A stretch of DNA of 64,000 nucleotides, taken from Methylotenera versatilis 301 (GTDB taxonomy: Bacteria; Pseudomonadota; Gammaproteobacteria; Burkholderiales; Methylophilaceae). The position numbers were made by a program, and so were the translations under genes. Positions 1 to 64,000 of the stretch are shown piece after piece. Location: the NCBI RefSeq assembly GCF_000093025.1, contig NC_014207.1, positions 2,480,001 through 2,544,000 on the forward strand, written 5' to 3'. Each line of letters starts with the position of its first letter. The first letter of the stretch is position 1. Below the pieces are notes generated by a model. That model was not told the DNA's origin. It was given only the letters and a program-made list of their open reading frames with translations, and did no database searches.

Positions 1-669
1 TTAAATGACTCTGCTCACTTGTCATTGCTGCTGCAAAGTATTGAGCAGCGTAAGTTAATCAAGCGTTCCGTTAGCCTGGGTACAGGACAAGTCAAGATTA
101 ATCAGGTGTTACCTGAAGGTCCGCCAAGAATTGACGGTGATTGGTTTCATAGCTACTTTGGCCCACAGTGGCGCTTGCTGATTATCGGCGCCAATCAACT
201 TGGTTCTGTTTTAGCAAGCATGGCGCAGGTGCTGGATTTTGACGTGCTCATTTGTGACCCACGTGCAGATATTCGTGCAGAGTGGCATGTAGAAGGCGTT
301 GAGTGGATTTATGAAATGCCAGACGATGCCGTGGTCGAAATAAACCCCGATGCTTACACCGCCATTGTGGCCGTCACACATGACCCCAAGCTAGATGATA
401 TGGCATTACTTGAAGCACTCAAATCCAATGCATTCTATGTTGGAGCACTGGGCTCAATCAAAAATCAAGTAAAGCGTCGTGAGCGCATGCGTATGTTCGA
501 CCTCACTGAATCAGAGATTGCAACATTGCATGGCCCTGTTGGTCTATCTATCGGCAGTCGTACGCCTGCTGAAATCGCGATTGCGATACTTGCTGAGCTT
601 ATTCAAGTGCGAGCGCAACAATTAAAGGCTAACGCCATCAACCCAATCTATGAGTATTGCGCCGCCTAA
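1..669 (+). CDS. xdhC: XdhC/CoxI family maturation protein, 5' end missing
   Basis: This is the C-terminal part of an XdhC-type factor, which inserts or sulfurates molybdenum cofactor in xanthine dehydrogenase or aldehyde oxidase family enzymes in the cytoplasm. The frame is open to base 1, so the start lies outside the window; the TTG at base 19 is only the first possible internal start. Counting from there, a Rossmann motif (LLIIGANQLG) sits at about residues 53-62. The family signatures YVGALGS (140-146) and GPVGLSIGSRTPAEIA (172-187) follow. The usual XdhC length is about 300 residues, so roughly a third is missing. It ends 3 bp from the convergent mocA-like gene, which serves the same cofactor. 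The family call is firm; the client enzyme is not visible here. Confidence 0.85.
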   Translation, partial: LNDSAHLSLLLQSIEQRKLIKRSVSLGTGQVKINQVLPEGPPRIDGDWFHSYFGPQWRLLIIGANQLGSVLASMAQVLDFDVLICDPRADIRAEWHVEGVEWIYEMPDDAVVEINPDAYTAIVAVTHDPKLDDMALLEALKSNAFYVGALGSIKNQVKRRERMRMFDLTESEIATLHGPVGLSIGSRTPAEIAIAILAELIQVRAQQLKANAINPIYEYCAA

Positions 670-672
670 CAC

Positions 673-1248
673 TTAAAGTTTAAGGTCTGCGGGTGTATCA
701 ATATCGGCCAGAATTCCTGAGTCATCACACTCTAGAAAGACAACCTCTTCTGGGTAACGTTTAAGTATAGATCGCGCGCCCTCATCGCCATGTAGACTTT
801 CAAGATCAGCCCGAAATTTAGCAGAAAATCCCACGGGATGACCACGTTTTCCTTGATAAGTAGGCACAACGATAGATGCACCCTCACTCAGTTTAGACGC
901 AATTGCAGCTGCAGTCTTTGAGTCAATATACGGCATATCGGCCAAGGCAATCACGAAACCATCGCTAGACTCACTGAAACTAGCAGAAAATTTAATTGCT
1001 GCAGATAAGCTATCTGCCATTTCTGTCTCTTGCTCACTACAAAAAAACACCTTAAGCCCTGCATCTTGCAACAAGAGCGCTAGCGCCTTATTTTCAGGTC
1101 TAACAACTGCAATCGAAAGTGGAATAGCCTCAATAAGCCTCTTAGCTGATGCCAGTGCTATAGGGTTACCATCTGGTAAAGCCTGTAAAAGTTTGTCAGA
1201 TATTCCAAACCGTCTGGAGAAACCCGCCGCCAATAAAATACCTATCAT
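673..1248 (-). CDS. MobA/MocA-like molybdenum cofactor nucleotidyltransferase
   Basis: This 191-residue protein is a nucleotidyltransferase of the MobA-like NTP transferase family. The nucleotide-binding signature LLAAGFSRRFG is at residues 5-15, the metal-binding ADMPYID at 103-109, RGHPVGFS at 135-142 and the typical end DIDTPADL at 182-189. The HPVGF form and the xdhC neighbour favour a MocA-type enzyme making molybdopterin cytosine dinucleotide for xanthine/aldehyde oxidase relatives, rather than MobA making the guanine form. That choice is inference. It faces xdhC convergently with only 3 bp between them, and no terminator is obvious there. Confidence 0.8.
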   Translation of the reverse strand: MIGILLAAGFSRRFGISDKLLQALPDGNPIALASAKRLIEAIPLSIAVVRPENKALALLLQDAGLKVFFCSEQETEMADSLSAAIKFSASFSESSDGFVIALADMPYIDSKTAAAIASKLSEGASIVVPTYQGKRGHPVGFSAKFRADLESLHGDEGARSILKRYPEEVVFLECDDSGILADIDTPADLKL

Positions 1249-1337
1249 TGATAACCCTGCATTTTAATTGTGTTAAAAGTTAGACCATCTTAAAGTCGCT
1301 GGTTTATACAATTTTTAATAAAATCAATGTAGTGAAA

Positions 1338-1368
1338 TAAAAATGCCCACATCACTGCGGGCACTTTT
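1338..1368 (-). terminator. Rho-independent terminator of galU
   Basis: On the minus strand a 7-bp stem (bases 1344-1350 with 1357-1363, one G-U pair, six-base loop) is followed by a run of T. It lies about 30 bp past the galU stop codon. Confidence 0.75.
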
Positions 1369-1392
1369 TAAAACTTAAAACCAACTCAAGCT

Positions 1393-2280
1393 TTAGCTAG
1401 CTTTCTTTTTATCATTCACAATAGACTCTAACAAAGCACGTAAGTCTTTAGAAACTTCTGGATGTTTTAGTCCTAGACGAATCGTTGCTTCTAAATAACC
1501 AAATTTAGAGCCACAGTCATAGCGTACACCATCAAATCGGTACGCTAATATTTGTTCTTCAGTAAGCAATCCTGAAATACCATCGGTTAATTGTATTTCA
1601 CCGCCGGCACCAGCTTTCACATTGTCTAAGTGATGGAAAATTCTAGGAGTCAGAATATAACGTCCTACCACCGCCAATGTAGATGGTGCATCTTTTGGAT
1701 CAGGCTTCTCTACGATCGCTGAAACTTGCTCAATATTTTTGTTGAGTGGCGTGGTTGCAACAATACCATAGCTCTTGGTTTGATCTGCTGGTACATTCTC
1801 AACGCCTAGAAGTGAGCAACGGTAGTAATCATAAGCCTCTACCATTTGCTTCATGATAGGCGTTTTACCATCAAGTAAATCATCCGCTAAAATCACAGCA
1901 AATGCATCATCATTCACCACAGGCTTAGCTAAGCGCACCGCATGGCCTAAACCCAAAGCTTGCGTTTGGCGAATATAAATACAGTTAACGTTTTTAGGAA
2001 CAATATTTTGTACTATTTTAAGTAATTCGGTTTTACCGTTACGCTCAAGCTCATTCTCTAACTCGTACGCCATATCAAAATGGTCAGATATAGAACGCTT
2101 ATTTCTACCTGTAATAAAAATTAAATCAGTAATTCCTGCCGCAACTGCCTCTTCAACTGCATATTGAATCAATGGCTTATCTACAATGGGTAGCATTTCT
2201 TTTGGATTTGCTTTGGTAGCTGGCAAAAAACGTGTGCCTAAACCGGCAACTGGGAAAACTGCTTTAGTAACTTTTTTCAT
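1393..2280 (-). CDS. galU: UTP-glucose-1-phosphate uridylyltransferase
   Basis: GalU makes UDP-glucose from UTP and glucose 1-phosphate, the donor for EpsB-type initiation and the substrate of the GalE encoded at 7.6 kb. The N-terminal pyrophosphorylase signature [18 protein letters not shown] with the catalytic lysine is intact, as are LADDLLDG in the middle and EKPDP further on. The length of about 295 residues is normal. I chose the ATG at 2280 (protein beginning MKKVTKAV) over a TTG nine bases upstream; neither has a strong ribosome site. It is transcribed away from the heptose operon across a 378-bp divergent region. Confidence 0.95.
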
Positions 2281-2425
2281 TATGACCAATCATCTAGTAA
2301 GTTAACAATGTCTCAATTATATTCACATAAAACAGTACTGACTACACCAAATTTGTAATTGATTTGTATTGTACAAAGTTAATCATTGAAACCTCATTTT
2401 TGTTAAAAACACCTGATATTTAACT

Positions 2426-2437
2426 TACATAAATGTA
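2426..2437. promoter_or_regulatory. TACA-N4-TGTA palindrome, possible operator
   Basis: Perfect four-base arms flank TAAA; the flanks make it TTACA-TAAA-TGTAT. It is one of four similar palindromes found in intergenic regions of this window, the others being at 47.5, 47.8 and 50.6 kb. The binding protein is unknown. Confidence 0.35.
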
Positions 2438-2566
2438 TAGTTATACTGAGTAAATATCTTTGTATTTTTAAGTTGCGAACAGCGTATACTTTCATAGGCA
2501 TGATGAAAATTAGCTACAATTAGTCTAAACTTAGTAAAAATTTCGCAAAAATTACCTACTTGAATT

Positions 2567-2582
2567 TGGCATAATGCTTGCT
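2567..2582 (+). promoter_or_regulatory. Sigma-54 (RpoN) type -24/-12 promoter for the heptose operon
   Basis: The sequence TGGCATAATGCTTGCT matches the -24/-12 consensus TGGCACG-N4-TTGCW at all but two positions. The spacing between the GG and GC doublets is exactly right. It lies 76 bp before the hddA start codon in the correct orientation. The match is read directly; its use is inferred. Confidence 0.65.
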
Positions 2583-2658
2583 TCATTAAAAGTGAATCCT
2601 CAAATCCAAAGTACGCCTAAGCATTTAACTCAATTAAAAAATTATTAACTATGGTCAT

Positions 2659-3699
2659 ATGAATAACGACAATTCAACAATAAGAGCTAGAGCCCCCCTA
2701 AGACTAGGTTTAGCAGGTGGTGGGACAGATGTATCCCCTTACTCAGACGAATTTGGCGGTTTGGTCCTAAACGTGACTATAGATAAATATGCTTACGCAA
2801 CCATCATACGTCGTCTCGATGACCATGTGGAGCTGATTGCTGCGGATAATAATAATCGCTGGTTTGGTAAGATGTCATCTAAACTGGAACGGGTTTCTGG
2901 TGTAGATTTGCATGTGGGTGTGTACAACCGCATCATCAAGGACTTCAACAACAACAAACCGCTATCGCTCAGTATCATCACCCACTCCGAAGCACCTCCA
3001 GGCTCAGGTCTAGGCTCGTCTTCCACCATGGTTGTGGCCTTAGTACAGGCATTCTGCGAACTGCTCTCCTTACCGTTAGGCGAATATGAAATTGCGCAAC
3101 TTGCTTATCAAATCGAGCGTAATGACTTAGGCTTAACTGGTGGGAAGCAAGACCAATACGCAGCTACTTTCGGTGGCTTAAACTTTATGGAGTTTTATAA
3201 AGATCGCGTCATTGTTAACCCGCTTCGCATTAAGCCCCATATTAAAGCCGAACTAGAGTCATCATTAGTGCTGTTTTACACTGGCGTTTCTAGAGAGTCT
3301 GCTAAGCTTGTTGACGAGCAAACGTCTAATGTAAAAACCGGTGATGCTAAATATTTAGAGCCTTTACATGCAATTAAAGCGGAAGCCGTCAGTATGAAAG
3401 AAGCTATATTAAAAGCTGATTTCGATGCTTTTGCGGCTTCTATGCAGCATGGTTGGGAATCTAAAAAGAAAATGGCTAAGAGTATTTCCAACCCGATGAT
3501 AGAAGAGATCTATAATGCTGCTATTGCCGCTGGCGCTAAAGCGGGTAAGGTTTCAGGCGCAGGCGGGGGTGGATTCATTATGTTTTTTGTTGACCCAGCA
3601 CAACGCCCTTATGTGATGCGCGCACTTTCTAAATTTAACGGCCAAGTATCAACATGTAACTTTACTGATACCGGCACACAATCATGGAGAAAAGCTTGA
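2659..3699 (+). CDS. hddA: D-glycero-alpha-D-manno-heptose 7-phosphate kinase (GHMP kinase)
   Basis: HddA phosphorylates heptose 7-phosphate at C1 to give the alpha-1,7-bisphosphate, the second step toward GDP-D-glycero-alpha-D-manno-heptose. The three GHMP motifs are visible: APLRLGLAGGGTD at residues 12-24, the ATP loop PPGSGLGSSS at 113-122, and the glycine-rich GKVSGAGGGGF near residue 295. The length of 346 residues is normal. Galactokinase-like sugar kinases share these motifs, but the neighbours GmhA, HddC and GmhB fix the substrate as heptose. It is first in a tight operon, overlapping gmhA by 16 bp, behind a sigma-54-type promoter. Confidence 0.88.
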   Translation: MNNDNSTIRARAPLRLGLAGGGTDVSPYSDEFGGLVLNVTIDKYAYATIIRRLDDHVELIAADNNNRWFGKMSSKLERVSGVDLHVGVYNRIIKDFNNNKPLSLSIITHSEAPPGSGLGSSSTMVVALVQAFCELLSLPLGEYEIAQLAYQIERNDLGLTGGKQDQYAATFGGLNFMEFYKDRVIVNPLRIKPHIKAELESSLVLFYTGVSRESAKLVDEQTSNVKTGDAKYLEPLHAIKAEAVSMKEAILKADFDAFAASMQHGWESKKKMAKSISNPMIEEIYNAAIAAGAKAGKVSGAGGGGFIMFFVDPAQRPYVMRALSKFNGQVSTCNFTDTGTQSWRKA

Positions 3700-4292
3700 G
3701 ATCATTCATCAATCAAGAGATTGAAAAATCAATCAATACGTTTTCTAGCATTCTGAGCAACGAGAAATTACTTTCGCAAGTTGAAGTTTGCGTGACTGAA
3801 ATTTGTTCAGCTCTAGGCAACAAAAATAAGGTCTTACTTGCTGGTAATGGCGGCAGTGCGGCAGATGCGCAACATATTGCAGGTGAGTTCGTCAGTCGCT
3901 TTAATTACGACAGGCCTGGTTTAGCCGCATTTGCACTCACAGTGGACACCTCGATATTAACGGCTATTGGCAATGATTATGGCTACGACAAGCTATTTTC
4001 TAGACAAATTCAAGCGGTAAGTGTGCCTGGAGATATTTTCTGGGCATATTCAACCTCAGGTAAATCAGCTAACATTATAGCTGCGATGGAAACAGCAAAA
4101 CAACTAGGCTTGAAAGTCATTGGCTTTACAGGTCAAAATGGCTGGAGCCGTCCAGATTTAGTCGATTTCTCTATTGAAATCCCCTCCCCTGAGACGCCAA
4201 AAGTGCAAGAAGGTCATTTGCTCTTAGGTCATATTATTTGCGGCTTAGTAGAACTTAAAATATTCCCGCGCGAACAATACGCACCAACATGA
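3684..4292 (+). CDS. gmhA: Phosphoheptose isomerase
   Basis: GmhA isomerises sedoheptulose 7-phosphate to D-glycero-D-manno-heptose 7-phosphate. This SIS-fold protein of 202 residues has the phosphate loop GNGGSAADAQH (54-64), a candidate catalytic Glu68, the STSGKS loop (123-128) and candidate catalytic histidines at 178 and 183 in the EGHLLLGH stretch. The gene starts inside hddA and ends within the hddC start (4-bp ATGA overlap), which implies translational coupling. In methylotrophs that use the ribulose monophosphate cycle, sedoheptulose 7-phosphate is a central intermediate, so this operon may tap that pool directly; the cycle itself is not encoded here. Confidence 0.92.
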   Translation: MEKSLRSFINQEIEKSINTFSSILSNEKLLSQVEVCVTEICSALGNKNKVLLAGNGGSAADAQHIAGEFVSRFNYDRPGLAAFALTVDTSILTAIGNDYGYDKLFSRQIQAVSVPGDIFWAYSTSGKSANIIAAMETAKQLGLKVIGFTGQNGWSRPDLVDFSIEIPSPETPKVQEGHLLLGHIICGLVELKIFPREQYAPT

Positions 4293-5005
4293 TGCATCCG
4301 GTTCTAATTCTAGCAGGCGGCTTTGGCACGCGCCTTAAAAGTGTTGTGCCAGATTTACCAAAACCCTTGGCAGATGTGAAGGGCAAACCATTTCTATGGT
4401 GGCTGCTACAGCAACTGGAAAACCAAGGTGCAAAAGATGTGTATCTATCCGTTGGCTACATGCACGAGCATATTCAAAGCTACTTTGGCGCAAAATTCAA
4501 TCAAATCAATCTTCACTATATTGTAGAAACTGAACCACTTGGCACTGGTGGGGCGATTATGAATGCTTGCCAACAGATTCCAGAACAAGAAATTTTAGTT
4601 TTAAATGGTGACACGCTTGCCATGACAGACTTAAATAACTTTATAAAATTTGCAAAGAATTACACCTCAAAACTGTTTTTAGCCGTAGCTAAAGTTGCTG
4701 ATGCAGGCCGATATGGCACAGTCATTGTTGATGGCAACCAAATTACGGGCTTTGCTGAAAAAGGCAAAGCAGGTGCTGGCTTAATCAATGCAGGTATTTA
4801 CTTGCTGAATAAGTCATTATTTAATGATTTTAATCTGCCACAAAAGTTTTCATTCGAAACTGATATTTTAATGAAACACATCAATAGCTTAAACTTGATT
4901 GCTTATAGCGAAGTCTCAGATTTTATTGATATTGGAATCCCAGAAGACTACGCGCTAGCTCAAGAAAAAGTACCCAATATGGTATTAAGAAATAACATTA
5001 AATAA
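4289..5005 (+). CDS. hddC: D-glycero-alpha-D-manno-heptose 1-phosphate guanylyltransferase
   Basis: This nucleotidyltransferase of 238 residues would transfer GMP from GTP to heptose 1-phosphate, giving GDP-heptose, the activated donor. The signature LAGGFGTRLKSVVPDLPKPL is at residues 8-27, GTGG at 85-88 and the metal-site NGDTL at 106-110. By motif alone it could be a mannose-1-phosphate guanylyltransferase; position between gmhA and gmhB and co-occurrence with hddA make HddC the better call. Two adjacent ATGs (4289 and 4292) are possible starts, and the first overlaps the gmhA stop. Confidence 0.85.
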   Translation: MMHPVLILAGGFGTRLKSVVPDLPKPLADVKGKPFLWWLLQQLENQGAKDVYLSVGYMHEHIQSYFGAKFNQINLHYIVETEPLGTGGAIMNACQQIPEQEILVLNGDTLAMTDLNNFIKFAKNYTSKLFLAVAKVADAGRYGTVIVDGNQITGFAEKGKAGAGLINAGIYLLNKSLFNDFNLPQKFSFETDILMKHINSLNLIAYSEVSDFIDIGIPEDYALAQEKVPNMVLRNNIK

Positions 5006-5020
5006 GCAAGACGAACATTC

Positions 5021-5593
5021 ATGACACTCACACCCGCGCTGTTTCTAGACAGAGATGGCGTAATAAACATAGATAAAGGCTACGTACATCAAGCCGCAGA
5101 ATGCGAGTTCGTAGAAGGTATTTTCGACTTAGTAAAACGGGCAAATTCGCTAGGCTATCAAGTGATTGTTGTCACCAACCAAGCTGGAATTGCACGTGGC
5201 TACTATACTGAAGCACAATTTCTAGATTTCAGTGCTTGGATGAAAAGTGAGTTCAGCCGCAATCAAGCACATATTGATGAAATTTACTTTTGCCCACACC
5301 ACCCAGTGCACGGCTTAGGTGAATATCATATTGAGTGTGATTGCCGAAAGCCCGCGCCTGGCATGTTTTTAAAAGCGCAGGCTGCATTTAATATTGATAT
5401 GCAAGCTTCTGTGATGGTTGGCGACAACATCTCTGATTTAGAGGCGGCCATTGCTGCAGGAGTGGGGAATTTGAATTTATTTATCAGCAATAGTATAGAC
5501 CGAGCCATTACTGAAATAGAGCAAATGCAGGCCAAGGAACTGAAAATTAAAACTTTAACGTCACTCAGTGAAGTTAAGTTGCCTTCAATTTAA
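5021..5593 (+). CDS. gmhB: D-glycero-D-manno-heptose 1,7-bisphosphate 7-phosphatase
   Basis: GmhB is a HAD-family phosphatase that removes the 7-phosphate from heptose bisphosphate. Asp10 and Asp12 in FLDRDGV are the nucleophile and general acid, TNQ at 52-54 is motif II, and Lys110 with GDNISD (134-139) completes the site. Cys91, His93, Cys106 and Cys108 form the family's zinc loop. The length is 190 residues. It is the last gene of the heptose operon, 15 bp after hddC, and ends 1 bp before the convergent wecG-like gene. The alpha anomer is expected because the partner kinase is HddA rather than HldE. Confidence 0.92.
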   Translation: MTLTPALFLDRDGVINIDKGYVHQAAECEFVEGIFDLVKRANSLGYQVIVVTNQAGIARGYYTEAQFLDFSAWMKSEFSRNQAHIDEIYFCPHHPVHGLGEYHIECDCRKPAPGMFLKAQAAFNIDMQASVMVGDNISDLEAAIAAGVGNLNLFISNSIDRAITEIEQMQAKELKIKTLTSLSEVKLPSI

Positions 5594-5594
5594 G

Positions 5595-6374
5595 CTAATG
5601 GCGACTCGTCCACTCTTTCCAAACTAATCCTGGAAATACCAAGGCATCACCTGCGTAGCGCTTGGCCAAACGCCTAGGCTCCGTCATCATGCGGTAAAAC
5701 CACTCAATGCCGATGTTAGTCATCCATTTAGGTGCACGTGGTTTATTACCGGCTAAAAAGTCTATCGTTGCGCCTGCACATATTGCCACTTTCACAGGTA
5801 AACGACTGGCATACTGATTAACCCATGTTGCTTGTTTTGGCGCACCGAGACCTATGAGTAAAAAGTCTGCGCCAGAGTCTTTAATCAACTCACAAATTCG
5901 CTCACACTCAACGGCATCTTTTTCGAAACCAAACGGCGGGCTATATAAACCAGTGACTTTAACGTGTTGGTATGTACGTTCAATATTACTAGCAGCAATT
6001 TCAGCCACTCCTGGCATAGCACCAAGTAGAAAAACTTTGAGCTCAGCGTCGGCTCTATCGTGAAAGTGCTGGAAGATTGCTGGCACTAAGTCACTGCCAG
6101 TAACTGTCCCAGGTATGCTTTCACCCATTAATCTTGCAGTCCATACCACAGGCTTACCATCTGCCACGACCATTGATGCATTTTCAAAAGCATCTCGATA
6201 AGCTTGATTCTTACTTAACTGCACCACACAGTTTACATTCGGCGTCACTATGAATTTACAGTTGCTTTCTGCAAACTTTATCCATGTACTCACATAATCG
6301 ACTGCCTCATTCATCGTGAGCGGATTAATCGTGATACCGAATATACTAATTTTCTTTGCAACAATATTTGCCAT
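5595..6374 (-). CDS. WecG/TagA/CpsF family glycosyltransferase
   Basis: This family transfers an N-acetylmannosamine-type sugar, or a hexose in capsule and colanic-type clusters, to a lipid-linked acceptor at the cytoplasmic membrane. Over 259 residues it shows ADGKPVV (71-77, with the conserved Asp), TGSDL (92-96), GLGAPKQATW (175-184) and the C-terminal KPRAPKWMTNIGIEWFYR region (211-228) that contacts the membrane in TagA. It is the last gene of the long minus-strand EPS block. A second paralogue lies at 8.66-9.40 kb. The exact sugar cannot be read from the sequence. Confidence 0.85.
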   Translation of the reverse strand: MANIVAKKISIFGITINPLTMNEAVDYVSTWIKFAESNCKFIVTPNVNCVVQLSKNQAYRDAFENASMVVADGKPVVWTARLMGESIPGTVTGSDLVPAIFQHFHDRADAELKVFLLGAMPGVAEIAASNIERTYQHVKVTGLYSPPFGFEKDAVECERICELIKDSGADFLLIGLGAPKQATWVNQYASRLPVKVAICAGATIDFLAGNKPRAPKWMTNIGIEWFYRMMTEPRRLAKRYAGDALVFPGLVWKEWTSRH

Positions 6375-6400
6375 AATTTTTAAATCTCTCAGATGCTTTA

Positions 6401-7603
6401 TTAATGATCGCGCTTAGAGCGCACCCATTCAGATTGGCGTTTAAACACAAATTTGATATAGAGCGGGACTTTTGCAAGGACATAAAGCGGAACCATTAAT
6501 AACTCTGAAAATTTGACGATATGACGACCAAATTTATACCATGCCAATATCACCGCCGTCGCAACTAATAGTAAATCTAAAAATATCCAAGACCATGGCA
6601 TCAGTTGCTGAGTCAGTATCACTATAAACATGCAAACCGCACTTAGCGTAGAAATAATCAATACTAACAAGGCAAGTGGCGGCACACACATATCAAGCGC
6701 TAGAGCCAGCATATTTAAGTTAGCCTGTTGAATACTTTGCATTATTAAAGGCAAGCCTTCTTTAACGATCATGCCAATGTGACCGTGCTCCCAACGCGTA
6801 CGCTGGGTTTTAATACCCTCGGCACTGCTAGGAAACTCACTCGTAATGAGCGCAGCAGGGCAAAATCTTGGAGCAAGCTTTAACTTAGCTAAATCCACAC
6901 CCAGCTTCATATCTTCTACAATATGTCCACTTGCTAAATTAACCTGGCTAATCACCTGCCAAGGGAATGCCATTCCTGAACCCATCAACTGACAAGGTAA
7001 GCATAGCCGATGAAACCCCAATGGTCTAGCCCAGTTCTTTACCGCCCAAGCAAACGCTGCAATCTTTATCTTCAGCGGTGAGTCCGCCTTAGCATGCATT
7101 AAATATAAGCCTTGTATAGGACGTTTATACTGCATTGCTTCATTCACTAAGGTTGAAATTGCATTCTCACCCAGTAGGCAATCTGCATCTAGGATCAACA
7201 CAATATCTGGCGGATTTTTAGCTAAATGTTGAATACCAAAATCAAGTGCAAAACCTTTACCACGCTTAGTCTCATGAAACCGCTCAATCACCTCAACACC
7301 ATGGCTTCTAGCCACAGTAGCCGTATCATCGTTACAGTTATCAGCCACCACTAGTACCTTAACATCAGCTGTTAATTGCGCCTTAATATTCCGTAAAGTT
7401 TGAGTAATACCTGTAGATTCATTATGTGCAGGAATCAATATTGTTGTTGATGAAGTGCGTTTTACGTTCTCGCTTTTGTTACTTAAAGGCAACAACGACA
7501 TGAAGATTTGCACAAAGAAAGTGACAACGGGAATCGAAATAATAACTACGATAAAACAAAAAATAAGTGTAAGAATATTAGGCATCCTACTTAAGCACTC
7601 CAT
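6401..7603 (-). CDS. Membrane glycosyltransferase family 2
   Basis: This 400-residue protein has an N-terminal membrane segment (about 10-35), a cytoplasmic GT-A domain (about 52-290) and several C-terminal membrane segments (about 295-385). The domain shows the nucleotide-binding start TILIPAHNES, the DAD metal site at 139-141, the ED pair at 230-231 and QRTRW at 267-271. The QxxRW motif is typical of processive or membrane-anchored GT2 enzymes such as cellulose or hyaluronan synthase relatives. In this context it probably adds a sugar to the EPS repeat unit. An alternative start at residue 7 is possible. Donor and acceptor are unknown. Confidence 0.85.
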   Translation of the reverse strand: MECLSRMPNILTLIFCFIVVIISIPVVTFFVQIFMSLLPLSNKSENVKRTSSTTILIPAHNESTGITQTLRNIKAQLTADVKVLVVADNCNDDTATVARSHGVEVIERFHETKRGKGFALDFGIQHLAKNPPDIVLILDADCLLGENAISTLVNEAMQYKRPIQGLYLMHAKADSPLKIKIAAFAWAVKNWARPLGFHRLCLPCQLMGSGMAFPWQVISQVNLASGHIVEDMKLGVDLAKLKLAPRFCPAALITSEFPSSAEGIKTQRTRWEHGHIGMIVKEGLPLIMQSIQQANLNMLALALDMCVPPLALLVLIISTLSAVCMFIVILTQQLMPWSWIFLDLLLVATAVILAWYKFGRHIVKFSELLMVPLYVLAKVPLYIKFVFKRQSEWVRSKRDH

Positions 7604-7643
7604 AAATTAATATTTTACGTTTCATTATCATTTCATGTCCCTA

Positions 7644-8609
7644 TTACTTTGTTTCCCAAGCCCATGCATGTGCAATGATTGTGGCTAAATCGGTATAAAC
7701 TGGAGACCAGCCTAATGTATTTTTAGCTAATGTTGCATCCGCTACTAATCGTGCAGGATCTCCAGCACGTCTTGGCGCATCTATCACATTGACCTTTTTA
7801 CCAGTCACCTGCTCAGCTACTGAAATTACTTCCTGCACAGAAAAACCTGCGCCATTCCCAAGATTAAAGCGCTGACTAACGCCATCTTTCACCAATTGAG
7901 TCAGCGCTAATAAATGCGCTGAGCATAAGTCGACAATATGAATATAGTCGCGAATACACGTACCATCTGGCGTGTCATAGTCTCGACCAAATACACTAAT
8001 ATGAGAGCGCCTACCCGAAATTGCCTGAAGTACCAATGGGATTAAATGCGTTTCAGGTTCATGGCGCTCACCTAGCAATGCGCCCGGATCAGCGCCAGCT
8101 GCATTAAAATAACGTAAACACACTGACTTCAAACCATAAGCATGTTCATAATCGGCCAATATTTGCTCTACCATTAGCTTAGACCGCCCGTAAGGATTAA
8201 GTGGTGCCTTAGGATGTGCTTCGTCTATCGGTACATATTCTGGCTCACCAAATACTGCCGCGGTAGATGAAAATATGAAGCTATTCACTTGATGCTTCAC
8301 CATGGTATTAAGCAAATTCAGAGTGTTGGTAAAGTTATTAAAGTAATACTTTGCGGGGTGCTGCACAGACTCGCCCACTTGAATGTAAGATGCAAAGTGC
8401 ATCACAGCTTCTGGCTTATATTTTGTAAAAACATCATCTAACATAGCTGTATTGGCCAAATCACCCTCTACAAAATCACCACCTAATACGGCATCTCGAA
8501 ATCCAGACGACAAGTTATCGAACGTGACAACCTTATGCCCTTCATCTAGTAACATTTTCACCATGTGCGAGCCTATGTACCCAGCACCGCCAACTACCAA
8601 AATTTTCAT
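7644..8609 (-). CDS. galE: UDP-glucose 4-epimerase
   Basis: GalE interconverts UDP-glucose and UDP-galactose using bound NAD. It has the Rossmann motif GGAGYIG (7-13), the SST of the catalytic serine/threonine region (114-116) and the Tyr140-x3-Lys144 pair. The stretch RYFNAAGADP, characteristic of true GalE proteins, is also present. The length of 321 residues is slightly short but complete. It supplies galactose for the polymer from the UDP-glucose made by GalU. It sits inside the EPS block on the same strand as the glycosyltransferases. Confidence 0.93.
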   Translation of the reverse strand: MKILVVGGAGYIGSHMVKMLLDEGHKVVTFDNLSSGFRDAVLGGDFVEGDLANTAMLDDVFTKYKPEAVMHFASYIQVGESVQHPAKYYFNNFTNTLNLLNTMVKHQVNSFIFSSTAAVFGEPEYVPIDEAHPKAPLNPYGRSKLMVEQILADYEHAYGLKSVCLRYFNAAGADPGALLGERHEPETHLIPLVLQAISGRRSHISVFGRDYDTPDGTCIRDYIHIVDLCSAHLLALTQLVKDGVSQRFNLGNGAGFSVQEVISVAEQVTGKKVNVIDAPRRAGDPARLVADATLAKNTLGWSPVYTDLATIIAHAWAWETK

Positions 8610-8658
8610 TTACACCCCAAATAATCAAAACATGGAAAATAATTAACGACTATCGACA

Positions 8659-9399
8659 TTATTTAACACCTTGTTTTCTATATTGAATACAACTCACCAA
8701 AAACCTTAACACATCTAATGTGTAACGCTTATAAAGCCGCTTCGGCTCTATGCATAATCGATAGAACCACTCCATACGGATATTTTGCAACCATTTTGGT
8801 GCACGTGGTTTATCTCCACTCCAAAAGTCGAACAACCCGCCTACTCCTGCAAAGAAATTTGCATTAATTTGCTGATAGTTATCCAAAATCCACTCTTCTT
8901 GCTGCGCATTACCCAGCGCAACTAATACGACATCTGTAGAAGCAGCATTGATAATATCAACTAAATTGCTGGCATTTTTTATGCCATCATAGCCATCACA
9001 AGTTCCTACCACGACATGCCCTAATTTTTGCTCTAAATAACAAGCAGCGCCATTGATAGCTGTAGGACTGCCGCCGAGCAAAAATACACGTAACTTTTTC
9101 TGGGACTCCGAAAAGAAATACGGCATAAAATCCGTACCATTCAAATTAGCTTTAAATTTCCGTCCGTGCATTAATATGGAAGCAATGTCCATGCCCAGAC
9201 CATCATTTACAATCACAACATCATCTATATAAAAACGCTCTGCCAGCAATCTACAATTAACAATAAAATTAGTATTCGCAAAAAAAAGTACGCTCTTTTT
9301 TGATGCTGAAATGCGGCTAAATATACTGTTGACCAATCCATTTTGCGTGGTTTCTCGAACAGGGTAGCCCGCAATATAAACAGTAGTATTATTTAGCAT
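8659..9399 (-). CDS. Second WecG/TagA/CpsF family glycosyltransferase
   Basis: This 246-residue paralogue of the protein at 5.6 kb shows NDGLGM (65-70, conserved Asp66), NGTDF (87-91), GNAQQEEW (163-170) and the C-terminal block DKPRAPKWLQNIRMEWFYR. The two copies are clearly diverged from each other, so different acceptors or sugars are likely. It lies between galE and an unknown secreted protein in the EPS block. Its exact substrate is not predictable. Confidence 0.85.
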   Translation of the reverse strand: MLNNTTVYIAGYPVRETTQNGLVNSIFSRISASKKSVLFFANTNFIVNCRLLAERFYIDDVVIVNDGLGMDIASILMHGRKFKANLNGTDFMPYFFSESQKKLRVFLLGGSPTAINGAACYLEQKLGHVVVGTCDGYDGIKNASNLVDIINAASTDVVLVALGNAQQEEWILDNYQQINANFFAGVGGLFDFWSGDKPRAPKWLQNIRMEWFYRLCIEPKRLYKRYTLDVLRFLVSCIQYRKQGVK

Positions 9400-9476
9400 G
9401 AATATTCATTTGCTTAAATTAAGATATTGTATAACGACGCGTGCTATAAATCAGTTTCGTAGAAGCGTAACTCATA

Positions 9477-10910
9477 TTACTTTACAATTTCACTCAGTGT
9501 AGCACTCACACTAGATGATTTACCGACACCACTGATTGCTGTCACAATGGGCTGAAAATCTTGTGATGGCCATTCAAAGGTAATAATTTGACCATCACTC
9601 AATTCGTTCGAGTCAAAAGTAAGTTTCTTGAGTGTCTTATCAAATATTTGAAAGCGCAATTTACCACCTCCGCTAGTAACTGCACGTAAACTATAGCTCT
9701 TACCTTGCTGTGGAAGTGCCCAGCTAGTATGACTAAGCCCTCGACCAGAGCTATTCACTTGAATAACTGAGGCATTAGTCTTATTAAACACCACAGCCTG
9801 CTGCAAGGTATCAAACACGCCCATAGGCCCTTCTGATTTTAATTGCCATTGACCGCGCATTGAAAGCAAATTGAAATTCTTCGGAGGTATAAAAGCCTTG
9901 CTATTTCCATCCACCCAACCTTTAGCTGAAATGACTTGCCGCAAACTTTGACGAATCATGTCAAGCTCTACTTTAGCAATATTATTCCAGACTGCTTTAT
10001 GTAAATTAAATCCTGATCCATTTTCAACATAAATCACAAAAGGTGTACCGTAATTAGCATCAACAACATATGCACCATAAGTTTTTAAAGTAGCTGCAAT
10101 TTTTTTCAACTCTGGCGTTTTTAGCTTATCTAAATTAAATGTACTTGGTAGCATTAACAAGGCGCCTTCTGGTACTTTCCCATAATTATCTTTAGCTGCA
10201 AAGCCATCTGCTGAAGTTGCAGGATAGATATATGCGGGATTTGCTGCCAAACCATTATTAGTTAATGACATTGCAAGTGCGTGCCTATACATTGTATCGC
10301 CATCATTTACTTCGTGCTTTCTTATTACGCCAGCGCCAGCAGGTACTCCAGTTGCTCTTGCACCCTGAAAATAATGTGCAGGATTACCCCACCCTCGCCC
10401 GTTAAGAGGCGTCCAAGCATACTGCGTAGCTGTCCATTGCCCTCCAATACTTTTTAATTGATAAAATGAATGTATAACCCGATTTACTGGATCCACAACA
10501 TCAGCATGGCCATCACCACCGGCAGCTGGAACAACATTTGATGGCCAGTGAGGGATAGTAATATCTGAACGGAAACTTTCAGCATCAACATCCCACAAAC
10601 CGGCCTTACCTGTACGCCCCTTAATCACCATTGGGGGGTCAGTTGGTTTTGCTAAAAAAAATCCAGTTGAGAACTCACCTTCTTGCACAGCTGGGAAATA
10701 CAACGATTTAGGAATCTCATCACTAGCAAATGATGGCTCAACTGGCCTACTATTCCATAATGAGTCTGCAGAAAAAGGTTGTTCATACCGACCAAATTTA
10801 TTGATTACGGCTGAGCTTACCTCAGCATAAACATTTACAGTTGGATAAGTTATCAATAGACAAGCAAATAAACACTTACCAACAGATATAACTCTCATCT
10901 TAGTGTTCAT
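9477..10910 (-). CDS. Secreted protein of unknown function in the EPS block
   Basis: This 477-residue protein begins with a Sec signal peptide (cleavage near residue 29, after NVYA), so it acts outside the cytoplasm. Residues about 40-300 resemble a widespread unannotated secreted family that I recognise only from its pattern: a histidine/aspartate region (GDGHADVVD), an Arg-His-Glu block (VIRKHEVNDG), a YRHAL motif, aromatic-rich AYIYPA and a later YGAYVVD. The C-terminal 100 residues look like a beta-sandwich, possibly carbohydrate-binding. Its place among EPS genes suggests polymer trimming, binding or a lyase/hydrolase role, but no catalytic family could be assigned. It is a good candidate for an undescribed EPS enzyme. 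Confidence 0.6.
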   Translation of the reverse strand: MNTKMRVISVGKCLFACLLITYPTVNVYAEVSSAVINKFGRYEQPFSADSLWNSRPVEPSFASDEIPKSLYFPAVQEGEFSTGFFLAKPTDPPMVIKGRTGKAGLWDVDAESFRSDITIPHWPSNVVPAAGGDGHADVVDPVNRVIHSFYQLKSIGGQWTATQYAWTPLNGRGWGNPAHYFQGARATGVPAGAGVIRKHEVNDGDTMYRHALAMSLTNNGLAANPAYIYPATSADGFAAKDNYGKVPEGALLMLPSTFNLDKLKTPELKKIAATLKTYGAYVVDANYGTPFVIYVENGSGFNLHKAVWNNIAKVELDMIRQSLRQVISAKGWVDGNSKAFIPPKNFNLLSMRGQWQLKSEGPMGVFDTLQQAVVFNKTNASVIQVNSSGRGLSHTSWALPQQGKSYSLRAVTSGGGKLRFQIFDKTLKKLTFDSNELSDGQIITFEWPSQDFQPIVTAISGVGKSSSVSATLSEIVK

Positions 10911-10950
10911 TTGGAATCCCTATTCAATACGCACAAAATCAGGTAGATCT

Positions 10951-12075
10951 TTAACGTACGGTAGCATTCGGTTTATTAACTAACTTGCGAGATACCTCTC
11001 TAAAAGGTCCTTCTACATTTTTATAAATATAATTACTTACTAATAAAACTAGACCTATAAAAATCATATAAGCAAGTGCCGCCCCAATCACAGACAACTG
11101 TGGCGTTGAAATCCCATCGATAACTGCTTCATGAGGCTTTAAAACTGTTCTATAGGTTTGATTTACCACCCACAAAAGAGCTGAGTGCGACATGTAAACC
11201 GAAAATGATATTGCCCCTAACCAAGTGAGCAATCTTAAATTTAAGACACGCTTTATAATTCCCCCGTCTGATAGAACAATAGAAAGTATCAATAAAGACG
11301 TCAGAAAATAAATGGTTACATCATAGTGCGGATTCGCTGGCTTAAATTGTAGAAAAAGCAATATACCAGCAAGCGGAATTGATATAAGGGAGGAATGGAC
11401 TCTAAAATTAATTTTTTCTGAAATACTTGCTGTACAGCAGCCTATAAAAAATCCTGCTAGACATCTTACAAAAAAATTATGATCAATTGGCACTATCGTT
11501 ACTAGAAGCACAAGAAATAAGAAAGCGCTTGAGTAAAAAACGAATAATTTAATCTTATTTAAATACAGAACAATTAAACCAAATATGAAATATGTATAAA
11601 ACTCCGCACTAATTGACCATGCTGGACCATTAAACGTAATTGCTTCTTTATTTGACCAAAATGCTTGCACCAAAAAAATTTGCTTAAAAAACGCAGACCA
11701 ATTGTTTTCCTCAAATGGAATACGATTGGGACTGTTAATTCCTAATTTATTGACTGCAACATATCTAAGAATTTCAACCAAGACCAAGGCAAACAAAAAT
11801 ATTATATGCACAGGATAAAGTCGACCAAACCTTAAGAACTGAAATTTAATTAAATCTTTCCCGGTTTTTATTTTTTCTGAATAAGCTTTAAAAATAACAA
11901 ACCCTGAAAGAACAAAGAAGAGCTCAACCATTAAACTAGCATTTTTAATAATCGTAATATCGTAAAATAATGCATTCCAGCTTGGAATATGATGCACTAC
12001 TATTAACAATGCTGCGATACCTCTAATACTCTCTAGTTCATGAATTTTAGTGGGTTGTTGTAAAGTTGTTGTCAT
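10951..12075 (-). CDS. Membrane acyltransferase family 3 (OafA-like)
   Basis: This is an integral membrane O-acyltransferase of 374 residues that would move acetyl or similar groups onto sugar hydroxyls. The N-terminal motif HELESIRGIAALLIVVHH carries the conserved Arg and His-His, and VELFFVLSGFVIF follows at about residues 48-62. About ten hydrophobic segments fill the rest and there is no SGNH domain. It is one of three such acyltransferases in the EPS block. Base composition is clearly more AT-rich than the flanking eps core, which may reflect transfer. Confidence 0.85.
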   Translation of the reverse strand: MTTTLQQPTKIHELESIRGIAALLIVVHHIPSWNALFYDITIIKNASLMVELFFVLSGFVIFKAYSEKIKTGKDLIKFQFLRFGRLYPVHIIFLFALVLVEILRYVAVNKLGINSPNRIPFEENNWSAFFKQIFLVQAFWSNKEAITFNGPAWSISAEFYTYFIFGLIVLYLNKIKLFVFYSSAFLFLVLLVTIVPIDHNFFVRCLAGFFIGCCTASISEKINFRVHSSLISIPLAGILLFLQFKPANPHYDVTIYFLTSLLILSIVLSDGGIIKRVLNLRLLTWLGAISFSVYMSHSALLWVVNQTYRTVLKPHEAVIDGISTPQLSVIGAALAYMIFIGLVLLVSNYIYKNVEGPFREVSRKLVNKPNATVR

Positions 12076-12155
12076 TGCTTAATTTACTCTCTATTCAGCT
12101 AACTGTCGCATTTATAATTTTCCCAAGTAAAATCAATATGCCCTTTATACCCAAA

Positions 12156-14096
12156 CTATTGACTCAAGTTACTATTACTTAAAATAATATTTTTTGCTAC
12201 AAATCTTGAGCCATTAATGCTCAAATGATTAGGATCCCTATATAGCAACTCCCCATTTTTTGCCATGTAGCAAAAATTCTCATCGCAAAATAGCTGAGTA
12301 GTTCGCAATATTTTCACATTCAGATTAACTTTCTCAATGTCATCAAGCGTATGAATATATCGAGCTTTTTGTTTACCAAAAAATGTAGCTTCATCTTCAC
12401 AGGTATGCCATCTAAGATAGCTGCCAGAAAACTTGCAATTTTTAGGACTAAAAGAGAAATTTGGAGTGTCATCTAAAATGTAAATATTTTTATTATGTTT
12501 ATTTAGCATATTGATGGTTTTTTGTAACTCATTCTTGAAACTACTATCAGTTGGGACTTCTTTCAGTCTTTGTGACCAATACGAAGACATAATCACTGTA
12601 GTAATTTTTTGATTATTGGCAACCTCATTAAAAATAGCACTAAACTCTTTATTACTAATAATTGGCAACCCACTTTTAATGTAATAGCCTACATTTTTGT
12701 TTTTTAACTCCTCAGCAAGCCCTAAAAACAGATGCTCCGCATGACTGTCGCCTATAATCACAGTGTCAATTTGTCCTTCTTTAGACTGAAAACATCTAAC
12801 AGTATCTTTCCAAGGAAGCGCCTCCTTGCGAATAGCTAAAGGGGTACATAATTTAAAATGCGCTTGGTAATATTCACGAAACTCATCGTGCCCTACATCA
12901 CCTTGATTAACCACTTGAAGGTTTGCTACTTCGCGTGACTTTAGCCCATCTTTGAGATATGTGACATATCCAACTAGACCCACTGCAATCATCAGGGAAA
13001 ATAAAATAATGGTAACTTTTTTATCTTTTCTAAAGCGTAGTGGTTTTTCTACGAATTGATAAGATAGCCAAGCCAATACAAATGCAGCCAATATTGCAAT
13101 AATCCTAACCTTAGGCGTAGGTAGTTCACTGATTAAAATATGCTCAAAAGAAAGCAGCGGCCAATGCCACAAATAAAGTGGGAAGCTAATTAACCCAACC
13201 CAAACTAAAATTTTATTGGATAAAACTTTTTGATTTACCCATGCCCCCATGCCTGCAGCAATAATAAGGGCCGTTCCTACGGTAGGCATTAATGCCCACC
13301 AGCCTGGGAAAGCGCTCTCTTTAGTGATGGTTGTAACGGCTAAGCCAATGAGTGTTAAGCCAATTACGGAAGATAAATTTTTAGCATTTGGTGGTAAATT
13401 ATCTAATAAATCTGATTTAAATAATTTTACATAAGCTAGCGATGAGCCTATGAGTAATTCCCAAAAACGTGTTTGTGGAGAATAAAACGTAGCTGTTGCA
13501 TTGGAATGAACTTGCACTATATTCAGCAAAAATGAAACCAACAATATAGAAAAGCTAACCCATAAAAAATTAAATTTTTTCTTCCAAGCAAACCAAGCTA
13601 GTAATGGCCAAATAATATAAAACTGTTCTTCTACACCTAGGGACCATAAATGTAATAAAGGCTTTGTATCTGCAGCATTATCAAAGTATCCACTCTCGCT
13701 CCATAACACCAAATTAGACACAAACCCTGCTCCAGCAGCAAGATGTTTCCCAAGTATCTTAAACTCATCTGCAAGCAGGGCAAACCAGCCAAACAAAAAA
13801 CATACACTTAAAACTACCAGCAATACGGGATATATGCGTTTAACACGACGGCTATAAAACTCAAAAAAACTAAAGCTGTCTTTGGATAGATTTTCAAAAA
13901 TGATTGTTGAAATCAAAAAACCAGAGATTACAAAGAAAATATCAACGCCTACGAAGCCACCTTTAACCCAAGTAGGAAACGCGTGAAATATAACGACTGA
14001 TAGCACCGCTATCGCTCTCAAGCCATCAATATCTGGGCGATATTTAGGATGGCTTAATTGTTTGTCTGCATGTTGTTGATTTAAGTTTACTGTCAT
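12156..14096 (-). CDS. Acyltransferase family 3 fused to an SGNH domain (OafA type)
   Basis: This 646-residue protein has two parts. Residues about 18-370 form the membrane acyltransferase, with YRPDIDGLRAIAVL, a conserved His and the GVDIFFVISGFLIS motif. Residues about 430-640 form a periplasmic SGNH hydrolase-like domain with the nucleophile motif GDSH near residue 448 and the DPNH pair near 623. In OafA-type enzymes the SGNH part completes O-acetyl transfer to the sugar outside the membrane. It probably O-acetylates the EPS repeat unit. It is followed by the GMC oxidoreductase gene. Confidence 0.88.
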   Translation of the reverse strand: MTVNLNQQHADKQLSHPKYRPDIDGLRAIAVLSVVIFHAFPTWVKGGFVGVDIFFVISGFLISTIIFENLSKDSFSFFEFYSRRVKRIYPVLLVVLSVCFLFGWFALLADEFKILGKHLAAGAGFVSNLVLWSESGYFDNAADTKPLLHLWSLGVEEQFYIIWPLLAWFAWKKKFNFLWVSFSILLVSFLLNIVQVHSNATATFYSPQTRFWELLIGSSLAYVKLFKSDLLDNLPPNAKNLSSVIGLTLIGLAVTTITKESAFPGWWALMPTVGTALIIAAGMGAWVNQKVLSNKILVWVGLISFPLYLWHWPLLSFEHILISELPTPKVRIIAILAAFVLAWLSYQFVEKPLRFRKDKKVTIILFSLMIAVGLVGYVTYLKDGLKSREVANLQVVNQGDVGHDEFREYYQAHFKLCTPLAIRKEALPWKDTVRCFQSKEGQIDTVIIGDSHAEHLFLGLAEELKNKNVGYYIKSGLPIISNKEFSAIFNEVANNQKITTVIMSSYWSQRLKEVPTDSSFKNELQKTINMLNKHNKNIYILDDTPNFSFSPKNCKFSGSYLRWHTCEDEATFFGKQKARYIHTLDDIEKVNLNVKILRTTQLFCDENFCYMAKNGELLYRDPNHLSINGSRFVAKNIILSNSNLSQ

Positions 14097-14124
14097 TTGG
14101 ATGTTTTTTTATTTTTAGAGTTAA

Positions 14125-15777
14125 TTAACGCGCTACCATCGTTCTATCTAAGTAGTTAGCCAACCTCAAAGCTAATGCAATGATGGTAAGCGTTGGATTG
14201 GCATGGCTATTTGTTGGAAATACGGAAGCACTCGCCACGAATAAATTCGCTACCCCATGTAATTGACAGTTCTTATCCACCACACTATTTTGTGCTGAGC
14301 TGCCCATTTTGGTCGTACCTATATGATGTCCACCAACGGGTAAAGCGCCAGAAATTCTCTCTTTTAGCTCACCATAATCAAAAGCCAACTTACATGCTTG
14401 TGTCGTAGCTAAAAGTCGCTGAAGCTGTATAAAAGACTCTACACCTGATGCAATATCCGTTTCTGTTAACTTCCAATGCACAGAAACACGAGGCATTCCC
14501 TGCGCATCTACCTGGTCAAGCAAAGTAATTTTATTACTGGCATCTGGCACTTGCTCACTGTTAAATTCAAGCGGATAGCTTCCATTTCTATTAGGAACAA
14601 GTGTATACGGCAACCTGCGCTCAGCCAGCTTCATTTTGAATATATAGTCATAGCCAAAGCTAAATACTGAGCCAATATCTGTCGCCACATTTTTAATGTG
14701 TGCCAAACTGCTGTTATTGATCTTGTTACCACTACTTGCACCATGGTTTAAAATAGACTGATGCTCTGATGCCAATATCGACTTTGCAAGATAAATTGTT
14801 GAGAGTACCCCACTGCCGTGTCCAGCATCTGCATAAGCTGGAAAATGTAAACGAAAAACTGAATTTAACAGACCATGTTCGGCCTGAAAAGCTTGCGAGA
14901 ACTGCAATTTGCGCCGCGCATAAACACCATCTTTCGTTTTTTTAAAATCAAAAAATGGCTTCTTGCCGCTGAAACTTAAATCACCAAATATTAAGTCGTA
15001 GTGACATCCATAAAATTTACCAAGTGCTGGATCAAATCTAGCCCAATTTGGTGCATGCGCTCTAGTAGAAAGCAGTAATCGTGTCGTCTCAATGCCGCCA
15101 CCGCACAATATAAAGTTCGCCGCATTTATAGTGAGTTTGTGTAAGCCGTCAGTGACTTCAATTGAAGTCACCCTGTTATCTTGGTCAGTCAAATTTAATT
15201 TTGTGCAACGCGCTCTAAGTAACACTTGTGCCAGCTTTGAACTACTTAATTCATTTTTATATTTTTTTGAGAAATCAGTGGGTAAGCTATAACGCTCAAT
15301 TCTTTCTTGTAAATGGGGCTGTAAGTTTGGCAATTCGTCAAACATCGGTGCAGCATTGCCAGCCAGTGCGTTGATCGTAAAGTCTGCGACACCAGCATCG
15401 CAATAACTCATTGCCTCAGGGTAATAATCCTCAATCTCTTGTAACTCAATTGGCCAACCACTATTAGGCACATGAGCTCGTACATTTATATCTATTGCAT
15501 CTAAGGGTACGCAGCGCCCACCCCAAAGGTGAGTAGTACCACCAAACCTTTGACGGCGATATTCTGTAGTGGCTGGGTGTGGCGCATCTGCATGCCCCGT
15601 ATAGGCATCATCCAAAGCTGCATCTTCGTGCCAATCGCCGCTATCTATCAATAAAACGCGATGCCCTTTGCGTATGAGTGCTATGGCTAAACTAATACCA
15701 GCTGCGCCGCTACCAATAATGCAATATGGGTAATCTTGCAGGCTTTCAGATACACAGTCTTTTAAATATGAAATCAT
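14125..15777 (-). CDS. GMC-family FAD oxidoreductase in the EPS cluster
   Basis: This 550-residue flavoprotein has the FAD-binding GSGAAG (22-27) followed by the acidic end of the second strand (LLIDSG). Its C-terminal GMC block is at about 482-545, with GGHHIGTTKMG, the typical ASASVFPTNSHANPT stretch and the catalytic His/Asn positions. GMC enzymes oxidise alcohols, including sugar hydroxyls. No signal peptide or Tat motif is seen, so it should act in the cytoplasm or at the inner membrane face. The gene overlaps the upstream glycosyltransferase by 4 bp, implying a linked role. Oxidation of a sugar in the repeat unit or of a precursor is the best guess. Confidence 0.85.
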   Translation of the reverse strand: MISYLKDCVSESLQDYPYCIIGSGAAGISLAIALIRKGHRVLLIDSGDWHEDAALDDAYTGHADAPHPATTEYRRQRFGGTTHLWGGRCVPLDAIDINVRAHVPNSGWPIELQEIEDYYPEAMSYCDAGVADFTINALAGNAAPMFDELPNLQPHLQERIERYSLPTDFSKKYKNELSSSKLAQVLLRARCTKLNLTDQDNRVTSIEVTDGLHKLTINAANFILCGGGIETTRLLLSTRAHAPNWARFDPALGKFYGCHYDLIFGDLSFSGKKPFFDFKKTKDGVYARRKLQFSQAFQAEHGLLNSVFRLHFPAYADAGHGSGVLSTIYLAKSILASEHQSILNHGASSGNKINNSSLAHIKNVATDIGSVFSFGYDYIFKMKLAERRLPYTLVPNRNGSYPLEFNSEQVPDASNKITLLDQVDAQGMPRVSVHWKLTETDIASGVESFIQLQRLLATTQACKLAFDYGELKERISGALPVGGHHIGTTKMGSSAQNSVVDKNCQLHGVANLFVASASVFPTNSHANPTLTIIALALRLANYLDRTMVAR

Positions 15778-16988
15778 GATGACTTAATGGCAGCCTTAAA
15801 CAAGGACTCTAACTTATCTACTTCGGTGTTAAAGTCATGTAATTCGCGCAACCTTACTGATGCACGCTCGCCCATTTGCTGTATTGCACTAGGGGTAGCC
15901 ATGGTAACCTGACCTAAGGCCTGTACTAGCCTCTCTACTGAGCCTGCCGGCACTAACCAACCATTGACTTGATCAATCACTAGTTCTGGAATACCTGCAA
16001 TTTGCGTGGTCACGACAGGCCTACCTAATGCAAATGCTTCCATAATCACTACGGGTAAACCTTCTGCAAAACTTGGCAGCACTAATGCGCGGCAACGCTC
16101 AATTTCAGCGCGTACCTCGACGCTACCTTTCCAGCCTAATATTTTAATTGCACTTTGTAATTTACGGCGCTCAATAATTGTCTCAATTTCTTTTCTTAGA
16201 GGCCCATCACCAATCAATACTAGCTCACATTTTCCGCCAGCCTCTACATGCTGCGCTACAGCCTCAACTAGAATAGGCAAGCCTTTTTCAGCACATAACC
16301 TACCGACAAAAACTAACCTAGGCGCTTCGGGAATTGGCTGAATATTAGACACATCAAAACTCTTTCCTACTGAACAGCGCACTATATGCAATTTATGCCA
16401 AACATTAGCGTCACTAAACAACATACACTGACTTTTACAAAAGCTGGTAATAGTTGCAGTAAAAGCTGAGCGTGCAATTTTTTCACCTAGCGCCCAATGC
16501 TTTGGATGAAAAAATATGCCTGGGCCGTGAACAGTCATACTGTAAGGTATGCCAGACATTGCAGAGCTTAGCATTGCAACGTTAGCTGAGTTTTCCGCGA
16601 TATGGTTATGCACAATCTCAATACCAACTGCCTGCATGCGATGTGCTAAATAGGCGGCTTCAACTAAATAAGCTAACTGCAAAAAAGCGCCACGTAAGCC
16701 TAGTGCGCGTGTTTTCCATGCAAGCTTAAAAGCACTTAAAATCTGAAAAGGTGATTTAAAAAAAACGGCAAAGAAAGTAAGGATAAGCGTTAATGGGCTT
16801 TTTTCTAAAATATAATCTGTAGTCGATTGTTCTGCAGCTACTTCAGTACTTACATTCTTATCATTCGCCTCACGACGTATTGAAAATGTAAACACCTCAT
16901 GCCCTCTGGCACGGAGCTCGATGACTTCATTGCGAATAAAAGTATCACTAGCACGCGCGTAGATACTGGTGAGATAAGCTATTTTCAT
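15774..16988 (-). CDS. Glycosyltransferase family 4
   Basis: This 404-residue GT-B enzyme has YSMTVHGPG near the end of its N-terminal half and LVFVGRLCAEKGLPIL at the start of its donor domain. The E-x7-E region EGLPVVIMEAFALGRPVV near residues 312-330 belongs to the GT4 clan. It resembles colanic-acid-type transferases. The stop overlaps the GMC oxidoreductase start (ATGA), so the two are probably co-translated. The sugar donor is unknown. Confidence 0.88.
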   Translation of the reverse strand: MKIAYLTSIYARASDTFIRNEVIELRARGHEVFTFSIRREANDKNVSTEVAAEQSTTDYILEKSPLTLILTFFAVFFKSPFQILSAFKLAWKTRALGLRGAFLQLAYLVEAAYLAHRMQAVGIEIVHNHIAENSANVAMLSSAMSGIPYSMTVHGPGIFFHPKHWALGEKIARSAFTATITSFCKSQCMLFSDANVWHKLHIVRCSVGKSFDVSNIQPIPEAPRLVFVGRLCAEKGLPILVEAVAQHVEAGGKCELVLIGDGPLRKEIETIIERRKLQSAIKILGWKGSVEVRAEIERCRALVLPSFAEGLPVVIMEAFALGRPVVTTQIAGIPELVIDQVNGWLVPAGSVERLVQALGQVTMATPSAIQQMGERASVRLRELHDFNTEVDKLESLFKAAIKSS

Positions 16989-17055
16989 ATAGTTTTTTAG
17001 TTTATTTACAAAATGTATTTGCCGACATTGCCATACGGTCGAGAGTTTAAAATCA

Positions 17056-18003
17056 TTATTGAAAGCTTTTTGGTTGCCAATTTAAAAGCTGCTTTGCCTT
17101 TGTATTTGAAAAGAAAAATGGTTTCATTCTTGAAGCAAAAGCATGGGGGAAAAATAAATCTGGCAGAACTCGTGTTTTATTAAGCATATTGGCAACTGGA
17201 AAAATAATCTTAATTAAAGGCGACAGTAACCACCAAGCAAGAACTATACCGCCCGTCTTGATGCTCTTTCTATTACGCAAAGCTGAAAGGTATTCCATTT
17301 GAGATGGTAAATCGTCATCTAATAAATGTACTGTTTCAACCTTACTTACTTCTAAACTAGCTGATTTTAATATAGCACTAAGTACTGACTCTAAATTAAC
17401 AAGCGGTACTTTACCTTGATGATTCACCAACAACTGAAATTTTGATTTAATAATACCCGCATGCGCTGCGTTTAATGTGTTGCGATCATAAACTAATCCC
17501 GGTCGAAAAATCACACACTGATTGACACCATTAGCACCAAAAGCTCGGTAAATATCTTCTTGCTGAGTTTTCAATACAGAGTACTGACCCATTTTCTGGT
17601 AATTGCGTGAGATATTAGTTTCTTCATTGATAACTGTTAGCGCCTTTGTGCTCTCATAATCAAGCACTGAAATGCTGCTCATGCCAATGAGTTTCTTAAT
17701 GCCTGATCGTTGCATTTCGGCAATGAGCTTCTTTGTACCCAGCAACACATCATTGCTTGCATCTATTGATTTAGGATTCATAGATGCAGCAAGATGCACT
17801 ACACAATCAATCGAAAAGGTACTCAAATCTGGAATTTCATCTTCATCTAGATCACAAATAATTACTTCCAAATTCTTTAAATCAACCCACTCCAATGGCG
17901 CTTGTTTACGCACCAACGCAACTACTTGGTAACTATGCAATAGAGCCTCTGCAACTAGGCTTTTACCAATAAAACCGTTTGCTCCAGTAATGAGTAACTT
18001 CAT
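17056..18003 (-). CDS. NAD-dependent epimerase/dehydratase (extended SDR)
   Basis: This 315-residue Rossmann protein has LLITGANGFIGKSLV at residues 3-17, a catalytic serine region MSSISVLDYE and a Tyr-x3-Lys pair in QYSVLKTQ. It is related to sugar-nucleotide epimerases, dehydratases and reductases. The C-terminal half is divergent and I cannot name a product. The gene overlaps the O-antigen-ligase-like gene by 4 bp, which ties it to polymer synthesis. It may make a modified nucleotide sugar or reduce a lipid-linked keto-sugar. Confidence 0.8.
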   Translation of the reverse strand: MKLLITGANGFIGKSLVAEALLHSYQVVALVRKQAPLEWVDLKNLEVIICDLDEDEIPDLSTFSIDCVVHLAASMNPKSIDASNDVLLGTKKLIAEMQRSGIKKLIGMSSISVLDYESTKALTVINEETNISRNYQKMGQYSVLKTQQEDIYRAFGANGVNQCVIFRPGLVYDRNTLNAAHAGIIKSKFQLLVNHQGKVPLVNLESVLSAILKSASLEVSKVETVHLLDDDLPSQMEYLSALRNRKSIKTGGIVLAWWLLSPLIKIIFPVANMLNKTRVLPDLFFPHAFASRMKPFFFSNTKAKQLLNWQPKSFQ

Positions 18004-19406
18004 GAGGCCTTAGCAACTTGAGTTGTCGCCTTATTTTCATCGCTCTGCTGAAGTTTGGCGTAATTTACCGCATACGCAGCCCCTAACACAAACCATAAGT
18101 ACCAATTAAAGGAGAGATAGGCGAGCATATTGTCAGAGTAAGCATCTAATGCAAACTCCAATAAAAACATTATGGCCGAGAATATCATAAGTTTATTTTG
18201 CTTATAAAACGGTACTAATAACTGTCCAACTCTAAAGTGTAGCCAAATAAAAGCAGCCAATCCAAAACCACCCGTTTCAAAAATCAACTGAACATAAACG
18301 CTGTGTGCATTCATTTGAAAACCCGTGGACATCGGGAAGAAATCTACAGAATAGTGCCGAAACCCCTCCAAGCCATAACCAAAAAAATAGTGGGATATAT
18401 CCATGAAATTTAAGCCAGACTCCCACATTAACTTTCGCCAAGCATAAGAGTTAAGCTTACTGTAGTTAACAACTTCGTTGCCCTGCGCAAGATCCATAAA
18501 TCGATCTCTAACTTCTGGAATCATAAAGCCAACAATTGGCGCCATTAAAATATATATTAAATATTTACGCTCATAAATTAAGGCATATATAGTAAAAAAT
18601 GCAAAGCATGCTGCCCACGCGCTTCTCGTCTTAGTCAAAATCAATAACCCAAGCATAATGAGAATATAAACTGGCAAGGTTTTACGTATAAATACTGAAA
18701 AATAACTTACTTTAGCTTTATAAAAATAGAATCCAAGAGATATCATTAACACTAGATAAAAGGCAAAAATATTAGGATGTGAGAAGGTGCTATTGATGCG
18801 GAATCCCTCTGACTCTTGAGAATGAAACCCACCATTCAATATGTCTATAAACGAATACGCTACTGGGATCAAAGAAGATAAAAAGACTACACGCATCCAG
18901 CGACCATAATCCTCTTCTGACTTGATTAGCGTAATTGCAAGCGTAAAAATAGAAGCATAAGATAATAAAGATAAAAAGCTTTTGACAGCATTTAATGGCT
19001 CTGGCGTTATTAACAAAGTGAAAAAAGCAATGGATAAAAATGGCAGCCAAGTTTGCTTTATCACCTTTCGTACAGGATTCGGCCTCTCAAAAATGGCAAT
19101 GAAAGCGATAATGATGACTAGAGCGTTTAATACAGCACCCAAGCCAAAGCTACCTAACCTGGTGGCATCTAACAACTGATCAATACCAGATCTAAAGAGT
19201 AATATTAGAAAAAACAGCAGATAGCGATCAAAGAAGAATAAAAATCCAATGATCAAAGTAGCTGGTACGGCTAATAGAATTCCATAATTATCGCCTACCG
19301 CAGTGCCAAATAATGCGACAAAAGTGCCTATAAATAGCGTTATAAATAACCCCAGTAAAGCAAGAATAATTAACGACTTTGTTGATAGTGCAGAAGATTT
19401 AGTCAC
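18000..19406 (-). CDS. O-antigen ligase/polymerase family membrane protein (Wzy-like)
   Basis: This 468-residue protein has around ten to twelve hydrophobic segments and a large periplasmic loop in its C-terminal half (about 300-370). There the family features ARSAWAAC (as TRSAWAACF) and YGLEGFRHYSVDFF...AHSVYVQLIFETG appear. This Wzy_C/O-antigen-ligase family polymerises lipid-linked repeats or ligates chains at the periplasmic face. Since the window encodes Wzx-, Wza- and Wzz-like partners, polymerase of the EPS is the likely role. It is translationally coupled to the SDR gene. Confidence 0.82.
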   Translation of the reverse strand: MTKSSALSTKSLIILALLGLFITLFIGTFVALFGTAVGDNYGILLAVPATLIIGFLFFFDRYLLFFLILLFRSGIDQLLDATRLGSFGLGAVLNALVIIIAFIAIFERPNPVRKVIKQTWLPFLSIAFFTLLITPEPLNAVKSFLSLLSYASIFTLAITLIKSEEDYGRWMRVVFLSSLIPVAYSFIDILNGGFHSQESEGFRINSTFSHPNIFAFYLVLMISLGFYFYKAKVSYFSVFIRKTLPVYILIMLGLLILTKTRSAWAACFAFFTIYALIYERKYLIYILMAPIVGFMIPEVRDRFMDLAQGNEVVNYSKLNSYAWRKLMWESGLNFMDISHYFFGYGLEGFRHYSVDFFPMSTGFQMNAHSVYVQLIFETGGFGLAAFIWLHFRVGQLLVPFYKQNKLMIFSAIMFLLEFALDAYSDNMLAYLSFNWYLWFVLGAAYAVNYAKLQQSDENKATTQVAKAS

Positions 19407-19487
19407 TTAAATATCCTTAACATAACTCTGTGTGGGGTCATCTTATGTGCACTACGAGTTAACTCCATTAAGGCACATGTCATTTTT

Positions 19488-20342
<855 letters not shown>

Positions 20343-20403
20343 TTAAATTTAACACGCAGCTTAAATTGCTATTAATTTGCATTTCTAATATTCATATAAA
20401 AAT

Positions 20404-21399
20404 TTATGATTGTATAAAAGCCCGAGTTTTTTTTAATAAAAAAATTGCCCTCGTCATTGATGTTGCAAGTATGGTTTTCTTTTTCACGACTAAGAAAAGT
20501 GCGACTTTCCAATAAAAAGATGTATTTTCAAAAGTGAAAATTTTGTCATCCGTTTCTGGGAATGTATCTGGTATTAACTTGTACAAGTTCTTATCAAACG
20601 TGTAAAGCATTTGATAACGAGAGGCTAACTTAACTTTATCTAATGATTTAATTAAATCCGCATTTGGAAACTCATCGCTAAAAAAGGCATTTACAGATTC
20701 CACAGCTTTAATACTTTGTTGACAAGACGAAACGCTCCATGAGTTTATATAAGAGTTAACATTATCACGATTATAAATATATAAAGCTTGATTTACATAT
20801 TCAATTTCTTTTGCATTTGCAAATAGCTTGCTCATTACAACCAGATCTTCACCTACGTTAATATTGATTGGCCAATGAATATTGTGGACGGTTGCTAACG
20901 ATTTTTTAAATATTTTATTCCAAGGCGTCCATACAATTTCACTGCGGAGCATTGAAGCTGTAATTAATAGAGGATCTCTCACAGATAAAGACTGGTTTTG
21001 GTAAATTAACTCACCATTTTTAAGATCATAATAATCTGAGTAAATAATGTCAGCATTAGTATCATTAGCACGCGCAACCATCAATTCAACCATATTTGGG
21101 GCAATGTAATCATCAGAATCCACGTAAAGAATATACTCACCTTTAGCTTTATTTAACCCAGTTTCCCTAGTAGCAGAAATACCCTTATTTACCTCGTGCT
21201 GAATGATCCTTACATCTATAGATGCACCTTTGTAGCGGCTAATGACATCAAGTAAAATTACCTCACTATTATCTTTACTACAATCATTAATAAATACCAT
21301 CTCAAAGTCTTTATTTGTTTGCTCAAAAATAGACACAGCACATCGCTCAATGTACTTCTCTACGCCGTATACAGGAATTATGATGGATATTTTGGGCAT
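20404..21399 (-). CDS. Glycosyltransferase family 2
   Basis: This 331-residue cytoplasmic GT-A enzyme starts with ISIIIPVYGVEKYIERC and has INDCSKDNS for nucleotide binding. The metal-binding DSDDY is near residue 95 and WTPWNKIF further along is common in capsule GT2 enzymes. The C-terminal 100 residues are more variable, with a hydrophobic stretch near residues 300-320. The gene is AT-rich compared with the eps core. Its sugar specificity cannot be predicted. Confidence 0.85.
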   Translation of the reverse strand: MPKISIIIPVYGVEKYIERCAVSIFEQTNKDFEMVFINDCSKDNSEVILLDVISRYKGASIDVRIIQHEVNKGISATRETGLNKAKGEYILYVDSDDYIAPNMVELMVARANDTNADIIYSDYYDLKNGELIYQNQSLSVRDPLLITASMLRSEIVWTPWNKIFKKSLATVHNIHWPININVGEDLVVMSKLFANAKEIEYVNQALYIYNRDNVNSYINSWSVSSCQQSIKAVESVNAFFSDEFPNADLIKSLDKVKLASRYQMLYTFDKNLYKLIPDTFPETDDKIFTFENTSFYWKVALFLVVKKKTILATSMTRAIFLLKKTRAFIQS

Positions 21400-21484
21400 T
21401 TTACTTATCTAAAATTGATTACTACTGAAGTTTAAACTTATTATTAAGCGTAATTTAACCTCGCGAAAAAATTTATGCTTGAAG

Positions 21485-22291
21485 CTATAATCCAAAATAA
21501 TCTTTTCTTATGGTTGAACTTACAAAGCGCATACTCATTAAATTGCGAAGAAGTTTAAACGGCTTAAGTATGATAGATCTATTTAGTAAATACATTTTAA
21601 TCAATGTGGGTGACTTACTGTGCGCACCAGCATGCCCTACGCGATAAACTGCGCCTCGAAATGGTAAACTTGCCAGAGGAGTTCCTTTATCAGCCAATAT
21701 TTTACCTATCTTTACATGGCTACCAAGCATGGTTTTAACATATTCACTTGATGCAGTTTCAAAACTGCCAGGCAAGTCATAAAGACTAGATCGAATAATC
21801 AGTGAAGTCCCGCAGAAATTGGCAAAATCACGATGAATATAGAGTAACTTACCTCCATCACCCCATACATAGCCTTCACTAATCTTCCAGCCATTGGCAT
21901 TTTGGTTTTGTGCTACATAATTTACTAAGCGATTGCTCACAAAATCGTCGTCATCAACTACCATATAAAAAGTGGTATCTCTAACATGAAGCATGCCTTT
22001 GATTACTCGCCGCCCCTTATCTAAACGAACTGCATCATAAAAAGCTTCCTTATCATGCCCTTGCTGCTCATACATTTCATTAGGAGGGAAGCTCACTCGA
22101 ACCACTTCAAAACCTTCTGGAGCTAAAGGTAAATCTGCCCCTTCATTCGCGACTATTACTGCCCGCCAGTTTGGATTAGTTTGTGAGGCAACTGAGGCAA
22201 TAGTTTGAGTTAAATTAGCCTTAAGTTTAACCCAATCTTTTGAATTAGCTTGATGGCGTACTGGAATAATAAAAGTGATGAGAGTATTCAT
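21485..22291 (-). CDS. Putative GT-A glycosyltransferase
   Basis: This 268-residue protein has a GT-A-like beginning (LITFIIPVRHQ), WRAVIVANEG in the place of the second strand, and the acidic metal-site cluster VVDDDDF near residue 125. These features support a nucleotide-sugar transferase, but it lacks other classical GT2 signatures and is distant from its neighbours. It lies between a GT2 and an acyltransferase gene, so an EPS role is very likely. Donor and acceptor are unknown. Confidence 0.7.
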   Translation of the reverse strand: MNTLITFIIPVRHQANSKDWVKLKANLTQTIASVASQTNPNWRAVIVANEGADLPLAPEGFEVVRVSFPPNEMYEQQGHDKEAFYDAVRLDKGRRVIKGMLHVRDTTFYMVVDDDDFVSNRLVNYVAQNQNANGWKISEGYVWGDGGKLLYIHRDFANFCGTSLIIRSSLYDLPGSFETASSEYVKTMLGSHVKIGKILADKGTPLASLPFRGAVYRVGHAGAHSKSPTLIKMYLLNRSIILKPFKLLRNLMSMRFVSSTIRKDYFGL

Positions 22292-22336
22292 GTTACCTTT
22301 AAAAGTGAGTTATAAAAAAGAACTCGAATCATTAAA

Positions 22337-23389
22337 CTATAGAGCATTTGTCCCGGCAGGCTTAGTCCTACTCAACCAAGCCCTCATAGGGTCATCATAG
22401 AACTTAGCAATTAAATACGTTACGGTTAGTGTTACAACAAATACTATGCCAATTTCCTGATAGAAATGAACTGGTGTCGTTGTATAACCTTTATATATGT
22501 TAAGAATTGGGTTGTGCAAACAATAAAGCGGATAAGAAATCCAACCTAAAAACAATACTAATTTTTTTATAAAGGGTGTTTTAATATCAACGAGTACCGC
22601 AGCAATAACAAACAACGGCACGACAAAAAGTGAGCAAAAAAGCCAATAAACAACACTTTTATGAAAAGGTAATAGAAACATCAATAACAGCGCAAAAACT
22701 ATTAAAAGTGGGTGGATAGCTGGAAGCCTATTTATATCATCATAAAACTTATATATGAGCACACCAAACATAAAATTGAAACCTGTGCGTGGAAAACCAC
22801 CAACAAAATTAACGGTTGACCAGCCTACCCAATCTCTAAATACATACACCTCAATCATAAAAAAAATCGCAAATAATGCTGTAAATACTATTAATTTTAT
22901 TTTGGACAATCTAATAGTAAATAAAAACAAACCATTTGCAATAACTTCAAAAAACAAAGACCACGCAGGTGGATTTGTAAGGAATATCCCATTAATACTT
23001 CCTGGCACGGCATTAACAAAATATGGCAAATAAAATATATTAAATAGATTCGATTCTATAATTTGTGTTGGAGTATAAGGGGTATTGCCAAAATACAATT
23101 TTACTAAATACGAAATCAAACCTAAACTTAACCCCATTAGAAACATTGGATACAATCTTATTATGCGTCTTTTAAGATACTCTAAATAACTCATACCCTC
23201 CAACAAGCGCTGACAATAAGACCATGCAATAACAAAGCCACTTAGGCAAAAGAATAGATCAACCGCTAATGGGGCAGAACTAAAATATGCCGTATGTCCA
23301 TACTGCTCAGTGAAATGAAAAACCACGACCACGAGAGCGGCAATACCTCTTAAGCCATCCAGAAATTCGAAACGATGACACTTATGCAT
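22337..23389 (-). CDS. Membrane acyltransferase family 3
   Basis: This 350-residue integral membrane acyltransferase begins with RFEFLDGLRGIAALVVVVFHF and has VDLFFCLSGFVIAW at about residues 43-56. These hold the conserved Arg/His and the FFxLSGF motif. It has no SGNH extension. The gene overlaps the upstream flippase gene by 8 bp, so the two are probably translated together. It should decorate the repeat unit with acetyl or another acyl group before or during export. Confidence 0.87.
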   Translation of the reverse strand: MHKCHRFEFLDGLRGIAALVVVVFHFTEQYGHTAYFSSAPLAVDLFFCLSGFVIAWSYCQRLLEGMSYLEYLKRRIIRLYPMFLMGLSLGLISYLVKLYFGNTPYTPTQIIESNLFNIFYLPYFVNAVPGSINGIFLTNPPAWSLFFEVIANGLFLFTIRLSKIKLIVFTALFAIFFMIEVYVFRDWVGWSTVNFVGGFPRTGFNFMFGVLIYKFYDDINRLPAIHPLLIVFALLLMFLLPFHKSVVYWLFCSLFVVPLFVIAAVLVDIKTPFIKKLVLFLGWISYPLYCLHNPILNIYKGYTTTPVHFYQEIGIVFVVTLTVTYLIAKFYDDPMRAWLSRTKPAGTNAL

Positions 23390-24866
23390 TTAACTGTCGG
23401 TTCTTTTTATTATCAAGAACGTTTTTTATTACCCCCAATAACTTATCTTTTGATAGATAAAAAATAGAGATGCAATAACTAAGACCGCCGACAGTCACCT
23501 CGGCCAACAAGCGTATTTGCTGAGAATATTCTTGCATACAATAAGCTATTAGCAAAACTGCAATGGACATGATTGCGCTAGCTAAAAATGGCTCTAAAAA
23601 CTGACGAAAGTAAGTGGTGACTTTTAGATTGATAATTCTTGATACCATCACAAGGGTAATAGGCCAAAATATCACTGTTTGCAATGCCATGACCATCACA
23701 ATTAGATTAACGCCTTTATTAAAGAGGATAAGGACTGTCGATATTGTTAATACTTGCCGAAAAAGTTGATAATAAAACCACCAATTACTTTTACCTTGGC
23801 TGTTAATGAGCGATGCTTGAATAATACCAATACAACTCATGAGTCCAATCAAACAAAACCATCTAGCAGGAGAAATTGCGTCAATCCATTGAGCACCAAA
23901 AACTAGTGGGATAACGTCAGCTACCACTAGTGCCAGTCCTATGAAAGCCGGAAATGACACGATTGAAGATGCAAAAGTCGTAATTAAAAAAGCATCACGT
24001 ACCTTTTCACTTTCATTTTGCAATGAAGACAATAACGCATGTGAGACCGAAGTAAGTGCACCAGCAATGACATCATTTAACATTTGGAATAAACGTTTTG
24101 CAAAGTTAAATATACCTAATGGTGCTGCACCTATGAGTGACCCAATTATAATTTGATCTAAATTCATAAACTGGATAAATCTGTTGGCTGATGCAAAAAA
24201 ACCATATTTCCGTAGATCTTTAAGTTCATTTAATCCAAAACTAAAGCTGGGCCACCATTTTGCACCCCAAAAAACTCCGATGCAGCTTGCTATAGAGGTT
24301 GCTAGCTGTGATATTGCTAAGGCCCAGATACCATAGCCATTTAGAAGCAAGCTTATACAAAGAATGCTGGAAACTAATGTAGCAACTACAGTTCTAAGTG
24401 CAATTAGGTGAAATGACATTGCTCTTGCTACTAGTGCATTTGGCACTACAGCAGCTAGATCAAACATCAGTTTCAAACCCAATAAAGGTAAAAATTTGGT
24501 CACCTCAGGTTGATTTACTGCGGAGGCTAATATTGGCGATAGAATAATCAACACACCATAAATAATAGCAGCAGAACATAAACATACCCAAAACACGGTA
24601 TCCAAATGACTTCTTCTGACACTGTACTGCTGTATTAATGCCTCACCCAACGCTGCAGGTGCAATTGCACTGGCAAACGACACAAGGCTTAATGCTAATG
24701 CGATCACTCCAAAATCATGAGGTAATAAGTACCGTGAACTTACAATAAAAACTATGCTATTTAGCAATACAGGTACTACAGCATTGATTGCAGACCAAAA
24801 TGCACCAATTAAAGCAGCAGAGGCTCGCCTTGTTTTAACATGCGCATACTTTGAATCGCCTTCCAT
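23382..24866 (-). CDS. Polysaccharide flippase (Wzx-like, MATE superfamily)
   Basis: This 494-residue membrane protein has about fourteen hydrophobic segments and belongs to the Polysacc_synt/MOP flippase family. The N-terminal region (FWSAINAVVPVLLNSI) and the DLRKYGFFASANRFIQF loop near residue 220, leading into the second half, are typical. It would flip undecaprenyl-linked repeats across the inner membrane before Wzy polymerisation. It resembles the WzxC/colanic-type branch. It is followed immediately by the overlapping acyltransferase gene. Confidence 0.88.
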   Translation of the reverse strand: MEGDSKYAHVKTRRASAALIGAFWSAINAVVPVLLNSIVFIVSSRYLLPHDFGVIALALSLVSFASAIAPAALGEALIQQYSVRRSHLDTVFWVCLCSAAIIYGVLIILSPILASAVNQPEVTKFLPLLGLKLMFDLAAVVPNALVARAMSFHLIALRTVVATLVSSILCISLLLNGYGIWALAISQLATSIASCIGVFWGAKWWPSFSFGLNELKDLRKYGFFASANRFIQFMNLDQIIIGSLIGAAPLGIFNFAKRLFQMLNDVIAGALTSVSHALLSSLQNESEKVRDAFLITTFASSIVSFPAFIGLALVVADVIPLVFGAQWIDAISPARWFCLIGLMSCIGIIQASLINSQGKSNWWFYYQLFRQVLTISTVLILFNKGVNLIVMVMALQTVIFWPITLVMVSRIINLKVTTYFRQFLEPFLASAIMSIAVLLIAYCMQEYSQQIRLLAEVTVGGLSYCISIFYLSKDKLLGVIKNVLDNKKNRQLNA

Positions 24867-24942
24867 CTTATGATTTTTCCAACCTATTTTAAATTTTCAT
24901 ATTTATTACAACACGCATATATAGTGGAAGCCTTCAATGGCA

Positions 24943-25845
24943 CTAGTAAATCACTTTACCTTTCCCTAAGTCTATTATTAACTCATCCAACTTAGTTAGC
25001 ATTTGATCATGTGCGCTTTCAATACGAACATCTGAACTAAGGCTAGGCATAACGTTTTTACTAATATTTAAAAGCTTATCTGCAGCTCTTTGCGCAAAAA
25101 TTTGAGGTGCAACATTCAAGAGGAGAGTTCCTCTACGTCTAAACTTATCGGCTATAACTGGACTTTTATCATCAAAAAATAACACAGTTGACTCTAACAA
25201 AGATGAACAAACCATTTGAGTTGGTTTCAAGTCAATATCTAATGCAGAAGCCCAATCAAACCATTTCATGGAATGCGCGTTACTAATTGGCTGTATTGGA
25301 ATCCAAGGGACTCTTAACGCATCAGAAACAATTGCACCATGCATAGCCTCTGTAATTACAAGTTCAGATGCAAGTATTTGATCCAACACATCATCAACAG
25401 GTGCGCACGGATCAATATAATGTATTGATCCTAATTGACAGGCAAGCTCCCAATTACCAATAAATGTACTTTCCCAGTGCGGCATAAAAGATACTTTATA
25501 TCGCTTATCTACTTTTTGTTTTACACATGAACGCAATAATATTGCAGCATCACCAATGCCTAAGTTCTCATCTATACCTAGAGATTTTGCTGTTAACTTG
25601 CCTCTTACAAAGTGAAATTTCCAATTGTTATCCAACTCTGGTAGTTTAGTATATCCTCCATATCCTGCGCCGAACACTACCTTCTTTTTATCTTTTGGAA
25701 AAAAATCGAAGATTATTGATCCAATTCCTAAAAATATTGTATCGTCATCTGTTTCCCAGACGTCATCGATAAGCTTTGGCCACATCCAGGTATTAAGCTC
25801 ATCACCAAAGTTAGGTTGCTTACCCCGATAGAAATATAAATTCAC
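24943..25845 (-). CDS. Polysaccharide pyruvyl transferase family protein
   Basis: This 300-residue protein belongs to the family that adds pyruvate ketals from phosphoenolpyruvate to sugars. The start NLYFYRGKQPNFGDELN, the FLGIGSIIF and FGAGYGGYTK loops, FVRGKLTAKSLG and the ITEAMHGAIVSDALRVPW block (histidine near 163) are family hallmarks. Pyruvylation makes a polymer acidic and calcium-binding. It is the first polymer-specific gene after epsI, 78 bp away. Methanolan-type clusters carry related enzymes, but the target sugar here is unknown. Confidence 0.85.
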   Translation of the reverse strand: MNLYFYRGKQPNFGDELNTWMWPKLIDDVWETDDDTIFLGIGSIIFDFFPKDKKKVVFGAGYGGYTKLPELDNNWKFHFVRGKLTAKSLGIDENLGIGDAAILLRSCVKQKVDKRYKVSFMPHWESTFIGNWELACQLGSIHYIDPCAPVDDVLDQILASELVITEAMHGAIVSDALRVPWIPIQPISNAHSMKWFDWASALDIDLKPTQMVCSSLLESTVLFFDDKSPVIADKFRRRGTLLLNVAPQIFAQRAADKLLNISKNVMPSLSSDVRIESAHDQMLTKLDELIIDLGKGKVIY

Positions 25846-25923
25846 TTTGATTCCATTAAAAAATGTTTGAATTAGAAAAGTATTATTCCGTATTTTGTAA
25901 GCAGAAAATTGGAATAACTTTAA

Positions 25924-26643
25924 TTATGTCGCAGCTAAAATAGTTTTCTGACTTTTAGGCAGACTTAATAACAACTCTCTAAGAAAGTTTTCTTGCTTTT
26001 CATAGGCTGTGACAGCTGAGGCGGGATCGCTAATTGCAGTTGAAGCTCGAACTAACACACCATCTAGAACCTTACCTTTTAAACCATCGCGTAATATTTT
26101 CAATCGCGCTGACATGCCACCTGCAGGGTAATCATCACCGATTCTTACCCAATAGCTGACTGTTTCATAGCGGTTTTGATTACTTACTAGCAAGCGTAGT
26201 GCTTTTATAGGCTTTGCCGCTGACATGTTAATTGTGTTATTGGTTTTGTTAAGTAATTGAAACCCTTGAGCGACATAACAAACTTCGGGGCGATGAATCT
26301 TAATATCTTGTTTTTGTTCACGAGCATAGGCAATGGCTAGCATGACTCTATCGCCACTATTATTGGCGTAGGTGCGCATCACAATTTTGTCATAGAGTTG
26401 GCTAGCTAGATCATTACCCCCAGTAGTCAAACCAACTTGTGTAAACGGATCTGCTATCTGTTTCCACTCTCCAAATTCCACTGGGATGATAGTGTCTAGA
26501 TCTGGCGTAGCATCAACTACATGTATGGTAGGCGTTAATTTAACGGCAAATAATGCCGCCGAAATCAGAAGCACTGCGACCAGCACGCTTTTTCTTTGAG
26601 TTATTTGTGGAAAAATGAACATGCAAACTTTCATCATGCTCAT
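25924..26643 (-). CDS. epsI: Exosortase-associated protein EpsI
   Basis: EpsI is the usual partner of exosortase in EPS loci, either fused to it or encoded next to it. This 239-residue protein has one N-terminal membrane segment (about 18-36) and a periplasmic domain. That domain carries the family's IPVEFGEWKQI near residue 50, HRPEVCYVAQGF near 119-130 (with the conserved His and Cys) and YWVRIGDDY. The gene starts on the exosortase stop codon (TGATG overlap), so the two are coupled. Its biochemical role is not established; it may help polymer export or protein processing. Confidence 0.9.
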   Translation of the reverse strand: MSMMKVCMFIFPQITQRKSVLVAVLLISAALFAVKLTPTIHVVDATPDLDTIIPVEFGEWKQIADPFTQVGLTTGGNDLASQLYDKIVMRTYANNSGDRVMLAIAYAREQKQDIKIHRPEVCYVAQGFQLLNKTNNTINMSAAKPIKALRLLVSNQNRYETVSYWVRIGDDYPAGGMSARLKILRDGLKGKVLDGVLVRASTAISDPASAVTAYEKQENFLRELLLSLPKSQKTILAAT

Positions 26644-27503
26644 CAGCCCTTAAGCGCTGCAACTGAGCGCCTTTCTAATTTACTTGAGATGTATCTTAAT
26701 AAGCTATCAACACCAATAATCAGCATTAAAGCCGTCATAAATAGAAACATGCCTGAAAATTGATGGGCGAAGCCTTGCCCTGCCTCATCACCCCAATAAA
26801 ATGTGATCAGCGCGAGTACGATGACTCTGGTGACGTTAGATGCGAAAGATATCGGTACAATCAATGTGGCAAGCAGGGCATTACGCATGGGCGACTCATG
26901 TCTCATCACGTTCATATAGAGTAAGCCTAACGCCTCTAAAGTAAATAATGAGTTTAAACCCGCGCATGCATCAGCAACTAACAGCTGATACTGTCCGATA
27001 TAGATGATTACCCCATTTCTAGCGACCGGATAATCCATTTGATACAGCAAGTGCTCAGATGCATAAGAAACTGCCATCTTCATTGGCTGCGTAATAATAT
27101 CAATAACAGAGGGTGGCAACGGCACCATAAAACACAAGAAAAAGAATGCAAACCAAAAATGCTTAGCAACACCCGTACCAAAAAAAATGAGTGTTAAAGC
27201 GAGTAATACAACCACCAATGAACCTACCTCAAATATATAAAGTGATTGAGATCTTCCAATGGCATAAAGTACGCAGCCAATCACTAAAACAGGCCAACCT
27301 AGCCTTGGAGCAGGAATAACAGGAATTCTAGTGCTGACTAGTAGCTTAGCTTTATAGTAAAAAAACCACAGCGCTACTGCAAATACAATTGGCCCATGCG
27401 CTTGTTGATCTGTTTTCCAAATACCATGAAATAAGTCATAAAATGTGGGAACATAAACGACTAACAAACCAAGCAGTATTGTCAGCAACGGCAATACCGG
27501 CAT
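26643..27503 (-). CDS. xrtB: Exosortase B, PEP-CTERM sorting transpeptidase
   Basis: This is an integral membrane cysteine protease/transpeptidase that recognises the C-terminal PEP-CTERM signal and processes the protein during export. The sequence of 286 residues has about eight membrane segments. The catalytic triad is Cys180 in ADACAGLNS, Arg226 in SNVTRVI and His247 in FAHQFSG, all intact. It matches EpsH of the methanolan cluster and the B-type class by its EpsI and EpsA/B/L neighbours. Three PEP-CTERM proteins in this window (36.8, 37.5 and 62.1 kb) are likely substrates. epsG lies 103 bp upstream. Confidence 0.93.
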
Positions 27504-27606
27504 TAGATGATTTTTGCTTAAATTTGAAGCTGAGTAGTTAATAGCTATTTTCCAAATGTAGTACGGTTGTATTACTGTCTAAATTTTCACGCTTAATTTT
27601 AGACTC

Positions 27607-28488
27607 TTAGAAGTCGTTAACTACAGCCCCAACAATTTGAACGCCAGCAAGCGTTAACTGATCGCGAATGTTAGTTAAATCTGACAGTCGCGTTTGATTG
27701 AGTCTTGATGTTAGCAATGCACCTTCACAGCGACTCGCGACTGTTTGCGCATCAGAGGTCTCAACGGCGGGCGCCGTATCAACAATCACTACATCATAAT
27801 GTGCGGTTGCTTGTTTCATAAACTCGACAAAGTTTGAACGGCTTAATAACTCTTGTGGGTTTGGTGGCACCGTACCGGCGCCCAACACCGTTAAATCTAC
27901 AAATGAATCTACTTTCTTCACAACTTCAAGACCTGCACGACCCACTAAAATATCAGAAAGTCCTCTAGATTCGTTTAAGTTAAAAATCTTATGTTGAACA
28001 GGCTCTCTTAAATTGGCATCAACGAGTAAGGTCTGCTCACCCAATTGAGAAAACACCACGGCTAAGTTTGCCGCTAAGTTACTGCAACCATCACCTGAGG
28101 TAGCAGAGACAATCGCTAAGGACTTATAACCTTCATTAAACCAACGAAGTATTAACTGACTTCTTAAAGCTCTAAGCGCCTCTACCTGTTTAGAAAAGGG
28201 CTTGTAAGCAGCAACAAGCTCTTTACTAAATTGACCTTGATTAGGCTGAAGATAAGGGTAATCAAATTGCAATGACAGTACTTGCTTAATATCCGCCTCA
28301 GTAATTAATCCAAGCTTTTGAGCAGCATCACCAAAGCGGATATTCTCTGCTTTTTGCAATCGAAGTACGCGCTCAGCATCTTCTGGCTTTATCTTACCTA
28401 AATCAAGCAACAACTTACCGATACTTGAATCGGCTTTGCGACCATCATTTTGCACTAATTGCTCTTTATCCACGTTAATATCACCCAT
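27607..28488 (-). CDS. epsG: EpsG, chain-length-associated BY-kinase-like protein
   Basis: EpsG is the cytoplasmic ATPase partner of the Wzz-like EpsF. Residues about 20-85 form a small helical domain like the N-terminus of type II secretion and pilus ATPases (LLLDLGKIKPEDAERVL...FGDAAQKLGLI). Residues about 100-293 form the tyrosine-kinase-like ATPase: SATSGDGCSN in the Walker A place, LLVDANLREP (Walker A') and VVIVDTAP (Walker B). Walker A lacks the canonical lysine, with Cys in its place, and no C-terminal tyrosine cluster is visible. Autokinase activity is therefore doubtful. EpsG relatives share the first feature. Confidence 0.9.
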   Translation of the reverse strand: MGDINVDKEQLVQNDGRKADSSIGKLLLDLGKIKPEDAERVLRLQKAENIRFGDAAQKLGLITEADIKQVLSLQFDYPYLQPNQGQFSKELVAAYKPFSKQVEALRALRSQLILRWFNEGYKSLAIVSATSGDGCSNLAANLAVVFSQLGEQTLLVDANLREPVQHKIFNLNESRGLSDILVGRAGLEVVKKVDSFVDLTVLGAGTVPPNPQELLSRSNFVEFMKQATAHYDVVIVDTAPAVETSDAQTVASRCEGALLTSRLNQTRLSDLTNIRDQLTLAGVQIVGAVVNDF

Positions 28489-28494
28489 ATATTT

Positions 28495-29898
28495 CTAATT
28501 AGAAGTAAGCAATTTTCTTGCTTGCCCTAGCAATAAGTTTTCATTCGTCTTTGTGCTATTGCCCTCAATCACGGCAAATACTGGTACGCCTAAAATGATA
28601 GAAATATCATCTCTACCGCGAACACGTCTATCCAATAGCTCTGCAAATAGTCCAAAGCCTATGCCCAGCACTAGTCCAACAAAGGCACCCAAAACTATAT
28701 TTAGCAAAACTCTTGGGCTACTAGGGCTGGTAGGAACGATGGCGGGATTTAAAATGGATATATCATTTTGATTTGATTGTCCTTCTATACTCGTTTGACT
28801 AAAGCGCTGGGTCACAGCATCCATAGCTTTCTTCGCAACTTCCACATCTTTCTGCAGAACGCTCATTTCATCTCTCAGCCGATTTAAGCCTAATACCTTC
28901 TTCTTTTGACTTTCAACTTGAGAGCGAAGTTGTGCCTCGCGTTGCTGGTTGATGCTAGCTGAGTTACCAATACTATTTGATAAACGCTGAGCCTCTTCAT
29001 GCAGCTGACTTCTAATTTTATTAGCTTCGCCTTCAGCAGATTTATAAGCAGGGTGATTTTTACCCAAACGCTGACTTAACTCTGCCAATTTAGCATCTGC
29101 GCGAGCAGACTCAGACTTTAGACCTTGTATTGTTGGGCTGGATGCAATATCAGGCGAATCCAACGAACTTCTCTGGGCATTTGCACTGCGTGATTGGGAG
29201 TCTATCGAAGCAACTTGTACCATACTCAACTGCCCAGACAACTCATTCAGCCTCATGTTTTCTATATCTAAGTTTTGCTCAGGATTAGTAATACCTTTTT
29301 CTTGCTGATACGCTGACAATCTTGACTGCGCCTGCTCTAAATCATCTCTTAAAACTTTAACTTGCTGTCCAAAATATCCAGCAGCTTGCTGAGCTGGGGC
29401 AACCTTTAACTGTGCACTAGTTTGTTGATAGTTTTCGGCAAATGAATTTACTGCAACAGTTGCAAAATTAGGGTCAGCGCTATTAAAAGAGATTTCTATA
29501 ACGCTACTCTCCTTCGATGGCTTTACACTTAAATTTTTCAGCAATAAATCTGCTAACCAATTCCTAATATCACCAGAACCTTTACTAGCTTGTCTAAACT
29601 GTGTCTGCGCTTGCTCAGATTTATCTAGCCCTAGCTGATTAACAACTTTCAATGCAATATTTCGACTTTGTATAATATCATTCTGAGTTGCCATATAACC
29701 TGGCATTAACTGTGCAGGCAACACCATGCCAGTTACTGGATCCATGCCTTTATAGTTGAGTAATAACGAGGTTGTTGCAGTGTAGCTCTTGGACAGCAAT
29801 AAAGTAACTACAGTTGCAGTTGATACTGTAATAAGGAAAGTAATTAAAATAACTTTATAACGAGCCTTTAATATCAATAAAAATTGAAGCAAATTCAT
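28495..29898 (-). CDS. epsF: EpsF, Wzz-like chain length determinant
   Basis: This 467-residue inner membrane protein sets polymer length. Membrane segments lie at about 14-35 and 400-420, with a long periplasmic coiled-coil region between them rich in Gln, Ala and Ser (about 160-370). The proline-rich AIVPTSPSSPRVLL before the second segment is the Wzz signature. The cytoplasmic tail (after RRVRGRDD) would contact EpsG, whose gene starts 6 bp downstream. The operon order epsE-epsF-epsG matches the methanolan locus. Confidence 0.92.
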   Translation of the reverse strand: MNLLQFLLILKARYKVILITFLITVSTATVVTLLLSKSYTATTSLLLNYKGMDPVTGMVLPAQLMPGYMATQNDIIQSRNIALKVVNQLGLDKSEQAQTQFRQASKGSGDIRNWLADLLLKNLSVKPSKESSVIEISFNSADPNFATVAVNSFAENYQQTSAQLKVAPAQQAAGYFGQQVKVLRDDLEQAQSRLSAYQQEKGITNPEQNLDIENMRLNELSGQLSMVQVASIDSQSRSANAQRSSLDSPDIASSPTIQGLKSESARADAKLAELSQRLGKNHPAYKSAEGEANKIRSQLHEEAQRLSNSIGNSASINQQREAQLRSQVESQKKKVLGLNRLRDEMSVLQKDVEVAKKAMDAVTQRFSQTSIEGQSNQNDISILNPAIVPTSPSSPRVLLNIVLGAFVGLVLGIGFGLFAELLDRRVRGRDDISIILGVPVFAVIEGNSTKTNENLLLGQARKLLTSN

Positions 29899-29906
29899 AA
29901 ATATCC

Positions 29907-30980
29907 CTAAAATAGACTTTCTTCAACATACAACACATCATTTGCTTTAATCAAGTCAGTCAACTTAGGTACTACCTTTTCTATAACGCCAGCATCATTA
30001 CGGCGCATTAATTTAATATTGCGTTGCGTACCACGCACGGTTGGTCCACCACCTTGAGCTAAAGCCTGCACTACGGTCATATTTCGTTCGACTCTATAAC
30101 TGCTTGGACGTTGTACCTCACCGTAAATATAGTACACGGGTGCACGATGCACATAGATTTGGTCATTCGCAACGACATATATATCTTCAGTAGATTCATT
30201 GGATAGAAAAAGTCCTGCAACATCAAATTCTTTTTTAAATGGTTGCCCATCGCGCATTCCAGTAACAACGACAGAATCTGACGCACTAGGAACCATACCA
30301 CCCGCCATTGCTAGCGCATCTACAAGCCGCATTTTCACGCCATCTAAAGAGAACCTGCCTGGACGCAACACCTGGCCTATAATTGAAACCTGATTTCCAG
30401 GCGTAATGTAAATCACATCACCATTACTTACCAGAACATCTTCTGCTTTTTTATCTCCAAGAAATAGTGAAGCAAGATCAACCTCATATTTATAGGGCAG
30501 TCCGTCACGCATTCCAGATAAAACAGCCATCCCGTTTCCTGCATTGAGTGTTACTCCGCCAGCATTTGCTAAAACATGGCTAAGCGGAATGTTCGATGTT
30601 TCAAGTGGGAAACGTCCAGGCCTATTTACCATACCCAATACAGCCACTTGATTACCTCGGACTTGCAACAGTACGATGTTAACTTGCGGCTCTTTTACAT
30701 ATCCGCCTTTAATAAGCGCCTGAGCGATTAATTGCTCTGCTGTTTGAATGCTCTTTCCACCAACATTCACTTCACCAATTAAAGGATACGTCACTAACCC
30801 AGTACCTGAAACTCGCGTTTCAGTTGTTAACTCTGGATTCTGAAAAACATTAATGCGAATCGAATCGCCAGCACCAAGTAAATAGTCTTGCTTACCCTCT
30901 GCTTTAGCTATGTTATTAACCGACATGATTGTCAAAAACAAGCCTATTACAGTGATGAATCTTAAAAAACGTAGTTTCAC
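29907..30980 (-). CDS. epsE: EpsE, Wza-like polysaccharide export protein with three SLBB units
   Basis: This 357-residue periplasmic/outer-membrane export protein has a signal peptide (about 1-27), a Poly_export domain starting YLLGAGDSIRINVFQNPELT, and three tandem SLBB repeats. The repeat unit is visible twice: SGMRDGLPYKYEVDLASLFL and TGMRDGQPFKKEFDVAGLFL are about 85 residues apart, each followed by a GxVxRPGRF/SSY strand. It probably forms the channel through the periplasm and outer membrane together with EpsL. It ends 9 bp before epsF. Confidence 0.93.
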   Translation of the reverse strand: MKLRFLRFITVIGLFLTIMSVNNIAKAEGKQDYLLGAGDSIRINVFQNPELTTETRVSGTGLVTYPLIGEVNVGGKSIQTAEQLIAQALIKGGYVKEPQVNIVLLQVRGNQVAVLGMVNRPGRFPLETSNIPLSHVLANAGGVTLNAGNGMAVLSGMRDGLPYKYEVDLASLFLGDKKAEDVLVSNGDVIYITPGNQVSIIGQVLRPGRFSLDGVKMRLVDALAMAGGMVPSASDSVVVTGMRDGQPFKKEFDVAGLFLSNESTEDIYVVANDQIYVHRAPVYYIYGEVQRPSSYRVERNMTVVQALAQGGGPTVRGTQRNIKLMRRNDAGVIEKVVPKLTDLIKANDVLYVEESLF

Positions 30981-31020
30981 GATATGTCCTTGAATAAAAA
31001 GTTATAAGATCTAATCATGC

Positions 31021-31971
31021 TTATTTTAAACCTGCTACACCAGCTTCAATTGTTGAGTCTTTCTTTGACTTCTTTTGCTCTTCAGTAAGATTTGATGCAG
31101 CTTCTGTTTTATCACTTGTTACTTTTGTTTGGCTACCCTCAGACTGAGTTGCAAAAGCACCTAGATACTCAATTTTGGCTTCTTGACGAAATTTTTTGAT
31201 TTTATCTTCAACAATTTGCTTGCCACGCGTATTGATAAAGTAATTTTTAATCATTGGAGTAGCTTCGGTCAAACCCACTGGAGACTCTTCAATACTAGTT
31301 AATTTGATAGCATGAGCAATATCACCTGACTGCCAAACAAACATATCACCATCTTTTAGCATCTGCATTTTAGGTAAAATATCTAACGGTAGCTGTTCCG
31401 CAGGTCGGGTAAATGAGCCACTTGAAAACTTAATACCTTTAGCTTTAAGACTCTCTGCAATATCCATCATAGACTTCTGAGCATTCACATTTTCTTTTAA
31501 CAACTCAAGTGTCTGCTCATTACTTTGAGTGCTGATATCTTGTAAATTGTATATACGACGCTTAGAAAACAGCTCTGTATGCTCGTCGTAATACTTTCTA
31601 AACTCGCTATCATTTATTTCTGAGGAGTTAGCCAACATCTTTTTCAAATAGGCTCTTGCTAATATTTCTTTTTTAGCAGCTTCTATCTCTAAAATGACAT
31701 CCGGTGTTCTGTCCAAGCTTTCTTTGCTTGCTTTATCTAGCACAAGTTGCTGATCAATCAGCTTATCTAAAGCTTTTTTTCGAAATTCTGAAACGTTTTC
31801 TGCAGTTACGTTCTGTGCACTCTTCATCACAGAATCTATTTGATGCGTTGTAATTTCTACGCCGTTCACTTTAGCGGCTATTTGTGAGTTCGCAACCTTC
31901 TCACTACCTTTACCACACGCAGCTAAATTACAGAAAATAACAACTAGACTAAGTTTTAGAATTTTATTCAT
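31021..31971 (-). CDS. epsD: EpsD, peptidyl-prolyl isomerase family lipoprotein
   Basis: This 316-residue exported lipoprotein has the lipobox LAAC at residues 17-20. A SurA-like N-terminal domain (VNGVEITTHQIDSVM) is followed by a PPIase-like segment around residues 125-215. EpsD proteins of exosortase-linked EPS loci probably act as chaperones for the export channel. The C-terminal 45 residues are charged, low-complexity Ser/Thr/Lys/Glu and look disordered. It lies between epsL and epsE. Confidence 0.85.
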   Translation of the reverse strand: MNKILKLSLVVIFCNLAACGKGSEKVANSQIAAKVNGVEITTHQIDSVMKSAQNVTAENVSEFRKKALDKLIDQQLVLDKASKESLDRTPDVILEIEAAKKEILARAYLKKMLANSSEINDSEFRKYYDEHTELFSKRRIYNLQDISTQSNEQTLELLKENVNAQKSMMDIAESLKAKGIKFSSGSFTRPAEQLPLDILPKMQMLKDGDMFVWQSGDIAHAIKLTSIEESPVGLTEATPMIKNYFINTRGKQIVEDKIKKFRQEAKIEYLGAFATQSEGSQTKVTSDKTEAASNLTEEQKKSKKDSTIEAGVAGLK

Positions 31972-31995
31972 CAGAGTAAAAACCTTTAAAGTGGG

Positions 31996-33243
31996 TTAAA
32001 AAGTAAGTTGTCCATTGAGTCCAACCGTGTTTGATGAAAAATCTCTATCAGCAAAATTTGAGTCTCTCTCATCATGTTGCAAATTAATACCAAACCTCAT
32101 GGTACTTCTTGGCACCCAAGTAGCCTCAACACCATACGTAATTCCATCATCAACCCTAGTGGACGTTGCTAAGTTTGTTAAAGGACCGTCACCAAGGAAC
32201 TTCCTTTTGCTCACCGAAGCATAACCTCCTAGCACTACTTTTGAAGTTAAAGCCCAAGTTGGCTTTATGCTTAATACGTCGTTAACTGTATAGCTGCTAG
32301 TGAAGTCTTGATAAGATGCAAGCTTTCTGGTCACATCAAAACCTATATTTAGTTTTGCGCTAGCATCCCAAGAATAATTAAAACCTCCAAAATACCCAGA
32401 GAAATCTCGCAAAACATACGTATCATCCGCATGAACATTATGCCCTAAATTAGCAGTTAACTTAGATTTACCGGACAACTTCCATAACGCACTTAACTCT
32501 GCTTCATTTTCAGAAAAATCTTTACCAATTTGATTCGGAAGATTAATTTCCTGATTCTCACCATTTCTTTTGCGTAACTTTAATGCAATAAAACTGTCAG
32601 ACGGGAATGAATACCTTACACCAACTTCCCCTCCATTAAGTTTGAAACTGGTTTCTTGTAAAAATGTCTGACTGTTGACACTTTCGAGCTTAGTGTAGCC
32701 CCCCAGTAAATGCCAAACATTATGTGGGGACCAATCAAAATTAAACATTTGCATTTCAATTGTACGTATATTTTGCGCATTTGAGTTTCTATTATCAAGA
32801 AACGGTATCAAATCAACATTGCGTTCCGATGACAAGTTCCCTCTTAAACTAGGAGTTAGCGACCAAAGCCATACAGCTTTATAATTATTAGAGTTAAAGT
32901 TTAAAAAATCGGCATTCTCATATTTATTATCAATATGAGAATAATCAAACTTGAACTCTTGTAGCGAATATTTCTTATCTACTTTAATACCAAAATTTGT
33001 TTTCAGTACATTATCAGACCGCTCGGCTCCTCCGCCTGGGTTTTGTCCATCCGGCAACAAAAACAAATTATCATAATGTCTATAATCGGCACCTATCAAA
33101 AAATTGATTGTATCGTCACTATCTGCGTAAGCCGAAATAGTTGCGAATTGACACAACAGCCAAGAAGCGACTAAAGTAAATTTCAACAACGCATTTTTAT
33201 TGTGTCTGCACAACATAAAAGGGGATTTAAAGCGATGCAACAT
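31996..33243 (-). CDS. epsL: EpsL, outer membrane beta-barrel of the XrtB-associated EPS system
   Basis: This roughly 415-residue outer-membrane protein has a signal peptide (cleavage after SAYA), then alternating amphipathic strands with many aromatic ends, finishing FSSNTVGLNGQLTF with a terminal Phe. The pattern fits the EpsL beta-barrel family, proposed as the outer-membrane exit for polymer. The start is uncertain: a GTG at 33252, ATG at 33243 and ATG at 33216 are in frame, and none has a strong ribosome site. I give 33243. The beginning overlaps the end of the cyclic-nucleotide-binding gene, so the two are coupled. Confidence 0.85.
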   Translation of the reverse strand: MLHRFKSPFMLCRHNKNALLKFTLVASWLLCQFATISAYADSDDTINFLIGADYRHYDNLFLLPDGQNPGGGAERSDNVLKTNFGIKVDKKYSLQEFKFDYSHIDNKYENADFLNFNSNNYKAVWLWSLTPSLRGNLSSERNVDLIPFLDNRNSNAQNIRTIEMQMFNFDWSPHNVWHLLGGYTKLESVNSQTFLQETSFKLNGGEVGVRYSFPSDSFIALKLRKRNGENQEINLPNQIGKDFSENEAELSALWKLSGKSKLTANLGHNVHADDTYVLRDFSGYFGGFNYSWDASAKLNIGFDVTRKLASYQDFTSSYTVNDVLSIKPTWALTSKVVLGGYASVSKRKFLGDGPLTNLATSTRVDDGITYGVEATWVPRSTMRFGINLQHDERDSNFADRDFSSNTVGLNGQLTF

Positions 33244-33781
33244 ATAACCCACTAGACAGATCTACTTTTGACTCAACAATCGCTTCGCGAAGCCTAATAC
33301 TCATAGTCTGCAATAAAGTGAGTAAGAGTTTATTGCCTAATCGAGGCATTTGCAAAAGAACATCATTTAATGTTTCACGAGTTAAAACAGCAAAATCCGT
33401 TGGCAAAACTGTGACACAACTGGCAAATCTTGGACACCCATCTATCATAGACATCTCACCGAGAGTAGCACCCACACCAACTTGCGATATTAATTTAACC
33501 TCCCCACTTGGAATAGTTTTAGTAACCTCAACATTGCCCGTTAATATTAATATTAAGTAGTCGCCAGCATCACCTTCTTTAAGCAAGGTTATACCCTTGG
33601 GCGCCGCATAGCAATGCATCAACTGACACAAAGTCCTTACTTCATCAAGGCTAAAAGCCTCAAAAAGTTTAATATCTTCAATTATTTCAAAAATCTCTTC
33701 TTCATATTGATCTGCCCCGCCTAAATAAACCAAGTCTGGATGCAACTCCATAATTTCTCTTTTCATAATTTCATTTAGCAC
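33227..33781 (-). CDS. Stand-alone cyclic-nucleotide-binding domain protein
   Basis: This 184-residue protein has a single CRP-like cyclic-nucleotide-binding fold. LLKEGDAGDYLILILTG is the first conserved turn, and the phosphate-binding cassette LGEMSMIDGCPRFASC keeps the Glu and Arg. There is no C-terminal helix-turn-helix, no kinase and no membrane segment, so it cannot act as a normal CRP regulator. It heads the minus-strand export operon, overlaps epsL, and is divergent from epsA. It may sense cAMP or c-di-GMP and control export by protein contact. That role is inference. Confidence 0.85.
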   Translation of the reverse strand: MLNEIMKREIMELHPDLVYLGGADQYEEEIFEIIEDIKLFEAFSLDEVRTLCQLMHCYAAPKGITLLKEGDAGDYLILILTGNVEVTKTIPSGEVKLISQVGVGATLGEMSMIDGCPRFASCVTVLPTDFAVLTRETLNDVLLQMPRLGNKLLLTLLQTMSIRLREAIVESKVDLSSGLYVASL

Positions 33782-33842
33782 CCAAAGTTACTCTAATACT
33801 GGGACAAGCCTTGCCAAGTTTCACCATACAACATTTGTAACT

Positions 33843-33848
33843 ATTATA
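33843..33848 (-). promoter_or_regulatory. Possible -10 element of the EPS export operon
   Basis: A perfect TATAAT reads on the minus strand about 62 bp before the start of the cyclic-nucleotide-binding gene. The -35 position (about 33865-33872) is poor and falls inside the oppositely directed sigma-54 site. The promoter is weakly supported. Confidence 0.4.
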
Positions 33849-33860
33849 GTAGATAAAAGT

Positions 33861-33876
33861 TGGCACGTTTAATGCA
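33861..33876 (+). promoter_or_regulatory. Sigma-54 (RpoN) type -24/-12 promoter of epsA-epsB
   Basis: The sequence TGGCACGTTTAATGCA matches TGGCACG-N4-TTGCW with one mismatch (A for the first T of TTGC). The spacing between GG and GC is exact. It lies 118 bp before epsA in the right orientation. RpoN with the PrsK/PrsR system is known to control PEP-CTERM/EPS genes in other exosortase bacteria; use here is inferred. Confidence 0.7.
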
Positions 33877-33993
33877 TAATACGCACTGCATCTATTAATT
33901 TTACAAAGTATTACCATTCAAAATATTTCTGTTTGATAATATAACCTTTAAACATCACTTTCAATAGTCCGAATGCATCTATAACCAAATATA

Positions 33994-34821
33994 ATGACTG
34001 CTGAAAGGGTTTTTCCACTTGAAAAGAAACCTTACATGATAATAGAAGAGCATTTAATGAATAGGCGTGAGTCAGGACTCAAGAAGCTCATTCAAGAGTC
34101 TTTGCATATTCGTTCACATGTTGAGTTGCTATTTTGGTTGCAAGGCGATTTCCAACGCTATATTCCTCACGAAGTAATGATTGCTGCTTGGGGTGACTTC
34201 TCACTGGGAATAGTATATGTTGATATTGTTTCAGCACTTCCTGGTGTTAGAACTGGTAAGATTTCCAGCAAAAACTTAACGGCACTATTACAAAGTCTTT
34301 TTAAATATTGGCTTGAAAATTCCAAGTCGCCTTTCACCCTCAACGTAGATAAAGGTATATTTCACGAGCACGAGTTAGGCTGTATTGAAGCTAATATTAA
34401 CCTACAAAAAATGAAATGTGCTATCGTTCATGGTATAAAAGATTTTAGGGGCGGACATGACTGCTTATATGTTTTCATTAATGCTTCAGCTAGAATACTT
34501 AATCGTACCAGTAAGATGATGCCAGTGTTTCTGCCCTACATCGATTCGGCTCTAAGACAACTAGAACACCTGCCTGAGCAACTTCCAGTTGTGCAATCGA
34601 TACAGAACGAATCAGAAAGTGAATTTATTGATATACTCTCAGACAGAGAGTCCGAAATTATGCTTTGGGTTAAAATGGGTAAAACCAATCACGAGATAGG
34701 AATGATACTTAACATCAGTGCATTCACTGTTAAGAAACATTTGCAGCGTATTTTTAAAAAATTAGATGTTTTAAATCGAGCGCAAGCTGCCACAAAATAT
34801 AATCGAATATACCAATCTTAA
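33994..34821 (+). CDS. epsA: EpsA, LuxR-type regulator of the XrtB-linked EPS locus
   Basis: This 275-residue transcription factor has an N-terminal sensing domain (about 20-190, containing HVELLFWLQGDFQRYIPHE, typical of EpsA proteins). A C-terminal LuxR/FixJ helix-turn-helix spans about 210-270: LSDRESEIMLWVKMGKTN then INISAFTVKKHLQRIFKKLDV. No phospho-receiver Asp pattern is visible. It probably activates EPS and perhaps PEP-CTERM genes. Its stop overlaps the epsB start by one base. It is preceded by the sigma-54-type promoter and divergent from the export operon. Confidence 0.9.
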   Translation: MTAERVFPLEKKPYMIIEEHLMNRRESGLKKLIQESLHIRSHVELLFWLQGDFQRYIPHEVMIAAWGDFSLGIVYVDIVSALPGVRTGKISSKNLTALLQSLFKYWLENSKSPFTLNVDKGIFHEHELGCIEANINLQKMKCAIVHGIKDFRGGHDCLYVFINASARILNRTSKMMPVFLPYIDSALRQLEHLPEQLPVVQSIQNESESEFIDILSDRESEIMLWVKMGKTNHEIGMILNISAFTVKKHLQRIFKKLDVLNRAQAATKYNRIYQS

Positions 34822-36263
34822 TGAGCAATAAAAACCAACTTCCTCTCGTTCGTAAAGCATCAGGCATTAGACTAGCACGCGACAACATTCTTTCAATAAC
34901 AGAGTCACTAACAGACCCATTAGTAGCAGTTATCGGATTATGGGCAGTTGCTTTTATTCAAGAAGGCCAACTAAGCCCAATATACCTTTTCCTTTCACTG
35001 ATTATCTTTTTCCTCTCGTATCCAGGGGAGTCCAAACTAAGTCTCCCGATCAACAAGGCTGTAATGAATATAGTCTTCACTTGGATTATGCTATCCTCAT
35101 TGCTGATACTCTTTGCGTATACCACTCGTTACATGTATTTGTTTTCCACTCAGACTATTGTTTTATGGGTGGTTCTAACACCAATCATGCAAATACTTGC
35201 ACTACTGCTTCTTAGAAGCATAGCGCCACTTATCATGACACTTCAAGGCCCCGTTAAGCAAGCTGTAGTTGCTGGCATTAATGAACAGAGCATCGAGCTT
35301 GCGCTTAGATTAAATGATACGAAACTTCAATCCACGAATATTATCGGATTTTTCGAGGATCGAACTTTAAAGCGTGTTGCGGAAAATACGGACATCGACG
35401 TATTGCTTAACGGCAATATTGGCGTTTCAATTCTAGGAAAAATCGATGAATTGGCTGATTACATTAAAACGCATCAAGTTAATGTAATCTATTTATCCCT
35501 GCCAATGTCTGGTCACCCGCGCATACTTAAGTTGCTTGACGATCTTAAAGATACTACGGCTTCAATTTATTTTATCCCTGATATCTTCATGACAGACCTG
35601 ATTCAAGGACGCATGGGGCAAATTGATGATATTCCTGTTGTTGCTGTATGCGAAACACCGTTCACAGGCTTTAATGGCGTTATCAAACGCACAGCAGACA
35701 TTGCATTTTCATTAGCAATACTCATATTGATACTGCCAATACTTATTATTATTGCAATCGGCGTTAAGTTAAGCTCACCGGGACCAGTTATTTTCAAACA
35801 ACGCAGATATGGTCTAGACGGAAAAGAAATACTTGTCTATAAATTTAGATCAATGTCTGTTTGTGAAGACGGTGGCGCAGTGACTCAAGCAACAAAAAAT
35901 GATCAGCGCGTTACAAAGCTTGGCGCCTTCCTACGCAAATCATCCCTAGATGAATTACCACAGTTTATCAATGTACTCCAAGGTCGCATGAGTGTAGTTG
36001 GGCCACGCCCACACGCTGTTTCTCATAATGAAATGTATCGCAAGCTGATCAAGGGCTATATGATTCGTCATAAAGTTAAGCCGGGTATCACAGGATGGGC
36101 TCAAGTGAATGGATTACGCGGAGAGACAGAAACACTGGATAAAATGAAGGCACGTATTGATTTTGACTTAGAATATCTCCGCAATTGGAGTCCTAAATTA
36201 GATATATACATTGTGTTTAGAACTGTAAGCGTTGTATTTAAGGGGGAGAAGAATGCTTATTAA
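34821..36263 (+). CDS. epsB: EpsB, undecaprenyl-phosphate glucose phosphotransferase
   Basis: EpsB starts repeat-unit synthesis by moving glucose 1-phosphate (or another hexose phosphate) from the UDP-sugar to undecaprenyl phosphate. The 480 residues show four to five N-terminal membrane segments (to about 135) and a CoA_binding_3-like middle domain (about 145-265). The C-terminal bacterial sugar transferase follows a membrane segment: [40 protein letters not shown] and [17 protein letters not shown]. All signature residues of the WcaJ type are present. It is the last gene of the epsAB operon. Confidence 0.93.
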
Positions 36264-36780
36264 ATACCTTATATATCTCACTTATTTCTGCTTTGGTAAA
36301 CTTGCTAGCTTAGTTACTGCATTAGTAGTAACTAAGACAGTATAAATACCCAGCTGCGGTGTCAGCGGCATAATTTTTTGCGTGCGCGCATTCACTAGCA
36401 AATGTGATTTGACTATGCGTCATATAGCTTAAGACTACATAAAATATAATACTTGGGTTTGTATACAATACGCAGTTGGGGAATAACCTAACATTAGTTT
36501 AGGCGATTCTGTAAGTCCATTAAGTGTATTTACACTGCAATATTTCTATCCAATTAATATACCTACTGAAATATTTAGAGCACTAGCTAAGCTTATTGCC
36601 GATGTGATTTCGGAGATTTTGTATGTTTGCTATAGTTAAATACGTATGAAATATTTTTGCAGTCTTCAAACTATTGATGCAATGGGAATATTTAGTCAGC
36701 TGAATATTTACATGTATTAGCAACCTGACTTTAACGACCAAATTACTTACAAATGCCATAGCAATAAGCATTCGTACAAC
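36264..36780. other. Gene-free region after epsB with palindromes
   Basis: No credible coding sequence was found on either strand. The stretch holds an AT-rich hairpin (36309-36336), the palindrome TTGTATACAA near 36459 and an AGTGTA-TT-TACACT repeat near 36522. The 70-codon minus-strand frame that crosses it begins inside a terminator and looks spurious. A small RNA or a decayed gene cannot be excluded. Confidence 0.55.
36309..36336. repeat. 10-bp inverted repeat downstream of epsB
   Basis: Perfect arms CTTAGTTACT and AGTAACTAAG flank an eight-base loop. No T-run follows on either side, so it is a poor intrinsic terminator. The half-sites (TTAGT/ACTAA) resemble those of the operators before the PEP-CTERM gene at 38.35 kb. 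Confidence 0.7.
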
Positions 36781-36810
36781 AAAAAGCCCATTCACTGAAT
36801 GGGCTTTTTT
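36781..36810. terminator. Bidirectional Rho-independent terminator
   Basis: A long A/T-flanked stem (AGCCCATTCA paired with TGAATGGGCT) has A-runs on one side and T-runs on the other. It terminates the minus-strand PEP-CTERM gene 37 bp away and can stop read-through from the plus strand. Confidence 0.9.
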
Positions 36811-36846
36811 GTTACAACTACTAACAGATTTATCTGTTAAAGAAGC

Positions 36847-37350
36847 TTATACAGATTTACGACGGCGCGCTACAAAACCCATTAAACCCAAACCTGCAAG
36901 CATCATGCCATATGTTTCTGGCTCAGGAACAGCTGAAACTGACAATGTACCTGCATATTTTGCAGCACCAACACTAGTACCAGCAATATGCAAAGCATAG
37001 CTACCTGATAATGTTGAGCCATCAAAGTAACCAAAACTAGCTTTTGATCCGTCAAAAACTGTTCCAGCAATCACCGTGACATGAGTGATGGCATCAACAA
37101 GATCAAAGCTTGTAAAAGAAATACTTTTGCCAAATTTATCAGCTACTGAACCAGATAGAGTGCCGATTAAATCACTAAACGATAGTGGTAGTGGAATGTA
37201 GTCATCTACGGAACCAGTAAAATGACCTGTAAATGTGTAACCATCTGAAACCGCAACTGCGGTATCTACTGTTGCACTAGCACTTGTTGATAAAGAAGCT
37301 GCAACTAAACCAGCAGCTAAAACTAAAGTTCTTAACTTTAAAGATTTCAT
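36847..37350 (-). CDS. PEP-CTERM protein, 167 residues
   Basis: This exported protein has a Sec signal peptide (about 1-27, ending SASA). Its C-terminal PEP-CTERM sorting signal is VPEPETYGMMLAGLGLMGFVARRR: PEP motif, hydrophobic helix and basic tail. The mature part is about 115 residues, rich in Ser, Gly and Thr, has no cysteine and looks like a beta-sandwich. It is a likely substrate of XrtB, encoded 9 kb away. Its function is unknown. A terminator lies directly downstream. The upstream region has no strong promoter that I can read. Confidence 0.88.
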   Translation of the reverse strand: MKSLKLRTLVLAAGLVAASLSTSASATVDTAVAVSDGYTFTGHFTGSVDDYIPLPLSFSDLIGTLSGSVADKFGKSISFTSFDLVDAITHVTVIAGTVFDGSKASFGYFDGSTLSGSYALHIAGTSVGAAKYAGTLSVSAVPEPETYGMMLAGLGLMGFVARRRKSV

Positions 37351-37507
37351 GATATTACCCCTAATTAAATATTAAAAAATTAAACCGAAAATACTGTTGA
37401 ATCTAACTTTTTTAAAACCGACAAAAATTGCTATAAAACTTAATCTCACTGAAAACCATTAGACCTTATTAGCTGTTAGCGAACAATAGTCCATACGTAC
37501 TAAGCTA

Positions 37508-38248
37508 TTAAGCTTGCTTATTTCTACGTGTCATAAAGCCCACACCCAAAAGACCGATCAGCATCATGGCGTAAGTTTCTGGCTCTGGCACTGCAGATAC
37601 ACTAATCAAAGTGAAATCAGATTGATTCGTACATGAACCACCCGCCTTGCCACATACACCAGGAAGCGCAGTGAATGAGAGCGACTTAACACGAACATTA
37701 CCAAACGGGTCACTAATACTCCAAACGCCACCTTTGCCATCTTCAGCCTTGCTTAAATTCACAAAACTACCTAAACCCGTCCAAATACCGGTAGTTTTTC
37801 CCGTAGCTGTAAATGTAAAGCTGTGCACTGAATTATCGAAATACGTTGCGGTAATCTGCGCTTTTTCATTCACATCACCGTATTCTGGACCATCAAACAA
37901 TAAACCCAATGTGAAGTTTTTAATGAATATACTATGAGAAAAACTGGCATTAACAGACTCACCAATATCAATCTCTCCAGGTGTTCTTTCTGAACCAGAC
38001 TTTGGAGAAACGCCTACACCTTGATAGCCATCTTGTGCAGGCTTATAACTAAATTTACCATCACTTGCACCTACTTTTGCAGAGAAAGTAGTGTTAATAT
38101 CACCTAGGAAAGTCGTTGAGTAGCTGCTACCTGTACCGAAATTTGTACCGTAGATAGTGTTGAAAGTGTTGGCTGTAGCGTTGGCTGCTAGCGATGTGCT
38201 TGTTAAAGCGGCTAATAAACCCAATTGTATAAGTTGACGTGTTTTCAT
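37508..38248 (-). CDS. PEP-CTERM protein, 246 residues
   Basis: This is a second exported PEP-CTERM protein, with a signal peptide ending NATA (about residue 26) and the C-terminal signal VPEPETYAMMLIGLLGVGF followed by MTRRNK. The mature domain has alternating beta-strand-like segments and a Cys pair (VCGKAGGSC) near residue 200 that may form a disulfide. It is expected to be processed by XrtB and displayed or released into the EPS. It lies 157 bp upstream of the smaller PEP-CTERM gene on the same strand. Tandem palindromes about 100 bp upstream suggest dedicated regulation. Confidence 0.88.
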   Translation of the reverse strand: MKTRQLIQLGLLAALTSTSLAANATANTFNTIYGTNFGTGSSYSTTFLGDINTTFSAKVGASDGKFSYKPAQDGYQGVGVSPKSGSERTPGEIDIGESVNASFSHSIFIKNFTLGLLFDGPEYGDVNEKAQITATYFDNSVHSFTFTATGKTTGIWTGLGSFVNLSKAEDGKGGVWSISDPFGNVRVKSLSFTALPGVCGKAGGSCTNQSDFTLISVSAVPEPETYAMMLIGLLGVGFMTRRNKQA

Positions 38249-38520
38249 GATTCATCCAATATTTAGCAAGTTTGTGAAAAGCATCTAATTAGTTTTAGCC
38301 TGCTTTAAGTACAACCACATATTACTAAATTGGATTTATTCGACAATAGCCCGTTAGTACTAACGACAATTGTCCGTTAGTCCATTAGTACTAACGGCAT
38401 GAAATTTGTGTGAGATTCACATCGATTTAGCGCCATTTGCATCAATACTCGAGCCAAATAAAATCAACATTTACTGCAGCTTAAGTATTTAATATATTTA
38501 TTTCAATTAATCCAATCGAG
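38249..38520. other. Intergenic region between a PEP-CTERM gene and ctaB
   Basis: This holds the tandem palindromic operators at 38351-38397. No sigma-54 site with correct spacing was found for the PEP-CTERM gene, and I see no clear terminator for ctaB. Confidence 0.6.
38351..38397. promoter_or_regulatory. Tandem palindromic operators before a PEP-CTERM gene
   Basis: The core TTAGTACTAA occurs at 38354-38363 and again at 38385-38394, 31 bp apart or about three helical turns. The first is part of the perfect palindrome CGTTAGTACTAACG. The second ends in CTAACGG and pairs with CCGTTAGT at 38374-38381. The layout is that of a cooperative repressor or activator site. EpsA is a candidate binder. 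Confidence 0.65.
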
Positions 38521-39423
38521 CTAAAACACCCAATAGTGATCAATTAACAGCGCTGCAAAAAGCAGTGTTAAGTAAATGATCGAATACTTGAATGTTCTTT
38601 TAGCGAGATCATCAGAATAATGACGATAAAGACCAATCACGTAGGCCATAAAAATCACGTTCAGAATAATTGCTGAGACTAAATAGAATAACCCGCTCAT
38701 TCCAAGCCCATAAGGCATGAGTGATACCGCGACCAAAATAATGGTATATAGCAATATATGTAATAGGGTAAATGCTTCGCCATGCGTCACTGGTAGCATC
38801 GGCATGCCTACTTTTGCGTATTCTTCACGTCGATATAATGCTAGCGCCCAAAAGTGGGGAGGTGTCCAAGCAAATATAATCAAAAACATGATCAATGACT
38901 CTGGTGAAACGTTATTGTTGACAGCAGCCCAACCGAGTATTGGTGGCATAGCGCCCGATGCACCGCCAATGACGATATTCATCGGAGTGGCTGGTTTTAA
39001 AAATACTGTATAAATAACTGCATATCCTACAAATGTCGCGAAAGTTAGCCACATGGTAAGTGGATTAACGTAAAAATACAAAATGGCCAAACCAGTACTG
39101 CCGAGTATGGTGGCGAATATTGTGGTTTGCGTTGAAGAAACTTGCCCTGTAGGCAAAGCACGCGCACGTGTACGCGCCATAATCGCGTCAATTTTATGCT
39201 CTATTAGACAGTTAAATGCGGCAGCAGCGCCAGAAGCGAACGCAATACCAATAGTTGTTGCAATTAGTAATGGCCAGTACATAGGCAGTTCAGCAGGTTT
39301 AGCGAGATACATACCGATAATCGCGGTAAATACAATAAGCGACGTGACTCTAGGTTTACATAGCGAGAAGAAGCTTTTAAAGCTTAGTCCTATATTTTGC
39401 ACAGCGTTGACAACATTACTCAT
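38521..39423 (-). CDS. ctaB: Protoheme IX farnesyltransferase (heme O synthase)
   Basis: CtaB attaches a farnesyl group to heme B, giving heme O, the precursor of heme A for cytochrome oxidase. The protein is about 300 residues with eight or nine membrane segments. Its prenyltransferase motif [23 protein letters not shown] (NxxxDxxxD type) is near residue 75 and the second conserved loop around [11 protein letters not shown] is present. I chose the ATG at 39423 (protein beginning MSNVV) because GAGAAAG lies just upstream; an ATG at 39462 is also in frame. It follows ctaA on the same strand. Confidence 0.95.
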
Positions 39424-39472
39424 TTTACTTTCTCGCTTGTTTTCATTTAATTCAACTATCATTGATTAATCT

Positions 39473-40480
39473 CTACTTTTTGTATCCAGTTATTTTGGAG
39501 TTAATTGTCACTAAAATAATGATCAATAACCCAGCTGTAAAATTGTGCGCAACGGCTAATACTAAGGGTAAATGTAATAATAGGTTAGCGATACCTAATG
39601 AGATTTGAGCACAAAGAACAATCAATAAAATAACCGCTAAGCGTTTCAACTGCCAGTACTTTAAGATATTGTGTACTAATAAACCCAAGTAAATGAAAGT
39701 GATTAAAGCACCTAATCTATGTGTCCATTGTATAGCCGTGATGGATGCGAGTGTTAATGCTCCACCATTAGCGCCTTGGCCAAGCTCCCGTACCATGTGG
39801 AACGCATCTTTAAAGTCCATTTCTGGAAAAAATACACCGTGACATGTTGGGAAGTCTGTACAGGCTAAAGCGGCATAATTAGTGCTAGTCCAGCCGCCTA
39901 AAAAAATTTGCATAAACAGTACCAATAATCCAATGCGAATCGCGACTCTTAATCGAGTTGAGGTGATGATAGTGGCAGAGTAATGCCCCCAATGCCGATG
40001 CGCTAGCCAAGTGAGTATAGCTAACGTAGACATTCCCCCAAGCAAATGCGAACTAACAATGGCAGGTTTTAGTAACATTGTTACGGTCCACATGCCAAGC
40101 ATAGCTTGAAATGCAATTAATATAAGTAAGAAGCTTGGCGTCCAAGGTGAGCATTTGATTTCTCGTTTAGCCTTCCAGCCAAGGGCAAAAATCGCCAATA
40201 CGATTAAACCTAAAGTACCTGCAAAGTAGCGATGAATCATTTCTCGCCATGCTTTAACAACTACAATCATATTGCTTGGATAAGCACTTTGTGCGCTGGC
40301 AATAGCCGCCTCACTTTGTGGCACCGTAAGTGTGCCATAGCATCCTGGCCAGTCTGGACAGCCTAAGCCCGCATCAGTAAGTCTAACGTATGCGCCTAGC
40401 ACAACAACACCCAAAGCGAGCATAGCGCCTATCAAGACTAACGTTCTGAACCATTTAAAACTTTTTGAATTTCCGTACAT
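39473..40480 (-). CDS. ctaA: Heme A synthase (CtaA/COX15)
   Basis: CtaA oxidises the methyl group of heme O to the formyl group of heme A. The membrane protein of about 335 residues has eight membrane segments and histidines in REMIHRYFAG, VSSHLLGG, QWTHRLG and AVAHNFTAG. Its two cysteine pairs are GLGCPDWPGC and ACTDFPTC. The ATG at 40480 has a CAGG ribosome site about 10 bases upstream and begins 2 bp after the preceding stop, so it is preferred over the ATG at 40495. Confidence 0.95.
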   Translation of the reverse strand: MYGNSKSFKWFRTLVLIGAMLALGVVVLGAYVRLTDAGLGCPDWPGCYGTLTVPQSEAAIASAQSAYPSNMIVVVKAWREMIHRYFAGTLGLIVLAIFALGWKAKREIKCSPWTPSFLLILIAFQAMLGMWTVTMLLKPAIVSSHLLGGMSTLAILTWLAHRHWGHYSATIITSTRLRVAIRIGLLVLFMQIFLGGWTSTNYAALACTDFPTCHGVFFPEMDFKDAFHMVRELGQGANGGALTLASITAIQWTHRLGALITFIYLGLLVHNILKYWQLKRLAVILLIVLCAQISLGIANLLLHLPLVLAVAHNFTAGLLIIILVTINSKITGYKK

Positions 40481-40482
40481 GC

Positions 40483-41094
40483 TTAACCTGCCCAAGAATA
40501 TCTTAATAAGCGAGTTATATCTTTACGCACATCTGCCAAAGGAAAACTTGCGGGATAACTCATCATAAAATAACCCAGTGAATCCACTAAGTAGATTCGA
40601 TCACTGCTCATTGGATTTTCTGCTTTAACTTGAAACTCCTGAGCAAGATTCGAAACGTTGGCTTCTGGTTTATTAATGATAATTAAGTCAGGGTAATCAT
40701 TTTTAATCTTCGCAACATCCTGTGTATTAGTAATCAGCACACGCTGTGCGCGCTCAATGTCCTTGTAAAGAGAAACATGTAGTTGACGTAAATCGTGTAG
40801 TTTATTCAAACAAGTTTGTTCACAATGATCGGCCACATAAACAATACTCCATTTGGTTTTCCAGAACTGATCTGTCAGCACTAAGCCTTGATTATCCGTG
40901 AGTTCTTTTGGATTGCTTAATAAGCGCGGTGGATTAACCAACTCACCCAAGCTATTGCCATTTGGTTTCCAGTTAAATTGATACATCAATATCACCACGA
41001 TGACAGGCACTACAAAAAATACCACCATCAACATAAACACCTTACGGCCTTTACTTTGTATTTCCAATTCAGTTAATTGTTTCTCGTTTTGCAT
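40483..41094 (-). CDS. Membrane-anchored SCO1/thioredoxin-like assembly protein
   Basis: This 203-residue protein has one N-terminal membrane anchor (about 18-40) and a periplasmic thioredoxin-like domain. It has a C-x3-C pair in DHCEQTC, spaced as in the SCO1 copper-binding motif. The third SCO ligand, a C-terminal histidine, is not visible; the only histidines lie close to the cysteines. It may be a redox or copper-handling helper for oxidase assembly rather than a true SCO. Its position between SURF1 and ctaA supports a cytochrome oxidase role. Confidence 0.75.
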   Translation of the reverse strand: MQNEKQLTELEIQSKGRKVFMLMVVFFVVPVIVVILMYQFNWKPNGNSLGELVNPPRLLSNPKELTDNQGLVLTDQFWKTKWSIVYVADHCEQTCLNKLHDLRQLHVSLYKDIERAQRVLITNTQDVAKIKNDYPDLIIINKPEANVSNLAQEFQVKAENPMSSDRIYLVDSLGYFMMSYPASFPLADVRKDITRLLRYSWAG

Positions 41095-41163
41095 GTATCG
41101 CTCTAATAGTAAAATTGATAATTAATAATGAAGGCCTTGACTCATACGTTGCGTCTAATTTGT

Positions 41164-41967
41164 TTACAGATTATCCGCATTAATTTCTGATCTAACTTTA
41201 GTTGTGCTCACATAAATAAATATTAACAATGCAGTAAATGCGAAACCAAACCATTGATACGCATAGCCTAGATTACTCGTAATTCGTTCAGCGGGAATCT
41301 GCCAGTTTCTTACAAACCCACCCGCATGACTATCTTGATCTAGCTTTATAGCCAACTCTGAAACTACCAACGGCACGCTTTGTTTATACTTTGCCATATT
41401 CATGTTCTGCCAAACTTGCTGCCAAGGCTGATTAACAGATTGAGCATTGGCTGTAGATTGGTTATCAGAACTCTCCAGAGTAAAAATCTTTTTACTAGGC
41501 ACCCATATCTGGCCGGTTAGCGTTTGCTTGCCTGCTGGAGTACTAAAAACTGGCAACTCGGTATGCGTATCCTTACCTAATATCCAGCCCCGATTGACCA
41601 GCACATACTCATTAGCATTATCGATTTTTAGTGGCGTAATCACATGATAACCCACCCTGTCACCCTCGACTTGATTGTCTAACAAAAACTGATACTTTGT
41701 TTCATACACACCCTGTACAGTCACTTTCTTGTACTTCCAATCCTCAACATTGATAGCTTTACTGTCAGTTAGACCTAATGGAAATTTCAAAGCCTCATCT
41801 AGCTTTGCCTGATCATAGGCTTCGTGTATAGCCTGCTTTTGTTGTGCTTTGTTGTATTGCCATAAGCCAAGCTTAATAAACAATGGAATGCATATGAAAG
41901 TAACAGCCACGCCAACTAAAGTCGGCTGAAAAACATAGCGGTACATTCTAAATTGCAATTGTTTCAT
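41164..41967 (-). CDS. SURF1 family cytochrome oxidase assembly protein
   Basis: SURF1 proteins help insert heme A into oxidase subunit I. This 267-residue protein has the family's two membrane segments, near residues 12-32 and 235-255. Between them lie LGLWQYNKAQQKQ, the central VQGVYETKYQFLLDNQ and YVLVNRGWI. The C-terminal GYAYQWFGFAFTALLIFIYV is the usual ending. It is divergent from the small DUF2909 gene and upstream of the SCO-like gene in the cox locus. Confidence 0.9.
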   Translation of the reverse strand: MKQLQFRMYRYVFQPTLVGVAVTFICIPLFIKLGLWQYNKAQQKQAIHEAYDQAKLDEALKFPLGLTDSKAINVEDWKYKKVTVQGVYETKYQFLLDNQVEGDRVGYHVITPLKIDNANEYVLVNRGWILGKDTHTELPVFSTPAGKQTLTGQIWVPSKKIFTLESSDNQSTANAQSVNQPWQQVWQNMNMAKYKQSVPLVVSELAIKLDQDSHAGGFVRNWQIPAERITSNLGYAYQWFGFAFTALLIFIYVSTTKVRSEINADNL

Positions 41968-42010
41968 TAGAGTCTCATAATGCTTATTTAAAGATTAATT
42001 GGACAAAGTT

Positions 42011-42211
42011 ATGTTAATAAAGATCATTGTTGTATTAACTTTAATTGTTATTGTTGGCAGTTTATTTTCTGCTCTATTCTTTTTATCTAAGGACAAAACC
42101 GGTGGTGATAGAACCGTTAAAGCATTGACTGTTCGAATTGGATTGTCAATTCTATTATTTATTCTTTTATTAATTGCTGGAAAGTTTGGTTTGATTGGCC
42201 ACCCGCTTTAA
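42011..42211 (+). CDS. Small twin-transmembrane protein (DUF2909)
   Basis: This is a two-helix membrane protein of about 66 residues: helices at about 2-24 and 44-64 flank a short loop, KDKTGGDRTVKALTVRIG. It matches the DUF2909 family, commonly found in betaproteobacterial cox loci. It is encoded on the opposite strand from all other cox genes, between SURF1 and coxC. I chose the ATG at 42011 over a TTG 12 bases earlier. Its function is unknown; a role in oxidase assembly or stability is a guess from location. Confidence 0.8.
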   Translation: MLIKIIVVLTLIVIVGSLFSALFFLSKDKTGGDRTVKALTVRIGLSILLFILLLIAGKFGLIGHPL

Positions 42212-42241
42212 ATCATTATTAGTCGATTAATAAAACAAAAT

Positions 42242-42275
42242 AAAAAGGGCGATGCTGTTGCATCGCCCTTTTTAT
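42242..42275. terminator. Bidirectional Rho-independent terminator
   Basis: A 14-bp stem (AAAAAGGGCGATGC with its complement, loop TGTT) has T-runs on both strands. It sits between the converging DUF2909 gene and coxC. Confidence 0.92.
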
Positions 42276-42284
42276 TTAGATGAT

Positions 42285-43190
42285 TTACAGCCAGTATACG
42301 AAAATAAACAGACCCAACCACACCACGTCAACAAAGTGCCAATACCAAGCAACACCTTCAAAACCAAAGTGATGTTCAGGTGTGAAATGACCCTTCATGC
42401 AGCGAATCAAAATGACAATCAACATGATAGTTCCAAGCATCACGTGGAAGCCATGGAAACCAGTTAACATAAAGAAGCTAGCGCCATAGGCACCCGACCT
42501 CAATGTTAAACCCATTTCTGTATAGGCCTCATGGTATTCCATTGCTTGGCATGCTAAGAATGAAATACCAAGCGCTACCGTAAGTGCCATGCCAATAATT
42601 AACTGCTTACGATTGTTTTTAATTAACCCCCAATGCGCCCAAGTAATAGTTGCACCTGAAGTTAGCAGTAAAGCGGTATTGATGGCTGGTAAGCCCCACG
42701 CTTGCATTGGATGTAGTATGCCGGGTTTATACTCGGATCCAAGCACTACGCCACCAGGACCAGATGTAGGCCAAGCGCCCAAGAAGTCTTTATAAGGCGT
42801 AATGTCTAGGTCATAACCAGCTAAATCAGGAATTGAAATAACGCGCATATAAAATAATGCGCCAAAGAATGCCGCAAAGAATGCAACTTCAGAGCAAATA
42901 AATACAATCATACCAATACGAAATGACTTATCTTCCCAGCCCTTAAACTTACCAGTTATATTTTCAGTGATGACTGAGCCCATCCACTTAAATACCATAG
43001 CTAGAATAAGAAGCGCGCCTAATATCATCATCCATTTACCAGGTGCTTGCAAATACGCTAACTCTTTACTTCTATCGGTTGCTACACTAAAAATAAAACC
43101 TGATGCTAACGATAGTAAGCCTACAGAAATGATAGACGGATATACGCTACCGTGAGGTACATAATATTGATTGTTAGAATGTGTCGCCAT
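42285..43190 (-). CDS. coxC: Cytochrome c oxidase subunit III
   Basis: This is subunit III of the aa3-type oxidase, stabilising proton uptake and subunit I. It has about 301 residues with seven membrane segments; family stretches include ICSEVAFFAAFFGALFY, GFHGFHVMLGTIML and FEGVAWYWHFVDVVWLGLF at the end. The start at 43190 (protein MATHSNNQYY) is set by a clear CAGGAG ribosome site 8 bases upstream; the frame extends further upstream but without one. It follows the CtaG/Cox11 gene. Confidence 0.95.
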   Translation of the reverse strand: MATHSNNQYYVPHGSVYPSIISVGLLSLASGFIFSVATDRSKELAYLQAPGKWMMILGALLILAMVFKWMGSVITENITGKFKGWEDKSFRIGMIVFICSEVAFFAAFFGALFYMRVISIPDLAGYDLDITPYKDFLGAWPTSGPGGVVLGSEYKPGILHPMQAWGLPAINTALLLTSGATITWAHWGLIKNNRKQLIIGMALTVALGISFLACQAMEYHEAYTEMGLTLRSGAYGASFFMLTGFHGFHVMLGTIMLIVILIRCMKGHFTPEHHFGFEGVAWYWHFVDVVWLGLFIFVYWL

Positions 43191-43286
43191 GCAATAACTC
43201 CTGTGCATTTTTATAAATATTTTAAATTCACAATGGCTTATAGCCGCCATTTCCTCGCCTGAAACTACTTACACTTATTACTAATT

Positions 43287-43874
43287 CTATTTACTTTGAC
43301 TCACTGCTGGAAAGAATGAATATGACAATGTCATATCAGATACATCTTTTGGCAGTTCAGGGCTTACAAAAAACCTTAATGGCATTTCTTTTTCTTCGCC
43401 TGGTTTGAGTGATTGCCTTACAAAACAAAAACACTCAATTTTTTTAAGATTAGCTGCTGCTATACCTGGCGTGATGCTTGGTACTGCTTGACCAACGACC
43501 ACTTCATTTGTAATATTTTTTGCCACAAATAGCACTGTTTCTATCTGCCCAGGATGCAGTCTAATACTGGTCTGCTTAGGATAGAAATTCCAACCTAATC
43601 CTGGCATCACACTTGAAGTAAACTGTACAGTTACCCATCTAGTGTTATCAACTTTAGCTTTAGCCACTAAGGCAGCAGTGTTTTGTGTCTTGCCATTTAA
43701 GCCAGTAAGACTACATAAAACGTCATACAAAGGCACTAATGCAAAGGCAAACAGTAAAGACCCAACAACTAACCACAATAACTTACGCACTAATTTTTTG
43801 TTTTTTAAATCTAACTGCTCTTTAGCTGTTAAATTTTGAGGTGCTTCTACTTTCGGCTCTTCAATTAATGCCAT
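43287..43874 (-). CDS. ctaG: Cytochrome c oxidase assembly protein CtaG (Cox11)
   Basis: CtaG/Cox11 delivers copper to the CuB site of subunit I. This protein of about 195 residues has one N-terminal membrane anchor (about 30-50), a periplasmic beta-domain with VTVQFTSSVMPGLGWNFYP, and the copper-binding CFCF motif near residue 145 followed by LKPGEEKEMPLRFFV. I place the start at 43874 (protein beginning MALIEEPK). That ATG overlaps the end of the tiny upstream ORF by 10 bp, suggesting coupled translation. Confidence 0.94.
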   Translation of the reverse strand: MALIEEPKVEAPQNLTAKEQLDLKNKKLVRKLLWLVVGSLLFAFALVPLYDVLCSLTGLNGKTQNTAALVAKAKVDNTRWVTVQFTSSVMPGLGWNFYPKQTSIRLHPGQIETVLFVAKNITNEVVVGQAVPSITPGIAAANLKKIECFCFVRQSLKPGEEKEMPLRFFVSPELPKDVSDMTLSYSFFPAVSQSK

Positions 43875-43975
43875 ATTGAAAACATAGACACCACATACCA
43901 AATCAAAGCAATGCCCCCTAAAACTAATGCGATCTTTTTATTGCTACGTTTAGTTTTCGCTTCTTGGTCGTTCAT
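43865..43975 (-). CDS. Cytochrome oxidase small assembly protein
   Basis: This is a 36-residue ORF beginning MNDQEAKTKRSNKK, followed by one hydrophobic helix and ending MFSIWH. A charged N-terminus plus single membrane segment, placed between coxA and cox11, matches the tiny assembly proteins seen in betaproteobacterial cox operons. An in-frame ATG at 43990 would add five residues. Its stop codon lies inside the first codons of ctaG in another frame. Its size limits confidence, but position and composition are convincing. Confidence 0.7.
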   Translation of the reverse strand: MNDQEAKTKRSNKKIALVLGGIALIWYVVSMFSIWH

Positions 43976-44041
43976 ATTTACCCGAGTCATATTCTTATTA
44001 CTAAACAGCTAGGCCCAATTTTATGAACCTAGCTGGTATAT

Positions 44042-45634
44042 TTATTTAATTACTGGTTGCTCAGTAAAGCTATGGTAAGGCGGTGGTGAAGGTAACGTCC
44101 ACTCCAAACCTTGCGCACCTTCCCACACTTTGTCAGTTGCTTTTTTACCGCCTCTTGCACAACTTACAATGTTGTAAACAAATAGCAACTGTGACAGACC
44201 TAGTGTAAACGCTGCAATTGATGAAATCATATTGAATTCAGCAAACTGCAATGCATAGTCTGGAATACGACGTGGCATACCAGCTAAACCTAAGAAGAAC
44301 TGAGGAATAAAGGTCATATTGAATGAAATTGCAGTCAGCCAGAAATGTAGTTTACCTAATTTCTCACTATACATATGACCAGTCATTTTTGGTAACCAGT
44401 AATAAGTCCCTGCCATAATCCCCATAATGCCACCGGCAAAAAGCGTGTAGTGGAAGTGAGCTACCACGAAATAACTATTATGATATTGCGCATCAGCTGC
44501 TACATCGGCCAACACCAAACCAGTTAAACCACCAATACCAAATAATATAATCCAACCCACTGCAAATAACATAGGTGTTTCAAAGCTCATAGAGCCTCTC
44601 CACATGGTTTTAATCCAACAGAAGAACAATACCGCTAATGGTAATGAAATTGCCATCGTGCTATACATAAAGTAAAGCAAAGCAGGCACAGGCATACCAG
44701 CAGTAAAGAAGTGATGCGCCCAAACAACCACTGCTAAAGCACCGATACCCCATAGTGAATATACTTGAGCCTTGTAGCCGTACATAGGTTTACGTGAGAA
44801 TGTTTCTAGAATTTGTGGAATGAAACCCCATACTGGTAATAACAAAATATACACTTCAGGGTGGCCAAAGAACCAGAACAAATGTTGGAACATGATTGGG
44901 TCACCGCCGCCAGCTGCATCAAAGAAATGCGTACCGAAGTGACGATCAGTCAGTAGCATAGTCACAGCACCAGCTAACACAGGAATAGTCGCAATCAACA
45001 AGAAAGCAGTAATTAACCAACCCCATACAAACATTGGCATTTTCATTAATGTCATGCCAGGAGCGCGCATATTAAATACAGTCACAATCACATTGATAGA
45101 ACCAAGTACTGAAGAAATACCTAACAAATGAACTGCAAAAATCGCGAAATCAACGCCTATGCCACCCTGCACAGATAGCGGTGGGTAGAATGTCCAACCG
45201 GTTGCTAAAGCACCATCACCAATACCAAATAAAGCAAGTGTGAATGGTAAGGTTAAAAGAATTGCTGAAGGAGGAAGTAGCCAGAAACCCCAGTTATTCA
45301 AACGCGGTAAAGCCATATCAGGCGCACCGATTTGTAATGGAATCATCCAGTTTGCAAAACCGGTCGCTGCTGGCATTAATGCCGCAAAAATCATGATAAG
45401 CGCATGAACACCAATCAATTGATTAAAAAACTCTGGATTCATCAATTGCAAACCTGGCTTAAATAACTCGGCACGAATACCTAAAATCATCGCACCGCCC
45501 ACAAAGAACATGATCAGTGAAAACGTTAAGTACATCGTCCCGATGTCCTTATGGTTCGTGGTGGTTAGCCAACGCATAATCCCTGTCGGATGTTCAGCAT
45601 GATCATCATGATGTGCTACCGTTGTTGTACTCAT
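44042..45634 (-). CDS. coxA: Cytochrome c oxidase subunit I
   Basis: This is the catalytic subunit of the aa3-type oxidase: 530 residues with twelve membrane segments carrying heme a, heme a3 and CuB. GVHALIMIFAALMPA has a heme a histidine. WFFGHPEVYILLLP has the CuB His and the cross-linked Tyr. WAHHFFTAGM has the two other CuB histidines, and VVAHFHYTLF has the heme a and a3 ligands. The HPEVY form marks a type A oxidase that uses cytochrome c. The ribosome site AGGAG lies 7 bases before the start. It follows coxB by 66 bp. Confidence 0.97.
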   Translation of the reverse strand: MSTTTVAHHDDHAEHPTGIMRWLTTTNHKDIGTMYLTFSLIMFFVGGAMILGIRAELFKPGLQLMNPEFFNQLIGVHALIMIFAALMPAATGFANWMIPLQIGAPDMALPRLNNWGFWLLPPSAILLTLPFTLALFGIGDGALATGWTFYPPLSVQGGIGVDFAIFAVHLLGISSVLGSINVIVTVFNMRAPGMTLMKMPMFVWGWLITAFLLIATIPVLAGAVTMLLTDRHFGTHFFDAAGGGDPIMFQHLFWFFGHPEVYILLLPVWGFIPQILETFSRKPMYGYKAQVYSLWGIGALAVVVWAHHFFTAGMPVPALLYFMYSTMAISLPLAVLFFCWIKTMWRGSMSFETPMLFAVGWIILFGIGGLTGLVLADVAADAQYHNSYFVVAHFHYTLFAGGIMGIMAGTYYWLPKMTGHMYSEKLGKLHFWLTAISFNMTFIPQFFLGLAGMPRRIPDYALQFAEFNMISSIAAFTLGLSQLLFVYNIVSCARGGKKATDKVWEGAQGLEWTLPSPPPYHSFTEQPVIK

Positions 45635-45700
45635 TGCTTTCTCCTAATTACTCAAACTAAATAACTAATAGTTAATGCTTAAAATTTTAATCGCGCTTAT

Positions 45701-46873
45701 TTACTGACGCGCCGCTTTTACTTGCGAAGGTTGCAACACGTCGCCAACACTATTACCTAAAGCATTACGTTCATAGGTAATGACAGATGCAATTTCAGTA
45801 TCGTTCAACAATGCTTTCCATGATGGCATGACATTTTTACCATTTAAAACACGATCCAAATGACTATCTTTTAAATATTTTCCATCAGCACCAAAAATTG
45901 AACCATTAGCGATTTTACTACCTGTTAATGCTGGGAATGCTGGAGGAAGACCAGCGCCTGTTACTTGGTGACAAACAGCACAGTTTTTCTCATAAACACC
46001 TTTACCATTTGCAATTAAATCATCTTTCGTCCACTCTTTGTCAGCACCTGCAGAAGCTTTGGCCAACTCATCTTTCTTAGTGGCAACCCAAGTTTTATAT
46101 TCCTCTGCTGGCACCGCATCTACTACGATAGGCATATAACCATGACCTTTGCCGCATAGCTCTTTACATTGACCGCGATAAGTACCTTCTTTTTCAACTT
46201 GAACCCATGTTTCACGAAGAAAACCAGGCACTGCAACGCGTGAAGAGCCAAATTGAGGAACCCACCAGTTATGTAATACATCTGTAGAGGTCATCAAAAT
46301 ACGTACCTTTTTACCTACTGGTAAAATTAAGTGATTATCCACTTCAAGTAAGTAGTGTTCATCTTTTTTACCATCAAAACCCTTATCAGTCTGCTCTTTA
46401 GGTGTTGATAGGTTACTTACAAATTTAATTCCTTTAGCGTCACCATCCAAATACTCATACTGCCAGCGCCATTGTGAGCCAGTGATTTTGATGACCATAT
46501 CTGCTTTTTCGCGCGTATTCTCCATCATGATCACGCTGTGATAAGCGGGTATACCCATAATAACGAAGTCAATTAATAGAAGAATTGCAAATGGGATCAG
46601 CGTCCAAAAAATCTCGACTGCTGTAGATGGCGCTTTATCAGCAACTGCTTTAAAGCCTTTACTCTTGCGATGCGCAAAAATAGAATAAATCATGATAGCT
46701 AATACAGAAACAAAAATAGCCATAGAAATCAGCATGAACTTGTTATGCACATGCAAAGTATCTAATGCCATAGGGGTAGCTGGTGTAGGGAAATTCCATG
46801 AATAATCAGCAAAGGCGCTGAATGAAACCAGCATTGCTGAAACACCTAAACCAATTTTTCTAAATACCTGCAT
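45701..46873 (-). CDS. coxB: Cytochrome c oxidase subunit II with fused cytochrome c domain
   Basis: This subunit receives electrons from cytochrome c. The 390 residues comprise a signal peptide (to about 22), two membrane segments (about 48-68 and 90-110) and the CuA domain, with a His in DVLHNWWVP and the binuclear motif CKELCGKGHGYM. A C-terminal c-type cytochrome domain follows (CAVCHQVTGAG near 297, axial Met in NVMPSWKALL). The caa3-like fusion is common in betaproteobacteria. It lies between the DUF2244 gene and coxA in the cox operon. Confidence 0.96.
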   Translation of the reverse strand: MQVFRKIGLGVSAMLVSFSAFADYSWNFPTPATPMALDTLHVHNKFMLISMAIFVSVLAIMIYSIFAHRKSKGFKAVADKAPSTAVEIFWTLIPFAILLLIDFVIMGIPAYHSVIMMENTREKADMVIKITGSQWRWQYEYLDGDAKGIKFVSNLSTPKEQTDKGFDGKKDEHYLLEVDNHLILPVGKKVRILMTSTDVLHNWWVPQFGSSRVAVPGFLRETWVQVEKEGTYRGQCKELCGKGHGYMPIVVDAVPAEEYKTWVATKKDELAKASAGADKEWTKDDLIANGKGVYEKNCAVCHQVTGAGLPPAFPALTGSKIANGSIFGADGKYLKDSHLDRVLNGKNVMPSWKALLNDTEIASVITYERNALGNSVGDVLQPSQVKAARQ

Positions 46874-46893
46874 AAAACATGCTCCAAAACTAA

Positions 46894-47373
46894 TTAATCA
46901 ATATTTTTTAATTTTTGTTTGAGCTCACACGCCAATAGGGCACGCTGCTCGTCATTCATAAAGTTTTTACCGAACTCAACTTCTTTTCCATGCGAACGAA
47001 TAAAAAGTCCGCTCTTACCAATTATTCCACCAACACTTGCAACTTCACGCAAACTAACTTGCGCCCAATGCCTCTGAAAAACTGTTGTAGTGACTTCTTT
47101 ATAATCTCTTTTTTCTACAACAATACTGTCATTCTGTATGGTAATGCTTTCAAAATCACCTGAATGCAAATAGATATAATGAAAAGCGTACGCAAATGCC
47201 ACTATTTCCAAGCCCGCAAATGGCAACACCAACCAAGCACCTATGCGAGCGAAACCGAAACCTACTACTAAAACTATGCCTGCCAATGCCAAAAGAAGCT
47301 TAACTCCGGCTTTAGGCGTAAGTGAATTATTATGTCTAGCAATGATTTTGTAACCTAAATCAGTTATCGCCAT
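46894..47373 (-). CDS. DUF2244 family membrane protein
   Basis: This 159-residue protein has two adjacent membrane helices near residues 25-70 and a cytoplasmic beta-rich domain with VVEKRDYKEV and RHWAQVSLRE, a recognisable DUF2244 pattern. It is the first gene of the cox operon, 20 bp before coxB, as in many betaproteobacteria and alphaproteobacteria. No biochemical function is known; an accessory role in respiration is inferred from position only. Confidence 0.82.
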   Translation of the reverse strand: MAITDLGYKIIARHNNSLTPKAGVKLLLALAGIVLVVGFGFARIGAWLVLPFAGLEIVAFAYAFHYIYLHSGDFESITIQNDSIVVEKRDYKEVTTTVFQRHWAQVSLREVASVGGIIGKSGLFIRSHGKEVEFGKNFMNDEQRALLACELKQKLKNID

Positions 47374-47423
47374 AGACCGTCCTTCATCCAGAAAACTTAT
47401 TTAGTTAAATTTTCTTACACTTC

Positions 47424-47454
47424 TTTGACATGCGACAATTTGACGCATGTCAAA
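47424..47454. promoter_or_regulatory. 31-bp inverted repeat before the cox operon
   Basis: Perfect 11-bp arms TTTGACATGCG and CGCATGTCAAA are separated by nine bases. It lies 51-81 bp before the first cox gene, so it would fall in the promoter or leader. It could be an operator or an RNA hairpin. Confidence 0.6.
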
Positions 47455-47488
47455 AGTATCATAAAAAGCAATCTGGCTCAAGCGAAAA

Positions 47489-47504
47489 GTTACACTTATG
47501 TAAC
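47489..47504. promoter_or_regulatory. GTTACA-N4-TGTAAC palindrome upstream of the cox operon
   Basis: This is a perfect 6-bp-arm palindrome with spacer CTTA, 116 bp upstream of the cox operon. Arm size and spacer resemble CRP/FNR-type sites, but the half-site TTACA differs from FNR's TTGAT. The binder is unknown. Confidence 0.4.
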
Positions 47505-47641
47505 AATTTAGAAATACTAATACAACATTAATGTGAATATTTAGCTGCACGGATTAGGAATATTGATAAGAACACACCGTAATTAACTTACGTTTTAAAC
47601 GTGCAAATTCAATACATTAGCTTGAATTTTCAGAAAATAGA

Positions 47642-47673
47642 CAAAAAAATGGCCTACAAAAATGTAAGCCATA
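47642..47673 (-). terminator. Rho-independent terminator of tRNA-Leu
   Basis: On the minus strand a 9-bp stem (47649-47657 with 47664-47672, one G-U pair) is followed by seven T. It lies 10 bp past the tRNA 3' end. Confidence 0.85.
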
Positions 47674-47681
47674 GTTTTATT

Positions 47682-47768
47682 TGGTGCCCGGGGCCGGAAT
47701 CGAACCGGCACGCTGTTGCCAGCGCGGGATTTTGAGTCCCGTGCGTCTACCAATTCCGCCACCCGGGC
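47682..47768 (-). tRNA. tRNA-Leu (anticodon CAA)
   Basis: Read on the minus strand, the acceptor arms GCCCGGG and CCCGGGC pair. The anticodon stem CGGGA/TCCCG encloses loop CTCAAAA (anticodon CAA), there is a long variable arm (class II), the T-loop is GGTTCGATTCC and an encoded CCA ends it. The length of 87 bases fits tRNA-Leu. Confidence 0.95.
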
Positions 47769-47777
47769 ATTTGGGAA

Positions 47778-47793
47778 TATACATTACTGTATA
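47778..47793. promoter_or_regulatory. TATACA-N4-TGTATA palindrome between tRNA-Leu and queA
   Basis: A perfect palindrome with spacer TTAC overlaps a TATAAT (47790-47795) that could be the queA -10. It shares the TACA-N4-TGTA core with three other intergenic sites. Confidence 0.35.
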
Positions 47794-47830
47794 ATTGCAA
47801 CGGTCGCCATTATAGCAAGCTATAGCATTT

Positions 47831-48883
47831 ATGAGAACAGAAGATTTCAATTTTTATTTACCTGACGCATTAATTGCGCAGCACCCCACCGCTGAGAGAA
47901 CGGCCAGCCGTATGCTGCACCTCAATAGTAGTAAAGGTGAACTAGCTGATAATATGTTTATCAACTTACCGGAACACCTGCAAGCCGGTGATTTATTAGT
48001 GTTTAATGACACGCGCGTCATCAAAGCTCGCTTATTTGGCGTGAAACATACAGGCGGCAGTGTTGAAGTCATGATTGAACGGGTGATTAATCAACATACC
48101 GCATATGCGCAAATTAGAGCATCACGTGCGCCTAAAGTTGGCACTCGCTTAACTTTATCAAACGCTTTTGATGTTGAAGTTACTGCACGACACGACGATT
48201 TATTTGAACTTCTTTTTTTAAGTGAAACCTCTGTATTAGATTTACTGGAACAACATGGCGCCTTGCCTTTGCCTCCGTATATAACGCATAGCGCCACTAG
48301 TGATGATGAAGAGCGTTATCAAACGGTTTTCAGCAAACATCTAGGTGCGGTGGCCGCTCCAACCGCAGGTTTGCACTTTAACGATGCCATGTTAGATACA
48401 CTGAAACAAAAAGGCATCAACATTGCTTATGTTACCCTGCACGTTGGCGCTGGTACTTTTCAACCTGTGCGAGTGGATAACATTAATGAGCATAAAATGC
48501 ACAGCGAGCTTTATAGTATTTCACAAGCAACCATTGATATGATCAACGCCACTAAGACAAATGGCGCAAAAGTAACAGCCATTGGTACGACTGCCCTTCG
48601 AGCTTTAGAAAGCGCTGCTAGAGTGACTGAATTTAACACTAATGGCAATCTTCAAGCGGGTAACGGCGATACCGATATATTCATTACGCCAGGTTATCAA
48701 TTTAAAGTAGTGGATCGGCTATTTACCAACTTTCATTTACCTAAAAGCACCCTACTCATGTTAGTGTCTGCGTTTGCGGGGATGGATAATATTAAAAAAG
48801 CTTATGAACATGCTATTAATGAGCATTACCGCTTTTTTAGTTACGGCGATGCCATGCTGATCGAGAAGCACCCTGCAGCATAA
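47831..48883 (+). CDS. queA: S-adenosylmethionine:tRNA ribosyltransferase-isomerase
   Basis: QueA transfers the ribosyl part of SAM to 7-aminomethyl-deazaguanine in tRNA, making epoxyqueuosine. The 350 residues start with the family signature [19 protein letters not shown]. Also present are [17 protein letters not shown], the conserved APTAGLHF near residue 177, [12 protein letters not shown] and [16 protein letters not shown]. The length is standard. It is divergent from tRNA-Leu. No tgt gene follows within the window, which is slightly unusual. Confidence 0.96.
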
Positions 48884-48974
48884 ATTTGAATTGAACGATT
48901 CAGAACAATAGGCTGACTAAACTCAGTCTTGGTTTAAACCTAACGTTATATACTAAGTTTTAAAAGAAAGAATA

Positions 48975-49853
48975 ATGATGCGTATTTCTAAAGTGATAGT
49001 TTCAATTGCATTTGCTACCGCGCTACAAACCTCACAAGCAGCGATTTTTCCTGAAGCGCAAGTTGGTATTAAAATCCCACTGACACAAAAACCAAGCACA
49101 CGCCCAATGACGGTGGCTTATATCCCTAGCTTAAAGCGTTACTACATTGCTGACGGTGGGTTAGCTCCTATGGGTAGCGATACAGAGGCGCCAGTTTCCA
49201 GATCTCAAATTCATGCTTATGACAATGAAGGTAAATATATTAATTCGGCAAAACCTGGTTATGACAACCGCTCAATTTATTACAACTCAAACTCTAACAA
49301 ACTAGAAACCATCACTTACAACATTTCTAGTTTCGGTGGATTCTCTCCAAATACTGGCATCTTCTCAATTGACCTGACAGAAACAGGCGAAGTAAAAGAC
49401 ACCTCTTCTGATGTATTTGGTTTTAATCCTGCTTTTGGTGACGCCAATACCATGCCTAGCTATAACGCAGAAAAGAACCTGTATTATGCAAAGCAAGGAC
49501 GAAGCAATAAAGTACTGGTAGTCGACTTAAAAGTCAGAGAACAAATCAGTGAAATTAATTTGGATCTCACTAAAGCTGGCGTAGCATTTGATGATGTTAG
49601 CGATTTTTTTGTGGCTTATACTGGCATTAAAGGTGAAGAGTTCGAGTTACTGGATATCGACCACAAGGCCGTACTTGTATTTGATTTAACTGGCAAATTC
49701 ATAGGTAAAAGCGAGCTACCCAAAGACTTAAAATTACGCTCACATAATCATCTAAATGGCGCTGGGTATGCTAATGACATGTTGTTTGTATACCATGAGT
49801 CTGAAGGTGAGTTTGGCACTTATTATGGCTTTAAAGTACAAAAAGCCAACTAG
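48975..49853 (+). CDS. Secreted protein of unknown function, beta-propeller-like
   Basis: This 292-residue protein has a signal peptide (about 1-23, cleavage after SQAA). The mature part consists of repeated short beta segments such as MTVAYIPSLKRYYIADG, KVLVVDLKVREQISE and AVLVFDLTGKFIGKS, which suggest a beta-propeller. No catalytic motif was recognised. It is a single gene between queA and a terminator. Two adjacent ATG codons (48975 and 48978) could each be the start. Confidence 0.6.
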   Translation: MMRISKVIVSIAFATALQTSQAAIFPEAQVGIKIPLTQKPSTRPMTVAYIPSLKRYYIADGGLAPMGSDTEAPVSRSQIHAYDNEGKYINSAKPGYDNRSIYYNSNSNKLETITYNISSFGGFSPNTGIFSIDLTETGEVKDTSSDVFGFNPAFGDANTMPSYNAEKNLYYAKQGRSNKVLVVDLKVREQISEINLDLTKAGVAFDDVSDFFVAYTGIKGEEFELLDIDHKAVLVFDLTGKFIGKSELPKDLKLRSHNHLNGAGYANDMLFVYHESEGEFGTYYGFKVQKAN

Positions 49854-49881
49854 CCATAAAGAATGATCAAGTCTCATAAAC

Positions 49882-49910
49882 AAAAAACCGCCACTGAAGG
49901 CGGTTTTTTT
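49882..49910. terminator. Bidirectional Rho-independent terminator
   Basis: The stem AAAAAACCGCC/GGCGGTTTTTT with a six-base loop has T-runs on both strands. It terminates the plus-strand secreted-protein gene and probably the opposite DUF1097 gene. Confidence 0.9.
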
Positions 49911-49985
49911 CAATCTCACTTAAAAGCTTAGATTAATTCACTATTAACTTAATTTACGACTTAAGTAAGACTTATTTAGTTCTGA

Positions 49986-50498
49986 TTACTTACCAAGCAT
50001 GCCAGCTAACTTACCTGAAAGCATACCAAATATTGCACCAATGATTGTAGAAACAATCACTAGCAGCACTGGGTTGGTCAAATTCATTGCCGTTGAGTTA
50101 GCTGCAGTGCCTGCAGTTAAGGCCAAGCCGGCAGTTGCCGCATAGCCATATACGTTTGCAGGAACAACTGACAGCAAGTTGATACCTGCCACAATCACAA
50201 GCACGAACACAGTCACTGCAATAATTACAGGGGCAGCTAATGCGCCTAACGCAGCCAACATACCAGAGCTCACTAGATACAAAGCAATACCTGCGATTAC
50301 CGCGCCAAAAGACATACCCGCTATTGTTTTTTGTAACGCTGCGTTATCGCCGCCTGTGTGAAAGTAACAACCCCATGCAATAAAGCCAACCCATACTAAC
50401 GCAATTGGCGCAGCTCCACCCAGCGGACCCAATGCTAAAAATGCCCATACCCCACCTAAAACAGCAATACTTAGTGCTAATGCAGTTAATTTCGACAT
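49986..50498 (-). CDS. DUF1097 family membrane protein
   Basis: This 170-residue protein is made almost entirely of five or six hydrophobic segments rich in Ala, Gly and Val. A short polar loop, FHTGGDNAALQKT, lies near residue 50. This fits the DUF1097 family of small membrane proteins, whose function is unknown; some sit near urea or amide transport genes. The start at 50498 has an AGGAGAA ribosome site just upstream. It is a single-gene unit with a palindrome about 125 bp upstream. Confidence 0.7.
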   Translation of the reverse strand: MSKLTALALSIAVLGGVWAFLALGPLGGAAPIALVWVGFIAWGCYFHTGGDNAALQKTIAGMSFGAVIAGIALYLVSSGMLAALGALAAPVIIAVTVFVLVIVAGINLLSVVPANVYGYAATAGLALTAGTAANSTAMNLTNPVLLVIVSTIIGAIFGMLSGKLAGMLGK

Positions 50499-50622
50499 AC
50501 TTTTCTCCTAATTATTATATTGAGTAGCAAGTTTTTCGAACAGCAACGTCATACGCTGGGCTTATTGGAATAGTGCAAATTTTGCCTTAGTCATATAAAC
50601 GCTAGGGGCATACTGAATGATT

Positions 50623-50638
50623 TTTACAGAAATGTAAA
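50623..50638. promoter_or_regulatory. TTTACA-N4-TGTAAA palindrome upstream of the DUF1097 gene
   Basis: A perfect 6-bp-arm palindrome with spacer GAAA, close in form to the one before the cox operon (47489-47504). The binding factor is unknown. Confidence 0.4.
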
Positions 50639-50707
50639 CTTTTTTGAGGTGGTTTTTAGCACTAATCTAGTGCCAGAACTAGGCTAATTGAGAAAACAGC
50701 TAATAAT

Positions 50708-51337
50708 TTAGGTGTTTTTTGGTGCGTAATTCCAGTTTTTGGTCGAATAATCCCAATTCTTGCGCCAAGCACCAAGTACCATATTTGGGTACTGAGGCTT
50801 GCCCAGACTGCCGTTATAACGACCTAAAGCACGATATAGATCACCATGCTCAATATCAATATAATGCCTTAGAATTGTGCAGCCATAACGTAAGTTGGTA
50901 CGTAAAAGAAATAAGTTATGATCTGTTGCACCAATGCTGCGCGCCCAAAATGGCATCACCTGCATAAACCCCCGTGCGCCTACTGAGGATAATGCATATT
51001 TCTTAAAGCCACTTTCAACTTGAATCAAACCCAATACCATTTGTGGATCTAACCCTGCACGAGTTGCTTCATAGTGAACGGTGCGAAGCAAATCCTCACG
51101 ATAATTGGTATCGGGGATGCGCTTTTGCAAGCGCCGTGACATCTCGTTCAGCCAAGCCTCACCTTCTTCTGGGCTAGAAAAAGTGAGTGTTGGTACAGCT
51201 TTATCACTAATGCTGCGCTGCATCATCGCTTTTACGCTGTTAGACAACGGCTCTTCAATCTGTGCGCCAGCATAGCTATTGATTGAGGCCAAAGCTCCAA
51301 TCAATACCAGCAAACAGATTTGAATATTTTTAAGCAT
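50708..51337 (-). CDS. Lytic transglycosylase (SLT domain)
   Basis: This periplasmic enzyme cleaves peptidoglycan glycan strands. The 209 residues carry a signal peptide (about 1-23) and a soluble-lytic-transglycosylase domain (about 85-200). The catalytic Glu is in IQVESGF near residue 109, then SSVGARGFMQVMP and, near the end, YNGSLGKPQYP. This matches the MltC/Slt-type GH23 fold. It is 6 bp downstream of proS and probably co-transcribed with it. Confidence 0.88.
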   Translation of the reverse strand: MLKNIQICLLVLIGALASINSYAGAQIEEPLSNSVKAMMQRSISDKAVPTLTFSSPEEGEAWLNEMSRRLQKRIPDTNYREDLLRTVHYEATRAGLDPQMVLGLIQVESGFKKYALSSVGARGFMQVMPFWARSIGATDHNLFLLRTNLRYGCTILRHYIDIEHGDLYRALGRYNGSLGKPQYPNMVLGAWRKNWDYSTKNWNYAPKNT

Positions 51338-51343
51338 ATTTGA

Positions 51344-53065
51344 TTATAGTGCCACTTTTTGCATAAACTCAACTACATTCTTCAATGCAACCATCTGCGC
51401 TTCCGCATCAGTTCGACCTTTATACTCCACTGTGCCATCAGCCAAGCCGCGCTCACCTATGACTAAGCGATGTGGAATACCCATTAAATCTGCCTCAGCA
51501 AACATCACGCCTGGGCGCTCACCTCTATCATCAAGCAATGCTTCGATGCCTGCCGCATTCAAATCAGCGTATATCTTATTCGCTGCAGCTGAAACAGCCT
51601 CTGACTTATCATAACCAATCGGACAAATTGTCACGGTAAACGGTGCCATGCTTTTTGGAAAGATGATTCCGCGCGCATCGTTACCTTGCTCAATTGCCGC
51701 ACCGACAATCCGTGAAACGCCAATACCATAACAACCCATTTCCATGACTTGCGTTTGGCTAGCCTCATCAAGATAAGTCGCATTCATCGCTTCAGAATAC
51801 TTAGTGCGCAACTGGAATATATGTCCAACTTCAATACCTCGGCAAAGTGACAATATGCCTTTGCCATCAGGGCTAGCATCGCCTTCCACCACATTTCTAA
51901 TATCCGCAACTAAACTTGGCTCTGGTAAATCACGCCCAAAATTAACACCGCTCAGATGGTATTTTGGTTTATTAGCGCCACAAACAAAATCACTCATCGC
52001 CGCGACTGTTCTATCTGCAATCACCCGCACATGTGCGCCAACGCCTACTGGTCCAATAAAGCCTGGTGGGCATTTTAAATTCTCGCGGACTTCCTCTTCA
52101 GTAGCGAATCTGAAATCATGCAAACCATCCAATTTATTCACTTTAATTTCATTCATGCGATGATCGCCACGAATAAGTAATAAATTAAACTGTGTGCTGC
52201 CATCCTCAAGCGTTGCGATTAATGCCATCGCTTTAATCGTGCGATCTAGTCCTATATTAAGCAATGCTGCCACCTCTTCACAAGAGGTTTGTTTTGGCGT
52301 TTCAACATCCCGCATCACTTCTGTTGCAGCACCACGAACATTAGGCGCCAATGCTTCGGCCAACTCTACATTGGCTGCGTAATCTGATGTATCACAATAC
52401 GCCAAGCCATCCTCACCTGAGTCAGCAAGGACATGAAACTCATGAGAACCATCGCCGCCTATAGCACCTGTATCGGCTTTGACTGCGCGAAACTTTAGAC
52501 CTAAGCGATTAAAAACATTGCTGTACGCTTGATACATATTGGCATACGTGGTTTCTAAAGAGGCAAAATCAGTATGGAAAGAGTAAGCATCTTTCATCAT
52601 AAACTCACGCGCACGCATCACGCCAAAACGTGGGCGAATTTCATCGCGAAATTTGGTTTGAATTTGGTAGAAATTTAGCGGCAACTGCTTGTAGCTGCGC
52701 ACCTCTGAACGTGCGATGTCAGTAATCACTTCTTCATGCGTTGGACCAAAGCAAAACTCACGTGAATGGCGATCGGTAATCTTAAGCATTTGTGGGCCAA
52801 ATACTGCCCAGCGACCTGTTTCATCCCATAACTCACGTGGTTGAACTGCTGGCATTAACAACTCTAAAGCACCAGCCTTGTTCATTTCATCACGAACGAT
52901 TGTTTCAACTTTACGCAGCACGCGCAGACCTAGTGGCATCCAACTATACAAACCAGAACCTAGACGTTTAATCAGCCCTGCACGCACCATTAGAATATGG
53001 CTAGGCAACTCTGCATCGTTTGGAGCTTCTTTTTGGGTGTTGAAGAAAAATTGTGAGGCGCGCAT
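51344..53065 (-). CDS. proS: Prolyl-tRNA synthetase
   Basis: ProS charges tRNA-Pro in the cytoplasm. The protein of about 573 residues is the bacterial type with an editing insertion. Motif 2 is in [25 protein letters not shown] and motif 3 in [17 protein letters not shown]. The anticodon-binding domain is at the C-terminus, and the editing (INS) domain occupies about 230-390. I chose the ATG at 53065 (protein [13 protein letters not shown]), the usual ProS beginning; the frame opens 21 bases earlier. It is followed by the lytic transglycosylase gene. Confidence 0.97.
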
Positions 53066-53174
53066 GGTGGTATCGAATCTGAGCAAAAATCAAAGACCGA
53101 ATTTTACATTTAATCAGTCATTTAGTCAGCAATTGTTATAGCGCACTATCGCACTGCGCCACAAATAGAAAAAT

Positions 53175-53792
53175 CTAGTGATGAAGAACAGGGCTGTCCT
53201 CAGGAATATAACCAGACTTCCAAAGCTCAAATGGCACTATCGTGGCGGGGATGCCGTTATCATAAAACCAGCTATCCACCGCAAAGCGTTCGCCCGTAGC
53301 TTTTTCGTGCATCACAGCCGTGGTGTGTGGCCAGCCATTAAAAAAGAAACTTCTTGTGCGCATATCTTCAGCTTCGTGCAGCTTAATCAATCCGTAATAT
53401 TGCATCAAATGCATATAAGTCGTGGTGTTAATTGCCTCATCATTGCAATCTAACTGATCTGGAAATTTTGAATTACTGAAAGTACCCGCACGGTCGCCTG
53501 ACGTACCTATCTTAGCGCCGACTATTGTTTCTAACATACCTATAGCATAGGCAATCTGCTGGCGCTCAAGTGTTGCATCATCTGCCTTGAATGCAAAAAC
53601 AGAGACCACTTGAGTCCATTCTTGCGTGTTAATGGAGACATGCCTAATTTCAGCACAACCTCCGCCAAAACAAACATCTAAACCATCTAAAGTTGGCACT
53701 TCGCGATAAATTTTTGATATGTCAGAGAGTGCGGCTGTTGCATCAAACGAAGTCAATGATAAACAAATAAGACTAAATAACAATAGGCGCAT
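53175..53792 (-). CDS. Secreted protein with a possible Cys-His-Asp hydrolase site
   Basis: This 205-residue protein has a signal peptide (about 1-20, cleavage after ATA). It is not a recognised family, but residues Cys116 (in LDCNDEA), His156 (HTTAVMHE) and Asp173 (AVDSWF) are ordered like the catalytic triad of transglutaminase-like cysteine proteinases. That resemblance is inference. Two more cysteines (41, 46) are near the N-terminus of the mature part. The gene overlaps the small TPM-domain gene by 20 bp, so they are coupled. Confidence 0.6.
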   Translation of the reverse strand: MRLLLFSLICLSLTSFDATAALSDISKIYREVPTLDGLDVCFGGGCAEIRHVSINTQEWTQVVSVFAFKADDATLERQQIAYAIGMLETIVGAKIGTSGDRAGTFSNSKFPDQLDCNDEAINTTTYMHLMQYYGLIKLHEAEDMRTRSFFFNGWPHTTAVMHEKATGERFAVDSWFYDNGIPATIVPFELWKSGYIPEDSPVLHH

Positions 53793-54285
53793 TACTTAAC
53801 TCATTGGTGTTTTCTGAATCTGAAGGAAAATGTCGATTCAAATGTTCGGCTATTTTTGCAATGCCTTGTAAAACGCCAAGCTCAAAATCACCGTGTTTGA
53901 AGTGCTTCTCCATCTCGCGACTGATTTGCTCCCATCCCTCAGTGCCCACATGATGATGAATGCCTCGGTCAGCGACAATTTCAAAGTCATGATCAGCCAA
54001 CAGCAAATAAATTAACACGCCATTATTTTGTGCGGTATCCCACACATGAAATTTTGAGAAAATCTCGATGGCACGCTTTTTAGCCGACACATGTCTAACA
54101 ATATCAAACGCATGTAAATTCGACTCAACCACAAAGCAAATTTCACCAAAATGTGTTTTCTCACTGGACGCAATCGCGCTTTCTATGCGCTGCATTGATT
54201 CTTTTGGAAAATATTTTTTAACAATACTAGGCCAAATAAATAAGTGTTTAGCTAACCGTTTCAAGCGTTTAAATGACATCACCAA
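53773..54285 (-). CDS. Small TPM-domain protein
   Basis: This 170-residue protein is essentially one TPM domain. After a basic amphipathic N-terminus come IESAIASSEKTHFGEICFVVE, the NNGVLIYLLLADHDFEIVADRGIHHHVG stretch and a short helix pair, all typical. There is no signal peptide, so it is likely cytoplasmic or membrane-associated. It overlaps the larger YgcG-type gene upstream by 7 bp and the secreted-hydrolase-like gene downstream by 20 bp. TPM domains are linked to membrane or envelope maintenance; the specific role is unknown. Confidence 0.8.
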   Translation of the reverse strand: MVMSFKRLKRLAKHLFIWPSIVKKYFPKESMQRIESAIASSEKTHFGEICFVVESNLHAFDIVRHVSAKKRAIEIFSKFHVWDTAQNNGVLIYLLLADHDFEIVADRGIHHHVGTEGWEQISREMEKHFKHGDFELGVLQGIAKIAEHLNRHFPSDSENTNELSNAPIVI

Positions 54286-55157
54286 TCTCCTGACGCGCCA
54301 CCGCCACTAAAACCACCGCCGCCGCCACTAAAGCTGTCATTTCCGCTACTGCTACCAAATCCACCGCCACCAAAACCACCACTGGAATATGTCCCGCCAC
54401 CGCGCGTTCCATCAAAAATATAGGGCATGATTAAGGTAAAAACAAATGCCATGATGCCAACAAAAATTGACATGCCTAAGGTACCTAAAATGAACCAAGA
54501 CACGCCTCCAATGATGCCAGCGGTAGCACCAGCACCAAAAAAACGACCTAAGACCGAGCTGAGAAAAGCACCAACCACCACACAGCCAATGACAAATAGC
54601 GCTAAGCTATTATCAAAGCTCATATTGACATGATTGGCATGAGGTGGAGGCGGTGCAAGCTTTTCACCATTAACCAAGCCCATCAATGTATCCGTAGCTT
54701 TATTAATTCCACCGTAAAAATCGCCCTGCTTGAAACTTGGTGACATCACCTCGCTAATGACTCGCTTGGCTATTAAGTCTGGAATTGCTCCCTCTAAGCC
54801 TTGGCCTACTTCAATCCGCATTTTATGATCATTTTTAGCCACTAATACAAGAATGCCATCATCTTGTTTTTCACGGCCTAATTTCCAAGCATCGACCACC
54901 CGAATACTATATTGCTCAATCTCTTCTGGCTTGGTGCTAGGCACAATCAACACGGCGATTTGACTACCTTTTTCCAACTCAAAAGCCTTAAGCTTTGCTT
55001 CCAATTGGCTTTGCTGATCTGAGGTAAGCGTTTGCGTTAAATCTGTGACGCGTGTTTGAAGTGCAGGAATAGCAACGAGTTCAGCATGCAGATTACACGT
55101 TGCAAATAACAGCATTGTGCAAACTGCAAACAGAATCGCTTTAATGTGAGTAATCAC
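54279..55157 (-). CDS. TPM-domain protein, YgcG family, with glycine-rich tail
   Basis: This 292-residue protein has a signal peptide (about 1-25) and a periplasmic TPM domain (about 30-165), with RVTDLTQTLTSDQQSQLEAKL and IRVVDAWKLGREKQDDGILVLVA. Two membrane segments (about 180-245) and a Gly/Ser-rich tail full of GGG repeats after about residue 250 follow. This architecture is the YgcG/BA42482-like class. It is encoded directly after lemA, a pairing seen in many bacteria. Its function is not established. Confidence 0.88.
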   Translation of the reverse strand: MITHIKAILFAVCTMLLFATCNLHAELVAIPALQTRVTDLTQTLTSDQQSQLEAKLKAFELEKGSQIAVLIVPSTKPEEIEQYSIRVVDAWKLGREKQDDGILVLVAKNDHKMRIEVGQGLEGAIPDLIAKRVISEVMSPSFKQGDFYGGINKATDTLMGLVNGEKLAPPPPHANHVNMSFDNSLALFVIGCVVVGAFLSSVLGRFFGAGATAGIIGGVSWFILGTLGMSIFVGIMAFVFTLIMPYIFDGTRGGGTYSSGGFGGGGFGSSSGNDSFSGGGGGFSGGGASGDW

Positions 55158-55195
55158 TTACTGCTCATTTAAAATGATTAGTAAAATTACAGAGG

Positions 55196-55801
55196 CTATT
55201 TCTTGTTACCAAAATCAACGGTTGGTGCAACTGAAATCGCTTTTTCATTTTCAACGGTGAATGATGGCTTAGTTTTGTAGCCAAACATCATTGCCGTGAG
55301 GTTTTGTGGGAATGAACGTATCGCAATGTTGTAAACTTTAATTGTTTCTATGTAACGATTACGCGCAACAGTAATGCGGTTTTCAGTACCTTCAAGCTGC
55401 GCTTGTAAATCTCTAAAACCTTGGTCTGCTTTTAAGTTTGGATAGTTCTCAGAAACCACCATTAAACGTGATAAAGCACTTGTTAACTGACCCTGTGCTG
55501 CTTGAAATCTAGCAAAAGCCTCTGGATCATTCAGCAACTCTGGCGTGACTTGCATACTACCTACTTTTGAACGTGCCTCAGTCACTTGTGTCAGCACATC
55601 TTTTTCATGTTCTGCATAACCTTTCACCACGTTCACCAAGTTAGGTACTAAGTCGGCACGGCGTTGATATTGGTTAAGCACTTCTGACCAACTGGCTTTT
55701 GACTCTTCATCGAGTGATTGAAAGTTGTTGTAGCCACAGCCACTTAGATTCAACAAAAGTAAAACTGTGAATAGCTTTAAGTAAATTTTTTGCATGTTCA
55801 T
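55196..55801 (-). CDS. lemA: LemA family protein
   Basis: This 201-residue membrane-associated protein has an N-terminal lipobox (LSGC, Cys22) and the LemA coiled-coil domain: SWSEVLNQYQRRADLVPNLVNVVKGYAEHEKDVL, then NRYIETIKVYN and FPQNLTAMMFGY. The LemA/TPM pair forms one unit here with two TPM proteins downstream. The role is unknown but envelope-related. The lipobox suggests it is a lipoprotein, unlike LemA proteins with only a transmembrane helix. Confidence 0.9.
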   Translation of the reverse strand: MNMQKIYLKLFTVLLLLNLSGCGYNNFQSLDEESKASWSEVLNQYQRRADLVPNLVNVVKGYAEHEKDVLTQVTEARSKVGSMQVTPELLNDPEAFARFQAAQGQLTSALSRLMVVSENYPNLKADQGFRDLQAQLEGTENRITVARNRYIETIKVYNIAIRSFPQNLTAMMFGYKTKPSFTVENEKAISVAPTVDFGNKK

Positions 55802-55925
55802 TCCTTATGAATAAATCAAATTAAAAACTCAATGTACTGATAGTCATCATACTTGAGAAATGTTCTGTAACCATTTAGATTGCGCCTTATGCTCAATATT
55901 TCAAGACCTTACAATTCTAGTCGTT

Positions 55926-56558
55926 TTAACTATTTGCAACTTTTAAATCTTGTAAAATTTGCAGCCCCATACATAAATCACGCCAGACTTTTGCTTTATC
56001 TGCAGGATTTTGTAATAGGTGCGGCAAATCATAAGTAGCGATTAGAGTAACGCCATGCAATTGATGTAGCTTTCCACTCAAGTGCGTGATTGGCTCAGCA
56101 GATTGCAATATCATTTGTACCACCGCCTCGCCCATCGCAATCAACAACTTTGCTTGCATGTCTTTGATAGACGCTAAAATATCAGATGAAATTTCAGCAG
56201 GCTTTGTTTTAATTCGTAGTGCTTTGCCAATATTTTGAAATAACTGTAACTCTTCTGCGCTCATTGCGGCGTTTGGTAGCACAAATAGGTATTCGCCGTT
56301 TTCACTAGCAATATAGGAGAGTGTTGGCGACTCAATAGGTACTGGCGTTAAAGTATCTGAAGACTCCTCTATATTGACCAATGAGTCTTTTACAAATACG
56401 TCTTCCACTTGTACTTGCATGTCGGGTTTTAATTCGAGATCTTGAGGGGTTAAAACTCGGCTTACATCTTTTATCGCCGGAACTTCAGGTGCTGGTGCGC
56501 GCGACTGCCACACTGGCAGCAGCTCTAACTCCCGCATCATATCTTCACGCGTCATCAT
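55926..56558 (-). CDS. UDG-superfamily-like protein lacking catalytic and iron-sulfur motifs
   Basis: This 210-residue protein has a Pro/Glu/Val-rich N-terminal 80 residues, then a globular part. It ends LHGVTLIATYDLPHLLQNPADKAKVWRDL, like the C-terminus of type-4/5 uracil-DNA glycosylases (motif HP.YLL.NPADK). The four cysteines that bind the iron-sulfur cluster, and the N-terminal GEAPG active-site loop, are absent. It follows rimI, exactly where many betaproteobacteria encode that glycosylase. It is probably a degenerate or re-purposed descendant. The enzymatic function is unproven. Confidence 0.6.
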   Translation of the reverse strand: MMTREDMMRELELLPVWQSRAPAPEVPAIKDVSRVLTPQDLELKPDMQVQVEDVFVKDSLVNIEESSDTLTPVPIESPTLSYIASENGEYLFVLPNAAMSAEELQLFQNIGKALRIKTKPAEISSDILASIKDMQAKLLIAMGEAVVQMILQSAEPITHLSGKLHQLHGVTLIATYDLPHLLQNPADKAKVWRDLCMGLQILQDLKVANS

Positions 56559-56592
56559 AGCTTTACTTTCAAGATACCAATCAAAGTGTCCA

Positions 56593-57054
56593 TTAAAGTG
56601 CCAAACCCATTAACACCGCATCTTCACGACCATTTGCAGCAGGGTAATAGCCACGACGAACTGCCATTTCATTAAAACCCATATTCTCATATAAAGCGAT
56701 GGCAGAAATATTACTTGGGCGCACTTCTAAAAACATATTGGCCATTTGATTACTTTTAGCAATACTCACCATATGCTCTAAAAGAGTGCGTCCTAAGCCT
56801 TGCTTTTGGTAGGGCTTTGCCACACTCAAATTAAGCAAATGGGCTTCATCCAACACTAGCATCATCAGTGAATACCCAATAATCTGATCATTTAACATCA
56901 ATACCCAAGCGCTATAGCCAGAACTCAATGAATCGCTAAAATTGCCACGTGTCCATGGATACGGGTAAATCTGCGGCTCAATCACCATAATGGTATCCAA
57001 GTCGTCCAATTGCATAGGACGAAATTGATATTGTGTGTTTAGCACCGCACTCAT
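56593..57054 (-). CDS. rimI: Ribosomal protein alanine N-acetyltransferase
   Basis: RimI acetylates the N-terminus of ribosomal protein S18. The 153-residue GNAT protein has YPYPWTRGNFSDSLSSGY near the N-terminus, the acetyl-CoA loop VAKPYQKQGLGRTLLEHM (QxxGxG) near residues 79-96, and the late ALYENMGFNEMAVRRGYYP. The gene starts within tsaB (4-bp overlap), the common tsaB-rimI pair. Confidence 0.93.
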   Translation of the reverse strand: MSAVLNTQYQFRPMQLDDLDTIMVIEPQIYPYPWTRGNFSDSLSSGYSAWVLMLNDQIIGYSLMMLVLDEAHLLNLSVAKPYQKQGLGRTLLEHMVSIAKSNQMANMFLEVRPSNISAIALYENMGFNEMAVRRGYYPAANGREDAVLMGLAL

Positions 57055-57740
57055 AAACGTAAGCCTTGCTCGCGTTCTGCGGTTTTAAGTGCCACACGAT
57101 TACGAATATACATAGGCATGGCTTCGCTTGCTGGTCTTGCTTCACCTTTTGCAAATATTGGTAAAGCAAGTTTAAGTATCGCTGCAGATGAGGGTAACTG
57201 ATGCGGTTGCGTTGATTGCAATTGCTCTGCATAAACAGCACTTAATTGCTCAGCATAGGTTTGCCAACCACTACCAGCACCCACCCAACCTGCACCCTCA
57301 ATAGCAGGCACTGCATCTGGTTTATATAATCCAGGTTCAATGATGCATCGCCATGTATCATCTATTTTTTCATACGCGGCATGATACACCTCACCCATGC
57401 GCGCATCTAAGCATGCGATTACTTTGTCTGCGCTGCTCGCTTCTGCCAGTGCTAATAGTGTGCACACACTAACCACTGGCAAATTAGCGCCAAAACCCAG
57501 TCCCTGTGCCACGCCAGCAGCAATACGCACACCTGTAAAGGACCCAGGGCCTGCACCAAATGCAACTCCTTGCAGATCACTTAGCTGTAATTCTGCGGAA
57601 TCCAGCAAGGCTTGTATCTGCGGCAATATAATTTGCGAATGTGTTTGCCCTGCATTGCAATCATATTGAAAGGTTTCGCTTCCTTTTCGCAAGGCTAGCG
57701 ATAGGTATTCAGTTGATGTATCAAAAGCTAATATGTTCAC
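57051..57740 (-). CDS. tsaB: tRNA threonylcarbamoyladenosine biosynthesis protein TsaB
   Basis: TsaB is the scaffold partner of TsaD in making t6A at position 37 of tRNAs. The 229-residue ASKHA-fold protein has ILAFDTSTEYLSLAL at the start and GAGPGSFTGVRIAAGVAQGL near residue 68. A 130-230 region typical of TsaB follows. It lies 6 bp after arfB and overlaps rimI by 4 bp. Confidence 0.94.
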   Translation of the reverse strand: MNILAFDTSTEYLSLALRKGSETFQYDCNAGQTHSQIILPQIQALLDSAELQLSDLQGVAFGAGPGSFTGVRIAAGVAQGLGFGANLPVVSVCTLLALAEASSADKVIACLDARMGEVYHAAYEKIDDTWRCIIEPGLYKPDAVPAIEGAGWVGAGSGWQTYAEQLSAVYAEQLQSTQPHQLPSSAAILKLALPIFAKGEARPASEAMPMYIRNRVALKTAEREQGLRL

Positions 57741-57746
57741 TTTAAA

Positions 57747-58157
57747 TTAATGCTCATTTTTGTCAGATGCTATTTTGCCACGCATCTGCTTAATTTGCCC
57801 ACGTTGTGTTTTACTTTCTAATCGTCGCTGTTTTGAACCGTAACTTGGTCGTGTCGCATAACGTGTAGGTTTTACTTGATTAGCCGCGTTAACAATTTCA
57901 TGTAAGCGTACAGTAGCATCTTTTTTATTGGCTTCCTGCGTGCGATATTGCTGCGCTTTTAGCACCAAAATACCTTCAGCAGTAATCCGGTTATCTTTCA
58001 GATGCATCAAGCGTTCTTTAAGCCAATCGCTCAACGTTGACGCCTGAATATCAAAGCGCAAATGAATCGCGCTCGACACTTTATTCACATTCTGCCCACC
58101 CGCACCCTGCGCGCGTATTGCGCTCAGTTCATATTCAGTTTCGGGGATTAAAATCAT
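57747..58157 (-). CDS. arfB: Alternative ribosome-rescue factor ArfB (YaeJ)
   Basis: ArfB hydrolyses peptidyl-tRNA on stalled ribosomes. The 136 residues contain the catalytic GGQ in GAGGQNVNKVSSAIHLRF (18-35) and the basic C-terminal tail that enters the mRNA channel, rich in Lys, Arg and Gln after about residue 105. Length and tail distinguish it from RF1/RF2. It is the first gene of the arfB-tsaB-rimI group. Confidence 0.93.
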   Translation of the reverse strand: MILIPETEYELSAIRAQGAGGQNVNKVSSAIHLRFDIQASTLSDWLKERLMHLKDNRITAEGILVLKAQQYRTQEANKKDATVRLHEIVNAANQVKPTRYATRPSYGSKQRRLESKTQRGQIKQMRGKIASDKNEH

Positions 58158-58320
58158 AGGTTAAGTTTTTAACTATTTTAGAGTTGCTATATTAGGCGGT
58201 GATACAGTGATTAAAAGGCTATCAATAAGCGCCACATTGTACACAAGCCAAGCCGCATAATCGCCTAGAACACATTATAATCAGGACTACATGAATCAAC
58301 ACGATATGAATTAGCTTGCC

Positions 58321-59376
58321 ATGAAAGACCATTTCAATCGTTTTCCGATTATCGATGCATTTAAAGCCATTGCTTCCCAGTTTATTGTTTTACATCACCT
58401 TGCCGCTTATGGCCCGATTTCAGATGCTGTGCAACAAATAGCGCCATCACTCATTACTTGGCTGTATGACTATGCACGGATGGCAGTGCAGATATTTTTT
58501 GTCATTGGCGGCTATCTTGCAGCGCGATCTGTTTTCAATAGTGGGAATAGCATCCGCCATTTACAAGTGAATCTAACGAATCGATATTTAAGATTAGTGA
58601 TTCCATTCTTTTTTGCACTGGTACTTGCCATCCTTTGCGCTGTCATCGCACGCAATCTAGTGGATCATGAGTTTATTCCAGACTTTCCGAAGCTCTCTCA
58701 ATTTTTGTCTCACGTATTGATGCTGCAAGGTGTTCTGGATTTTGACTCACTCTTAGCAGGCGCATGGTTTATTGCAGTTGATTTTCAACTGTTCTTTGTG
58801 ATGCTTTGCATTAGCTGGCTTGGCGGGAAAGCGGCTAACTCTAAAAAGACAATTCTGATTATTATCACGCTTACAGCCGCCGCCTCTCTATTCTGGTTCA
58901 ATCGTCACGAACGTTATGACGACTGGGCAATCTATTTTTTTGGTGCATATGGTCTGGGCGCAATCGCTTACTATGCGGGTCAACGGGAGCATTCAAACGC
59001 ATGGCTTTGGTTAAATATATCAATTGCTATGACTGCAATTTTGATTGATTTCAGGTTGCGTATTCTGATTGCTGCACTGACCGCACTCGCTCTATTTTTT
59101 ACTCGAAATGTGCATATCAAAGCGTATGTAAAACAACAAAGATTTATTCATTATTTAGGTTCGATTTCCTACGCTCTGTTTCTTGTACATTTCTCTGTTT
59201 TAATGTTAGCTAATGCAATTTTTAGCTGGCTAAACCTAAAAAACTCATTGCTAGCTTGCCTTTTTATGCTGCTCACATGGGCTGCCAGCCTAGTCCTTGC
59301 AGACTTATTTCATCGCAAAGTTGAAAAACCAACGACCTTATATTTAAAACAGAAAGTGCATAAAAATAAAGCCTAG
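58321..59376 (+). CDS. Membrane acyltransferase family 3, separate from the EPS block
   Basis: This 351-residue integral membrane acyltransferase has RFPIIDAFKAIASQFIVLHHL at the N-terminus and VQIFFVIGGYLAARS in place of the usual FFxLSGF. It ends in a basic tail. It is a single gene 20 kb away from the EPS locus, preceded by a 163-bp region with no clear promoter. The terminator overlaps its stop codon. It could decorate LPS, EPS or a lipid. Confidence 0.82.
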   Translation: MKDHFNRFPIIDAFKAIASQFIVLHHLAAYGPISDAVQQIAPSLITWLYDYARMAVQIFFVIGGYLAARSVFNSGNSIRHLQVNLTNRYLRLVIPFFFALVLAILCAVIARNLVDHEFIPDFPKLSQFLSHVLMLQGVLDFDSLLAGAWFIAVDFQLFFVMLCISWLGGKAANSKKTILIIITLTAAASLFWFNRHERYDDWAIYFFGAYGLGAIAYYAGQREHSNAWLWLNISIAMTAILIDFRLRILIAALTALALFFTRNVHIKAYVKQQRFIHYLGSISYALFLVHFSVLMLANAIFSWLNLKNSLLACLFMLLTWAASLVLADLFHRKVEKPTTLYLKQKVHKNKA

Positions 59377-59396
59377 TCATTGCTGGCTAGGCTTTA
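59368..59396. terminator. Rho-independent terminator overlapping an acyltransferase stop codon
   Basis: The stem AAAGCCTAG/CTAGGCTTT has a ten-base loop and starts inside the last codons of the acyltransferase gene. It is placed to serve both converging genes (acyltransferase and pirin). Confidence 0.75.
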
Positions 59397-59428
59397 AGTG
59401 TATCAAAACATACTGCTTAATTATTGCG

Positions 59429-60301
59429 TCACACAAGTTGTCCATTTTGATAATCAGCAATTGCTTGGTCGATTTCTTCGCGAGTATTCATCACAAATGG
59501 ACCATATTGAACAATAGGTTCTAATAATGGCTTTGCAGCCAATAGTATGAATGACACAGGCGTCTCTGCTGCAGTTACTTCAACAGATTCTCCCGCTGAT
59601 AACACGCCAACGGATTGCGGCTCAAGTAAGCGCTGTTCAGCTTTAGCACCAATCAATACTTTACCCTCATACGGATACACGAATGCATTGTGCCCTTCTG
59701 TAATGAGTTGGCTAAAGCTTTCTCCCGCAGACAAATGTACATCTATGAATAATGGCGCTGTGGTTAAACCTTGAATCGGTCCAGCCACGGCTTTACCATC
59801 TTGCATGGCTGTACCCGCAATCACTTTAACTGTGCCTGCATTTGCTAAATGGACTAGCGGAATCTCATCAGGCTGAATATCTAAATAGCCCGCAGGTTTC
59901 ATCTTCTCATTCGCAGGCAGATTTATCCAAAGCTGAAAGCCACGCATACGACCACTTTCTTGCTGTGGGATTTCTGAGTGAATAATGCCACGGCCCGCGG
60001 TCATCCACTGCGCGCCGCCACTTTTCAAATCGCCTTTGTTGCCTAAATGATCTTGATGCAACATGTGGCCATCAAGCATATAAGTCACTGTTTCAAAGCC
60101 ACGATGCGGATGATCAGGAAAGCCTGCAATGTAATCATCTGGATTTTCAGAAGAGAATTCATCTAGCATTAGAAACGGATCTAATCGCATAAAACCAGAC
60201 TGCCCAAGGCTACGGCGTAATTTCACGCCACCGCCATCTGAAGTTGGAATGGACTGAATCACTCTTTGCAATTGCCGTACTTTAACTTGCTGATTTTGCA
60301 T
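59429..60301 (-). CDS. Pirin family protein
   Basis: This is a bicupin of about 290 residues. The N-terminal cupin has the pirin metal ligands HPHRGFET, HQDHLG and HSEIPQ (three His, one Glu), and GGAQWMTAGRGIIH is diagnostic. Pirins include quercetinase-like dioxygenases and redox-linked regulators; which applies here is unknown. The start at 60301 (protein MQNQQVKV) is fixed by a GGAG ribosome site 6 bases upstream; an ATG 12 bases earlier overlaps that site. It lies downstream of yceI in a likely stress operon. Confidence 0.92.
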   Translation of the reverse strand: MQNQQVKVRQLQRVIQSIPTSDGGGVKLRRSLGQSGFMRLDPFLMLDEFSSENPDDYIAGFPDHPHRGFETVTYMLDGHMLHQDHLGNKGDLKSGGAQWMTAGRGIIHSEIPQQESGRMRGFQLWINLPANEKMKPAGYLDIQPDEIPLVHLANAGTVKVIAGTAMQDGKAVAGPIQGLTTAPLFIDVHLSAGESFSQLITEGHNAFVYPYEGKVLIGAKAEQRLLEPQSVGVLSAGESVEVTAAETPVSFILLAAKPLLEPIVQYGPFVMNTREEIDQAIADYQNGQLV

Positions 60302-60365
60302 ACTAAACTCCATATTCTGCGACTGGCAAAACTTGCCAGCTATCCGCTATCAACCTTGTTCTGAC

Positions 60366-60932
60366 TTATTGCTTAACAGCCTCAACAGGTAAAGTAATGG
60401 TCACTTCATCACTCACGTAAGGCACATGTTTGCTCATATTAAAATCTGTACGTTTCACCACTACAGTCGCATTCGCGCCACAAGCATCTTTTTTCAACAT
60501 TGGGTGAGGCATACACATGAACGAAGTCACAGTAAGTGTTTCTGGTTTACTCACACCTTTAATCGTCAACGTGCCGTCAATTGAAACAGGTTTATCACCT
60601 TCAAAATTCATTTTCTTAGAGACAAAAGTAGCCGTTGGAAATTTTGCCGTATTAAAAAAATCTTCGCCTTGAATATGCTCATTAAATAAAGCAAAGCCTG
60701 TGTTCACAGAGGTTGTATCAATGGTCACATCCACAGAGCCAGTTTTAGCGGCACGGTCAATCACGATTTTGCCTGTCGCTTTATCAAAACGGCTTAATTG
60801 CGTTGAGTAGCCAAAATGACTATATGAAAAGCGCGGCATGCTGTGGTTGCTATCAATCACATAAGTTTCAGGTGCAGCAACGGCTGCAGTAGATATGGTG
60901 GCTGCAATAGCCAATAAAATAAAACGTTTCAT
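60366..60932 (-). CDS. YceI family periplasmic protein
   Basis: This 188-residue exported lipocalin-like protein binds isoprenoid or other hydrophobic molecules. It has a signal peptide (to about residue 19), YVIDSNHSMPRFSYSHFGY and the middle DFFNTAKFPTATFVSKKM, both YceI signatures. A Cys pair (MCMPHP...KKDACG) lies near residue 138-150. GGAG sits 9 bases before the ATG. It is divergent from a lysR gene 145 bp away and followed by pirin, so LysR control is likely. Confidence 0.93.
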   Translation of the reverse strand: MKRFILLAIAATISTAAVAAPETYVIDSNHSMPRFSYSHFGYSTQLSRFDKATGKIVIDRAAKTGSVDVTIDTTSVNTGFALFNEHIQGEDFFNTAKFPTATFVSKKMNFEGDKPVSIDGTLTIKGVSKPETLTVTSFMCMPHPMLKKDACGANATVVVKRTDFNMSKHVPYVSDEVTITLPVEAVKQ

Positions 60933-61077
60933 AAGATTTACTCCAAAATTAATACTGTTAAAAATAAATGGTGTTGTATAAATTAATTTCTAGAGCCTCA
61001 TTTAATACCTTAACAATAAGATATAAAAGTATAATAATCTGCTATAAATTATCAGTTAATTAGATAGGTTGACTTAA

Positions 61078-61983
61078 ATGACACCCAATATCACTTTGGA
61101 ACAATGGCGCACTTTAATAAGCATCGTAGATGCTGGCGGTTATGCCCAAGCTGCAGAAATGATGTATAAAAGTCAGTCCGCCGTGACCTACGCGGTGCAA
61201 AAGATTGAATCAATGCTTGACGTTAAGGTGTTTGAGCTTCAGGGTCGCAAAGCAATACTTACCCCAACAGGTCAGATGCTGTATCGCCGTGCACTAGCGC
61301 TCGTCAATGAAGCCAACGAACTTGAACAAGCTGCCCATGCCTTATCTGCAGGCTGGGAAGCCAATATTAATATTGCAGCAGAGATACTCTTTCCTCCTCA
61401 ACTACTATTGACTTGCATGCACAAATTTGGCTTAGAAAGTCCGCATACAAGAATAGAGCTTATTGAATCAGTGATAGGTGGTACCTCTGAAGCCTTACTC
61501 AAGGGCGAGGCCGACATTGCCATTTCCCCACAACTACCCCCAGGCTTTTTAGGTAACCTGCTGACGCGCATTAAAATAATTGCAGTCGCCCATGCCAGCC
61601 ATCCTCTTCACCATTTAGGCCACGCACTTACCTATAAAGACCTCCGAGCTTATCGTCACCTAGTGGTAAGAGATTCAGGTAAAAATCGCGGACAGCGCCC
61701 TGCGATTGTTGATGTCGATCAACGCTGGACTGTCAGTCAAATCGCCACCTCTATTCAAGCCGTGTCGATTGGCTACGGCTTTGCATGGTTACCCGAAGAA
61801 CACATAAGGCAAGAACTTGACACTGGCTTGCTTAAGCCGCTGCCGCTACTTGAAGGTGGTGCACGCGAAGTTCCACTATATCTAGTGATAGCCAACCCAG
61901 ATTTTGCAGGGCCAGGGATTAGACGCTTGGCAGAAATTATTAAGAACTCAGTTGAAAGTTCTGAGAACAGCCAAAGTGACTAA
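61078..61983 (+). CDS. LysR family transcriptional regulator
   Basis: This 301-residue regulator has an N-terminal helix-turn-helix (about 6-65): WRTLISIVDAGGYAQAAEMMYKSQSAVTYAVQKIES. A periplasmic-binding-protein-like effector domain follows (about 90-295). It is transcribed away from yceI-pirin across a 145-bp region. There, ATAAT-N9-ATTAT (61034-61052) may be part of its binding site, although it lacks the exact T-N11-A spacing. Control of yceI and pirin is the natural expectation; the effector is unknown. Confidence 0.93.
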   Translation: MTPNITLEQWRTLISIVDAGGYAQAAEMMYKSQSAVTYAVQKIESMLDVKVFELQGRKAILTPTGQMLYRRALALVNEANELEQAAHALSAGWEANINIAAEILFPPQLLLTCMHKFGLESPHTRIELIESVIGGTSEALLKGEADIAISPQLPPGFLGNLLTRIKIIAVAHASHPLHHLGHALTYKDLRAYRHLVVRDSGKNRGQRPAIVDVDQRWTVSQIATSIQAVSIGYGFAWLPEEHIRQELDTGLLKPLPLLEGGAREVPLYLVIANPDFAGPGIRRLAEIIKNSVESSENSQSD

Positions 61984-62126
61984 ACCATGTCCCAAGATTG
62001 ACCCTTTCGGGTGATTGAGGGTGAAAATATTTACGCGTATAGTTCAAAAAAACTGATAAAAGTTTCAGCCCGACCATAAACTGTTTAGGCATTCAAATAA
62101 TTAAAAATAACTTTAAGGGGACTATA

Positions 62127-63068
62127 GTGACAAAAAAACTATTAATAGCAAGTCTAGCTTTATCAAGCATTTTTCTGAGCTCTACTGCAAATGCGGGACA
62201 AGTTTTAAGCACTGGCGATATTTCCATTGGCGTACAAGACTTTGGCGCACTTGGTGTGGGTTCTGTTGCCTTATCCCATCTAGGTAGCGATGCAATTACC
62301 CCAGGTTGTTTATGTGAAGGCTGGGGCGCTTCTTTTGGAAGCACAGCAGGTTGGTCAGCAAACGCTAACGGTGGTGATAATAACGTTAGTTTAGTGAACT
62401 TCACAGGTACAAGCTCAAGCGCTACTTCTATCGTTAGCGTAGCTAATGCACTGCAAATCACTCAAGCCTACACAGCTTCAGCATCATCTTCTTTATTTGT
62501 AAATAAAGTAACGCTTACTAATACCACTTCAGCTAGCATGAGTGATGTACGCTATTCAAGATCAATGGACTGGGATGTACCGCCAACACCATTTTCTGAG
62601 TTTGTAACTATCAACCGTGGTACCTCTACAGCTTTGCTTTTTTCTAACGACAACGGCTTTGCTACACCGAACCCACTTTCTAACCCAGGTGAATTGTCTG
62701 CAGGTACAACTAACGTAAATTTTGCAGATTCTGGCCCGAACGACCATGGTGCATACTTTACATTTAGTTTTGGTGCTTTAGCTGCAGGCGAATCTAAAAC
62801 TTTTAATATTTTCTACGGTGCAGCAGATAGTGAAGCAAATGCATTTTCAGCATTAAGCAAAGTTGGAGCTGAAGTTTACTCATTTGGTCAAAGCAACACA
62901 GTGGGCGGCCCTTCTGCAGGTACGCCTTCAACATTTATTTTCGCCTTCTCAGGTGTTGGTGGCACTCCAGTATCACCAGTGCCAGAACCAGAAACATACG
63001 CGATGCTTTTAGCTGGCTTAAGCTTAGTTGGTTTCGCAGCACGTCGTAAAAAACAAAATCAAGCATAA
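62127..63068 (+). CDS. PEP-CTERM protein, 313 residues
   Basis: This exported protein has a GTG start at 62127 with AAGGGG 6 bases upstream, a signal peptide ending ANA (about 23) and a beta-rich Ser/Gly/Thr mature domain. The C-terminal sorting signal is VPEPETYAMLLAGLSLVGFAARRKK. Its tyrosine-flanked PEP motif matches the two at 36.8-38.2 kb, so it is likely an XrtB substrate although its gene is 35 kb from xrtB. A Cys pair (CLCEG) lies near residue 60. It has its own terminator. Its function is unknown. Confidence 0.9.
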   Translation: MTKKLLIASLALSSIFLSSTANAGQVLSTGDISIGVQDFGALGVGSVALSHLGSDAITPGCLCEGWGASFGSTAGWSANANGGDNNVSLVNFTGTSSSATSIVSVANALQITQAYTASASSSLFVNKVTLTNTTSASMSDVRYSRSMDWDVPPTPFSEFVTINRGTSTALLFSNDNGFATPNPLSNPGELSAGTTNVNFADSGPNDHGAYFTFSFGALAAGESKTFNIFYGAADSEANAFSALSKVGAEVYSFGQSNTVGGPSAGTPSTFIFAFSGVGGTPVSPVPEPETYAMLLAGLSLVGFAARRKKQNQA

Positions 63069-63089
63069 GATATATTTAATTATAGTCAT

Positions 63090-63118
63090 AAAAAGGGGGA
63101 GCATATGCTCCCCTTTTT
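63090..63118 (+). terminator. Rho-independent terminator of the PEP-CTERM gene
   Basis: A long stem (AAAAGGGGGAGCAT with ATGCTCCCCTTTTT, one G-U pair) begins 22 bp past the stop codon and ends in T. Confidence 0.88.
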
Positions 63119-63381
63119 ATTTGCAGATCAAAGCGGATAAAATCTATAAGATACTCCCCTGCTGTAATCCTTGTAATGATATAACCATGTTTTCTATGTC
63201 TTATTCCAACTTCAAAGCCCACTGGGCACCGCATAATATACAAATCAAGTAAAGCATTTATAATCAACGCCCTCGCAACAGCGCTGCGTAGAGTCGGCTA
63301 ATATCGCAGTGGCAATGTGAACTCAGCTCAAGATGGAGCTTATATAAACATAAATGATTAAACTTACATTGAGTATAAAAA
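63119..63381. other. Intergenic region before the MASE1 gene
   Basis: No convincing gene or promoter was identified here. A minus-strand frame (63076-63267) runs through the terminator and looks spurious. Confidence 0.5.
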
Positions 63382-64000
63382 GTGGCACTAAGTTATCAAC
63401 TAAAACAGATTTATCGTTGGTCTGACCTTCCGTTATTGCTTGGCATTTCGTTAGCCTATGCGCTACTCGCGAAAATTGCATTGGGATACTTCTCAGCCAA
63501 TGGCGTTGTCTCTATGGTTTGGCCATCTAGCGGCTTAGCGTTGGCCGCACTCATACTCGGCAAGAAAAAATACTGGCCTAGCATTTTCATAGGCGCGCTC
63601 ACTGGCAATATCATGCAAGGCAGCCCAATTAGCATCTCCATGGTGATTGCTTTTGGTAACTCATTAGAAGCACTTTGCTGTTTCTGGATACTGTCACACA
63701 TACAACGATTCAAACCCACGCTTGAACAACCACGCGATTTTTTATGGCTTTCTGTGGTCGGCATATTAGGCTCAGTAGTCAGCGCAGCAATCGGTGTAAG
63801 CACTCTAGTATTAAATGGAATGGTTCCAAAATCTGCCGCTTGGCATAACTTTTTCAATTGGTGGCAAGGCGATATGCTGGGCATATTACTTGTGACACCG
63901 CTGATTTTAGTCTGGCGCCAAGTACCGTACGACTGGATAAAACGCGAGCGCATCACTGAGGCCATCATTTGTTTTGGGCTCTCATTCTTTGCTGGTCAAG
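63382..64000 (+). CDS. MASE1-domain membrane sensor, 3' end outside the window
   Basis: The frame from a GTG at 63382 stays open to the window end; a stop codon at 63376-63378 rules out any earlier start, and no ATG occurs in the first 40 codons. The 206 visible residues hold about six membrane segments with MVWPSSGLALAALILGKKKYWP, FIGALTGNI and the late WWQGDMLGILLVTPL, which are MASE1 signatures. MASE1 is a sensory module usually joined to a diguanylate cyclase (GGDEF), EAL or histidine kinase domain, which would lie beyond base 64000. Link to the EPS system through c-di-GMP is possible but not shown. Confidence 0.8.
   Translation, partial: MALSYQLKQIYRWSDLPLLLGISLAYALLAKIALGYFSANGVVSMVWPSSGLALAALILGKKKYWPSIFIGALTGNIMQGSPISISMVIAFGNSLEALCCFWILSHIQRFKPTLEQPRDFLWLSVVGILGSVVSAAIGVSTLVLNGMVPKSAAWHNFFNWWQGDMLGILLVTPLILVWRQVPYDWIKRERITEAIICFGLSFFAGQ

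Follow-up and report, generated by a model that had tools for sequence, protein, structure and literature searches.

A conserved, predicted sigma-54 promoter before epsA and a palindromic box at PEP-CTERM genes point to possible two-stage control of matrix genes in Methylotenera

How are the matrix genes of an XrtB-type exosortase system controlled, and at which level does sigma-54 enter? The PEP-CTERM system was defined in 2006 in a paper whose available portion states that more regulators and DNA motifs were still to be found (PMC1569441). We address the question in Methylotenera versatilis 301, whose genome is a single contig of 3.06 Mb, through a stretch of 64,000 nucleotides (the window). 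A gap of 212 bp separates 2 divergent genes: that of a cyclic-nucleotide-binding protein on the minus strand and the epsA open reading frame (ORF), which begins at 33994 on the plus strand. Leftward, the cyclic-nucleotide-binding gene is followed by epsL, epsD, epsE, epsF, epsG, and the genes for exosortase XrtB and EpsI; rightward, epsA (TIGR03020) and epsB are followed by 2 PEP-CTERM genes on the opposite strand (Table 1). The scores of XrtB (353.9 bits), EpsA (263.9 bits), and EpsL (352.4 bits), all over their cut-offs, place the locus among the XrtB/EpsA exosortase systems.

Table 1. Features of the epsA region and its surroundings, in window positions.
Feature	Position	Strand	Remark
Predicted sigma-54 -24/-12 promoter of epsA-epsB	33861..33876	+	predicted transcription start ~33887
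Predicted epsA leader	33887..34035	+	from predicted start, aligned relatives
epsA, LuxR-type regulator	33994..34821	+	TIGR03020; conserved start probably 34036
epsB, undecaprenyl-phosphate sugar transferase	34821..36263	+	TIGR03023
-35 TTGAAA of proposed export-operon promoter	33959..33964	-	promoter scan, conserved layout
-10 TATTAT of proposed export-operon promoter	33936..33941	-	predicted start ~33929
Half-conserved copy of box TAGTCY-N4-RGACTA	33965..33980		adjoins export -35
Cyclic-nucleotide-binding domain protein, first gene of opposite unit	33227..33781	-	
epsL	31996..33252	-	
Export genes epsD, epsE, epsF, epsG	27607..31971	-	
Exosortase XrtB (TIGR03113) and EpsI type B	25924..27503	-	
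First PEP-CTERM gene	36847..37350	-	
Box upstream of first PEP-CTERM gene	37487..37502		top-scoring box of window
Second PEP-CTERM gene	37508..38248	-	
Box upstream of second PEP-CTERM gene	38347..38362		
Further box upstream of second PEP-CTERM gene	38378..38393		

The sigma-54 -24/-12 consensus is TGGCACG-N4-TTGCW. An earlier note on this DNA had described a near-consensus site before epsA, and the description holds: TGGCACGTTTAATGCA, at 33861-33876 on the plus strand, has a single mismatch, an A instead of T preceding TGC, and its GG/GC spacing is canonical. The 118 bp given there as the distance to epsA applies to the longest ORF, which starts at 33994; the epsA ORF of 3 close relatives begins at the position matching 34036, and with that start the distance becomes about 160 bp. 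Within the window, the exact pattern TGGCACGN5TGCW occurs once, at this site, and matches with at most 2 mismatches are not enriched (38 vs 31.4 expected). The whole genome holds 7 exact matches: 1 lies inside clpA, and 6 are intergenic and shortly upstream of genes, namely glnA, glnK-amtB, a pilin-like and an SfnB-like gene, an ORF of 479 aa that has no NCBIfam match, and epsA. With at most 1 mismatch, 165 matches are found, vs 47 for a reversed-pattern control. A scoring matrix weighted by hand after this consensus gives the epsA site 17.36, the second rank in the window; among 64 window genes, a score of at least 15 within 300 bp upstream was found for epsA and 1 sugar-kinase gene.

Two other matches in the window score comparably. 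TTGGCATAATGCTTGCT at 2566-2582 (plus strand; 16.3) lies 93 bp upstream of a GHMP sugar-kinase gene (2659-3699) and is a second sigma-54 candidate. The top score of the window, 17.7 at 36895-36911 on the minus strand, falls near the 3' end inside a PEP-CTERM gene; no gene start is listed shortly after it, and it is probably a chance match.

The epsA site recurs in place among relatives. It is found upstream of epsA in 6 Methylotenera loci, the window included, and in 1 locus of another genus. When the window is aligned with its 3 close relatives, 11 of the 16 site columns are invariant, including TGGCAC and TGC, compared with 21 of 77 just upstream. The distance to epsA is 145-147 bp in the distant Methylotenera loci L073 and L074 and 67 bp in L037, the locus of the other genus. 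We extended the comparison to 59 EpsA loci from genomes that are related and hence not independent; 3 more loci (L070-L072) were left out because they probably come from the genomes of L067-L069, with identical sites. A score of at least 15 upstream of epsA, for which chance expectation is 0.0035 per 300 bp, was reached in 10 of the 16 loci with an adjacent epsB. The other 6 are L075 and L090 (14.6) in the same family and L041, L042, L043, and L049 in other families, where the ORF start, and hence the searched stretch, is unsure in L041 and L049; L075 has no sigma-54 site although it belongs to the EpsA clade of the window. Loci without an adjacent epsB reach this score in 6 of 43 cases: 5 (L083, L085, L091, L092, and L093) form 1 paralogue group of the genus, and in the sixth, L055, the site lies 307 bp upstream. 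No sigma-54 site was found at the 3 other EpsA genes of the M. versatilis genome that exceed the family cut-off (L097, L145, and L146). On an EpsA tree that excludes rows below 60 bits and lacks several second EpsA copies, the presence of the site changes 6 times, vs 14.3 in shuffles. From these site counts, sigma-54 control of EpsA genes appears recurrent in the family, not universal.

Together with this positional conservation, the presence of 1 rpoN gene (a single TIGR02395 match in the genome, 436.3 bits vs a cut-off of 277.35) and of glnA and glnK-amtB among the other exact sites supports the RpoN control of epsA-epsB that had been proposed earlier. We conclude that 33861-33876 is very probably the sigma-54 promoter of epsA-epsB. 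The conserved leader gave no sign of an RNA element (fold z-score -0.48) and no Rfam match, the stretch holding 3 weak matches elsewhere. Other EpsA groups of the genus (L083, L085, L091, L092, and L093; L080, L081, and L098) likewise carry sigma-54 sites, 0-66 bp upstream of the start of the longest ORF.

What faces this promoter from the other side? A promoter scan gave TTGAAA-17-TATTAT on the minus strand at 33964-33936, with 10 of 12 letters, as the best of 6 matches (1.9 expected). It sits within the epsA leader, where conservation across the gap is highest (45 of 48 columns invariant in 33935-33982). Its layout, GGACTA followed directly by TTG and, 17 bp on, a -10-like hexamer, is shared by 7 of 8 loci (the window, L067, L068, L069, L073, L074, and L037) and absent in L075. 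Across the 6 Methylotenera loci, the 2 promoters would face each other: transcription for export is predicted to start to the right of the predicted sigma-54 start, and the predicted transcripts overlap by 13-43 bases; in L037, the predicted promoters stand apart. Judged from this layout, RpoN and the export operon may affect each other. An effect of RpoN on both directions, suggested by the earlier note, is thus possible by another route than the -35 overlap given there.

Beside the export -35 lies a core, CAATAGTCC, that is invariant in 6 aligned loci and led us to the palindrome TAGTCY-N4-RGACTA (the box). A leader 20-mer considered as a repeated operator was dismissed, being single-copy in the genome. 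Exact boxes number 7 in the M. versatilis genome: 1 before galE, 1 before a glycosyltransferase gene, 4 before 3 PEP-CTERM genes, and 1 inside a coding ORF. Assignment of boxes to genes covered 46 of 56 exact sites, in 11 genomes. Just upstream of a PEP-CTERM gene stand 29 of the 46; a further 8 are at galE (2), glycosyltransferase genes (4), galU (1), and epsA (1); and the remaining 9 fall within genes or stand next to unnamed or unrelated ones (among them hflX, uvrD, and a topoisomerase gene). The box was discovered in a single genus, from which most of its counts also come, but the matrix test used sites of other species only: built from 16 sites of 7 other species, the matrix gave scores of at least 8 to 7 of the 16 PEP-CTERM genes of M. 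versatilis, the other 9 lacking such a score, and to 0 of 61 other window genes. The best of the top 4 boxes of the window is at the first PEP-CTERM gene, 2 are at the second, and 1 is inside an ORF (59287-59310); the epsA leader has a half-box only (33965-33980), ranked 38 in the window.

The half of the box nearest the gene often continues into TTG. Past this half, -10-like hexamers are most frequent at 22 and at 43 bases (0.0055 and 0.002 singly, 0.061 as the best of all offsets, with L171 and both L173 boxes left out); the spacing agrees weakly with that of an activator. In other families of the order, exact or near-exact boxes occur close to the EpsA genes of L043, L053, L054, and L059, and the range of the box may be wider than the genus.

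Which protein reads the box? EpsA has a LuxR-type (GerE-type) helix-turn-helix, the only region of the protein that matches solved proteins, and a short dyad operator is expected of this type of domain. The predicted structure of EpsA, with a mean pLDDT of 39.7, was unusable. The distribution of boxes follows the type of EpsA: in a grouping made after the box counts were seen, every genome of the genus with a window-type or L097-type EpsA has the box (11 of 11), vs 5 of 41 others. The type was judged in G234-G236 from EpsA matches and loci, and in G235 additionally by L173 on the tree. Copies number 48 vs 11 of the reversed pattern in the 11 genomes and 8 vs 34 in the 41; since the totals over 52 genomes are 56 vs 45, it is the concentration in genomes with these 2 EpsA types that is telling, not the total. 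Among genomes of the other group that have PEP-CTERM genes, 3 of 9 hold a box. At a plain EpsA cut of 210 bits, 11 of 13 genomes above it and 5 of 39 below have the box; the 2 exceptions above it, G231 and G232 (17 and 15 PEP-CTERM genes), hold no exact box. G231, G232, and G233 all combine 11-17 PEP-CTERM genes and EpsA genes with the absence of an exact box. We infer EpsA as the candidate reader of the box. Neither EpsA as a PEP-CTERM regulator nor the box was reported among the literature matches listed, a search whose scope lay mostly outside subscription journals.

These elements can be assembled into a model of 2 stages, which we consider fairly probable as a whole: RpoN and an activator would fire epsA, and EpsA would act on matrix genes through the box. 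In the first stage, RpoN-RNA polymerase would wait at 33861-33876 until an enhancer-binding activator other than PrsR fires epsA-epsB. In the second, EpsA would bind copies of TAGTCY-N4-RGACTA that coincide with a sigma-70 promoter or precede it; the targets of EpsA would be the PEP-CTERM genes, some sugar genes, and perhaps, through the half-site, the divergent operon for export and exosortase. Where the export and sigma-54 promoters face each other, as in Methylotenera, activity at either is expected to disturb the other, as their predicted transcripts overlap. The sequence itself shows a conserved promoter, a box with its set of genes, and the association of that box with EpsA types; to these the model adds RpoN at work in the cell, EpsA as the presumed binder, activation rather than repression as its likely action, and interference between the promoters. 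More tentatively, RpoN control in XrtB systems may lie one level up, passing via EpsA to a dispersed matrix regulon (the export and exosortase operon, PEP-CTERM genes, and sugar-precursor genes, with the palindrome at their sigma-70 promoters), while in Methylotenera the facing promoters would check each other.

A less likely arrangement keeps the promoter and gives the box to another LuxR-type regulator, with EpsA controlling something else. Candidates are available, as each genome has several (in M. versatilis, 11 TIGR03020 matches at E 0.001, of which 4 are over cut-off), and 2 distant EpsA clades accompany the box. It fits poorly, however, with G236, where there is 1 EpsA match at E <1e-40 and 4 of 4 boxes are at PEP-CTERM genes, and with G201, where a full box stands upstream of epsA itself. 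Quite unlikely, in our estimate, is that EpsA reads the box as a repressor, shutting the export operon and the PEP-CTERM genes when RpoN switches epsA on: the half-site abuts the -35 region, a symmetric site would overlap it, and a repressor could sit there, but a centre near -43 and the second -10 peak some 21 bp on resemble activator spacing, although this signal is weak.

We return to the model in which EpsA activates, and to its first stage. The earlier note had placed the sigma-54 site across the -35 region of the opposite operon, with TATAAT at 33843-33848 as the -10. This hexamer is present as letters on the opposite strand and kept in L068, but 2 of the 3 close relatives, L067 and L069, have lost it, no credible -35 accompanies it, and it is not among the matches of the promoter scan. 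Given the poor -35 and this loss, TATAAT is rejected as the export promoter, TTGAAA-17-TATTAT at 33964-33936 being both better and conserved, and the overlap is very improbable. A chance resemblance without function is very improbable: about 12 equally good sites are expected somewhere in the genome, yet only 0.0004-0.0009 on both strands of the 212-bp gap, and the site is conserved in place in related loci.

The activator in the model would differ from the PrsK/PrsR pair, which the earlier note had mentioned for exosortase systems of other bacteria. Such control is published elsewhere: sigma-54 motifs precede 99 of 167 PEP-CTERM genes of proteobacteria, and an enhancer motif stands about 63 nt upstream of the sigma-54 sites, according to the sections of the paper available (PMC1569441). 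The scheme does not carry over to the XrtB system studied here. No PrsK match was obtained at E 1e-30 in any of the 12 family genomes searched. PF00158 has 12 matches in the M. versatilis genome, 8 of them full activators, of which 1 is a full NtrC; none of the 8 reaches the PrsR cut-off (502.6 bits; best 409.1). By eye, 33782-33860 contains no TTTACA, the sequence with which the published enhancer motif for PrsR ends. The proposed matrix scan for RpoN sites supported epsA and went against the PEP-CTERM genes, since 0 of the 16 in M. versatilis have a sigma-54 score of at least 15 within 400 bp; the best, 13.82, is on the wrong strand. By their upstream sequence, the PEP-CTERM genes of M. versatilis do not resemble RpoN-controlled genes. 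Among relatives (28 loci, 2 of them without an ORF and 3 with less than 100 bp upstream), 1 of the 26 PEP-CTERM genes read scores at least 15. Joint firing of epsA and the PEP-CTERM genes by a PrsR-like activator is therefore scarcely tenable, even though PrsR is the best-scoring NCBIfam model, below cut-off, for one activator, L016. The single site among relatives, in L191 of G232, looks perfect (22.17) and lies 86 bp upstream of its PEP-CTERM gene; direct RpoN control of PEP-CTERM genes may exist elsewhere in the genus.

Neither the 8 full activators nor the upstream sequence yielded an activator or enhancer site tied to the epsA promoter. An NtrC-type enhancer pattern matched 33701-33861 with 4 mismatches at best. 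L016 (1808190-1809635 of the genome) is a sigma-54 activator with a VpsR domain and a candidate for matrix control. For L016 as partner of the epsA promoter, co-occurrence is uninformative: of 55 genomes, 46 have a match of at least 63% identity, and the majority of these 46 lack a known sigma-54 epsA.

The closest tested parallel, by the accessible part of its description, is the RpoN-BerB-BerA-Bep cascade of Burkholderia cenocepacia, with a regulator of another type (PMC5552954). There too, a sigma-54 promoter precedes the gene of a regulator that acts on exopolysaccharide genes in a second stage, and it lies far from the start codon (173-196 bp before it in Burkholderia). BerA responds to c-di-GMP, whereas EpsA is LuxR-type without a known ligand, and an exosortase/PEP-CTERM regulon is not described for the Burkholderia system in that part of the source (PMC5552954). 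The predicted promoter before the gene of the second-stage regulator is thus in place at epsA, and EpsA would be the matrix regulator.

Other systems share single elements, as far as their sources were available in part. The PrsK/PrsR scheme also employs sigma-54 in an exosortase/PEP-CTERM system; there it acts on PEP-CTERM genes directly, whereas here those sites are lacking and PrsK was not found (PMC1569441). In Aquincola tertiaricarbonis, pepA is RpoN1-dependent and has a mapped -24/-12 promoter; this is likewise a promoter of the PEP-CTERM system, but RpoN1 acts directly on the PEP-CTERM gene, and the exopolysaccharide genes seemed RpoN1-independent (PMC9850573). Desulfovibrio vulgaris DVUA0057 resembles the proposed EpsA as a regulator of dispersed PEP-CTERM genes; it differs as a response regulator that binds the PEP-CTERM targets itself and is not a LuxR-type second stage (PMC3333781).

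The XrtB branch thereby gains candidates for 3 roles: an operator, defined in sequence and in the genes it accompanies; its reader, EpsA; and a master switch, RpoN at epsA. All 3 are testable in a methylotroph where PrsK was not found. If the model is true, the matrix of such bacteria is under two-stage control, as in Burkholderia Bep.

Second messengers appear at the margin of the locus. For c-di-GMP there are hints only: the VpsR domain of one activator and an N-terminal MshE-type c-di-GMP-binding motif in EpsG (27607-28488), which at 38.6 bits is just over its cut-off of 38, so that export may sense c-di-GMP. A protein consisting only of a cyclic-nucleotide-binding domain is encoded divergently from epsA in 2 genera (33227-33781 in the window; 458-1090 in L037).
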